From Muribaculaceae bacterium (lineage in GTDB: Bacteria > Bacteroidota > Bacteroidia > Bacteroidales > Muribaculaceae): a stretch of 39,337 bases of DNA. The position numbers and the translations under genes are program-made. Of the stretch, positions 1 through 39,337 are shown in pieces. Position 1 is the stretch's first letter, and each line of letters opens with the position of its first letter. Under the pieces are notes generated by a model, which worked only from the letters and a program-made list of their open reading frames with translations, searched no databases and was not told where the DNA came from. Location: contig RYWL01000010.1 of assembly GCA_003979155.1 (NCBI GenBank), positions 1,462-40,798 of the forward strand, read 5' to 3'.

Positions 1-514
1 GTGCGAGTATGCGCGGCCGTAATGTGCGCTCGGCAATGCGACGCAGTTCAAGCATCGATGTGCTGTCGTTTTCCGACGTAAGGGCTATGAGCATCATCTC
101 TCCCAAAATCGAAGACTGCGGGCCCATGACGGGCTTCTGCACTCCGTCGGGAAAATCTTCCGATGCCGCATCGAGACGTTCGGCCACAATCTGACGGGCA
201 AGGTAAATGTCGGTGTCCCAGTCGAACTCTACCGCCACTACCGAGAAGCCGGCGTTCGATGTCGAGCGTACGCGACGCACACCTGTGGCGCCGTTTACGG
301 CAGTCTCCACGGGGTATGTGACAACTTGCTCCACTTCCTCTGCCGCGAGCCCCGGGGCTTCGGTCATTATCACAACTGTAGGAGCGTTGAGGTCGGGGAA
401 GATGTCAACGTCCATGCGGAGGAGAGTCGCGCATCCGGCCACAAAAATCAGTGCGGTGATAATGAGCACTGCGAGGCGGTTGTTGAGCGATGTATGTATT
501 ATTCTGTTCAGCAT
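1..514 (-). CDS. Heavy-metal efflux RND pump, CusA/CzcA type (N-terminal part, cut by window edge)
   Basis: Only the first 171 codons are inside the window. The start is an ATG whose first base is position 514, with an AGGAGA stretch about 8 nt upstream. The protein opens with one hydrophobic segment (about residues 10-31), as in RND pumps. It continues with sequence typical of the metal (HME) branch: [13 protein letters not shown], then [12 protein letters not shown], then a [11 protein letters not shown] stretch. These pumps sit in the inner membrane and use the proton gradient to drive metal ions (for example Cu, Ag, Zn, Co) out through a tripartite complex. The His-rich adaptor gene lies 18 bp upstream on the same strand, so the two are probably one operon. 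The metal cannot be read from this fragment, because the charged residues in transmembrane segments 4 and 10 lie outside the window. Confidence 0.88.
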
Positions 515-532
515 CGGGCAGGTCTCCTCTTT

Positions 533-1771
533 TTAGTGGTTATGTGTATGTCCCTGCGGAATGATTCCGGATGTTTCCGATAGGCGCACTGCCGAGACTC
601 CCTCGGCCACATAGGTTGTGCCCGGTTCGAGACCCGAAACAATCTCGGTGCGGATACCGTCGCTTGCGCCTGTCTTTACGGGCAGTTTGCGATAGTGCTC
701 CGGAGCATAATTTTCATATACAAAGAAATTGCCTTGCTGCTCCGACAGAGCTGATACTGGTACTGTGAGAACGCCCTGTCGCGTGACTCCGATAAGATAT
801 GCCGTAAATGGTGTGCCGGCTGCCATGCCGGTGCCGGCGGCGGTGAAATAGACGGGTATGTAAGCGCCGCTGATAGCAGTCTCTCCGGCCGGGGCTCCGC
901 TGAGGCGGTGCCCGCCGCGCTCGCTCACTGTGAACACGGGCGCGTTGGCAAATTGGGCGCGCATGTCGGTGAACGAGGGCGCGAGACTATAGTATCTCTG
1001 CGGAATGTCGGCTCTGAGCACCGAGCCTTCGCCCGTGCCTATTGATGCAATGGGGTCGCCGGCATTTACGTAGCTGCCTTCTTTTACAAGCAGTGTCGTA
1101 ACAGTGCCGTTGATAGGCGATGTTACGCGTCCGTTGCCTGCCGAGGGGCTGTAGGCGGCTTTTGCCTTTGCTACGGCTGCCTGGGCGGCAAGAAGTTCGC
1201 CTTGCGTGGCGAGTCTGTCGTCATAGAGGTCCTGAATGCGGTCGAGTTCGGCTTCGGCAGCAGCGAGCTGTGCCTTGGCTGCTTCGTTTGCATCGCCGCC
1301 ACTCATGCCGCTGGCGTCGATGACTGCAATCACAGAGCCACGTGCCGCTTTCGAGCCGGGGTTCATGCCGGCAGCAAAATGAACAATGCCTGCTGTCGGC
1401 GCGGAGGCTACGGCATCGTCGGCTCCGGAGCGCACCACTTGACCGGCGCATTTCACCACGGCGTTGAAGTCGCCGGGCTGAGCCACCTCTGTGCGTACGC
1501 CAAATCGCGCGGCTGCTTCGTTGTGCATCACAATCACGCCCGGGGCGTCTTTGTGCTCGCCTTCGTGTTCATGCTCCGAGTGTGCGTGTCCCTCGTCGCC
1601 GTGTTCGTGGTCGTGATTGTGTCCCTCGGCATGCTCATGCCCGTTTTCGTGCTCATGCTCATGAGCCTCTGCATGTTCGTGTTCGTGCTCATGTTCGTGT
1701 TCTCTGTGAGTGTGTGCACAGCCTGCAAAAGCGATTGCCGCTGTGACGAGGAAGATATGTGAAAGTCGCAT
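533..1771 (-). CDS. Periplasmic adaptor of heavy-metal RND efflux, His-rich (CusB/CzcB type)
   Basis: Membrane-fusion protein of 412 residues. An ATG 27 bp upstream is in frame, but starting at 1771 places a proper lipoprotein signal at the N-terminus (MRLSHIF, then a lipobox AFAGC with the acylated Cys at residue 18). Residues 20-73 form a His/Glu/Asp-rich segment with 21 histidines. After this come the usual adaptor parts: a biotinyl-lipoyl-like half (GIVHFAAGMNPG), a short helical hairpin rich in Ala/Glu (about residues 165-200), the second lipoyl half (INGTVTTLLVKEGSYV), a beta-barrel domain and a membrane-proximal domain. It would be anchored in the periplasm and link the pump to an outer-membrane channel. 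The C-terminus again ends in a short His run. The pump gene follows after 18 bp. No outer-membrane factor is visible beside it; one may lie beyond the left edge. Confidence 0.9.
   Translation of the reverse strand: MRLSHIFLVTAAIAFAGCAHTHREHEHEHEHEHAEAHEHEHENGHEHAEGHNHDHEHGDEGHAHSEHEHEGEHKDAPGVIVMHNEAAARFGVRTEVAQPGDFNAVVKCAGQVVRSGADDAVASAPTAGIVHFAAGMNPGSKAARGSVIAVIDASGMSGGDANEAAKAQLAAAEAELDRIQDLYDDRLATQGELLAAQAAVAKAKAAYSPSAGNGRVTSPINGTVTTLLVKEGSYVNAGDPIASIGTGEGSVLRADIPQRYYSLAPSFTDMRAQFANAPVFTVSERGGHRLSGAPAGETAISGAYIPVYFTAAGTGMAAGTPFTAYLIGVTRQGVLTVPVSALSEQQGNFFVYENYAPEHYRKLPVKTGASDGIRTEIVSGLEPGTTYVAEGVSAVRLSETSGIIPQGHTHNH
1553..1714 (-). repeat. His/Glu low-complexity coding repeat in the metal-efflux adaptor
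   Basis: This stretch encodes alternating His with Glu, Asp, Gly or Ala (residues 20-73 of the adaptor). At the DNA level it is an imperfect 6-bp periodic repeat of the type CAT/CAC followed by GAA/GAG. Such tracts bind divalent metals in many transporters and can change length by replication slippage. The tract keeps the reading frame throughout. Confidence 0.8.
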
Positions 1772-1797
1772 TTTTACTGTGTTTGTCGTATTGTGCA

Positions 1798-1836
1798 CAA
1801 AATTACAAAATTATTTATGTAAATCGGTTGCGAAAA
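1798..1836 (-). promoter_or_regulatory. Probable promoter of the metal-efflux operon
   Basis: On the minus strand two overlapping TAATTTTG boxes (1813-1806 and 1805-1798) match the Bacteroidetes -7 consensus TAnnTTTG. A TTTTCG-like -33 element lies near 1836-1831, about 20 nt upstream of the first box. The adaptor start codon is 27-35 nt downstream. The -33 match is imperfect. Confidence 0.5.
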
Positions 1837-1838
1837 CG

Positions 1839-1875
1839 AAAAAAGGCCCGACGTCGGGCAGGCGTCGGGTCTTTA
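1839..1875 (-). terminator. Intrinsic terminator of the CoA-transferase gene
   Basis: Read on the minus strand, 20 nt after the CoA-transferase stop codon, CCCGACG and CGTCGGG form a GC-rich hairpin followed by CCTTTTTT. An alternative overlapping palindrome, GCCCGACGTCGGGC, can form in the same place. It separates this gene from the downstream metal-efflux promoter. Confidence 0.75.
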
Positions 1876-1894
1876 GTATAGAGTTCGGAGTTAA

Positions 1895-3388
1895 TTACAT
1901 GTACTTCGAGTAGTCGACATTGTGCATGTCGCCGGTTTCGTTGAGAGCGTTGTGAAATGCGAAAGCGCATTTGAGGTTTATCGGAGTCTGTCCGGGTACA
2001 CCGCTCTTGAGGTATTCGAGCAGCAGCGGACGGTAGTCGGGGTGAGCGCAGTTGTTGATGATTTCGTAAGCACGCTGCACTGGGTCTTTCATGCGGAGGT
2101 CGGCAATACCTTGGTCGGTGACGATAACGTCGACAGAGTGCTCGCTGTGGTCGGGGTGAGCGACCATGGGCACGATATTGCTGATTAAGCCGCCCTTGCT
2201 CACCGAGGGGCAGGAGAAGATAGAGAGGTATGCGTTGCGTGTGAAGTCGCCGGAGCCGCCAATGCCGTTCATCATGCGGTGTCCGAGCACGTGAGTGGAG
2301 TTTACGTTGCCGAAGATGTCGGCTTCGAGTGCTGTGTTCATGGCAATCACGCCGAGTCGGCGGATAACCTCGGGGTTGTTGGAGATTTCGGCCGGACGCA
2401 TCATTATTTTGTCGTGGAAATACGAGAGGTCGGCGAAGAGTTCCTGCTCGGTAGTATCGGAGAATGTCATGGAGCATGTCGATGCGAAGGTGCATTTTCC
2501 TTTTTTGAGGAGTTCGAGCACTGCATCCTGAATCACTTCGGTGTACATCATGAAAGGAGGCAGGTCTTTGCTTTCGCCCAAATCATAAAGCACGGCATTT
2601 GCCACATTGCCTACGCCCGACTGGAGGGGGAGGAATTCTTTGGGAAGACGACCGGCTTTGTATTCGCCGACGAGGAAGTTTACCACGTTTTTACCGATGA
2701 GTGCCGATGTGGCGTCGGGAGCGGTGAAGGGCTTCACGCAGTCGTATGAGCTTGTGCGGACAATGCCCATTACCTTCGAGGGATCGATTTTGAGAACGGG
2801 CGAGCCGATGCGGTCGTTAGGTGCGTAGATTGGAATTTCACGACGGTAAGGAGGGTCGAGAGGCATATAAACGTCGTGCATGCCTAAGAGGCTCTTGGGC
2901 AGACGGTCGTTGAGCTCGATAAAAATTTTCTTTGCCATAGAGGCAAATACTGTGACATTGCCCAGGCCGCATCCGAGAATTACCTCGCCTTTTTCGTTGA
3001 TGTCGGCGGCTTCGATAATAGCCACGTCGATAGGGCCGTAGGTGCCGTAGCGCACTTCCTGAGCCATTTCTGAGAGATGTCGGTCGAAGTAGTGGCAGTC
3101 GTGGGCGTTGATGCGCTTGCGCAGGTCGGGCACGTTCTGGTAGGGAGCGCGCATGTTGTAAGCGTTTGCACGTGCCATGACACCGTCGACATGGTCGCTG
3201 GTCGATGCTCCGGAGAAGAGGTTGACTTTAAATTCACGGCCGGCCTCCTGCTCTTTGAGAGCCTTGGCCGCAAGAGCTTCGGTAATTAATTTGGGAGATC
3301 CGGGAGCGGTAAAACCCGATGTGCCGATAGTATCGCCATTGTTAATCATTGCGGCTGCTTCTTCAGCCGTGATATAATTATATGCCAT
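1895..3388 (-). CDS. Acetyl-CoA hydrolase/transferase family protein (probable succinate or acetate CoA-transferase)
   Basis: Class I CoA-transferase of 497 residues, the usual length for this family. The N-terminal half carries the first CoA-transferase fold. The C-terminal half has the family hallmarks LQSGVGNVANAV (residues 255-266), YTEVIQD (282-288), with Glu284 the likely catalytic glutamate that forms the CoA thioester, and a GGSGDFTRNA glycine-rich loop. In anaerobic gut bacteria such enzymes move CoA between succinyl-CoA, acetate and propionate, and so link succinate/propionate formation to energy yield. The exact substrate pair cannot be told from sequence. The start at 3388 begins MAYNYITAEEAA. 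The next gene upstream ends 52 bp away, and no clear TAnnTTTG promoter is seen between them, so they may be cotranscribed. Confidence 0.9.
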   Translation of the reverse strand: MAYNYITAEEAAAMINNGDTIGTSGFTAPGSPKLITEALAAKALKEQEAGREFKVNLFSGASTSDHVDGVMARANAYNMRAPYQNVPDLRKRINAHDCHYFDRHLSEMAQEVRYGTYGPIDVAIIEAADINEKGEVILGCGLGNVTVFASMAKKIFIELNDRLPKSLLGMHDVYMPLDPPYRREIPIYAPNDRIGSPVLKIDPSKVMGIVRTSSYDCVKPFTAPDATSALIGKNVVNFLVGEYKAGRLPKEFLPLQSGVGNVANAVLYDLGESKDLPPFMMYTEVIQDAVLELLKKGKCTFASTCSMTFSDTTEQELFADLSYFHDKIMMRPAEISNNPEVIRRLGVIAMNTALEADIFGNVNSTHVLGHRMMNGIGGSGDFTRNAYLSIFSCPSVSKGGLISNIVPMVAHPDHSEHSVDVIVTDQGIADLRMKDPVQRAYEIINNCAHPDYRPLLLEYLKSGVPGQTPINLKCAFAFHNALNETGDMHNVDYSKYM

Positions 3389-3440
3389 GGTAATTTAGAG
3401 TGGTTTTTACCAGTTTTTTATGATTGTTTTATTTTTTTGT

Positions 3441-3839
3441 TTAGAATTTCGGGCGTAGTATTTCGCTCCAAATCACGGCGTTGCGCAGGTTGTCGCGAGT
3501 AAGCTGTTTGAGGGCTGCCGGTTCTTTGGCCACGGTAGTTTTAGGAAACTCGTGTTTGGGAGTCTTTTCGGAAGAAGTGACTCTTGCTCCTTCATTTCCG
3601 GCAAGGAATGGCTTGGCTGCGCTTGGTGTAGCAGCCGGCCATGCGGGCCGTTTCAGCGTCGGCGGCTTGCTCTTTGGTGTCGGCGGCTTGGGCTGCGGCC
3701 GGTATGCGGGCGGACTTACGTGCGCACGATTCTGCATCGGAGTGGAGCGGACTTCTTTTTTCTTTTTACGGCCGCTTACTTCCGATGCTATTATGACCAG
3801 CAAGACACCTATTCCTACTATGAAGTCGGAGATATCCAT
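3441..3839 (-). CDS. Small membrane-anchored, proline-rich hypothetical protein
   Basis: 132 residues, with no family recognised. Residues 3-21 form a single hydrophobic helix (DFIVGIGVLLVIIA), followed by a basic stop-transfer patch (GRKKKKE). The middle, about residues 40-80, is rich in Pro, Lys and Ala and probably disordered. The C-terminus (about 108-132) looks like a short amphipathic helix containing LTRDNLRNAVIWSEIL, similar to tails seen in uncharacterised Bacteroidales membrane proteins. It is a believable gene because it has a well-formed promoter just upstream (3890-3859) and sits divergently from miaB. Function unknown. Confidence 0.7.
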   Translation of the reverse strand: MDISDFIVGIGVLLVIIASEVSGRKKKKEVRSTPMQNRAHVSPPAYRPQPKPPTPKSKPPTLKRPAWPAATPSAAKPFLAGNEGARVTSSEKTPKHEFPKTTVAKEPAALKQLTRDNLRNAVIWSEILRPKF

Positions 3840-3848
3840 TTATTTTTG

Positions 3849-3856
3849 TAATTTTG
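3849..3856 (+). promoter_or_regulatory. Candidate -7 box for miaB
   Basis: TAATTTTG on the plus strand fits TAnnTTTG and lies 45 nt before the miaB start. No convincing -33 TTTG is found at the expected spacing. It faces the opposite-strand -7 box at 3866-3859 across the palindrome TTTTGTACAAAA. Confidence 0.35.
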
Positions 3857-3858
3857 TA

Positions 3859-3890
3859 CAAAAATACGCATTATTGCGCAATGTAACAAA
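3859..3890 (-). promoter_or_regulatory. Promoter of the small membrane protein gene
   Basis: Minus strand: TTTG (3890-3887), a 20-nt spacer, then TATTTTTG (3866-3859). This matches the Bacteroidetes sigma-ABfr promoter. Predicted transcription start is near 3853, giving a short leader of about 14 nt before the start codon at 3839. Confidence 0.65.
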
Positions 3891-3900
3891 TATTTCCCAG

Positions 3901-5259
3901 ATGAACTCATCTCAATCTGATATAATCGCCTCTAAAAGACTTTATATAGAAACTTACGGCTGCCAGATGAATGTCGCCGACAGCGAAGTCGTGGCCTCGA
4001 TAATGGAGACTGCCGGTTATGCGCTTGCCGACGATATCGACAACGCCGATGCCATTCTGCTCAATACCTGCTCGATACGCGATAACGCCGAGCAAAAAAT
4101 TGTGTCGCGTCTGCAGGCTCTCAACGCGATTCGCCGCAAGCGCAAGGGCGCGCTCATTATCGGCGTGATAGGCTGTATGGCCGAACGTGTACGCGATGAA
4201 CTGGTGTCGAAGCACGGCGTAGACCTTGTCGCCGGCCCGGATGCATATCTCGACCTACCTGCGCTCTTCGGTGCCGCCGAGCAGGGCCTTGAGGCTGTGA
4301 ATGTCGAACTGAGCACTACCGAGACTTATCGTGATGTGGTGCCGGTGCGTCTGCCCGGCCAGACCGTGAGCGGCTACATAAGCATTATGCGCGGGTGCAA
4401 TAATTTCTGCTCATACTGCATTGTGCCCTATACACGTGGCCGCGAGCGTTCGAGACCAGTAGACAGCATTCTCAACGAGCTTGCCGATTTGCGTGCGCGT
4501 GGCTTTAAGGAAGTCACTCTGCTCGGGCAGAATGTAAACAGCTACAGTTTCATGCCCGAAGGAGCCGACAAGTCGGTCGACTTCGCATCGCTGCTCGCAA
4601 TTGTAGCCGAGGCTGCGCCCTCTATGCGTGTGCGTTTCACCACTTCGCATCCTAAGGATATGAGCGACGAGATAATTGACGCTATTGCCACTCACCCCAA
4701 CATCTGCCGTCACATACATCTGCCGGTGCAGAGCGGAAGCAACAAGGTGCTTGCCGCTATGAACCGCAAGTATACCCGTGAATGGTATCTCGACAGAATA
4801 GCTGCCATTCGCCGGGCAATTCCGGAGTGCGGCATAAGCAGCGACCTTTTTACCGGTTTTCATGACGAAACCGAAGAAGATTTCCAGCAGACTCTTGATC
4901 TTATGCGCACAGTCGGCTTCGATTCGTCGTTCATGTTCAAGTACTCCGAGCGCCCCGGCACTCTCGCTTCGCGCCAGATGCCCGATAATGTGCCGGAGGA
5001 TGTGAAGATAGAGCGTCTAAACCGCATGATTGCTCTGCAGAACGAGCTTTCGGCGGCGTCGAATATGCGCGATCGCGGCAAGGTGTTCGAAGTTCTTGTA
5101 GAAGGCGTGGCGAAGCGTAGCAACGAGCAGATGGTGGGCCGCACAAGCCAGAACAAGACTGCTGTGTTTCCTCGCGGAAACGCCAAAGTGGGAGAACTTG
5201 TCAAGGTGCGAGTGCTCGATTCGTCGTCAGCTACTCTCATCTGCGAGCTCGTTGAATAA
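3901..5259 (+). CDS. miaB: tRNA-2-methylthio-N6-dimethylallyladenosine synthase MiaB
   Basis: Radical SAM methylthiotransferase of 452 residues that adds the methylthio group to N6-isopentenyl-adenosine at position 37 of tRNAs reading UNN codons. The N-terminal UPF0004 domain has the three cysteines of the auxiliary 4Fe-4S cluster (Cys21 in YGCQMN, Cys57 in NTCSIR, Cys92 in GCMAE). The radical SAM cluster is Cys166-Cys170-Cys173 (RGCNNFCSYC), followed by the family stretch PYTRGRERSRP. A TRAM domain closes the C-terminus (about residues 385-450). The frame stays open upstream to 3481, but that part overlaps the divergent gene; homology begins shortly after the ATG at 3901. The gene converges with panB, and the two share a terminator. 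Confidence 0.96.
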   Translation: MNSSQSDIIASKRLYIETYGCQMNVADSEVVASIMETAGYALADDIDNADAILLNTCSIRDNAEQKIVSRLQALNAIRRKRKGALIIGVIGCMAERVRDELVSKHGVDLVAGPDAYLDLPALFGAAEQGLEAVNVELSTTETYRDVVPVRLPGQTVSGYISIMRGCNNFCSYCIVPYTRGRERSRPVDSILNELADLRARGFKEVTLLGQNVNSYSFMPEGADKSVDFASLLAIVAEAAPSMRVRFTTSHPKDMSDEIIDAIATHPNICRHIHLPVQSGSNKVLAAMNRKYTREWYLDRIAAIRRAIPECGISSDLFTGFHDETEEDFQQTLDLMRTVGFDSSFMFKYSERPGTLASRQMPDNVPEDVKIERLNRMIALQNELSAASNMRDRGKVFEVLVEGVAKRSNEQMVGRTSQNKTAVFPRGNAKVGELVKVRVLDSSSATLICELVE

Positions 5260-5278
5260 GCGAGTGGGAAACAGTATA

Positions 5279-5336
5279 CATCATCATAAAACACAGGGAG
5301 GACGCCGGCGCGTCCTCCCTGTGTTTTATGATGATG
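5279..5336. terminator. Bidirectional intrinsic terminator between miaB and panB
   Basis: Two 27-nt arms are perfect inverted repeats around a 4-nt CGGC loop. The GC-rich core (AGGGAGGACGC) is flanked by an A-rich run on the left and a T-rich run on the right, so it works as a hairpin plus T-tract in both directions. It lies between the two converging stop codons, 19 nt after miaB and 18 nt after panB. Confidence 0.9.
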
Positions 5337-5354
5337 CGTCGGCATCAACGCATG

Positions 5355-6176
5355 TCAATATTGTTCGTTCTCGTTAGGGAAGTCGGAGCTCTTCACGTCG
5401 TCGATATAATGGCCGACGGCTTCGTTGATTATAGTCGACAAATCGGCATAGCGGCGCAGGAATTTTGGTGAGAAGCCTTTGTTAATGCCGAGCATGTCGT
5501 GCATTACAAGCACCTGTCCGTCGGTGCCATTGCCTGCACCGATGCCGATGGTGGGTATTGACACTTCTTTGGACACTCGTGCGGCAAGAGCAGCAGGAAT
5601 CTTTTCGAGCACAATGGCGAAGCAGCCGATTTCTTCGAGCATGCGGGCATCGGCAATGAGCTTTTCGGCTTCGCGTTCTTCTTTGGCGCGCACGGCATAA
5701 GTGCCGAATTTGTTGATAGACTGCGGAGTGAGTCCGAGGTGTCCCATAACAGGAATACCGGCCGACAGAATGCGCTCGATAGACTCGCGAATTTCGGCGC
5801 CGCCTTCCATTTTCACAGCTTCGGCGTGGCTCTCCTTCATTATGCGGATAGCCGATGCGAGAGCCTCGATGGGGTTGCCCTGATAAGTGCCAAAGGGCAT
5901 GTCGCACACCACAAGAGCGCGCTCGGTGCCTTTTACAACGCTTTTGGCGTGATATATCATCTGGTCGAGGGTCATGGGCAGTGTGGTCATATTGCCTGCC
6001 ATTACATTCGAGGCTGAGTCGCCTACGAGAATGACATCAATGCCAGCTTCGTCGATGAGCTTGGCCATTGAGTAGTCGTAGGCTGTGAGCATGGCAATCT
6101 TCTCTCCGCGCTGCTTCATGTCGAGCAGGCGTGCGGTGGTTACTTTCCGTTTGTTGTCTACTGTGTTGGTTGACAT
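5355..6176 (-). CDS. panB: 3-methyl-2-oxobutanoate hydroxymethyltransferase PanB
   Basis: 273 residues, a full-length TIM-barrel ketopantoate hydroxymethyltransferase. It transfers a hydroxymethyl group from methylene-tetrahydrofolate to 2-oxoisovalerate, the first committed step of pantothenate and CoA synthesis. Metal-binding positions are visible at Asp53 (VGDSASNV), Asp92 (CDMPFGTY) and Glu124 (KMEGG). Glu191 in LEKIP is the expected catalytic base. The start at 6176 is followed by a short unstructured N-terminus and then the typical LTAYDYSMA. It is the last gene of a minus-strand run and lies 45 bp after the preceding hypothetical gene. panC and panD are not in the window. Confidence 0.96.
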
Positions 6177-6221
6177 TTCAAATAAGAAAATAAAAAATAA
6201 GTAATTATTAATTTCTGCAAC

Positions 6222-6752
6222 TCAGCGTATGCCGAGCTGTGCGAGGATTTCGATAGCTTCGTTTGCGGAGAGAGTGCGGCGGTTGGTAAGCTGTTCGGCA
6301 AAAGAGTCGGCGATGGGCCTTATGGCCGAATGCCTGAAAATGCGGTCGACGGTGTGGTAGCATGCATCGAACAGACGGGCGCTTTCGTCGTTGTCGAGAG
6401 CGCAGTGTTCCGATGCTTCGTCGACTACGGCACGGCGCAGTTCCGATGCTTCGTCGTCGGTCAGCGGTTTCCGGTCGAGTATATATCTGCGGCACATGAG
6501 GTTGCCCAATGCCATAGAAGTTGTGACACGCAAATCGTTTAGGGTCTGTTCCCACACTATCTTTGCCGACATGCGGGGATTGCCTTTGAATCCGAATTGG
6601 TGTGCCATAACCATGCATTCGCCGGGTTGGTTATCGAGGTGTATTTCGGAGAGATAATCTTCGGCATTGCACACCACAAGGGTGATTGTCATGCCGGTGA
6701 TTCCGTAAGTCTTGTCGCGCTCATCGGCGTAGCTTAGTGTTCTTTTATTCAT
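6222..6752 (-). CDS. Conserved hypothetical protein of Bacteroidales type
   Basis: 176 residues, with no named domain recognised. The first half looks like mixed alpha/beta globular sequence (GITGMTITLVVCNAEDYLSEI, with AHQFGFKGNP after it). The second half is mostly helical with many charged residues. There is no signal peptide or membrane segment, so it is probably cytoplasmic. It sits between the porZ-like gene (40 bp upstream) and panB (45 bp downstream) on the same strand and is probably cotranscribed with them. The clean reading frame and codon use like its neighbours support a real gene. Function unknown. Confidence 0.75.
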   Translation of the reverse strand: MNKRTLSYADERDKTYGITGMTITLVVCNAEDYLSEIHLDNQPGECMVMAHQFGFKGNPRMSAKIVWEQTLNDLRVTTSMALGNLMCRRYILDRKPLTDDEASELRRAVVDEASEHCALDNDESARLFDACYHTVDRIFRHSAIRPIADSFAEQLTNRRTLSANEAIEILAQLGIR

Positions 6753-6792
6753 TAATCATAATTTTTTAATGAAAAACGCAGCTGACAACCTA

Positions 6793-9267
6793 TCAGTTCA
6801 CAACCATGATTTTTGTAGCGACACCCGATGAGCCATTGTCGTCGCCCTGAGAGGCAAGTACGAGGTAGACACCGGAGCGCACTCTGCGCCCGCTTGCGTC
6901 GCAGCCGTCCCACGATATCATGCCGCCTTCAGAGCGGCCCTGAAAGAATACGTTTCCGGCTATGTCGGCGATTTTCACAAGCGAATTGTCCATGAGTCCC
7001 TTTACGGTAATCCAGCCGGTGTATTCGGGGCGCACGGGGTTGGGATAGGCGTAGACATCGGAGTAGTCGTCGGATGCCGGTGCCGAATCGCTCAGGAAGG
7101 AGGCTATGCCGTAGGGTGTGCCGAAATATACTGTGTTGGAATTTGGGTCGCATGTCACCCCTTCGACGATATTTGAGGGCAGGGGCGAGTTGTCGGTTGT
7201 GTAATTTGATATGATTTTGGTTCCGTCGGCGCTTACCAGATATACACCCGAAGTGCGGGTGGCTATCCATTTTCGGTTCGACGGGTCAACTGCGATGCCG
7301 AAAATGAGTTCTGTGCCGAGGAGGTAGTCGCCGTATATGGTGCCGTCGTTTCGAGGCACAATGGGTCTGCGCACGCGGAAGTCGGCTTCGAATGCTTTTG
7401 TGATGTTTTCAATTACAAAAAGGCCCTGGTCGGATCCAAGCCATATTTTGCCTTCGTGGTCTTCGGTCATAGAAAGAATGCGATATGGCGAGAGGGAGTT
7501 GCCTTCGGTATCGCTCCACTGCTTGAAGTTGAGGCGGCGGTCGTCGGCGAAATTGAGGGGAGTGCCGTTGTTGTTGCAGATGTAAATGCCTTCGTTTGGG
7601 TTGCCGAGGTTGAATATGGCGTAGTTGGGATATTTCTTGGAAAATAGTATCTGCGACTGGCGTGCCACGGTTTCATCGCCGCTGAAAAACGCGGGAACTG
7701 TCACCCAGTCGCTCTTCTGGATTTGGCTGAGGTCACCACGGCGTTTTTCTGCCGGGAGAACTGCATATGTGTTCTGACTGCACTCGGCATATCCGTTAGC
7801 TATCCACAGGTTGCCTTCGTTGTCGGTCGTCACGTCCATCAGACGCGCATTGCGCCCTGTATTATTGGGGTTTGTGGCAATCATCGGCGAGTTTTTTGCC
7901 GTGAAAGCTGTTATGAGGCTGTTGTCTTTCACCACGCCGAGACCCCAGCGGTTGTTGGCTACATAATATATGTCGGGGTCTTCGGGGTCGGGATGCGCTA
8001 CAAGGCACGATGTAAGGCGCCCCGAAGCTCGGTCGTAGTTGTAGTATGTTATTCCCCATGATTCAGCCTCGGCGGCATTGTGGACGGCTGCATCGCTGAT
8101 TTTTCCGTCTCGTATTTCATCGGCGAAGAAGGGGGTGTTCCAGTTGTCGCCGGGTATCTGATAGTCGTAGTTTGCTGAGCGGTTTGATATAAGCAGGCGT
8201 GTGCCGTCGGGGGTCCAGCGGAAGTTGACCGGCTCAATGCAGGTAAAGCCTTCGGGCTGCACTATGTTGAGCAGCTGAACGGGTTCGTCGCCGGCGAGGT
8301 TGTACTGTGTGAGCGTGCCGTCGGCAGTGTTGACCCATACCGACGATACCGAGCCTTTGCTTGAGAAGAGAGTCTTATAATCGTCAGGAACGGCTGTCGG
8401 AGCCGATACTGCGGAGCCTTGGACAAAGTAGAGTGAGCCGTTCTGCGACACGAACATAGCGCCGCTGTCGGTTGCACGGAGCAATTTGGGCTGTACGGAG
8501 GGAAGGCCGTTTAGGGGTGCCGATGTACCGGTCTCGAAATCGAGCACTCTGCCGTTTAGATTGCCGTTGATGTAGCAGTAGAGGAGTGTGTTTTCGCTGA
8601 TCTTGTATATGTCGGAAAACATGTCGCTGTGTGTCCAGCATTCTCCGTTTTTCCGGAAGCGCGCGAAATCATGATGCCGTCCCTCGAGCGGTGCAGCCCA
8701 GAACTCCATGTGGTTGTTGTCGGGATTGGTCACCAGAACTATGTTGCCGCTCATTACAAATACATTGAGCATGGCGATGTTGTAGATTCCCGACTCGACA
8801 ACTTCACGCTTTTTGTCGTCGTACACTACAAGACCGAAGTCGGTGGAGAGGTAAATTTTGTTGTCGTGAAACGCTGCGTCGGTGATTCCGCGAGTGGTGG
8901 TGAGCACGGCGTTCTTTACTTCGGGCATATTGTATACCGAGCCGTCGTCGTAGAGGAGGTCGATGTTACCGTTTTCGTAAACTATGAGCAGATACTTGCC
9001 CTGCGCGTTGTATCGAATGAATCGTATGCCGGTGTTCTCCGAAAGTCGGTCGGAACCGTATACATAAAATTCGTTGTCGTCGGTGCTTTGATGCATCAGA
9101 GTGGACCCCGACAGGAGATAGACTTTCGAGGGCGTTTCTATTACGTCGCTGAAATAATCGGCGACAGTAGGATAAAGCGCCCAGCTGCCGTGATTGTCGA
9201 GGGCGTAAGTCCCCGGAGCTACGGCTGCAAGAATAGTGAGTATGATAAGCAGAATCTTTCTGTGCAT
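6793..9267 (-). CDS. porZ: PorZ-like beta-propeller protein with type IX secretion C-terminal domain
   Basis: 824 residues when started at 9267, which gives a clean signal peptide (MHRKILLIILTILAAV, cleavage near residue 22 after TYA). The in-frame extension to 9309 would run into rdgB. The N-terminal part (WALYPTVADYFSDVIETPSKVYLLSG) and the following repeated beta-strand segments fit the PorZ propeller family. Later segments contain two-component-regulator-type propeller blades (GKIWLGSDQGLFVIEN). The last 80 residues form a type IX sorting-like domain (AYPNPVRPE, then GRRVRSGVYLVLA). In Porphyromonas gingivalis, PorZ is part of the surface attachment complex that hands A-LPS to the sortase PorU. 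The gene lies 13 bp after rdgB. The specific PorZ label rests on domain order and N-terminal similarity. Confidence 0.75.
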   Translation of the reverse strand: MHRKILLIILTILAAVAPGTYALDNHGSWALYPTVADYFSDVIETPSKVYLLSGSTLMHQSTDDNEFYVYGSDRLSENTGIRFIRYNAQGKYLLIVYENGNIDLLYDDGSVYNMPEVKNAVLTTTRGITDAAFHDNKIYLSTDFGLVVYDDKKREVVESGIYNIAMLNVFVMSGNIVLVTNPDNNHMEFWAAPLEGRHHDFARFRKNGECWTHSDMFSDIYKISENTLLYCYINGNLNGRVLDFETGTSAPLNGLPSVQPKLLRATDSGAMFVSQNGSLYFVQGSAVSAPTAVPDDYKTLFSSKGSVSSVWVNTADGTLTQYNLAGDEPVQLLNIVQPEGFTCIEPVNFRWTPDGTRLLISNRSANYDYQIPGDNWNTPFFADEIRDGKISDAAVHNAAEAESWGITYYNYDRASGRLTSCLVAHPDPEDPDIYYVANNRWGLGVVKDNSLITAFTAKNSPMIATNPNNTGRNARLMDVTTDNEGNLWIANGYAECSQNTYAVLPAEKRRGDLSQIQKSDWVTVPAFFSGDETVARQSQILFSKKYPNYAIFNLGNPNEGIYICNNNGTPLNFADDRRLNFKQWSDTEGNSLSPYRILSMTEDHEGKIWLGSDQGLFVIENITKAFEADFRVRRPIVPRNDGTIYGDYLLGTELIFGIAVDPSNRKWIATRTSGVYLVSADGTKIISNYTTDNSPLPSNIVEGVTCDPNSNTVYFGTPYGIASFLSDSAPASDDYSDVYAYPNPVRPEYTGWITVKGLMDNSLVKIADIAGNVFFQGRSEGGMISWDGCDASGRRVRSGVYLVLASQGDDNGSSGVATKIMVVN

Positions 9268-9280
9268 ATCGAAGAGGAGA

Positions 9281-9865
9281 TTAATTGTGTGAGGAGAGCG
9301 CTTCGACAAGTGCTGCTACGGCTTTGCCACGGTGGCTTACGGCGTTCTTTTCGTCGGGAGTGGCCTCTGCGAATGTGTAGCTCCAGCCCAAGGGACGGAA
9401 CAGAGGGTCGTATCCGAACCCTCCGCAGCCTGCTGCTTCGTGGAGAATGTCGCCTTCGACACTGCCGCTGAAAAACTGTGGCTCGCTGTCGCCCTGAAGA
9501 AGGGCTATAACGCAGCGGAAGCGTGCCCTGCGGTCGGTGTTGTCGCCGAGTTCGCGCAGCAGCCGCGCGTTGTTTGCGTCGCTGTCGCCGTGTGTGCCGG
9601 CATAGCGGGCGCTCATTATGCCCGGAGCGCCGCCGAGGGCGTATACTTCGAGACCCGAGTCGTCGGCAAAGCAGTCGTAGCTGTAGCGCTCCTTCACCCA
9701 GCGGGCTTTCTGAAGTGCGTTTTCTTCAAAGGTAGAGCCCGTCTCGGGAATGTCGTCATGACAGCCGATGTCGTCGAGTGATAAAAGCAGAAAACGCCCG
9801 CCGAGCATCTGACGGAGCTCGGCGAGCTTATGGGCGTTGTTTGTTGCGAATACTATCTTTTCCAT
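9281..9865 (-). CDS. rdgB: Non-canonical purine NTP pyrophosphatase (RdgB/HAM1 family)
   Basis: 194 residues. The enzyme hydrolyses ITP, dITP and XTP to the monophosphates, keeping deaminated purines out of DNA and RNA. Family motifs are all present: ATNNAHK near the N-terminus (substrate loop), ETGSTFEENA (metal-binding Glu), DDSGLEV (catalytic Asp pair) and a C-terminal SHRGKA. The start is the ATG at 9865; a TTG directly before it is in frame but unlikely to be used. It lies 35 bp after leuS and 13 bp before the porZ-like gene, so it is probably in one transcript with both. Confidence 0.95.
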   Translation of the reverse strand: MEKIVFATNNAHKLAELRQMLGGRFLLLSLDDIGCHDDIPETGSTFEENALQKARWVKERYSYDCFADDSGLEVYALGGAPGIMSARYAGTHGDSDANNARLLRELGDNTDRRARFRCVIALLQGDSEPQFFSGSVEGDILHEAAGCGGFGYDPLFRPLGWSYTFAEATPDEKNAVSHRGKAVAALVEALSSHN

Positions 9866-9900
9866 CAAAGAATTAACGTCGCAGCCGATTCTTTATTGTA

Positions 9901-12672
9901 TCAGCCTACGACAATGTTGACAATCTTCGAGGGCACTACGATGACCTTGCGGATTGTCACTCCTTCGAGCCATTTTGCGGCGGCTGGGTCGTTGAGGGCG
10001 GTCTCCTGAACTAAGTCGTTTGATAAGCCGGCCGGAACGGTGATGTTGAAACGCACCTTTCCGTTGAACGACACTGCCATCGTCACCGAGTCTTCGCGCA
10101 GATATTCTTCGTTGTACGAGGGCCACTGTGCGTCGCAGATGCTGCCTTCGTTGTTCATGGCGTTGTGCCAGAGCTCCTCGGCCATGTGCGGTGCGAATGG
10201 CGCGAGTACCACAAGCAGCGGCTCGAGCACCTGGCGCGAGTGGCATTTCTGCTGTGCGAGTTCATTGATGCATATCATGAACGCGGCAACAGAGGTGTTG
10301 TATGAGAATGCCTCGATGTCGCCGGTGACTTTCTTTATGAGTTTGTGGAGGCTCTTCAGATTGTCGCGTGTCGGTTCCGAGTTGTCGACCAGGCAGTTGT
10401 CTCCCTTCCAGTAGAGACTCCAGAATTTCTTCACGAAGCGGTAAACACCGTCGATGCCGCGTGTATCCCAGGGCTTGCTCTGCTCGATGGGCCCGAGGAA
10501 CATCTCGTAGAGTCGGAGTGTGTCGGCGCCGTAGCGCTCAATCATGTCGTCGGGGTTGACAACATTGAACATAGACTTCGACATCTTCTCAACAGCGTAG
10601 CCGCAGATATATTTGCCGTTTTCGAGCACGAATTCGGCATCGGCGAAGTCAGGTCGCCATGCCTTGAAGCCTTCGAGGTCGAGCACGTCATTTTCGACCA
10701 GATTTATGTCGACACGAATCGGGGTGGTGTCGTACTGGTCTTTGAGGCCGGCGCTTACATATGTGTTGGTGTCTTTGATTCGGTAAACGAAGCTTGTGCG
10801 GCCCTGAATCATGCCCTGGTTGATGAGTTTGCGGAAAGGTTCGTCGTCAACCACTTCGCCGTAGTCGTAGAGGAATTTGTTCCAGAAACGGCTGTAGATG
10901 AGGTGTCCGGTGGCGTGCTCCGATCCGCCTACATAGAGGTCGACAGAGCGCCAGTATTCATCGGCTTCTTTTGAGACGAGAGCGTGCTCGTTGTGGGGGT
11001 CCATATACCGCAGATAGTAGGCCGACGAACCGGCGAAACCGGGCATGGTGTTGAGTTCGAGCGGATAGCCTTCGGGAGTTTTCCAGTCGGCTGCGCGTCC
11101 CAGCGGCGGCTCGCCTGTCTCTGTGGGAAGGTATTTGTCAATTTCGGGCAGACGCAGTGGCAGCTCGTTGTATGCCTCGGGTACGCCGTCGACATAGCAG
11201 ATAGGAATGGGCTCGCCCCAGTAGCGCTGGCGGCTGAAAATGGCATCGCGCAGACGGTAGTTTACCTTCACACGGCCAATGCCAGCCTGTTCGATATATT
11301 TCTTTGCGGCGGCAATGGCTTCTTTCACGGTGAGGCCGTTGAGGTTGAGGCCCGGGCCTTCGGAGTTGCACATAATGCCTTCTTTGGCATCCATTGACTC
11401 CTCGCTTACATCGGCTCCCTCGATAAGAGGGATTATGGGCAGGCCGAAGTGGCGTGCGAAAGCATAGTCGCGGCTGTCGTGCGCCGGAACAGCCATAATG
11501 GCGCCGGTACCATAGCCGGCAAGCACGTAGTCGCTAATCCATACTGGCACTTTTTTGCCCGAAAGTGGGTTTATGGCATACGAGCCTGAGAACACACCCG
11601 TAACTTTCTTGTCAATCATGCGCTCGCGCTCTGTGCGGAGCTTCACGGCCTTGATGTATTCGTCGACGGCAGCTTTCTGCTCAGGAGTGGTGACTTCGTC
11701 GACGTATTTGCTCTCGGGTGCAAGCACCATGAATGTAACACCGAATACTGTGTCGGCGCGGGTGGTGAATATTTCGAGCGCGAGGTCGTCGCGGCCGTCA
11801 ATGCTGAAACGCATCTCGGCACCTTCCGAGCGGCCAATCCAGTTGCGCTGTGTTTCTTTGATAGACTCCGACCACTCGATTTTATCCAGGCCCTTGAGGA
11901 GGCGTTCGGCATATGCCGACACACGCAGACACCACTGCCACATTTCTTTCTGCACCACAGGATATCCGCCACGGACGGAGAGACCTTCGCTTACCTCGTC
12001 GTTGGCGAGCACCGTGCCCAGTTTGGGACACCAGTTCACCATTGTATTGCCCAGATAAGCGATTCGATAGTTCATAAGCACGTCGCTTTTTGCTTTCTTA
12101 TCTTTGGCATTCCACTCGTCGGCGGTAAACGACATGTCGTGCGAGCATGTGGCGTTGGCTCCTTCGGTGCCGTTGGCTTCGAAGTGCTTTACAAGCTCTT
12201 CGATAGGTTTAGCACGGTCGGCGCTGCGGTCGTAATATGAGTTGAACATTTTGAGAAATGCCCACTGAGTCCACTTGTAGAATTCGGGGTCGCATGTGCG
12301 TATGCAGCGGTTCCAGTCAAAAGAGAAACCGATGTTATCGAGCTGTTTGCAGTAGCGCTCCACGTTGACGCGAGTAGTCACTTCGGGGTGCTGGCCGGTC
12401 TGAATCGCATATTGCTCAGCCGGCAGGCCATAAGCGTCGAATCCCATCGGATGGAGTACGTTGAAGCCGTTAAGACGTTTATAACGCGAGAAAATATCGC
12501 TTGCTATATATCCCAGAGGATGACCTACATGCAGTCCGGCTCCCGAGGGATAAGGAAACATGTCGAGCACGTAGTATTTCGGACGCGAATGGTCGATTTC
12601 TACACGATATATGTCGCTATCCTTCCAATATTTATGGACGCGGCTTTCGATGTCTTTGTGGTTGTATTCCAT
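9901..12672 (-). CDS. leuS: Leucyl-tRNA synthetase
   Basis: 923 residues, typical of Bacteroidetes LeuRS. The class I signature is HVGH at residues 48-51 (in [17 protein letters not shown]), and the second signature KMSKS is at 696-700. Between them are a large CP1 editing domain ([25 protein letters not shown]) and the conserved RYWGEPIP of the catalytic core. The anticodon-binding helical domain and a C-terminal domain follow. A lineage-type insertion (about residues 135-185, containing FEANGTEG) is present. It charges tRNA-Leu and edits mischarged tRNA. A -7 box at 12700-12693 suggests its own promoter after DUF4924. Confidence 0.97.
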
Positions 12673-12692
12673 GCTGTGTGTGATTTAGACTG

Positions 12693-12700
12693 CAAAAGTA
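12693..12700 (-). promoter_or_regulatory. leuS: Candidate promoter -7 box for leuS
   Basis: TACTTTTG on the minus strand matches TAnnTTTG and lies 21 nt upstream of the leuS start codon. No good TTTG is found at the -33 position, so the call rests on the -7 box and its location in the 115-bp gap between DUF4924 and leuS. Confidence 0.45.
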
Positions 12701-12787
12701 CGAAAAATCCGCCAAACCGTGTCGATTCGACACTGATTTGTGCGGATTGTATAGTTTTATTGCATAAATGATTATACTTAATATGCC

Positions 12788-13354
12788 TTAATTATCCTTG
12801 TCCCCGTCTTTGTTTTTGAAGAGTTCTTCGCGCTCGTCGCGGGCGAAGTCACGGGCGAGGAGGGCTATGAACTGCGATATCTGCTTGAAGGCAAGCTCTG
12901 TCTCGGCCGATATTTCTTTGTGCTGCAGGCGCAGGAGCAGCTGAGCGTAGAGGGCGTTGAAGCAGGTCTCTATCTCGCCGGCTTTCTCGTCGCCCGATTT
13001 GGAACGGAGCTCAACGATGAAGGGCAGGGTGTTGTAGAATTCGCGGCGGTATTCGTCGAAATCGGGGTCGGGGTCGGCCATTATCTGACGGTGCAGATCG
13101 GCGAGTGCGCCGATTATGTTGCGGTTCATCTGCAGGTGTCCTTTTGCCGCCACGTCTTCGCGGCGCATCATGTCGATGAGCGATTCGTACCAGTCGTGAA
13201 TATGCTTGCGAGATTCTTCGGGGAAGCCTTTTACGATAGTGTCGTCAATGCTGTCGATGTCGAGGCCGTTTGCACGGATTAAGTCTTCGATTTGCCACAT
13301 GTAGAGCAGATAGCTCGCTATGTTTTCTTTGCGGAGTTGAGATGCTATGACCAT
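12788..13354 (-). CDS. DUF4924 family protein
   Basis: 188 residues. The sequence MVIASQLRKENIASYLLYMWQIED and the all-helical composition match the DUF4924 family, which occurs across Bacteroidetes and has no known function. No signal peptide or membrane helix is visible, so it is probably cytoplasmic. The last 15 residues are charged (KNKDGDKDN). It lies upstream of leuS. A GC-rich hairpin sits 20 nt before its start codon (13375-13409), which could end the upstream operon or regulate this gene. Confidence 0.82.
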   Translation of the reverse strand: MVIASQLRKENIASYLLYMWQIEDLIRANGLDIDSIDDTIVKGFPEESRKHIHDWYESLIDMMRREDVAAKGHLQMNRNIIGALADLHRQIMADPDPDFDEYRREFYNTLPFIVELRSKSGDEKAGEIETCFNALYAQLLLRLQHKEISAETELAFKQISQFIALLARDFARDEREELFKNKDGDKDN

Positions 13355-13374
13355 TGTATTAAGTTAAAAGAAGA

Positions 13375-13409
13375 GCCGGCGACCGTCGCTTCACAGCTGC
13401 GGTGCCGGC
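13375..13409 (-). other. GC-rich hairpin in the leader of the DUF4924 gene (possible terminator or attenuator)
   Basis: On the minus strand GCCGGCACCG pairs with CGGT-C-GCCGGC (10 pairs with one bulged C) around a 14-nt loop, followed by TCTTCTTTT. The T-tract is interrupted, so it is a weak intrinsic terminator at best. It ends 20 nt before the DUF4924 start codon and about 100 nt after the TPR gene stop. The rest of the 157-bp gap shows no clear promoter. Confidence 0.45.
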
Positions 13410-13511
13410 AATATATCAATCAATTTTGCTGAAAAGCTGTTTTTATCATTCTTCAGTACGTATATATGACGCATTCCGAACATAAAAGTTACTTTCTCGG
13501 CAATAATTTAA

Positions 13512-15113
13512 CTATTCTTTACCAAAAATGGAGTCGTGACGGTGAAGCATGTTGAGGAATTTGAGGTCGTCGCGGAGAGGCGCAACGGTTATGCGTCCGT
13601 CGTTGTTTTCGGTCCAGTTGTGATAGTTGGCGTATCCGAGGGTGAGAGCTTTCTGAGCACACTCCATTGCTTTGTCTAAGTCGCCGCTCTGGCAGTAGTA
13701 GCATGCGGCGTAGTAGTGGATTAGGCCGTCGAAGTCGACAACGGTGCGGAGTATGTTGTTCATCCAGCGGTCGCCGGCTTCTTTGTCGCCGAGGAAGAGC
13801 AGTGCAAATCCTTTGAGCGAACGGGGATTGTCGAGATAGAAGTTTTCCATCTGCGATACTTGTTCGTAGAGAGCGCGTGCGTTTTTCTCTTTGTTTAGAT
13901 ATTTCTCATATATCCATGCGCGGAGCATGGGATATGTGGCGTTTTCGGCATCGTTGAGCATAGCCTCTCCCAAGAGGTTCGATGCTTCTTCGTAGTTGCC
14001 AGTACCCACATATGCGAGCGCCATTTCGGTGAGGGCTTCGTTCGACTGTCGGTCGACGGCAAGTGCCTGCGCAGCCACCTTGATAGCATCGTCGTTACGG
14101 CCGAGAGCGCGCAGAATGCGCGATTTCACTACGTAATACGATGCGTTGTCGGTAATCATCGACAGTGCGCGGTCGGCGTTGTCGAGGGCTTCGGTGTAGT
14201 TGCCGAGACAGTAGTTGCACTCGGCAATAGAGGCGTAGATGCCGTAGTAGTTGTATATTTTTTTATCGAGAATTTCCTGATAGTCGTTTATAGCAGCCAG
14301 ATAGTGGAAATGGGCCTGGGCTACCACGGCACGGATGTATCTGTACATGCCCACTTCGGGGGCTGTGGAAATGGCGTTTGTGAGGCCGGCCATTGTGGCC
14401 GGATAATTTGTGCTGCCGTATTCGAGCAGTGCGTTTATTGCGCGTTCGTTTTTGCTGTCGCAGCTGAGTGCGAGAATGAAGTCGCCCACAGCACCGTTGT
14501 GGTCGCCCATCTGTTTGCGTACGGATGCACGGCGAACGTATATCTCGGCGTTGCTTGGATCGACACCCACGGCTTTTTCGAGCAGTTCGTTTGCAAGACC
14601 GAGGTTGTTTTCTTTAACGGCGATGCGAGCCTGTCCGATATAAGGCTCGGCAGTGCGGGCATTGAGGCGTTCGAGTTTTATGAAGCCGGTTTTTGCGTCG
14701 GCTAAGTTGCCGAGAGTGTAGTCGGTATTCGCTTTCTGGTAAACGACCGAATATGAATCGGGGGCTATCTTAATGGCTTCCTTAAGGTCGTTGAGAGCCT
14801 CCTGAGGGCGATGAGTCTCGTTGTAGATGCCTGCACGGAGAATGTATGAGCGCAGACGCACGTCTTCATCTTTCTCAGGAGCCAGCTGAAGCACTTTGGT
14901 TACATCGTCGAGAGCCTTGATGTATTCGCTGTGTCGGTAGTATTCGTCAGCCCTGGCAAGATAAATGCCGTAGTTAGAGGGGTCGGCGGCCAGTTCCTCG
15001 GCATACACGGCCAACACGGCCTGTGTCATGGGGTTTTGTATGGAGGACTGCGCTTTGGCTCCGGTGAAGGCGGCCGCAAACAGCAGGGCAGATGCGATAA
15101 TGCGTAATTTCAT
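13512..15113 (-). CDS. Secreted tetratricopeptide-repeat protein
   Basis: 533 residues with an N-terminal signal peptide (MKLRIIASALLFAAAFTGAKA, cleaved near residue 21), so it is exported to the periplasm or outer membrane. The rest is a row of TPR units of about 34 residues. Several show the A-x-x-x-Y/L and A/G-x-x-D-x-x-K-A-L spacing, for example YLARADEYYRHSEYIKALDDV and YIRRAS-like repeats. TPR rods act as protein-binding scaffolds. No catalytic domain is seen. It is the last gene of the seven-gene run, 27 bp after kdsA. The partner and process are unknown. Confidence 0.85.
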   Translation of the reverse strand: MKLRIIASALLFAAAFTGAKAQSSIQNPMTQAVLAVYAEELAADPSNYGIYLARADEYYRHSEYIKALDDVTKVLQLAPEKDEDVRLRSYILRAGIYNETHRPQEALNDLKEAIKIAPDSYSVVYQKANTDYTLGNLADAKTGFIKLERLNARTAEPYIGQARIAVKENNLGLANELLEKAVGVDPSNAEIYVRRASVRKQMGDHNGAVGDFILALSCDSKNERAINALLEYGSTNYPATMAGLTNAISTAPEVGMYRYIRAVVAQAHFHYLAAINDYQEILDKKIYNYYGIYASIAECNYCLGNYTEALDNADRALSMITDNASYYVVKSRILRALGRNDDAIKVAAQALAVDRQSNEALTEMALAYVGTGNYEEASNLLGEAMLNDAENATYPMLRAWIYEKYLNKEKNARALYEQVSQMENFYLDNPRSLKGFALLFLGDKEAGDRWMNNILRTVVDFDGLIHYYAACYYCQSGDLDKAMECAQKALTLGYANYHNWTENNDGRITVAPLRDDLKFLNMLHRHDSIFGKE

Positions 15114-15140
15114 ATTGGTTTATTCGTTGATGGAAATATA

Positions 15141-15962
15141 TTATTCGTTGAACGTGTCGATTGTTCGTCGTATTGCCACGAGGCGTGTGAGAAGCGGTTC
15201 CAGCAGGTCGAGGCGCAGCATATTAGCGCCGTCGCTCTTTGCGACGGCAGGGTTGGGGTGCGTCTCCATGAATAGGCCGTCGGCACCTGTAGCTACGGCG
15301 GCACGTGCAATGGTCTCGATGAGTTCGGGACATCCGCCAGTGACACCTCCGGCGGTGTTCGGCTGCTGCAGCGAGTGAGTGCAGTCTACAATTACGGGGC
15401 ACCGGCAGGACTGCTGCATGCGTGGCACTCCGCGGAAATCGACCACGAGATCGCCATAGCCGAAGGTGGTGCCTCGCTCGGTGACGGCTATGTCGTCGTT
15501 GCCGCAGCTCCTTATTTTTTCTGCCGCGAAGCGCATCGATTCGGGCGAGAGGAATTGTCCTTTCTTTACGTTTACCGATTTGCCGGTACGTGCCGCTGCT
15601 ACCAGCAGATCGGTCTGCCGGCACAGAAAAGCCGGAATCTGGAGTATGTCGACAAAGTCGGCGGCCATTTCGGCTTCTTGCGGCAGGTGAATGTCGGTGA
15701 CAACCGGCACATTGAGTTCGCGGCCAACGGCGTTGAGAATTTTAAGGGCCTCAATGTCGCCTATGCCGCTGAACGAGTCGAGGCGGCTGCGGTTGGCTTT
15801 GCGGTAGCTGCCTTTGAATGCGAAAGGTATATCGAGCCGGGTGCATATTTCTTTGATGCGCCGTCCGGTGGCGAACGCCATTTCTTCGCCTTCGATTACG
15901 CAGGGGCCTGCCAACAGGAAGAAGCCGGTTCCGGCGTTGAGTTCTGCAAGTGTATTTGCCAT
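15141..15962 (-). CDS. kdsA: 3-deoxy-8-phosphooctulonate synthase KdsA
   Basis: 273 residues, full length. It condenses phosphoenolpyruvate with arabinose 5-phosphate to give KDO-8-phosphate for the lipid A inner core. Recognised by LLAGPCVIEGEE at the N-terminus, FKGSYRKANRSR (phosphate/substrate loop), VTDIHLP, the ILQIPAFLCRQTDLL segment, and the C-terminal DCTHSLQQPN with METHPNPA. The Cys in AGPC and the His/Glu/Asp set fit the metal-dependent or metal-independent KdsA forms; the type was not resolved here. The start at 15962 lies 6 bp after the rsmE stop. Expected cytoplasmic. Confidence 0.96.
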   Translation of the reverse strand: MANTLAELNAGTGFFLLAGPCVIEGEEMAFATGRRIKEICTRLDIPFAFKGSYRKANRSRLDSFSGIGDIEALKILNAVGRELNVPVVTDIHLPQEAEMAADFVDILQIPAFLCRQTDLLVAAARTGKSVNVKKGQFLSPESMRFAAEKIRSCGNDDIAVTERGTTFGYGDLVVDFRGVPRMQQSCRCPVIVDCTHSLQQPNTAGGVTGGCPELIETIARAAVATGADGLFMETHPNPAVAKSDGANMLRLDLLEPLLTRLVAIRRTIDTFNE

Positions 15963-15968
15963 AACAGC

Positions 15969-16685
15969 CTAAGAAAATATCTGGTTTGCAATATGAATGG
16001 TGTCGGCGGCCACGAGGGCTGCCGTCTCGGTGCGCAAACGGTTGTCGCCCATGGTAACAGGCGTGAACCGGGCATCGAGGCATGCTTTGATTTCCGCGGG
16101 CGAAAAGTCGCCTTCTGGGCCGATGAGCAGAGTGACATCGGAGCCGGTGGTGTATGCTTTTGCCAACAGCCGGCGAGGGGTGTCGGCATCGCAGTAACCC
16201 ACGAATTTCTGATTCGACGATACGGCGCACTCGCCGAGGAATTGCTTCAGCGGCATGGTGTCGTCGATGCGCGGCAGTATGGCCTTGAGCGACTGTTTCA
16301 TGGCCGACACGGCAATCTTTTCTATACGGTCGTGTTTGAGTTCTTTGCGTTCGGAGCGCTCGCAGCGCAACGGTACAAAGCGGTCGATGCCTATCTCGAC
16401 GAGCTTTTCGACAAGCCACTCCATGCGGTCGGCGTGCTTTGTGGGTGCCACGGCCACAGTGATGTAGGGCTTCCACACCTTAGGCAGCGGTATACGCTCT
16501 ACAATCTCTACTGCGGCCCCGCGGTGGTTGTTGTCGAGCAGGCGGCAACGGTAAAGGGTGCCGCTGCCGTCGACGGCTTCAACTTCGTCGCCCGGACGGT
16601 GACGGAGCACACGCACGGCATGGCCGCTTTCCCCTTCGGGAAGCAGTCCTGTCGTATTGATGTCGGGAGCGTAGAAGCGTATCAT
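15969..16685 (-). CDS. rsmE: 16S rRNA (uracil-1498-N3)-methyltransferase RsmE
   Basis: 238 residues. A SPOUT-class methyltransferase that methylates U1498 of 16S rRNA in the assembled 30S subunit. The N-terminal PUA-like part contains GHAVRVLRHRPGD (residues 21-33). The C-terminal trefoil-knot has LLIGPEGDFS (GPEG at 189-192), which binds S-adenosylmethionine. A second conserved stretch is MEWLVEKLVEIGI (88-100). Start ATG at 16685, one base after the stop codon of the preceding transporter gene, so translational coupling is likely. Confidence 0.95.
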   Translation of the reverse strand: MIRFYAPDINTTGLLPEGESGHAVRVLRHRPGDEVEAVDGSGTLYRCRLLDNNHRGAAVEIVERIPLPKVWKPYITVAVAPTKHADRMEWLVEKLVEIGIDRFVPLRCERSERKELKHDRIEKIAVSAMKQSLKAILPRIDDTMPLKQFLGECAVSSNQKFVGYCDADTPRRLLAKAYTTGSDVTLLIGPEGDFSPAEIKACLDARFTPVTMGDNRLRTETAALVAADTIHIANQIFS

Positions 16686-16686
16686 A

Positions 16687-18000
16687 TCAGATTGCGTTGT
16701 CGGGGGTGTCTTCGGCGGTTTTTATCTCTTTTGCGGAAGTCTTGTGTGAGTCGTGCTCGTGGAAAATGAATATGAACAGTATAGCCACAACAGCCGCATA
16801 AGCGGCGAAAATGAGCCACGATGTGCTCCAGCCCTCAATCTGGTCGAGGCCGGGAGCCTTTGAGTACACGTTATGGTTGATAACGGCCTGCGCGCACAGT
16901 GTGCCCACAGTCGCGCCGATGCCGTTGGTCATTATCATGAATAGACCCTGGGCAGATGAGCGTATGTCTTTCGAAGTGCGTTTGTCTACATAAAGCGAGC
17001 CCGATACATTGAAGAAATCAAAAGCCACACCGTAGACAATCATTGAGAGAATAAACAGTCCGACTCCACTGCCGGGATTGCCGAAACCAAAGAATCCGAA
17101 GCGGAGTATCCATGCGCACATGGCCATGAGCATCACGGTCTTGATGCCGTAGCGGCGGAGGAAGAAGGGAATGAGAAGTATGCATAGTGTTTCGCTCACC
17201 TGCGATATGGATATGAGGGCGTTGGCATTGTGCACGCCCCATGTCTGGCCAAATTCGGGCACGGCTCCGAAACTCTGAATGAACGGGTTGGCAAAACTGT
17301 TGGTGATTTGCAGCGATACACCCAGGAGCATAGAGAAGATGAAGAATATGGCCATATCTTTCTTTTTGAAAAGAGCAAAGGCTTTGAGGCCGAGGGCGTC
17401 GGCGAGCGATTTCCGGCCGCCTTTGTTCACCGGGCACTTGGGCATGGTGAGCGAGTAAAGAGCCATGGCGAAACTGAGGATGCCCGATGTTACAAGCTGT
17501 GCGGCTGTGTTCTGATAGCCGGTGAAGTTGACAAAGAGCATGGCGCAAATAAAGCCGATGGTGCCGAAAACACGCACCGGCGGAAAGTGCTTCACACTGT
17601 CGAGACCGGCTCTGTCGAGGGCTGAATATGCCACAGAGTTCGACAGTCCGATAGTAGGCATGAAGAATGCCACCGACACGGTGTAGAGGGTGAATAGAAT
17701 TCCTGCCGAAAGCTCAGTCGTTGTGAGGCCGTAGATGCCTGCTGCGAGCATGAACGCACCGGCTATGAAATGGCATATGCTTAGTGTTTTCTGAGCCTGT
17801 ATCCAGCGGTCGGCCACAATGCCGATCAGGGCAGGCATGAAAATAGACACTACACCTTGTATGGCGTAGAACCATGCTATGTTTTCGCCCAGTCCGTTGA
17901 GAGCGAGATAAGCGCCGAGAGAGGTCAGATAGGAGCCCCATACGGCAAATTCGAGGAAGCCGAGTACGGAAAGGCGGGCTTTGAGCGCTAAGTTCTTCAT
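16687..18000 (-). CDS. MFS transporter, nucleoside permease (NHS/NupG) type
   Basis: 437 residues with about 12 hydrophobic segments typical of the major facilitator fold. The start (KARLSVLGFLEFAVWGSYLTSLGAYL), the FYAIQGVVSIFMPALIGIVADRW region and the GFFGFGNPG stretch resemble the nucleoside:proton symporter family (NupG/XapB), which is common in Bacteroidetes. Substrate is therefore probably a nucleoside, but this is inferred from family only. The C-terminal tail is charged (HEHDSHKTSAKEIK) and cytoplasmic. It sits inside a run of tRNA/rRNA modification and cell-envelope genes, 25 bp after the bifunctional nuclease gene. Confidence 0.82.
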   Translation of the reverse strand: MKNLALKARLSVLGFLEFAVWGSYLTSLGAYLALNGLGENIAWFYAIQGVVSIFMPALIGIVADRWIQAQKTLSICHFIAGAFMLAAGIYGLTTTELSAGILFTLYTVSVAFFMPTIGLSNSVAYSALDRAGLDSVKHFPPVRVFGTIGFICAMLFVNFTGYQNTAAQLVTSGILSFAMALYSLTMPKCPVNKGGRKSLADALGLKAFALFKKKDMAIFFIFSMLLGVSLQITNSFANPFIQSFGAVPEFGQTWGVHNANALISISQVSETLCILLIPFFLRRYGIKTVMLMAMCAWILRFGFFGFGNPGSGVGLFILSMIVYGVAFDFFNVSGSLYVDKRTSKDIRSSAQGLFMIMTNGIGATVGTLCAQAVINHNVYSKAPGLDQIEGWSTSWLIFAAYAAVVAILFIFIFHEHDSHKTSAKEIKTAEDTPDNAI

Positions 18001-18025
18001 TTTTAATATGGCGTTTTAAGGTTTT

Positions 18026-18736
18026 TTAGATGTTGTCGGCTGTAAGTTGGTCGTCGCCGTCGCGAAGCTTCTTTTTCTTGTCGAGAATTTTGCTTACGCG
18101 TTCGGCTTCTTCATATTCTTCGTTGTCGATAAGCTCGGAGAGTGTCGTTTCGAGCTGTTCGATGCTCATTTGTTCTGGCCGAGGCGATTCATTGCCGTTG
18201 TATGGCGGCCTTTGCGAGCGTCGGGATGTTATGTCGTTGTCGTCGTTGAAAGCCGGATTGTTGTCGTCGGCATCTTCGTCGAGAGAGTCTTCGTCGAGTT
18301 CGCCGCTTTTGGTGAACTCTCCGTTGTCGATGATGAACCCGGTTCGCTCGATAATATCGGCAGTAGTGTAAATCGGTGCATGAGCACGCAGGGCAATGGC
18401 TATGGCGTCGGACGTGCGAGCGTCGATAGTGACGGTGCGGTTTCCGTCGGTGAAAGTGAGTTCGCTTGAGAATATGCCGTCCTCAAAGCGGTAGATGAAC
18501 ACTTGCGAGAGCTTTACGCCAAAAGCGTGAGCGAAACTCACAAAGAGGTCGTGGGTGAGGGGCCGCGGCGTGCGTATGCCCTCGAGCGATATGGCGATAG
18601 ACTGAGCCTCCGAAGCTCCGATGACTACCGGAATGCGGCGCGGGCCCTCGCTCTCGGCAAGAATGAGGGCGTAGGCTCCCGACTGCAGCTGACTGTACGA
18701 GAGTCCGAGCACGTAGAGGCTGATTCTTTCGTTCAT
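18026..18736 (-). CDS. Bifunctional nuclease family protein (DUF151) with C-terminal UVR motif
   Basis: 236 residues. Residues 1-135 match the DUF151 fold (VLGLSYSQLQSGAYALIL; RIPVVIGASEAQSIAISLEG; DARTSDAIAIALRA), a family whose plant member has RNase and DNase activity. A strongly acidic, disordered linker follows (about 140-195). The tail, about 198-225, is a UVR-type helical hairpin (EQLETTLSELIDNEEYEEAERVSKIL), as found in UvrB/UvrC and some chaperone adaptors. DUF151 plus UVR is the usual architecture in Bacteroidetes. The cellular role is not established. Four bases separate it from mnmA upstream. Confidence 0.88.
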   Translation of the reverse strand: MNERISLYVLGLSYSQLQSGAYALILAESEGPRRIPVVIGASEAQSIAISLEGIRTPRPLTHDLFVSFAHAFGVKLSQVFIYRFEDGIFSSELTFTDGNRTVTIDARTSDAIAIALRAHAPIYTTADIIERTGFIIDNGEFTKSGELDEDSLDEDADDNNPAFNDDNDITSRRSQRPPYNGNESPRPEQMSIEQLETTLSELIDNEEYEEAERVSKILDKKKKLRDGDDQLTADNI

Positions 18737-18740
18737 ATGG

Positions 18741-19868
18741 CTATCGGTTTAAATTTGACGAAATTACCGAGCGTCCGGTGATAATGCCGGAGCCGTAACA
18801 TATATGTGCCGACGGGTCGTAGACCGCAGTAAACTGGCCCGGTGCTATGCCCTGCACTTTTACATCCGACTCGATTACATATTCGCCTTCGGCATCGGGC
18901 ATGCGGCGTATGCGGCCCGGCATGAATTCGGGTGTGTGGCGGTTTTTGAACCGTATGGCCACACCTTCGTCGCCGAGCACTTCGTTGCCCCATGGGTTAC
19001 GCGATATGAAGTGCATCTCGGCCAGATGCAGTGTGCGGCCATATTGCTTTTCGGTGTCGTAGCCGCGCGATACATAGAGCACGTTGTCGTCAACGTTCTT
19101 GCGCACAACAAACCACGGGCCACCGCTGAGCCCCAGTCCTTTGCGCTGCCCTATGGTGTGGAACCAGTAGCCGCGGTGCTCGCCGAGCTTGCGGCCGGTC
19201 TCGATTTCGATAATCGGGCCGGGCTTTTCTCCGAGATGTCGGCGTATGAAGTCGTTGTAGTTGATTTTTCCGAGAAAGCATATGCCCTGCGAATCGCGTC
19301 TGAATGCGTTGGGGAGCTTCGCTTCTACTGCAATGCGACGCACTTCGGCTTTGGGCAGGTCGCCGAGCGGAAATATAATATGACTGAGCTGCTCGCCGCT
19401 GATTCGTGCCAGAAAGTCGGTCTGGTCTTTGACCGGGTCGATAGCTGTAGCGAGCCATTTCACACCTTCGGAATCGATGTATGTAGATGCGTAGTGGCCT
19501 GTGGCTGTCTGCCGGTATTCGCGACCCCAGCGTTGCTCGAAGTATCCGAATTTAATTATGGAGTTGCACATTATATCGGGATTCGGAGTGAGGCCGGCTC
19601 GCACTGTGCGGAGAGCGTACTCCATCACATTGTCCCAATATTCCTGGTGAAGCGATACAACGTCGAAAGGCAGGCCGTATTTACGCGCTATGAGCGAGCA
19701 CATCTCTATATCCTCTTCGGCCGAGCAGTCGCCTTCGTCGGTGTCCATGCCTATGCGGATGTAGAACAAGTGCATGGGCACACCCTGCTCGTACAGGCGG
19801 TGTACGGTGACCGCGCTGTCGACACCGCCCGAAATCAAAACTGCTGTAGTTTCTGCCTTTGTGCTCAT
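18741..19868 (-). CDS. mnmA: tRNA-specific 2-thiouridylase MnmA
   Basis: 375 residues. It inserts sulfur at C2 of the wobble uridine (U34) of tRNA-Lys, -Glu and -Gln. The PP-loop ATP-binding motif is SGGVDS (residues 13-18). The two catalytic cysteines are Cys101 (in [13 protein letters not shown]) and Cys197 (in SQGICFLGK). TGHYA and the C-terminal beta-barrel ([26 protein letters not shown]) are also present. Seven bases separate it from the DUF5106 gene upstream and four from the nuclease gene downstream, so it is inside one transcript. Confidence 0.96.
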
Positions 19869-19875
19869 GCTGTGC

Positions 19876-20865
19876 TTACTCTGTGGTTTCTGTAGCTTGT
19901 TCCTGCTGCTGACGGGCAGCTTCGATGGCTGCTTCGCGCAGTTGTTTCTTTATTTCGGCCTGCGTCTTCTTGAGCTGTATTGCTCCGCGGAATGAGTTGA
20001 GGAAATAATTCTCGTTTATACCGGTAAGAAGCACTTTGTGGTCTTTGTTGAGGAAGTAGAAGGTGGGGAGGGTGCGGATGTCGAAGTAGTCGTACGCATC
20101 GGGCATAGCCACGCACTGCCAGCCTTCGGGCGTGTTCTCAATTGCCTTAGGCCAGCTCTCGTCGTCGGTGTCGCCGGGATATATGCTCACTATGGTGAGC
20201 TCACCGTTTTTCACCAGTTCCTGGGTCGAGGGGTCGGCGTTGAACCGTACACGGGCCATGGAGCAGTCCATGCAGTCGGGGTCATTGAAAAAGAGGAAGA
20301 TAGAGTTGCCCGTAATGGCATCGAGAGTAGCCGACGAGCCGTCGCTCTTTGTTATGGCAATTGGCGGAACGATAGAGCCGACCGATGAGCTCTCGAGTAT
20401 TCGCACATGGCTTTCGTAGCGAGCCCGGTCGACTTTCGATATCTTTTTGTGTTTTGCGGCGGCTTTTGCGAAAGGCAGATACACCTCGGGCGAGTTGTAT
20501 TGTGCCGTGTCGCTGAAGAGCCAGTTTTCGGCCATGTTTGCCAGTTTGAGCGTTATGTCGCCTTTTTTCTCGAAGCGCTTGAGCAGCTTATCGACTGCAA
20601 CATGTGTCGTGTCGGCCGACGCATGGGGAATGATGCTTATCCAGTCGCCGAAGACAGTGTTGAATTTTTCGGGCTCGTTCATGGCGCGTTCGAAATTACA
20701 GCGGTCCCAGAAGCGGCTCACTATATAGTCGCAACGGTTTTGAAACATCTGCATCGAGTCGGGCGGCACGGGGTAGGGAAAAAGGTCGCCGGTTGCTGCC
20801 GATGTCTTCTGTGCGCCTATTGCGAGCGTGGCCAAAAAAATTATACTGTAGATTATATTTTTCAT
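19876..20865 (-). CDS. DUF5106 / thioredoxin-like exported protein
   Basis: 329 residues when started at 20865, which gives an N-terminal signal peptide ([19 protein letters not shown], cleaved near residue 23). The upstream in-frame extension to 20928 covers the promoter and is not used. Residues about 28-155 are the helical DUF5106 region found before thioredoxin folds in Bacteroidetes. Residues 160-300 are thioredoxin-like with a CMDC redox motif (Cys198-Cys201, in [10 protein letters not shown]) and a cis-Pro loop ([10 protein letters not shown]). It probably acts in periplasmic thiol-disulfide exchange; substrate unknown. The C-terminal 25 residues are a Gln/Glu-rich helix. First gene of the seven-gene run. 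Confidence 0.85.
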
Positions 20866-20898
20866 AATGGTTAAGCGGCTTATAATGCCTTTATCGGA

Positions 20899-20929
20899 CA
20901 AAATTAGCAAAAAACTGTCACGCGGCAAA
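20899..20929 (-). promoter_or_regulatory. Promoter of the seven-gene run (DUF5106 to TPR)
   Basis: Minus strand: TTTG (20929-20926), exactly 19 nt, then TAATTTTG (20906-20899). This is a consensus Bacteroidetes promoter. Predicted transcription start is near 20893, about 28 nt before the DUF5106 start codon. The remaining 95 bp up to the next terminator show nothing else. Confidence 0.75.
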
Positions 20930-21026
20930 ATCGGCGCTCTCGATTTGTGGAATTTTACAGTCTTATCAGTCTTAACAAATTCGGAGCCTCGGATGTTAAC
21001 TCCCGGCTGCGGTATTGCCGATAAAA

Positions 21027-21058
21027 AAGGCCGCAGCTCTATATGGAACTGCGGCCTT
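21027..21058 (-). terminator. Intrinsic terminator of the PpiD-like gene
   Basis: Read on the minus strand, AAGGCCGCAG pairs with CTGCGGCCTT around a 12-nt loop, and the right arm runs into TTTTTT. It begins 23 nt after the stop codon at 21082. Confidence 0.85.
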
Positions 21059-21081
21059 GAGTATTGTCGTTTTTTTGAGTG

Positions 21082-23181
21082 TTATTCGCCTACGCCTTGG
21101 ATGAAGTTGAGCGAGCGGTTGTCGATTTTGTCGCTGCCGAGGAGAAGAACGAGAGTGTTGGGACGGCGAGCAAGACCGAATGTGGAGTTGAAGCGGTTGC
21201 CGTACTCAGCCTCGTTGTAGGGGCGGTTGTCGGTATCAATCTGCTTGACTTCAAAAACCATGACACCACGGTTGCCTTTCAGGGGGCCGACAAGCTTGCC
21301 CTGGGGAGCGGCTGCAATAGCACCCTGGAGTGCGCTTTCGCCGATGCCGATGTTGAGCAGGGTAGGAGTGGTGATGTTTACGTTGCCTTCTGCGACTTCA
21401 GCACCCATGATTTTGCTGTAGCCTTCGATATCGTTGGCTTTGCCGGCGTAGTCGGCAACGAGCTTCTCGGCTTTCTTGGCATTGCGTGCAAGAGTGGTGA
21501 GACGTGTGTTTACGGCGGGGCTGGTGTAGGGCAGATAGTCTTTGTATATGTCTTTTACAGCCACGGCGAGGAGATACGACTGACGGTCGTCCTGAAGCAG
21601 GGGCGAAACCTGACCTTTTTTAGCGTCCATGGCCCATTTTACGAAGCGGCGGCTTTCGCGAGCATTGCCGATGCCGGTCGACGAGTTGCTTATCTGGTCG
21701 GAGAGCAGGGAGTAGCCTGCATCGGTGGCGTTTTTTTCAAATTCGTCGACCGACGAATTGTTGCTCACATAAGTGCGGAGGGCTGTGGTGAGGTCGGTGA
21801 GGGTTTGCTGCGAGGGGTCGACAGTATACTCGATAAGAGCGATTTCATAGAAGTCTTTGGGGCTGTTGCGCTTGTTCACGCGATAGATTGCGCTCACGGC
21901 GTTGCCCTGGATGCTGTCGGTATATACGAAAGCTTTGCCGATAGTTGCGTTGGCAAGAGTATTGCGGAGCTTGGTGTCGATGCCGTTTGCTTCAAGCGAT
22001 GTCCATACGCTGTCCTGTGCGGCGATGTTAGAGCCGTTGGAGTAGCTTGCAAGTGCGGTCGAGGGAGTGATTGTGCTGAGGATGCTGTCGAGGTTTACCT
22101 CGGGAGCGGCCTGAATCATCGAGATGTTGATTGAGTCGATGCCGGTCGATGTTTCAAGCACTTTGGCGATTGTGTACGAATCGGCTTCGCGGCTGATGAT
22201 TGAAGCGGTGCCTGCGGGGGTTTCTTTGACAAATTTGCTGAGGTTGTTGTCGCGGATAGCCGAGAGGGGCACACGCTCGGTGCTTACAGCGAAGCGAGTG
22301 TCGGCGGCAACGCCTTCTGTGCCGGGTTTTTCGTTGAGAGCTACAAGAGCGTTTTCAACGGCATTCTGGCCTTCGATGCGGTCGGCGCGCGAGGGCTCGA
22401 TAGGCACGTAGATGTACTGTATCTCGCGAGTTTCTTCGGGAATGCGGTAGTTTTCTTTTTCAGATTCCCAGTAAGCTTTTACATCTGCATCGGAGAACTC
22501 GATTTCTTCGTCGGGAATACCGGCGATGTCGCGGTTTACATATGCGATATGACGGGCAACGGCGTTGTCGTCGTAGTAAGCCTTGGCGTCGAGTTTGTTG
22601 TATGTATAGAGACCGTTGATGAGGCCCATAAATTTCTGGTTGAGCATGGAGGCCTCAACGTTCTTCTCCTGGTCGGCCCAGATTGAGCGGAGCTGCTGGC
22701 CGGCTTCTGCGGGAAGGCCGTATTTAGCGGGGTTCTGTATTGCGTCGAAAACGACAGCGCCAGAAATCTCGGGGAGGCCGAGCTGCTGCGACAGATAGTA
22801 AATCATCTGCTGTGCTGCGGGGTGGGGAGCAGAGCCGGTGAGAGCGTCGGTGAGCTCCTGGTCGGTAACTTTGATGCCGAGGTCTTCGTACTCTTTGTTG
22901 AGAAGCTTCTCTGTGAGCAGACCCTGGATAACGGTCTGTGTGAGCATGTCGCTGCTATAGTCGCGGCCCTGGTTGCGGAGTTGTTCGCCTGCTTGCGCGA
23001 GACGCTGCTGGTAGTCCTGAAATTCAACTGTTACGCCGCCGGCTTTAGCCACGGTAGTAGGATGGCCGAAGTATGTGCGGCCCGATGTGAGGAAGTCTCC
23101 CAGGATAAAAGCGAGGAGTGCCACTATGATGATGATGAACAGTAGCGCCGATTTTTTCCTGATTTTCTCTAAGGTTGCCAT
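21082..23181 (-). CDS. Membrane-anchored SurA/PpiD-like peptidyl-prolyl isomerase
   Basis: 699 residues, PpiD-like in length and layout. The start at 23181 (MATLEKIRKKSALL) puts a positively charged tail before one transmembrane helix (about residues 13-32). The in-frame extension to 23253 covers the promoter. A SurA-type N-terminal chaperone domain follows (VTDQELTDALTG; about 60-260), then two parvulin-like regions. The second contains AMDAKKGQVSPLLQDD and the QGKLVGPLKGNRGVMVFEV pattern. Such proteins stand in the inner membrane facing the periplasm and assist folding of outer-membrane and exported proteins. It has its own promoter and terminator. Catalytic activity of the parvulin domains is uncertain. 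Confidence 0.88.
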   Translation of the reverse strand: MATLEKIRKKSALLFIIIIVALLAFILGDFLTSGRTYFGHPTTVAKAGGVTVEFQDYQQRLAQAGEQLRNQGRDYSSDMLTQTVIQGLLTEKLLNKEYEDLGIKVTDQELTDALTGSAPHPAAQQMIYYLSQQLGLPEISGAVVFDAIQNPAKYGLPAEAGQQLRSIWADQEKNVEASMLNQKFMGLINGLYTYNKLDAKAYYDDNAVARHIAYVNRDIAGIPDEEIEFSDADVKAYWESEKENYRIPEETREIQYIYVPIEPSRADRIEGQNAVENALVALNEKPGTEGVAADTRFAVSTERVPLSAIRDNNLSKFVKETPAGTASIISREADSYTIAKVLETSTGIDSINISMIQAAPEVNLDSILSTITPSTALASYSNGSNIAAQDSVWTSLEANGIDTKLRNTLANATIGKAFVYTDSIQGNAVSAIYRVNKRNSPKDFYEIALIEYTVDPSQQTLTDLTTALRTYVSNNSSVDEFEKNATDAGYSLLSDQISNSSTGIGNARESRRFVKWAMDAKKGQVSPLLQDDRQSYLLAVAVKDIYKDYLPYTSPAVNTRLTTLARNAKKAEKLVADYAGKANDIEGYSKIMGAEVAEGNVNITTPTLLNIGIGESALQGAIAAAPQGKLVGPLKGNRGVMVFEVKQIDTDNRPYNEAEYGNRFNSTFGLARRPNTLVLLLGSDKIDNRSLNFIQGVGE

Positions 23182-23223
23182 TGTATGATAAGTGGTTTTA
23201 TTATTTTCGTGATAAAAAGCGCA

Positions 23224-23254
23224 CAAAGATACACTTTTTTGCCGAAACATCAAA
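23224..23254 (-). promoter_or_regulatory. Promoter of the PpiD-like gene
   Basis: Minus strand: TTTG (23254-23251), 19 nt, then TATCTTTG (23231-23224), a full match to the Bacteroidetes consensus. Predicted start of transcription is near 23218, leaving a leader of about 36 nt. Confidence 0.8.
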
Positions 23255-23313
23255 AGAAGGGGTGAAAAATCGCATGATTGCCTTCAAAAAATGTCTCACG
23301 GAAGCCTGAAATG

Positions 23314-25734
23314 TCAGAATTCGACAGACAAGCGCACGTTGAGCTGGCGGCGTGTGAGGTAGTTTGGAACGGCGTATTGTATGTTGTTTACGTCAGTAAC
23401 CCAATAGTAACTGCTCACGTTGCTGATGTCGAGCAGATTGAATACATCAACTCCGAGCCACACGCTCTTGAATGAGCGGAAGAAGCCTGTGCGGTGTTCG
23501 CCTTCTTTGGGCGGCGAGAGCAGGGCGTAGGCGAGTCCTATGTCAAGTCGTTTGTAGGCCGGCGGACGGAAATAGCCTTTGTCGCGGCTGCCGCGGGGCG
23601 GTGTGGTGGGCAGGCTGTCGGAGAAAATGCCGCGGAGACTGAATTTAAGTCGGGGAAATTTCGGAAAGTAATCGGTGAAGAACATCGCGAACGAATATCG
23701 CTGGTCGGTGGGGCGCGGCACTTTTTTGCCATTAAGCTCCTCCATAGTCTTCATCAGGGAGAAGCTGAGCCATGAGTCGCTGCCGGGCACGAACTGTCCG
23801 AAGAGCTTCAGGTCGAGGCCGTAGGTGTAGCCGCTGGTGAGGTTCTGGCCGGAGTATACGAGTTTGAGGTTGTCGATTTCGTATGGAATGAGGTTGCCGA
23901 GATTTTTATAATAAGCCTCGCCTGAAATTTTGAATGGTCGGCCCATTGTGCGGAATGTGTAGTCGGCTCCGGCGATAAACTGCAGCGAGCGCTGGCTCTT
24001 GATGTCGGAGTTGAGTTGTATAGTCACGTTGCCGTATTCGTCTTCGACCGGCATTCGGAATTCCTTGTAGAAGGGAGCCTGATAATAGAGACCCGTGGCG
24101 AAGCGGAGCGAGAGCCGCTGATTGCCGGTAGGCACGAATCCTACGCTCAGGCGCGGGCTTACGAGCAGTTCTTTGTTCCAGCTCCAGTATGAGAAGCGCA
24201 GGCCACCGTTTATGTTGAAATATCCGTGGCGCGAATCAATGCGGTAAGTGTCCATTGCATACAGCGACATGCGCTGTGTGCTTATGTCGTGGTGCGACGA
24301 GCGGTTGTATACCACTTTGAGCGCGTCGGGGTCGAAGGGCAGGGAGTATCCGGCCGAGTCGCGGAGCTCCCATTCGCGTTCGCGGTCGTAGATTTTCTCG
24401 GAGTTGAAATTGATGCCGTAGCTTATATTGTGGCGGCTGATGCCTGTGGCACCGCGGAGGCCGAGCGAAAACACAGATGCCTTGAAGCGGTTGCGCGCGT
24501 GCTCGTGATAGCGTCCGACGCCGAGCTCGCCGCCGACACTCTCGCCGTTGCCGCTGCCGTCGGTGCCGGCCTGGTCGAGCCAGTATTCGCCGGAGATGTC
24601 GTACGATACAAGTTCGTTGGTGAAGAATCCCGAGGCTAAAAGCGCGAATTCGTTGGCTTTGTCGGGCTTAAACGTGATTGTTCCGGCTCCGAAATAAGTT
24701 TCGAACCGGTCTTTCTCCATGCCGTCGAAGTATACTGTGAATTCTTTGGCATCGGTCGATGTACCGAATTTAGTAGTGCGGTTGTGGGGAATGAACTTAT
24801 AGTTGTTCACCGACACATTACCGAGCACCGACAGCTTCCATTTTGGGCTGAAGGTGTATGTCATGTGGGTCTGATAGTCGAAGAATTTCGGGTCATACTC
24901 GCCTTTTTCGTCGAGAGAGCCGAGCAGCGATGAGTTTTGCTTGTAGCGTATGCCGTGGAGCTGCGAGAAGCGGCGGTGATTCGAGCCTATGGTGAGCGAG
25001 CCGCCCATGAGCGAGGCCGATACGGCGCCTTCGAAAGCTTCGGGCTCGCGGTATGTGATATCGAGGGCTGAGCTCATGCGGTCGCCATACTGCGCGGAGA
25101 AGCCACCGGTGGAGAACCCGATAGCTCCCACCATGTCGGGATTGACAATGCTGAGGCCTTCCTGCTGGCCCGATGATATGAGCTGCGGACGATATACTTC
25201 GATGCCGTTGATGTACACGCTGTTCTCGTCGTAAGAGCCTCCGCGGACGCTGTACTGGCTCGACATTTCGTTGTTTGAGTTTACGCCGGCGAGGGTGGTG
25301 AGCATCGATTCGACCGAGCCGCCCGACACGTCGGGTGCCAGACGGAAATCTTTGCGGTCGAGTTTCTGCATGCCGCCCATTTGTTTCTGATAGTCGGTTA
25401 CTTCGATTCCTCCGAGGGTGTATGATGCCGGCTGCATCTTCACGTTTACCGTCACTTCGCCCGATGGGTCAATCAGGCGCCGGCGCGATTCTTCGTAGCC
25501 TATGCATGAGAAAGTGATACGCAGAGTGTCGGTCTCGGGAGAGGTAAGTGAGTAGCGTCCGTCGGCACCGGTAGTGGTGCCGAGTGTTTTCCCGATTTTT
25601 ACGGTTACGAACTCCATGGGCTCATTGTTCTCATCGGTCACGGTGCCCGATATTTTTACGGCACCCTTGGCCGCGGCAGCGAGTGCGCCGAGCAGCACGA
25701 AGTATAATATTATGATTAAGCGGAGTTTCTTCAT
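23314..25734 (-). CDS. TonB-dependent receptor with N-terminal carboxypeptidase-regulatory-like domain
   Basis: 806 residues. A signal peptide (MKKLRLIIILYFVLLGALAAAA) is followed by a CarboxypepD_reg-like domain (about 25-110, VKISGTVTDENNEPMEFVTVKIG). Next comes a plug domain (about 125-245, with YSVRGGSYDENSVYINGIEVY) and a 22-strand outer-membrane barrel ending in Phe, the usual signal for barrel insertion. The length and the lack of a SusD partner argue against a SusC-type glycan transporter, so this is a general TonB receptor, perhaps for a metal chelate, cofactor or peptide. It lies 51 bp after a radical SAM gene on the same strand. The ligand cannot be read from sequence. Confidence 0.93.
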   Translation of the reverse strand: MKKLRLIIILYFVLLGALAAAAKGAVKISGTVTDENNEPMEFVTVKIGKTLGTTTGADGRYSLTSPETDTLRITFSCIGYEESRRRLIDPSGEVTVNVKMQPASYTLGGIEVTDYQKQMGGMQKLDRKDFRLAPDVSGGSVESMLTTLAGVNSNNEMSSQYSVRGGSYDENSVYINGIEVYRPQLISSGQQEGLSIVNPDMVGAIGFSTGGFSAQYGDRMSSALDITYREPEAFEGAVSASLMGGSLTIGSNHRRFSQLHGIRYKQNSSLLGSLDEKGEYDPKFFDYQTHMTYTFSPKWKLSVLGNVSVNNYKFIPHNRTTKFGTSTDAKEFTVYFDGMEKDRFETYFGAGTITFKPDKANEFALLASGFFTNELVSYDISGEYWLDQAGTDGSGNGESVGGELGVGRYHEHARNRFKASVFSLGLRGATGISRHNISYGINFNSEKIYDREREWELRDSAGYSLPFDPDALKVVYNRSSHHDISTQRMSLYAMDTYRIDSRHGYFNINGGLRFSYWSWNKELLVSPRLSVGFVPTGNQRLSLRFATGLYYQAPFYKEFRMPVEDEYGNVTIQLNSDIKSQRSLQFIAGADYTFRTMGRPFKISGEAYYKNLGNLIPYEIDNLKLVYSGQNLTSGYTYGLDLKLFGQFVPGSDSWLSFSLMKTMEELNGKKVPRPTDQRYSFAMFFTDYFPKFPRLKFSLRGIFSDSLPTTPPRGSRDKGYFRPPAYKRLDIGLAYALLSPPKEGEHRTGFFRSFKSVWLGVDVFNLLDISNVSSYYWVTDVNNIQYAVPNYLTRRQLNVRLSVEF

Positions 25735-25785
25735 TACTTTCTTATAACGAAAAAACTCCGCGAAAATTGCACAAGGCCTTTCCCG

Positions 25786-26565
25786 TCAGCCGCTAACTTG
25801 CACGCTAATGCCGGTGGCGGCAGTAATGCGTGCGGCTATGCTGTCGAGTTCTTCGCGGGCTACGCGGCGCAGCTTCTCCTCCGGAGTGTGGCGGTCGATT
25901 GTGTAAAGCATGATTTCGCCGGGTTTTATGCGGCGGTAGGCCTCGATAAGAGCATCGATTTCGGCATCAGTGCTGTTGTCGACGGTCTTGCCGTTGTGTT
26001 CGCCGCGGCATATCATGGTCTGAACTATGCCTTGTGTGCCGAATGAGGCAATCTGCCCGATTACAGTGTCGACATCGTAGCCCGGTGCCGGCCTGTCAAT
26101 TGCCTCGACCGTAGCGGCGATTGCGCTGTCGAGTTTTAGAATGTTGTTGTCGACTTTTGCAAGAGCCCGGTGCACGCTCTCATTGGCCAGACGGGTAGCG
26201 TTGGAGAGAACGCTGATTTTGACATCTGGAAAATAACGGTCGCGCAGGGCTATAGTGTCGTCGATTATCCCTTCGAATTCGGGATGGAGTGTTGGTTCGC
26301 CATTGCCCGAAAAAGTAATCACGTCGAGAGGGTCGCCGGCGGCTTTCATTGTCTGAAGCTTCTCTCCGAGCATGTGGGCTACATCGGCTCTCGACGGCAG
26401 GCCGGTAGTGCCGTGTCCCTGGGCATTGTATCCGGCTTCGCAGTAAAGGCAGTCGAAAGAGCAGATTTTGCCGTCGTCGGGCAGGAGGTTTATGCCCAGC
26501 GATGTGCCGAGACGCCGCGAATGAATCGGACCGAATATGGTGCTGTGAAATAATACTCTCTGCAT
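25786..26565 (-). CDS. Radical SAM protein (COG0731-like)
   Basis: 259 residues. The cluster-binding cysteines are Cys35, Cys39 and Cys42 (ICSFDCLYCE). They are preceded by FGPIHSRRLGTSLGIN, a pattern typical of a widespread radical SAM family related to the catalytic part of TYW1 (COG0731). A TFSGNGEPTLHPEF segment matches the GGE-type SAM contact. There is no extra cysteine cluster domain at the C-terminus. The reaction is unknown. Seven bases separate it from the LolC/E-like gene upstream. No substrate peptide or pathway gene is seen nearby. Confidence 0.88.
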   Translation of the reverse strand: MQRVLFHSTIFGPIHSRRLGTSLGINLLPDDGKICSFDCLYCEAGYNAQGHGTTGLPSRADVAHMLGEKLQTMKAAGDPLDVITFSGNGEPTLHPEFEGIIDDTIALRDRYFPDVKISVLSNATRLANESVHRALAKVDNNILKLDSAIAATVEAIDRPAPGYDVDTVIGQIASFGTQGIVQTMICRGEHNGKTVDNSTDAEIDALIEAYRRIKPGEIMLYTIDRHTPEEKLRRVAREELDSIAARITAATGISVQVSG

Positions 26566-26572
26566 TGTTTTG

Positions 26573-27796
26573 CTATGCTGTTTTACGAGTGAATATCTTT
26601 GATGTAAAACCTATGAGCAGGCCCACGGCTGCGATAGTGGCTATGACGAGGAGCTGGTCGGCGGCGTGAAGCTCAACCGGATATACGTCGACAGACATCG
26701 CCTGAGGGTCGCCTACGATTTTTATGAATCCGAAGTGTTGCTGGAGCAGAACGAGGACGCTGCCGAGTATGGTTCCGGCGAGGCCTCCGGTGGCTGTAAT
26801 CAGCCATCCTTCGGCTATGAATATTGAGCGTACCGAGTTGCGGGAGGCTCCCAGTGCCCGTAGAGTTGTCATGTCGGAGCGTTTCTCAATCACCATCAGA
26901 CTCAGGGTCGATACTATGTTGAATGAGGCTATGATGAGAATGAACACCAGCATGAGGAACGTGACCCATTTCTCTACTGCAATCATGCGGTAGGTGTCGG
27001 CTTGCTGACGCTCGCGGCCGAGAACGTCGAAAGCCGGCAGTGCGGTCGCCACGGCCTTTTCGGCCTCTTTGGGGCTGTAGCCCGGAGCTGCTTTTATCTC
27101 GAGCCACGATGCCGCATCGGTGTCGTATTCGAGCAACCGGCGAACATCGTCGAGCGGTGCGATTATGTAGTCGGCATCATACTCGGGCTGGTCGACCCTG
27201 AAGACGCCCGTAAGCGCCACGGGCATCTGCCTGTATGCAGTCGTGGGATTGGCCGGATTTATCCTGCCGGTGCGCCGGGGCATGTAGATTTGGGCTGCCT
27301 TATAAGGTGAGGGCCTCAATCCGGTGGCGACGGCGACTCCGACTGAAGCCTGAATGGCCGGAATGCTGTCGTCGAGTCCATTGTCGGCCTCATAGACGCC
27401 GTCGATGATGAGCCGATCGATGTCGATGATTTGTGGATAGCGCTTTGTGTCGACACCTTTTACAATCACTGGCTTCTGGGCCTGGGGAGTAGTCATGAGC
27501 GCCCTCTCCTGAAGCACGGGCATAGCTGTGGCTACCTCGGGCAGCCGCTCGAGAACTGCTGCGAGTGAATCTGCTCCGGTGAATGTCTTCACTTCGGCCT
27601 GCAAGGCTTTTATGTCGGGGTCTATTAGTGACAGATGCATTGAGGCGATGCCTGTGAAGCCGTTGAAAACCGACAGCACAATCACTATGGCCGCAGTCGC
27701 TACGGCCACACCGGCTATGGAGATAAATGAGATTACATTCACTACCTTGTGCGACTTTTTCGCAAAGAGGTAGCGGAGCGCTATTCTTAGAATCAC
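26573..27796 (-). CDS. LolC/LolE-like ABC transporter permease (FtsX family)
   Basis: 407 residues. One N-terminal membrane helix (about 17-42, VISFISIAGVAVATAAIVIVLSVFNGF) is followed by a large periplasmic MacB-like domain (about 45-265). Three C-terminal helices form the FtsX domain (LVFILIIASFNIVSTLSLMVIEKRSDMTTLRALGAS). This is the layout of the lipoprotein-releasing permeases LolC/LolE. Homologues in Bacteroidetes usually work with an ATPase encoded elsewhere, and no ATPase is present here. Translation starts at GTG (27796), which overlaps the rbfA stop codon by sharing GTGA, so the two are translationally coupled. Confidence 0.88.
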   Translation of the reverse strand: MILRIALRYLFAKKSHKVVNVISFISIAGVAVATAAIVIVLSVFNGFTGIASMHLSLIDPDIKALQAEVKTFTGADSLAAVLERLPEVATAMPVLQERALMTTPQAQKPVIVKGVDTKRYPQIIDIDRLIIDGVYEADNGLDDSIPAIQASVGVAVATGLRPSPYKAAQIYMPRRTGRINPANPTTAYRQMPVALTGVFRVDQPEYDADYIIAPLDDVRRLLEYDTDAASWLEIKAAPGYSPKEAEKAVATALPAFDVLGRERQQADTYRMIAVEKWVTFLMLVFILIIASFNIVSTLSLMVIEKRSDMTTLRALGASRNSVRSIFIAEGWLITATGGLAGTILGSVLVLLQQHFGFIKIVGDPQAMSVDVYPVELHAADQLLVIATIAAVGLLIGFTSKIFTRKTA

Positions 27797-28128
27797 TGAT
27801 TGAGGAGCGAGTCGATATTTGCGGCGTAATCAAGCGAGTCGTCGAGATAGAACTGCAGCTCGGGCACTTTACGGAGCTGGAACCGCACCCTTTGGGCAAG
27901 TTCGTAGCGGATTGTCTTTGCCGAGTTGTTTATGTTCTCAATCATTTCGGCAGATTTGTCTGTGGGGAATACCGACAGATAGGCACGGGCAATCGACAGG
28001 TCGGGAGTGACTCGGACGGCACTCACCGAAACAATCACGCCGTGAGTCTTGGCGGTCTGCTGGCGGAATATTTCACTAAGCTCCTTCTGGAGAAGGCGCG
28101 ATATTTTTGCTTGACGTGTAGTTTCCAT
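27793..28128 (-). CDS. rbfA: 30S ribosome-binding factor RbfA
   Basis: 111 residues, the usual size. A single KH-type RNA-binding domain (METTRQAKISRLLQKELSEIFRQQ; VSVSAVRVTPDLSIARAYLSVFP; LRKVPELQFYLDDSLD). It binds immature 30S subunits and helps mature the 5' end of 16S rRNA, and it is needed at low temperature. An upstream in-frame extension to 28182 is ignored because the family begins at this ATG. Its stop codon overlaps the GTG of the LolC/E-like gene. A palindrome lies over its likely transcription start. Confidence 0.94.
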   Translation of the reverse strand: METTRQAKISRLLQKELSEIFRQQTAKTHGVIVSVSAVRVTPDLSIARAYLSVFPTDKSAEMIENINNSAKTIRYELAQRVRFQLRKVPELQFYLDDSLDYAANIDSLLNQ

Positions 28129-28178
28129 ATTATAATGTTTTAGAGTATAGACGCAACATGTGTAGTTTTTTTTATTAA

Positions 28179-28191
28179 ACACATCATGTGT
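28179..28191. promoter_or_regulatory. Palindrome over the rbfA transcription start (possible operator or leader hairpin)
   Basis: ACACAT-C-ATGTGT is a perfect 13-bp inverted repeat directly after the -7 box. A second half-site, CATGTGT, lies exactly 28 bp away at 28157-28163. No regulator can be assigned. Confidence 0.35.
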
Positions 28192-28193
28192 CG

Positions 28194-28201
28194 CAAAGTT
28201 A
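28194..28201 (-). promoter_or_regulatory. rbfA: Candidate -7 box for the rbfA run
   Basis: TAACTTTG on the minus strand matches TAnnTTTG. The nearest TTTG upstream is only 16 nt away (28221-28218, inside the T-tract of the efflux terminator), so the -33 element is uncertain. The predicted start would fall in the palindrome at 28179-28191. Confidence 0.45.
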
Positions 28202-28218
28202 AAAAAAAATCGGCATAC

Positions 28219-28246
28219 AAAAAAGCCGGAGTTATCTCCGGCTTTT
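28219..28246 (-). terminator. Intrinsic terminator of the multidrug efflux operon
   Basis: On the minus strand AAAAGCCGGAG and CTCCGGCTTTT form an 11-bp stem with a 4-nt loop, and the right arm continues as TTTTTTG. It starts 26 nt after the stop codon of the outer-membrane factor gene. Confidence 0.88.
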
Positions 28247-28272
28247 CGAGTAGTTAGCTTGTGTGTCGGTTG

Positions 28273-29661
28273 TCAACGTCCTCCGCCGAGGGCCTGATAG
28301 AGATTGATTACCGAGCGTGCGCGTGCGAGTTCGGTGTTAATCTGCGATATCTGAGCCGAGAGGAGGCTCTGCTGGGCGGTGAGCACTTCGAGATAGTTTG
28401 TGGTGCCGGTAGAGTAAATCATGAGGTCGTTGGTGTAGTCGACCGATTTCTCGAGGTTGGCAATCTGCTCGTTGAGCAGCGACGATTTCTCGAAGCTTTT
28501 GTCGTAAACGGTGATGGCGTCTTTTACCTCTGCGGCCGCCGACAACAGTGTGTACTCAAAGGTGTTGAGAGCCTGCTGCTGCTGAGCTTTGGCGCCTTTG
28601 AGACGGGCAATGTTCTGGCCGCGCGAGAAGAGGGGCGCTGTGAGCGAGCCGGTGAGGTTGTAGAACCATTTGCCGGGGTTCTGGATAAACGAGCCTAAAG
28701 CGTTTGTAAAGCCGCCGCCCACACCTATGTTGATTGTGGGGTAGAAGGCCGCACGGGCGCTCGCGGTGGAGTAGAACGCCGATGCGAGGCTCTGTTCTGC
28801 AGCTTTGACGTCGGGGCGCACGGCGAGTTCCGACATTGGCACGCCGGCGCGAAGTATCTGCGGCACCTGGATGTCGACTTTGTCGGTCACATCCCATTCC
28901 TGTGGATATGTGTTGAGCAGCAGAGACATAGTGTTGTTGAGCTGGTCGAGCGACATCTCCAGGTCGGTGATTGAGGCGAGGATGCTGTAGTAGTTTGCGT
29001 TCGACTGAACTACGGCAGCCTCGGTGACTCCACGGCCTGCTTCTTTGAGGTCGCGCATGGTCTGTACGGTCTCTTTCCAGAGGCCGGCTGTGCTGCGCGA
29101 GAGGTTGAGCTGGTTGCGTACGGCCGCGATAGCATAGTATGTGTTGGCCACACCGGCGATTATCTGGCTGCGTGCGGCCTGAGCGTATGCCTCGCTGCGC
29201 AGAAGAGCGGCCTGAGCGCCGCGCTTGCTATTGAGAAGCTTGCCGAAGATATCTATTTCCCAGCTGAGCTGTGCCGGCAGCTGATATGTCCAGCTGAGGT
29301 CGCTGCCAGCGTATGATGCTCCGGCTCCGTTTGGCGCGAGAGCCACAGAGGGGAGGTATGCGAGCTTGGCGCCGAGAACGTTTGCCTGGGCTACCTCGAC
29401 ATTAAGCTGGGCGTTGCGAAGGTCGGTGTTGTTTTCGAGCGCCTGCTCGATGAGCGTGGCGAGCTTTGGGTCGGTGAAAACCGTACGCCAGCCCAGGTTG
29501 CCGAATGCCGCCGAGTCTACGGGCTGCTGCAGAGCTTCTGCATAGGCCTTGGTGATGGGGGTGTCGGTGGGTGTCTCGTACTTTTTGTATATTCCGCAGC
29601 CCGAGAGCATTACTGCTGCCGAAATTGCGATGCCTGCAAGGGCTATATTGTTGAGTTTCAT
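28273..29661 (-). CDS. Outer-membrane efflux lipoprotein (OprM/NodT type)
   Basis: 462 residues. The start at 29661 (MKLNNIALAG) gives a lipoprotein signal with lipobox MLSGC and the acylated Cys at residue 22. An in-frame ATG 57 bp upstream overlaps the pump gene and is less likely. Two outer-membrane-efflux repeats follow, with the usual long helices (ALENNTDLRNAQLNVEVAQANVLGA; later AAEVKDAITVYDKSFEKS) and the RPDVKAAEQSLASA hallmark of the OprM family. It forms the trimeric channel of the tripartite pump encoded just upstream (16-bp gap). It is the last gene of the operon. Confidence 0.94.
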   Translation of the reverse strand: MKLNNIALAGIAISAAVMLSGCGIYKKYETPTDTPITKAYAEALQQPVDSAAFGNLGWRTVFTDPKLATLIEQALENNTDLRNAQLNVEVAQANVLGAKLAYLPSVALAPNGAGASYAGSDLSWTYQLPAQLSWEIDIFGKLLNSKRGAQAALLRSEAYAQAARSQIIAGVANTYYAIAAVRNQLNLSRSTAGLWKETVQTMRDLKEAGRGVTEAAVVQSNANYYSILASITDLEMSLDQLNNTMSLLLNTYPQEWDVTDKVDIQVPQILRAGVPMSELAVRPDVKAAEQSLASAFYSTASARAAFYPTINIGVGGGFTNALGSFIQNPGKWFYNLTGSLTAPLFSRGQNIARLKGAKAQQQQALNTFEYTLLSAAAEVKDAITVYDKSFEKSSLLNEQIANLEKSVDYTNDLMIYSTGTTNYLEVLTAQQSLLSAQISQINTELARARSVINLYQALGGGR

Positions 29662-29677
29662 ATTGTTGGCGGTGTTG

Positions 29678-32600
29678 TTACTTGGCGTACTGTTCGATTT
29701 CTTTTTCGATTGTTCCACCCTTTTCTTCGTTATTCCACTGTATGGGCTTGATTTTTTCCTGAATAATCTGGAAAACAGCGAACAGAGCCGGAACTACGAA
29801 AATCTGGCAGAGCATACCTATGAGCATACCGCCCACCGAGCCTGCGCCGAGCGCACGGTTGCCATTTGCGCCTACACCTGTGGAGAGCATCATGGGCAGA
29901 AGACCGATTACCATGGCGAGAGATGTCATAAGAATAGGACGGAGACGGGCGCTGGCACCAGCTATTGCGGCATTGATGATGCTCATGCCCGTATTTCGGC
30001 GTTCGAGGGCGAACTCTACAATGAGAATGGCGTTCTTGGCAAGCAGACCGATAAGCATGATGAGAGCAATCTGCAGATAGATGTTGTTCGAGATGCCGAA
30101 CATGCGTGCGAATATAAACGCACCGGCAAGACCGAAGGGTATCGAGAGAATAACGGCGAAGGGCAGCGAGTAGCTTTCGTACTGTGCCGACAGGAGGAGG
30201 TATACGAAGAGGAGGCAGAGGCCGAAGATTGTGGCTGTTGCCGAGCCCGACGACGAGCCGGCTTCCTCGCGTGTCATGCCGGAGTATTCATAGCCGTAGC
30301 CCTGGGGAAGGGTCTGTGCGGCTACGCGCTCGATGGCTGCAATCGCGTCGCCCGACGATACGCCGGGGTTAGGTGTACCAGATACTGAGATTGATGTGAA
30401 CATGTTGAAACGGTTCATGAGGTCTGGTCCGTAAACTCGAGTGAGTTTTACGAAGTTGGCCACAGATGCCATTTCGTTGCCGTTGCGTATTTTGATGTTT
30501 GCAAGTGTCTCGGGGCTTACACGGGCCTCGGGCGTTGCCTGCATCATGACGCGGTAGATTTTACCGAAACGGTTGAAGTTCGACACATACATAGAGCCGT
30601 AGTAACCCTGCAGAGTGGTGAGTATTGTACGCGGACTGATGCCTGCGGCTTTTGCCTTGGCGGCATCGATGTCAATCATATACTGCGGGAATGTGGGGTT
30701 GAATGTGGTATACGCGGCCTGAATCTCGGGCTGTTTGTTGAGCTCGGCGAGGAAGCCTTGTACAACGGCGAAGAACTGGTTGATGTCGCCGCCGGTGCGG
30801 TCCTGCAGTTTCATTTCGAAACCGTTGGTTGCCGAGTAACCTGAAATCATAGGCGGCGCGAAAATCATTACACGACCGTCGCGTACATACTGGGCTGAGA
30901 GTCCGTAGAGTTGCTTGATGATGTTGTCGGAACTCTGGCTCTGAGAACGCTCGCTCCAGTCTTTCAGCTTGATGATGAGTGCCGCATATGTGGGGCCCTG
31001 TCCGGCGATAAAGCTATAGCCGTTGATAGCCATACGTGTCTGAACACCGGGTATAGTGCCGCAAAGCGAGTCGACTTGCTCAAGTACTTCTACAGTGCGC
31101 TCCTGCGATGTGCCGGGAGGCATGTCAATCATGGCGAATATTGTGCCGGTGTCTTCGTTGGGCACGAGTGCGCTCGGGGTGGTTATCATGAGCCAGCCAA
31201 GAACAGCCAGCGACACAATCACGGCGGTGAAAGCTGTGATTTTGTGGTGTGTGCACCATGAAGCGCCTTTCTCATAGCCTGCGAGCATCTTGCCGAAGCC
31301 TTTTTCGAAACCGCGGTGGAAGCGCTTGCCGAAGAGGCCGAGAACGGCCACAATGGCTACTGCCGATGCAATGACCAGACGGAGCATGTGCTCAGTGCTG
31401 TACCAGCCCAGAACCATGAAGGTGATAGTGGCTACAAGCAGCACGAAGGTGATGATAGGGTGAATGTCGAGGGCAAATGTGCGTTTTGCTTTTTTCACCA
31501 TTATTTCGCCGGCAGCCTTGTAGGCGTCGCTCATGCGTTTGCCCAGAGGGTCGACACTGCCGTCGGCTTTGTGGGGCTTGAGGAACAAGGCACACAGGGC
31601 CGGCGAGAGGGTGAGAGCGTTGACTGCCGAGAAGAAGATTGAGATGGCCATGGTGAGACCGAACTGGCGGTAGAACACGCCGGCGGTGCCGGGCATGAAC
31701 GATACGGGAATAAACACAAGCATCATCACAAGGGTAATTGATACAAGTGCGCCTGCGATTTCGCTCATGGCATCGATTGATGCGCGCCGCGACGATGTGT
31801 AGCCTTGGTCGAGTTTGGCATGGACGGCCTCCACAACCACAATGGCATCGTCGACCACAATGGCAATGGCAAGCACGAGCGCCGAGAGCGTGATGAGGTT
31901 GATTGAGAAGCCTATGAGGCTGAGTACGAAGAATGTGCCTATAAGGGCTACAGGAATCGCGATGGCCGGGATGATAGTGGAGCGGATGTCCTGAAGGAAC
32001 ACATATACAACGAAGAACACGAGGATGAATGCTTCGATAAGTGTGTGTACCACAGTGTTAATCGACGCATAGAGGAAGTCGTTGTTGTTCATCGGAATCT
32101 CAAAGGATGTGCCTTCGGGAAGGTCGGCTTTGAGTTTGTCGACGAGTTTGAGACAGTCGTTGATAATCTGTGTGGCGTTGGAGCCGGGAGTCTGGAACAC
32201 CATGCACGACGATGATACGTGGCCGTTGAGCAAGTTGGAGAAGCCGTAGGTCACACGGCCGAGTTCGATGTCGGCCACGTCTTTGAGGTAGAGTACTTCG
32301 CCGTTCTGGCCGGTGCGGACAACGATGTTGCCGAATTCTTCGGGCTGCGACAGACGTCCGCGGTAACGCATTGTGTATTGGAACGACTGGTTGCCTTGTT
32401 CGCCGAACGAACCTGGTGCCGCCTCGACATTCTGCTCGGCGAGCGCGTTCGACACGTCGGAAGGCTCGAGGTGGTACTGAGCCATGATTTCGGGTTTGAG
32501 CCATATACGCATCGAGTAGTCGGCGCCGAATGCCATTACGTCACCTACGCCCGAAACACGCTGGAGTTCGGGGATAACGTTGATTTTCATGTAGTTGTCG

Positions 32601-33070
32601 AGGAACTCCTGCGAGTATTTGGGGGTGGCGCAAGTGTCGGCGATAGCTACAGACAGAAGCATTGAGGTCTGGCGTTTTTTGGTCTGTACGCCTACCTGGT
32701 TTACTTCGGAGGGCAGGAGGTTCGATGCCGACGATACGCGGTTCTGCACGTCGACGGCTGCCATGTTGGGGTCGAATCCCTGCTTGAAGTATACGTTGAT
32801 AGTGGCCGAACCGGTGTTTGTGGCGGTTGATTCCATGTATGTCATGCCTTCGGCACCGTTGATGCTCTCTTCAAGAGGGGCGATAACGGAGTTGAGCACG
32901 GCATTGGCGTTTGCACCGCTATAGGTGGTGGTCACGGAGATTGTAGGAGGCGCTATATCGGGATACTGCGTGATAGGCAGGGATACAAGGCCGATTAAAC
33001 CCAGCAATACGATGAAAATCGAGATCACCGTAGAGAGCACCGGGCGATTGATAAATGTATCTAATTTCAT
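29678..33070 (-). CDS. Multidrug efflux RND pump (HAE1 family, AcrB/MexB-like) with an extra membrane insertion
   Basis: 1,130 residues, about 80 longer than AcrB. The proton-relay pair Asp407-Asp408 sits in IVVDDAIVVVEA of membrane segment 4, and the matching Lys lies in LLAKNAILIVEFALE of segment 10. Porter domains contain the family sequences QYPDIAPPTISV and PNEDTGTIFAMIDMPPGTSQERT. The extra length is between segment 6 and the second porter half (about residues 505-578) and includes two more hydrophobic stretches (about 540-557 and 563-581). The adaptor gene is 39 bp upstream and the outer-membrane factor 16 bp downstream. It probably exports hydrophobic drugs or bile salts; the substrate is not determinable. 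Confidence 0.95.
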   Translation of the reverse strand: MKLDTFINRPVLSTVISIFIVLLGLIGLVSLPITQYPDIAPPTISVTTTYSGANANAVLNSVIAPLEESINGAEGMTYMESTATNTGSATINVYFKQGFDPNMAAVDVQNRVSSASNLLPSEVNQVGVQTKKRQTSMLLSVAIADTCATPKYSQEFLDNYMKINVIPELQRVSGVGDVMAFGADYSMRIWLKPEIMAQYHLEPSDVSNALAEQNVEAAPGSFGEQGNQSFQYTMRYRGRLSQPEEFGNIVVRTGQNGEVLYLKDVADIELGRVTYGFSNLLNGHVSSSCMVFQTPGSNATQIINDCLKLVDKLKADLPEGTSFEIPMNNNDFLYASINTVVHTLIEAFILVFFVVYVFLQDIRSTIIPAIAIPVALIGTFFVLSLIGFSINLITLSALVLAIAIVVDDAIVVVEAVHAKLDQGYTSSRRASIDAMSEIAGALVSITLVMMLVFIPVSFMPGTAGVFYRQFGLTMAISIFFSAVNALTLSPALCALFLKPHKADGSVDPLGKRMSDAYKAAGEIMVKKAKRTFALDIHPIITFVLLVATITFMVLGWYSTEHMLRLVIASAVAIVAVLGLFGKRFHRGFEKGFGKMLAGYEKGASWCTHHKITAFTAVIVSLAVLGWLMITTPSALVPNEDTGTIFAMIDMPPGTSQERTVEVLEQVDSLCGTIPGVQTRMAINGYSFIAGQGPTYAALIIKLKDWSERSQSQSSDNIIKQLYGLSAQYVRDGRVMIFAPPMISGYSATNGFEMKLQDRTGGDINQFFAVVQGFLAELNKQPEIQAAYTTFNPTFPQYMIDIDAAKAKAAGISPRTILTTLQGYYGSMYVSNFNRFGKIYRVMMQATPEARVSPETLANIKIRNGNEMASVANFVKLTRVYGPDLMNRFNMFTSISVSGTPNPGVSSGDAIAAIERVAAQTLPQGYGYEYSGMTREEAGSSSGSATATIFGLCLLFVYLLLSAQYESYSLPFAVILSIPFGLAGAFIFARMFGISNNIYLQIALIMLIGLLAKNAILIVEFALERRNTGMSIINAAIAGASARLRPILMTSLAMVIGLLPMMLSTGVGANGNRALGAGSVGGMLIGMLCQIFVVPALFAVFQIIQEKIKPIQWNNEEKGGTIEKEIEQYAK

Positions 33071-33109
33071 TGTCTGATAATGAAAGTTCGTTATAAATGT
33101 ACGATGCCT

Positions 33110-34252
33110 TTATTGGGCGGGAGCAGCTTCTGCTGTCTTGGGTGTAACAGCGGTGCCGTTTCGCACGGTTGTGCCAACGCCTTCGGTGACGATGCGCTCG
33201 CCGCCGTTGAGACCCGAGGTTACAACGAATGTCTTGCCGTCGTTATATGGCATCACAGTGATTTGCACCGGCATGGCCACGTTGCTGTCGTTGAGGGCAT
33301 ATACATATCGGAGGTCCTGAAGCTCGTATGTGGCTTTCTGTGGAATGATGAGAACGTTTTCTGCCACATGAGGCATGATGAGACGGCCTGTGTTGCCGCT
33401 GCGGAGCATGCCCGAGGGGTTGGGGAAGAGTGCGCGTGCCGATGAAGCGCCTGTCGAATTGTCGACCAGACCTGAGACGGTGGCTACTTTTCCTTTGAGG
33501 GGATAGCGTGTGCCGTTGGCGAGTTCGAGCTCAACCTCGGGAAGATTCTTGATGCCGGCATCGATGCTTGTGGTGCCGCCGTTCGAGAGGTCGAGGAGGT
33601 CGTTCTCGGTAAGCGAGAAGTAAGCGTATACTTCCGAGTTGTCGCTGATAGTGGTGAGCGGCTGTGCCGACGAGGGCGATGCGAGCGAGCCTTCGCGATT
33701 GGGTATAACGCCTACAACGCCATCACTGGGAGCGGTAACTGTGGTGTAGGCCAGATTTTTACGGGCCGACACAAGTGCTGCGTTGGCCTGAGCGAGAGCG
33801 GCTTTGGCCTGAGCGAGCTGATTGGCGGCAGTCTGCCATTCGCTTTGGCTTATGATGTTTTTGTCGAGGAGCATGCGTTTGTTCTGCTCGGCGATTTCGG
33901 CGGTCGAAACAGCGCTCTTGGCCGAGTTGACGTTTGCCAGAGCCTGGTCTACTGCAGCCTGATACTGCACCTGGTCAATTATAAAGAGAGTCTGGCCTTT
34001 GCGTACGTGCTGTCCTTCGTCAACACATACCTTTGTGATGAATCCGCTAACTTGCGGTCGGATATCGATGTCGGTTTTTCCTTTGAGTGTTACAGGATAT
34101 GAGCTCTCATAAACTGTGTTGCCGGGCTCAACGGTCATTACGGATACTGCGGGGGCTGGCATTGCTCCCTGCTGGGCCTGTTTGCCACAGGAACCCAGAG
34201 ACAGCATCAATAATGCCGACAGCGCGCCGATAGTTAACGCTTTAGTATTCAT
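33110..34252 (-). CDS. Periplasmic adaptor of the RND multidrug pump (AcrA/MexA type)
   Basis: 380 residues with a lipobox LGSC (acylated Cys at residue 22). The order is lipoyl half (DIRPQVSGFITKVCVDEGQHVRKGQTLF), a helical hairpin (about 90-160, rich in Ala/Gln), the second lipoyl half (TVTAPSDGVVGVIPNREGSLAS), a beta-barrel and a membrane-proximal domain (GGERIVTEGVGTTV). It joins the inner-membrane pump to the outer-membrane channel. First gene of the three-gene operon. No regulator gene (TetR, AraC or two-component) is adjacent inside the window. Confidence 0.95.
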   Translation of the reverse strand: MNTKALTIGALSALLMLSLGSCGKQAQQGAMPAPAVSVMTVEPGNTVYESSYPVTLKGKTDIDIRPQVSGFITKVCVDEGQHVRKGQTLFIIDQVQYQAAVDQALANVNSAKSAVSTAEIAEQNKRMLLDKNIISQSEWQTAANQLAQAKAALAQANAALVSARKNLAYTTVTAPSDGVVGVIPNREGSLASPSSAQPLTTISDNSEVYAYFSLTENDLLDLSNGGTTSIDAGIKNLPEVELELANGTRYPLKGKVATVSGLVDNSTGASSARALFPNPSGMLRSGNTGRLIMPHVAENVLIIPQKATYELQDLRYVYALNDSNVAMPVQITVMPYNDGKTFVVTSGLNGGERIVTEGVGTTVRNGTAVTPKTAEAAPAQ

Positions 34253-34338
34253 ATTTATTAATTGGTGTATGATGTTACGTTGTATGTGATGTTTAAAAAG
34301 ATTGCAGACGAAATATGTTATATAACATAAATCGCCTG

Positions 34339-34346
34339 CAAAGTTA
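34339..34346 (-). promoter_or_regulatory. Candidate promoter of the multidrug efflux operon (-7 box)
   Basis: TAACTTTG on the minus strand matches TAnnTTTG. The -33 region (about 34366-34370) shows only ATTA, so recognition may need an activator. The start codon is 87 nt downstream, leaving a leader of about 80 nt that is AT-rich. The rest of the 207-bp gap up to the GH127 stop codon shows no clear terminator. Confidence 0.5.
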
Positions 34347-34459
34347 CGAATTTTTTACGAACCTCTAATTCTCTTAAATTGCGAGAAAATTGGTGTAAAA
34401 GGTTTGTTTTCGGTTAAATTATGTCAATTATAGAGCTTTTTGGCATATTTTGCCTTCTG

Positions 34460-36481
34460 CTATTCTGCCGCGGTGGGAAATGCAGAAATTCTGAGTCGCT
34501 GCGAGCCCATTGGAACCAGTATTATGTCTTCGATTGTTTCCGACCGGGCGGCTCTTGCCGACGGCAGGACTCCCGTAAGGCCGGTGTCGTCGATTGTCCA
34601 AGAAGGAATGCGACGGCCTTTGGCTTTTACGATGATCGGAGCAGCGCCTTCGGCAAAGGGCTGGTTGTCGGCCGGCCATGCTGTTTTTTCAACGGTAAAA
34701 GCTGCGGTCGAATTGTTGTCGGGCAGTACAAGGGCGTAGTTCCATGGCGACTCGGCATAAATTTCATATGTCGGCCATTTCTCGGAATCGGCGCCTTCTA
34801 TCCAGTTGGAGTCATATATGGCGGTTTTTCTTGAATCGCGCTTCTCATAGCGCTCTTTTATACGGAGCGAAAGTGTGAGCGGACCATAGTCGACCGATGC
34901 ACTGTTCTGGTTCACAGCCCAGCGGCGCACGGAGAGCTCCATGGGGAATACGAGTTCCACGGTGTCGCCTTTTTTCCAGCGGGTCTCCACTCGTGCGTAT
35001 TGGCCTGGAGTGAGCTCGGCCGATAGTATTTTGCCGTTTACAGCTATTGTGGCGTTTTTCGTCCACGAAGGAATGCGGAAATACAGCGGGAAAGTGGCTT
35101 TTCCCTTCATGTCGAGTGTGAATCGGAGAGTGTTGTCAAAGGGATATTGAGTGTCTTCTGTGATTGTTACGGTCTTGCCGCCGTCGATAGAAATCGTGGC
35201 TTTGCTCGGAGAGTATACCGGAAATGCTGCGCCGCCGTCTGAGGTCGCATAAGCGAGCGACTGCGTGAAGGCCGGCCACCCGAGACCGTGGTTGTGCTGA
35301 CAGCAACGGCTGCTGAAGGGATTGAAGCTTAGAAAGGGTCCGGAGTTGTCGATGCCCGGGTTGTGGTTTTTCGAATCGCTTACTGTCATGTTGGGCGAGG
35401 TGATGTAGCGCAGGCTTCTCAAATCGGCAGTCATGGCGGCAGGGAACGAATTGAATGCTATGTCTTCCATGTTTTCAGCCCAAAGCGGGTCGGCGTTTAT
35501 CGACAGCATGATGCCGTCGGAGGCTATCTGTTCGGCAAAGCCGCAGGTCTCCGTGCCCTGACGCGGGTCGATGTATCCGATACGAGAGTTTTCGTCGGAG
35601 CCAAACATGCCTCCCGGCACTTGTCCGCAGGTGCGGCGCACGAGGTCGAACACATTGTATGTGGCATCCATAAGCGAGTTGTCACCAGTAAGGAGGCTCA
35701 CTTCGGCCGGCTCGCGGAAGTATTGGGCTATGTTTACGTTGTGCCAGTTGGGCAGGCGTGCCGGATTGGTACAGTCGGCATTGTTGCGGTGTATTTTTTC
35801 AATAAGAGGCAGCACCGAGTCGTCGCCTGTCTTGCCGTAATACCATATTACAGACCATATGTTGTCGCCTCCGCGGCAGTTTTCCCAATAGTCTTTTATG
35901 AAATTTTCGTCGGGAACGGTCATTTCCCATTCAAAGAAACGCTTCATTAGCGAAAGCACACGCTCGTCGCCGGTTTCTTCATAATATCCCTGCAGACAGT
36001 CGAGCATAAGCATCTGTGCCCATATTTCGGGACGCTCGCCGCGTTTGTTTTCGGGGCCGAAGAAACCGTCTTCTCTCTGCGATGCCAGCACTGGCTCAAA
36101 CCACACAGCGGCTTCTTCTTTCATTTTTTCGTCGTTGAGGATATAGGCCAGACGGCTGTAGCCTCGCAGCCAGTAGGGAAGTTCTTCCCAGCCGTTATGA
36201 GCACCTTCGACCATCCATGCGTTGTTGCTTTTTTCGAGCCATGCCGATATCTCCGAGAGGTGGCCGTTGAGGCCGTCGCGCTGAAGTTCGAGCTGTCGGA
36301 GCAGCCACCCCTGAGGCTCGATGCTGCCGATAGGAAGTTTTTCGAGAGCGAGGGGCCTGATTTTGCTCTCGGTTCCGGCGGAAGGAGCCGGAAAGTCGGA
36401 AACCCCGATTGTGACGGGCGATGCTGCCGAAGCTTCGAGCGCCATAGTTGCGGCCAATGCCGCTGTAAATAACAATTTCAC
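34460..36481 (-). CDS. Secreted GH127-type glycoside hydrolase (beta-L-arabinofuranosidase family)
   Basis: 673 residues. The start is GTG at 36481, because only that gives the full signal peptide (MKLLFTAALAATMALEASAA). The catalytic (alpha/alpha)6 barrel (about 40-420) has all four zinc ligands known from GH127: Glu311 and Cys313 (GTETCGFAE) and Cys393-Cys394 (SRCCQHN). The second of the paired cysteines is the nucleophile in Bifidobacterium HypBA1, where the set is Glu338, Cys340, Cys417 and Cys418. Beta-sandwich domains follow (YFRIPSWTKNATIAVNG). It probably cuts terminal beta-L-arabinofuranose or a related sugar in the periplasm or at the cell surface. No SusC/SusD, regulator or second glycosidase is beside it, so it is an orphan rather than part of a polysaccharide locus in this window. 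Confidence 0.9.
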   Translation of the reverse strand: MKLLFTAALAATMALEASAASPVTIGVSDFPAPSAGTESKIRPLALEKLPIGSIEPQGWLLRQLELQRDGLNGHLSEISAWLEKSNNAWMVEGAHNGWEELPYWLRGYSRLAYILNDEKMKEEAAVWFEPVLASQREDGFFGPENKRGERPEIWAQMLMLDCLQGYYEETGDERVLSLMKRFFEWEMTVPDENFIKDYWENCRGGDNIWSVIWYYGKTGDDSVLPLIEKIHRNNADCTNPARLPNWHNVNIAQYFREPAEVSLLTGDNSLMDATYNVFDLVRRTCGQVPGGMFGSDENSRIGYIDPRQGTETCGFAEQIASDGIMLSINADPLWAENMEDIAFNSFPAAMTADLRSLRYITSPNMTVSDSKNHNPGIDNSGPFLSFNPFSSRCCQHNHGLGWPAFTQSLAYATSDGGAAFPVYSPSKATISIDGGKTVTITEDTQYPFDNTLRFTLDMKGKATFPLYFRIPSWTKNATIAVNGKILSAELTPGQYARVETRWKKGDTVELVFPMELSVRRWAVNQNSASVDYGPLTLSLRIKERYEKRDSRKTAIYDSNWIEGADSEKWPTYEIYAESPWNYALVLPDNNSTAAFTVEKTAWPADNQPFAEGAAPIIVKAKGRRIPSWTIDDTGLTGVLPSARAARSETIEDIILVPMGSQRLRISAFPTAAE

Positions 36482-36512
36482 GGATTAGGATTGATGATTG
36501 GTTAGATTATTG

Positions 36513-36520
36513 CAAATGTA
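36513..36520 (-). promoter_or_regulatory. Candidate -7 box for the GH127 gene
   Basis: TACATTTG on the minus strand matches TAnnTTTG, 31 nt before the GTG start. No clear TTTG lies 19-20 nt upstream. Confidence 0.45.
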
Positions 36521-36548
36521 AGCAAAAATCCCGAAATTTTATATGCAT

Positions 36549-36789
36549 TTGTCAAACAAAACAAACATGACTCTGACAAAAGCGGAAAAATGCAGTCACT
36601 ATTGAGCGATATCGAGAATGGGAGTGTAGGATGCGCGTTATGCACATACAACACCAAAAAGAAGGCGGAAACAATCTGCGCATTTGTCAGTTGACATCTT
36701 CCCCAACTTCGTGCGTTTACATTGACTGATAAACACTATATATTTTGCTTAGTAAAAAGATTCTTTGTAATTTTGTCAAAAGTTGTCAA
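36549..36789. promoter_or_regulatory. TTGTCA repeat cluster, candidate operator for the XRE-methyltransferase
   Basis: TTGTCA occurs at 36549-36554, 36684-36689, 36773-36778 and 36783-36788 on the plus strand and at 36579-36574 on the minus strand. The copy at 36684 is part of the inverted repeat TGTCA-GT-TGACA (36685-36696). The last two copies are 10 bp apart, one helical turn, and cover the -7 box and transcription start. This is where a helix-turn-helix repressor would be expected to bind. The link to the fused HTH domain is an inference. Confidence 0.45.
36744..36775 (+). promoter_or_regulatory. Promoter of the XRE-methyltransferase gene
   Basis: TTTG (36744-36747), 20 nt, then TAATTTTG (36768-36775) match the Bacteroidetes consensus. 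Predicted start of transcription is near 36782, 18 nt before the ATG at 36800. This also rules out an upstream start at 36722. Confidence 0.75.
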
Positions 36790-36799
36790 CATTAAAAAT

Positions 36800-38179
36800 A
36801 TGATTACACTCGGTTACATATTAAGGCGCATACGAGAGGATAAACAAATGCCTTTACAACGTGTTAGCGAGTCTTCTGGCATTGATGCCACGCTTCTCAG
36901 TAAGATAGAAACCGGGAAGCGAATTGCTACTACCGAACAAGTTCTAAAACTTGCCCATGTTTATGAATTTGATGATGCAACAACACTTCTTATCCAAAGG
37001 CAGAGCGATGAAATAATTAGCAAACTTAATTCTGTCGATTCTGACATTGCGCTTAAAGCACTTCAAGCAGCAAAAGAAAAGGTAGCTTATGGTTCGCAGT
37101 ATTTGTCTCTTTTTATGGAGGCAAACTACTCTAAGCCTATCGCCTTAGAGAGTCGCAGGTATATCGGCAGTAAAACGAAACTCATTGATTGGATTATGGA
37201 TACCATCAGACAAGAAACCGAGGATGTCCATACTTTCTTTGATGTTTTTGCCGGTACAGGTGTGGTAACTAAAGCTGCCCTCAAATCTTTTGATTACGTT
37301 TTTACCAACGACTTCCTGCACTCCAATAACATTATTTATAAAGCGTTTTTCGGAGACGGAGATTTCGACGAAATTAAGATTGGCGATTTTCTTGATAAAT
37401 ACAATGACATTGACCCTAACTCGATTTCCGAAAACTATTTCTCAATAAATTTTGGCGGAAAGTATTTTGAACATGAGGTTGCTAAATTGGTCGGATATAT
37501 TCGCCAAGACATTGAAGACAATAAAGAATCATTGACCGAAAAGGAGTATTGCATTCTTATCGCGACCCTTATATACAACATAGATAGGTTGGCTAATACT
37601 GTCGGGCATTTCGAAGCGTACATTAAGAAGCCGATTAAGCACCAGCCTCTAAAACTTCGTATGATTGAAGCAGAATCATATGATAATATAGCGATTTTCA
37701 AACAAGACTCCAATCTACTTGCAAAAAGTCTCACCGCTGATATTGCTTATATCGACCCACCCTATAATTCCCGGCAATATTGTAGATTTTACCATGTTTA
37801 TGAAACACTGGTAAAATGGGATATGCCTCAATTATATGGGGTCGCCTTAAAACCGGCGCCTGAAAATATGAGCCGCTATTGTACTTCTCGCGCTGTTGAT
37901 GCGTTTGAGGACCTTATTTTCAACCTTAATGCCAAATACATAGTAGTATCTTACAATAACACCTACAACTCAAGGAGTAGCTCATCAGAGAATAAAATCA
38001 CTCTTGAACAGATAAAATGCATTTTAGAGAAATGCGGCCGCACTCATATATACGAGAGTTCGCATCGCTTTTTTAATGCCGGGAAAACTGATTTTAGCAA
38101 CCATAAGGAACTTCTATTCATTACTACCGTAGATGAAGAATATAAACGTAAATCGTTCGCCTCTATTTTATGTGGGTGA
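36800..38179 (+). CDS. XRE-type helix-turn-helix fused to an N6-adenine DNA methyltransferase (D12 class)
   Basis: 459 residues from the ATG at 36800. Residues 3-58 form an XRE-family helix-turn-helix (LGYILRRIREDKQMPLQRV, then SGIDATLLSKIETGKR), and a short helical linker follows. Residues 117-450 are a D12-class adenine methyltransferase: RRYIGSKTKL (119-128), the SAM-binding FDVFAGTG (147-154), and catalytic DPPY (319-322) in DPPYNSRQYCRFYHVYET. It should methylate adenine N6 in a specific site. The HTH probably lets the protein repress its own promoter, since XRE proteins act as controllers in many restriction-modification systems. Codons are AT-rich, unlike the genes to the left, which suggests transfer. 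It overlaps the next methyltransferase gene by 47 bp in another frame. Confidence 0.92.
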   Translation: MITLGYILRRIREDKQMPLQRVSESSGIDATLLSKIETGKRIATTEQVLKLAHVYEFDDATTLLIQRQSDEIISKLNSVDSDIALKALQAAKEKVAYGSQYLSLFMEANYSKPIALESRRYIGSKTKLIDWIMDTIRQETEDVHTFFDVFAGTGVVTKAALKSFDYVFTNDFLHSNNIIYKAFFGDGDFDEIKIGDFLDKYNDIDPNSISENYFSINFGGKYFEHEVAKLVGYIRQDIEDNKESLTEKEYCILIATLIYNIDRLANTVGHFEAYIKKPIKHQPLKLRMIEAESYDNIAIFKQDSNLLAKSLTADIAYIDPPYNSRQYCRFYHVYETLVKWDMPQLYGVALKPAPENMSRYCTSRAVDAFEDLIFNLNAKYIVVSYNNTYNSRSSSSENKITLEQIKCILEKCGRTHIYESSHRFFNAGKTDFSNHKELLFITTVDEEYKRKSFASILCG

Positions 38180-39041
38180 TAAATATAAGTTGATTTCAGA
38201 AATCAAACCCCACTTTCCCACCGACATCAGGCACTTCGTTGAGCCATTTGTCGGCGGCGGTTCGGTTTATTTGAATGTTAATGCTCAGGATTTCTTCCTA
38301 AATGACATTGACTCCGAGGTTATAAAACTTCATGAAATGCTTAACTCCTTTGTCGGCAAGGAACAGGAATTCTTTGATATGGTATGGAATATTGTAGACT
38401 CTTACGGTCTTTCTTGTTCTGCAAGAGAGGACAGAGTGCCAAATGACCTTAAGGTTAAATTCGTAAAAACATATTTCGCCGAATTTAACCGTTCGGCTTT
38501 CCTTAAACTAAGAGAAGACTATAACAATAGCCACCGCGATGATTACTTAATGCTTTATATTCTATTAATATACGGCTTCAACCGCATGATTAGATTTAAT
38601 AAGTCCGGCAAATACAATCTTCCTGTTGGAAATGTGGATTTCAACCAGAATACCATTGATGCTTTAAGAAATTATTTTTCCTTAAATGCATCAAAGGAAA
38701 CACACTGGTCTGCTTTAGACTTTGAAACATTCCTTAATGGGCTTGACTTGTCGGAACAAGATTTAATTTATCTTGATCCGCCATATCTCATTACATTCAG
38801 CGAATACAATAAGCTTTGGAATGCAGAAACAGAGCAAAGGCTATTAACCATTTTAGACCTGCTTTCCGCTCGAAATATCCGCTTTGCTATTTCAAATGTT
38901 ACTCACTATAAAGGTAAAATCAACTCAATTTTCCTTCAATGGGCAGAACGTTATAATATCCATCCCATAAAAAGCAACTATATTAGTTATCACGATAATA
39001 CAATTAAGAGCTTCAACGAAGTTCTTGTGACCAACTATTGA
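38133..39041 (+). CDS. N6-adenine DNA methyltransferase, Dam/D12 class
   Basis: 302 residues, a stand-alone D12-class enzyme. The order of motifs is PLFYVGDKYKL at the N-terminus (residues 9-19), the SAM loop VEPFVGGGSVYLN (36-48), a target-recognition part (about 60-185, containing YGFNRMIRFNKSGKYN and PVGNVDFN), and catalytic DPPY (215-218). It differs from the fused enzyme upstream, so the locus has two separate adenine methyltransferases. That is the usual need when the site is asymmetric and each strand must be modified by a different enzyme. The start at 38133 lies inside the end of the previous gene, which suggests coupled translation. One base separates it from the nuclease gene. The target sequence is unknown. 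Confidence 0.92.
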   Translation: MKNINVNRSPLFYVGDKYKLISEIKPHFPTDIRHFVEPFVGGGSVYLNVNAQDFFLNDIDSEVIKLHEMLNSFVGKEQEFFDMVWNIVDSYGLSCSAREDRVPNDLKVKFVKTYFAEFNRSAFLKLREDYNNSHRDDYLMLYILLIYGFNRMIRFNKSGKYNLPVGNVDFNQNTIDALRNYFSLNASKETHWSALDFETFLNGLDLSEQDLIYLDPPYLITFSEYNKLWNAETEQRLLTILDLLSARNIRFAISNVTHYKGKINSIFLQWAERYNIHPIKSNYISYHDNTIKSFNEVLVTNY

Positions 39042-39042
39042 T

Positions 39043-39312
39043 ATGGCAGTTTCACAATATAAACCACTCTTGTTTACAACCACCATGCGAAATCCCGCAC
39101 GGTTGAAGCAAATGCTCTTTGTCTTAAACAAGTTTGCAGGTCAAATACTAAATGATAAATTAGCACAAGGTATTGTCGCTGAATGTATTCGCTATGGCAT
39201 TTACCGACCGACAAAACAGTCGGCTTCAATAAAGGAGAAATGGAATACAAGCCAGAAAGGAACTTTTAGCAAAGAACTTCTCACTAAGAGCTTGTTTAAA
39301 AACGATTGTTAA
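39043..39312 (+). CDS. AlwI-like type II restriction endonuclease, N-terminal part ending at an early stop
   Basis: 89 codons before TAA at 39310. The beginning (KPLLFTTTMRNPARLKQML, then a GQILNDKLAQGIV segment and YGIYRPTK) resembles the N-terminus of AlwI-family restriction enzymes, which normally have roughly 500-600 residues. It starts one base after the second methyltransferase, the expected place for the nuclease. The stop comes far too early. If one A is removed from the AAAAA run at 39298-39302, the frame continues open to the window edge (reading TIVNRSEFSERN). So this may be a frameshifted gene, a sequencing error or a real remnant. The family assignment is moderate, as only a short part is visible. 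Confidence 0.5.
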   Translation: MAVSQYKPLLFTTTMRNPARLKQMLFVLNKFAGQILNDKLAQGIVAECIRYGIYRPTKQSASIKEKWNTSQKGTFSKELLTKSLFKNDC

Positions 39313-39337
39313 CAGAAGTGAGTTTTCGGAGAGAAAT

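Follow-up and report, generated by a model that had tools for sequence, protein, structure and literature searches.

A putative self-repressing adenine methyltransferase with an N-terminal controller domain in an AlwI-family restriction-modification locus of a Muribaculaceae bacterium

Several methyltransferases of restriction-modification (R-M) systems, namely M.SsoII, M.Ecl18kI, M.EcoRII, M.ScrFIA, M.MspI and M1.LlaJI, also act as regulators. The passages on them in PMC3978073 describe helix-turn-helix (HTH) repressor fusions, and the enzymes named there are cytosine methyltransferases, in agreement with the initial annotation of the DNA studied here, which had taken N-terminal HTH fusions to be best known from that class. 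Controllers are also found joined in frame to nucleases, as in the C-REase fusions with a PvuII-like nuclease, of which the relevant part of PMC3850674 (Liang and Blumenthal 2013) gives one case in Bacteroidota, Niabella. In RM.MhoVI of Mycoplasma hominis, an HgaI homologue, an XRE gene is followed by methyltransferases M1 and M2 and then by the nuclease, according to the section of PMC12376442 that deals with it. The C proteins C.AhdI, C.BclI and C.Esp1396I have an XRE five-helix fold, stand at the head of R-M operons and have their operator at their own promoter. AlwI-family systems on Firmicutes plasmids (Lactococcus, Staphylococcus, Leuconostoc) comprise two D12 methyltransferases and then an AlwI-family nuclease. 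The locus described here lies at the end of the window, that is, the whole stretch of 39,337 nucleotides that was analysed, and has the following features, with start codons assigned by rule.

36744..36747, + strand: TTTG, -33-like, 20 nt 5' of the -7 box; read from the sequence against the Bacteroidota -33/-7 consensus that we assume
36768..36775, + strand: -7 promoter box TAATTTTG (TAnnTTTG), of the type found in fused loci
36773..36789, + strand: candidate operator TTGTCAAAAGTTGTCAA, two TTGNCAA half-sites 10 bp apart (comparative motif)
36800..38179 (stop included), + strand: M1, XRE HTH–D12 adenine methyltransferase fusion, 459 aa, ATG start (open reading frame and Pfam)
36800..37093, + strand: controller domain of M1, residues 1–98, matching entire stand-alone XRE regulators of ~100 aa
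37160..37882, + strand: D12 methyltransferase domain of M1, with FAGTG and DPPY (PF02086; fold match to E. coli Dam)
38133..39041 (coding to 39038), + strand: M2, second D12/Dam-like adenine methyltransferase, 302 aa (Pfam, TIGR00571)
39043..39287, + strand: R, 5' part of an interrupted AlwI-family restriction endonuclease gene (PADLOC, relatives)
39288..39337, + strand: end of a multi-copy insertion-sequence-like repeat, preceded by TAA (genome-wide copies)

The initial annotation had described an AT-rich locus with a 459-residue protein joining an XRE HTH to a D12 methyltransferase, a second D12 methyltransferase and the start of an AlwI-like nuclease, and had suggested a domain search and a structure prediction for the first protein. 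GC per kilobase is indeed 0.48–0.58 up to position 36000 and 0.46, 0.38 and 0.37 afterwards, and the domain search bears out the HTH and both methyltransferases. In M1, the Pfam models HTH_31, HTH_19 and HTH_3 match residues 4–64, all past their cut-offs, and MethyltransfD12 (PF02086) matches residues 121–361 at 1.2e-31. HTH and methyltransferase thus form one chain, as in dual-function R-M methyltransferases, and the methyltransferase domain belongs to the D12 adenine class, not to the cytosine-5 class. Residues D319, P320, P321 and Y322, i.e., the DPPY that we take to be the motif label of D12/Dam adenine methyltransferases, are invariant in seven aligned rows. The predicted model of the HTH (pLDDT 89.7) has the XRE-type five-helix fold and matches XRE folds including C.BclI, C.Esp1396I and C.AhdI, with Foldseek E values against the C proteins of 0.005 or weaker. 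M2 matches MethyltransfD12 at 1.2e-31 and also exceeds the cut-off for the Dam subfamily model TIGR00571. Its coding part overlaps that of M1 by 44 nt, and both reading frames are open in the window. The gene order M1-M2-R, in which R is a PF09491 nuclease gene represented in the window by its 5' part, is common to relatives.

The third open reading frame (39043–39312) encodes an N-terminal nuclease fragment matching PADLOC REase_II (PDLC03507; 2.2e-15, residues 4–81), with no match in the Pfam search. PF09491 (RE_AlwI) is found in two complete relatives, L039 and L040 (2.5e-37 and 5.6e-35), so that the AlwI-like start reported initially can be kept as to its family through the relatives, with two adenine methyltransferases alongside; its truncation is not due to the window edge alone, as the contig ends there too. 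A natural end of the nuclease gene at 39312 was rejected, because the proteins of the relatives extend to about 528 aa and the terminal sequence is that of a repeat. The last 51 bases of the window occur at 12 places in the genome, and a 32-base piece from the last 50 bases at 15 places (0–3 mismatches; 14 exact); the eight copies fetched all follow TTA or TAA and are no more than a few bases away from where a contig stops. Since the tail is a multi-copy repeat found at contig ends, R is either interrupted near position 39288, or the assembly broke at one of these repeats. The source genome (~76% complete) yields residues 1–82 of R only. With R interrupted in this strain, M1 and M2 therefore probably act now as methyltransferases without a partner nuclease.

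M1 would be an adenine counterpart of the documented regulatory methyltransferases, all those found in the passages of PMC3978073 being cytosine enzymes. Like them, it has an N-terminal HTH on an R-M methyltransferase and a candidate operator over its own promoter, and the M.SsoII regulatory site given there, AGGACAAATTGTCCT, has the same GACAA/TTGTC half-site cores as the M1 operator when compared by eye, with a spacer of 1 bp as against 3 bp in M1. The M.SsoII-type enzymes described in those passages are, however, C5 methyltransferases, whereas M1 is a D12 m6A enzyme, one of two in an AlwI-type operon, and its HTH, unlike theirs, matches an entire free Bacteroidota controller. The C-REase fusions, as characterized in that part of PMC3850674, likewise join a controller in frame to one of the enzymes of the same R-M system, but the partner is a PvuII-like nuclease instead of an adenine methyltransferase. 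RM.MhoVI shares with the window an XRE regulator in first place, two methyltransferases and then the nuclease, yet its regulator is a separate protein, whose role is called unclear in that section of PMC12376442, and enzyme family and phylum differ. HsdC of Mollicutes and RptR of Gammaproteobacteria, as presented in the relevant sections of PMC5282649 and PMC12255303, resemble the proposed M1 as small regulators binding promoter repeats of their own R-M operon, but are separate proteins with other binding sequences in other phyla. Compared with the C proteins, the M1 controller is part of the methyltransferase, and so is not a small separate protein; the operator candidate, single in the window at up to one mismatch, lies across the -7 box; and no free paralogue of the HTH was found in the source genome (~76% complete). 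The M1 of the Firmicutes-plasmid AlwI systems is 47–52% identical to that of the window, but these systems are without a Bacteroidota-type XRE domain and without a TTGNCAA-N3-TTGNCAA operator; L093, L094 and L095 have a different N-terminus that looks HTH-like by eye, no Pfam HTH model reaching its cut-off there.

M1 residues 1–98 match stand-alone regulators from end to end, with 45% identity in one comparison. These free homologues are ~100-aa Bacteroidota proteins encoded directly 5' of type I, II and III R-M operons: a methyltransferase or restriction gene occurs in the first two downstream frames of at least 150 aa in 18 of the 20 loci L098–L117, and in the first two downstream frames of all three Bacteroidota records opened among 20 plasmid matches. 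A profile of fused and free forms matched C.AhdI (1.2e-6) and C.BclI (2.6e-5), ranked behind further XRE regulators, DdrO among them; a search with M1 by itself gave C.AhdI only at E 0.71. Among the fused M1 proteins, all 13 pass a Pfam HTH cut-off. Presence and absence of the HTH alternate on the M1 tree, with at least three changes, and no free controller gene was read 5' of the HTH-less M1 in L043 and L044. Queries with the HTH (E 0.01) found none in L043, L044, L045, L047, L048 and L206–L210, but the same queries fail to detect the diverged HTH at L202 (the L120 locus) as well.

The candidate operator of M1 ends 10 nt 5' of the start codon, and its first half-site shares the TTTG of the -7 box; it is the sole exact match to the fused-type pattern TTGNCAAAANTTGNCAA in the source genome. 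A TAnnTTTG box lies at most 70 nt from the start in 13/13 fused loci, and in 12 of them its TTTG is shared by the operator. The -33-like TTTG, judged by eye in the other loci, was not seen in L040. A conserved candidate binding site over the gene's own promoter is present for fused M1 as judged by comparison: the operator is kept across loci while identity of the flanks is at chance (0.29 at -60 to -31).

A motif, TTGACAA-N3-TTGTCAA, was learned from 21 stand-alone promoters only, and scores 9.7–25.5 in 12/13 fused loci and at most 6.9 in 16/16 HTH-less loci; the HTH-less promoter with the score of 6.9 (L045) is also unlikely in shuffles (0.016). By consensus count, at least 10/12 matches are reached in 12/13 fused M1 loci versus 0/16 related M1 loci without HTH, these 16 being a chosen subset of matches with distant M1 relatives (e.g., L049–L051, L063–L068) left out. 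The fused loci are related, and the 12/13 are therefore not 12 independent events. The exception, L120, has a sound HTH (HTH_3 1.8e-8), the one least similar to the others, and a -7 box without operator. In the exploratory stand-alone set, at least 10/12 matches occur in only 13/23 promoters and at least 9/12 in 21/23, a strict operator that is joined to a -7 box is seen in only 5/23, and the distance between site and start is ~70 nt in L106 and L109; this set is without L058, L061 and L062, and motif learning also without L098 and L100. The consensus for the 10/12 count and the motif width for scoring were chosen after both sets had been seen, and the hold-out set is cleaner: among 20 stand-alone loci chosen from the matches listed, of which L226 and L230 are near-copies, the motif is present in 19 (shuffles 2.3%), and it is present in 3/3 hold-out plasmid loci. 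At the level of sequence, the operator candidate goes with the HTH, not with the methyltransferase.

It is likely that M1 is bifunctional, combining a captured Bacteroidota R-M controller with an m6A methyltransferase, and that it acts as autorepressor of M1-M2-R via the -7-box operator. The initial annotation's proposal of a type IIS-like system in which one of the two adenine methyltransferases contains the controller is supported by the HTH and D12 domains, the AlwI nuclease family, the operator candidate and the free HTH homologues heading R-M operons. With the matching switch site still present in its promoter, the enzyme probably downregulates the genes of its own operon. Binding, the sign and timing of regulation, and the target site of M1 are what we infer in the following scheme. 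At an asymmetric site, the D12 domain of M1 would methylate adenine in one strand and M2 would modify the other, while the N-terminal domain, presumably the captured controller, would bind, probably as a dimer on DNA, to TTGNCAA-N3-TTGNCAA overlapping the -7 box. Bound M1 would exclude RNA polymerase, and rising M1 would therefore shut down the operon. A newly arrived operon would be fully on until methyltransferase accumulates, with R, the last gene, staying low. Since operator binding and methylation would reside in a single protein, M1 could also sense the modification state of the cell, which we consider doubtful: in a naive host, or on arrival of phage DNA, unmethylated target sites would titrate M1 away from the operator and expression of the operon would resume, and full methylation would bring M1 back to the operator. 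As the same operator class precedes free type I, II and III controllers in Bacteroidota, the fusion would on this view also be exposed to cross-talk with other defence operons of the same cell.

The best-known C proteins are both activators and repressors, and the HTH of M1 might in the same way activate first and then repress, providing a delayed switch for R. Its fold matches to C.BclI, C.Esp1396I and C.AhdI agree with this, as do matches of three stand-alone homologues to PADLOC Control_protein models (8.8e-8 to 2.1e-5; 0.0067 for the window's domain). Such a switch is nevertheless improbable here, as the single operator overlaps the -7 box instead of lying 5' of the promoter, and no second operator or C-box pair was found in the window at up to one mismatch, a weaker second site being possible; moreover, M1 and R seem to belong to a single operon, which leaves no obvious route to activate R alone. 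The interrupted R, the in-frame stop in R of the 86% relative L037 and the lack of an operator in L120 would fit a fusion and operator that were inherited and have lost their function, especially with R broken here, but this is very unlikely given open M1 and M2, an operator kept between flanks at chance identity, and an unbroken R in L038, L039, L040, L041, L043 and L044. A DNA-binding domain of a methyltransferase can contribute to target recognition, and related M1 proteins without HTH keep the same operon, so that the HTH seems dispensable for modification, yet it is very improbable that the domain merely aids in finding or holding target DNA and that the promoter repeat is the site of some other regulator of the cell, as the same motif lies 5' of stand-alone HTH homologues before unrelated enzymes and is missing 5' of HTH-less M1 genes, and its lone exact genome match argues against a global regulator.

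An adenine methyltransferase with a fused controller was not found in the literature searched; the operator class may already be listed among the C-protein motifs of Sorokin et al. 2009. What is new is the putative adenine dual-function version in a two-methyltransferase system with a predicted operator at base resolution, as well as the match of the ~98 N-terminal residues of M1 to free Bacteroidota R-M regulators, with an operator class common to both. More generally, R-M operons of the main types are predicted to be headed by a controller family of Bacteroidota that uses one operator class (TTGNCAA-N3-TTGNCAA, with variants). Direct comparison of free and fused forms makes testable how a controller gene joins the enzyme that it controls, and how joining both functions affects the timing of restriction.

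In L118 and L119, the stops close to the M1 C-terminus were rejected as disruptions and are natural ends of the protein. A phage or mobile origin of the fusion was likewise rejected, 0/40 viral-contig relatives covering residues 1–85. Within the phage collection, a single match extends over the HTH; this record, MT836408.1, has pentose-phosphate genes and trmD (names read from frames) and was counted once, as the bacterial locus L123, because the promoters are equal and M1 differs at 2/447 residues, and L092 was dropped as a duplicate of L123.

M1, the first gene of an AT-rich restriction-modification operon, is judged from sequence comparisons to encode, quite probably, a protein that is both an m6A methyltransferase and the autorepressor of that operon. 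The operon occupies the last 2.5 kb of the window, whose end is also the contig end, and GC content is 0.38 and 0.37 in the final two complete kilobases tabulated, compared with 0.48-0.58 before position 36000; the source genome is a 1.76-Mb draft, 76% complete. The features are as follows.

36773-36789, operator candidate
36800-38176, M1, XRE HTH within residues 4-64 and D12 methyltransferase at residues 121-361
38133-39038, M2, Dam-like D12 enzyme
39043 (start), R, nuclease gene

The initial annotation had claimed an HTH-D12 fusion in a 459-residue protein followed by a second D12 methyltransferase, and the domain search bears out both. PADLOC places M1 and M2 among the type II methyltransferases, and its double-length models PDLC03292 and PDLC03287 match M1 with one half and M2 with the other, as would suit an enzyme pair, each protecting one strand of an asymmetric site. 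In the AlphaFold2 model of M1 (mean pLDDT 77.6), the HTH core is confident, residues 78-111 are poorly placed, and a Dam-like domain is present, with E. coli Dam as its best PDB match; the poorly placed stretch recalls the flexible linker that PMC3978073 describes for M.SsoII. The HTH modelled alone (pLDDT 89.7) resembles ClgR, DdrO, C.BclI, C.Esp1396I and C.AhdI, the lowest Foldseek E being not below 0.0016.

Searches of 397 family genomes and of 393 genomes of the order each gave 7 with a full or end-cut fusion (the window's genome included in each), and a search of 395 of the phylum gave 1, namely the window's genome; three loci from one further search are copies of loci already in the family search. 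The 13 distinct fused M1 genes (window, L037-L042, L118-L123) all pass a Pfam HTH cut-off, and the other 12 show 50-88% identity to the window's M1. M2 and R follow M1 in 12 of them, L042 being truncated by its contig; the window has only a fragment of R, and L205 matches R weakly, at the C-terminus. Among loci without the HTH, M1-M2-R occurs in L043, L044 and L206-L208 (R of the last three at about 27% identity), L209 has a weak R match, and in L045-L048 and L210 M2 is present and no R match was found. Loci with and without the HTH are interleaved on the M1 tree, where well-supported branches force at least three changes, and hence the domain has been gained or lost repeatedly.

In the first fused loci, promoter similarity is almost confined to the 45 or so bases that precede the start codon. 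Training on 21 promoters of stand-alone regulators only gave the motif TTGACAAATATTGTCAAG; it matches 12 of 13 fused promoters with scores of 9.7-25.5 (L120 at -9.2), and all 16 promoters of HTH-less M1 genes score at most 6.9. Counted as at least 10 of 12 matches to TTGNCAANNNTTGNCAA, the operator is found in 12/13 fused and 0/16 HTH-less loci (Fisher 2.5e-7, or 9.6e-6 with 11 Bacteroidota rows, relatedness being ignored in both). The TAnnTTTG box occurs in all 13 fused loci, its TTTG forming the first half-site in 12, and HTH-less loci have the box in 6/16 and the operator in none. The one exception is L120, which has the -7 box but no operator; its HTH is sound and diverges most from the rest. 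Across the 12 loci that have the operator, mean pairwise identity is 0.84 within it, a value inflated because the operator pattern served both to pick and to anchor the rows, and 0.29 in the -60 to -31 flank; the latter, at chance level, is the informative figure of the two. TTGNCAAAANTTGNCAA has one mismatch-free occurrence in the source genome, in which no homologue of the stand-alone regulator other than M1 was found.

Among stand-alone loci, 13/23 of an exploratory set reach 10 matches to TTGNCAANNNTTGNCAA and 21/23 reach 9, and the box is present in 18/23, with the strict joined operator-box form in 5/23. Of 20 further loci, 19 reach 10, compared with 2.3% of shuffles; the single miss, L231, has what by eye is a GGACA/TGTCT version of the site. 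The three plasmid loci score 12, 10 and 11 of 12. The operator candidates in the promoters of L102, L108, L109, L115, L212 and L231 have GGACA half-sites and make up a sub-class nearer to the M.SsoII regulatory site AGGACAAATTGTCCT. By eye, that site (PMC3978073) shares its half-site cores with the operator before M1, at a different spacing.

Binding of the HTH over the -7 box would keep RNA polymerase out, and M1, as the first product, would repress its own operon; we infer the sign and strength of this effect. PMC3874152 and PMC12707154 describe regulatory cytosine methyltransferases as working via such autorepression. The stand-alone counts of 13/23 and 5/23 speak against autorepression by M1 and make it slightly less likely, though it is still considered quite probable. 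HTH-methyltransferase autorepressors are already known, and the examples noted from PMC3978073, PMC3874152 and PMC12707154 are all cytosine enzymes, in agreement with the earlier claim that N-terminal HTH fusions are known chiefly for these; controller-nuclease fusions are also described (PMC3850674). A literature search, which did not take in the 2009 survey of C-protein sites, yielded no report of the adenine-methyltransferase version or of this operator family.

Residues 1-98 of M1 align end to end, at 45% identity, with the stand-alone regulators of about 100 aa. In 18 of 20 such loci (L098-L117), the two nearest downstream frames of at least 150 aa include a DNA methyltransferase or restriction gene (10 of the 19 second frames were covered by one of the scans), the types being C5, N6_N4, N6_Mtase/HsdM, Eco57I-like, HsdR, type III and IIG. 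The exceptions are L098, where an N6_N4 methyltransferase is the third gene, and L100 (4385-4996; also L077), where the same HTH is fused to an apparent MNT nucleotidyltransferase antitoxin and followed by a small gene; several 200-225-aa frames from the order search may be similar. Outside this set, stand-alone relatives precede a TOTE conflict-system protein in L053 (5271-8108) and a PDC-S01 candidate defence gene in L054 (5371-6666), both from the window's own family and both lacking the operator known from other loci; L059 terminates at a contig end. A restriction-modification context is also found on three named Bacteroidota plasmids. The next frame often starts a few bases after the regulator or overlaps it, and in-frame fusion would therefore be an easy step. 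A related HTH is fused to an N6_N4-type DNA methyltransferase of about 385 aa in L061 (4580-5740; the one scanned with Pfam) and L062 (4795-5952), among neighbours that read as ordinary chromosomal genes; no nuclease was noticed nearby, nor, by eye, such an operator upstream.

The nuclease start had been called AlwI-like, and complete relatives of about 530 aa in L039 and L040 indeed belong to PF09491 RE_AlwI. R is intact in L038, L039, L040, L041, L043 and L044; the L037 copy contains a single in-frame stop. In the window, its homology stops near 39287, and R beyond residues 1-82 was not found in the 76% complete source genome. The end of a multi-copy repeat, at 39288-39337, lies inside R; a piece of these last 50 bases is found at 15 places in the genome, and the eight copies fetched are all at contig ends, preceded by TTA or TAA. 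This suggests that an insertion sequence entered R or that the assembly broke at one; the repeat is probably an insertion sequence that also interrupts the assembly.

Downstream of R in an 86% relative (L004, 10842-11682), a DUF4357 frame and a weak match to GIY-YIG may be parts of a single gene that stops or a frameshift have divided. The record L092 (MT836408.1), labelled 'Bacteriophage sp.', resembles a piece of bacterial chromosome, with pentose-phosphate genes and trmD, and has M1-M2 plus a large nuclease-like frame. M1 on Firmicutes plasmids (L093 4860-6092, L094 4792-6024, L095 4758-5996) has a different N-terminus that reads as HTH-like, below Pfam cut-offs, and may represent another controller fusion within this enzyme family, independent of the first.
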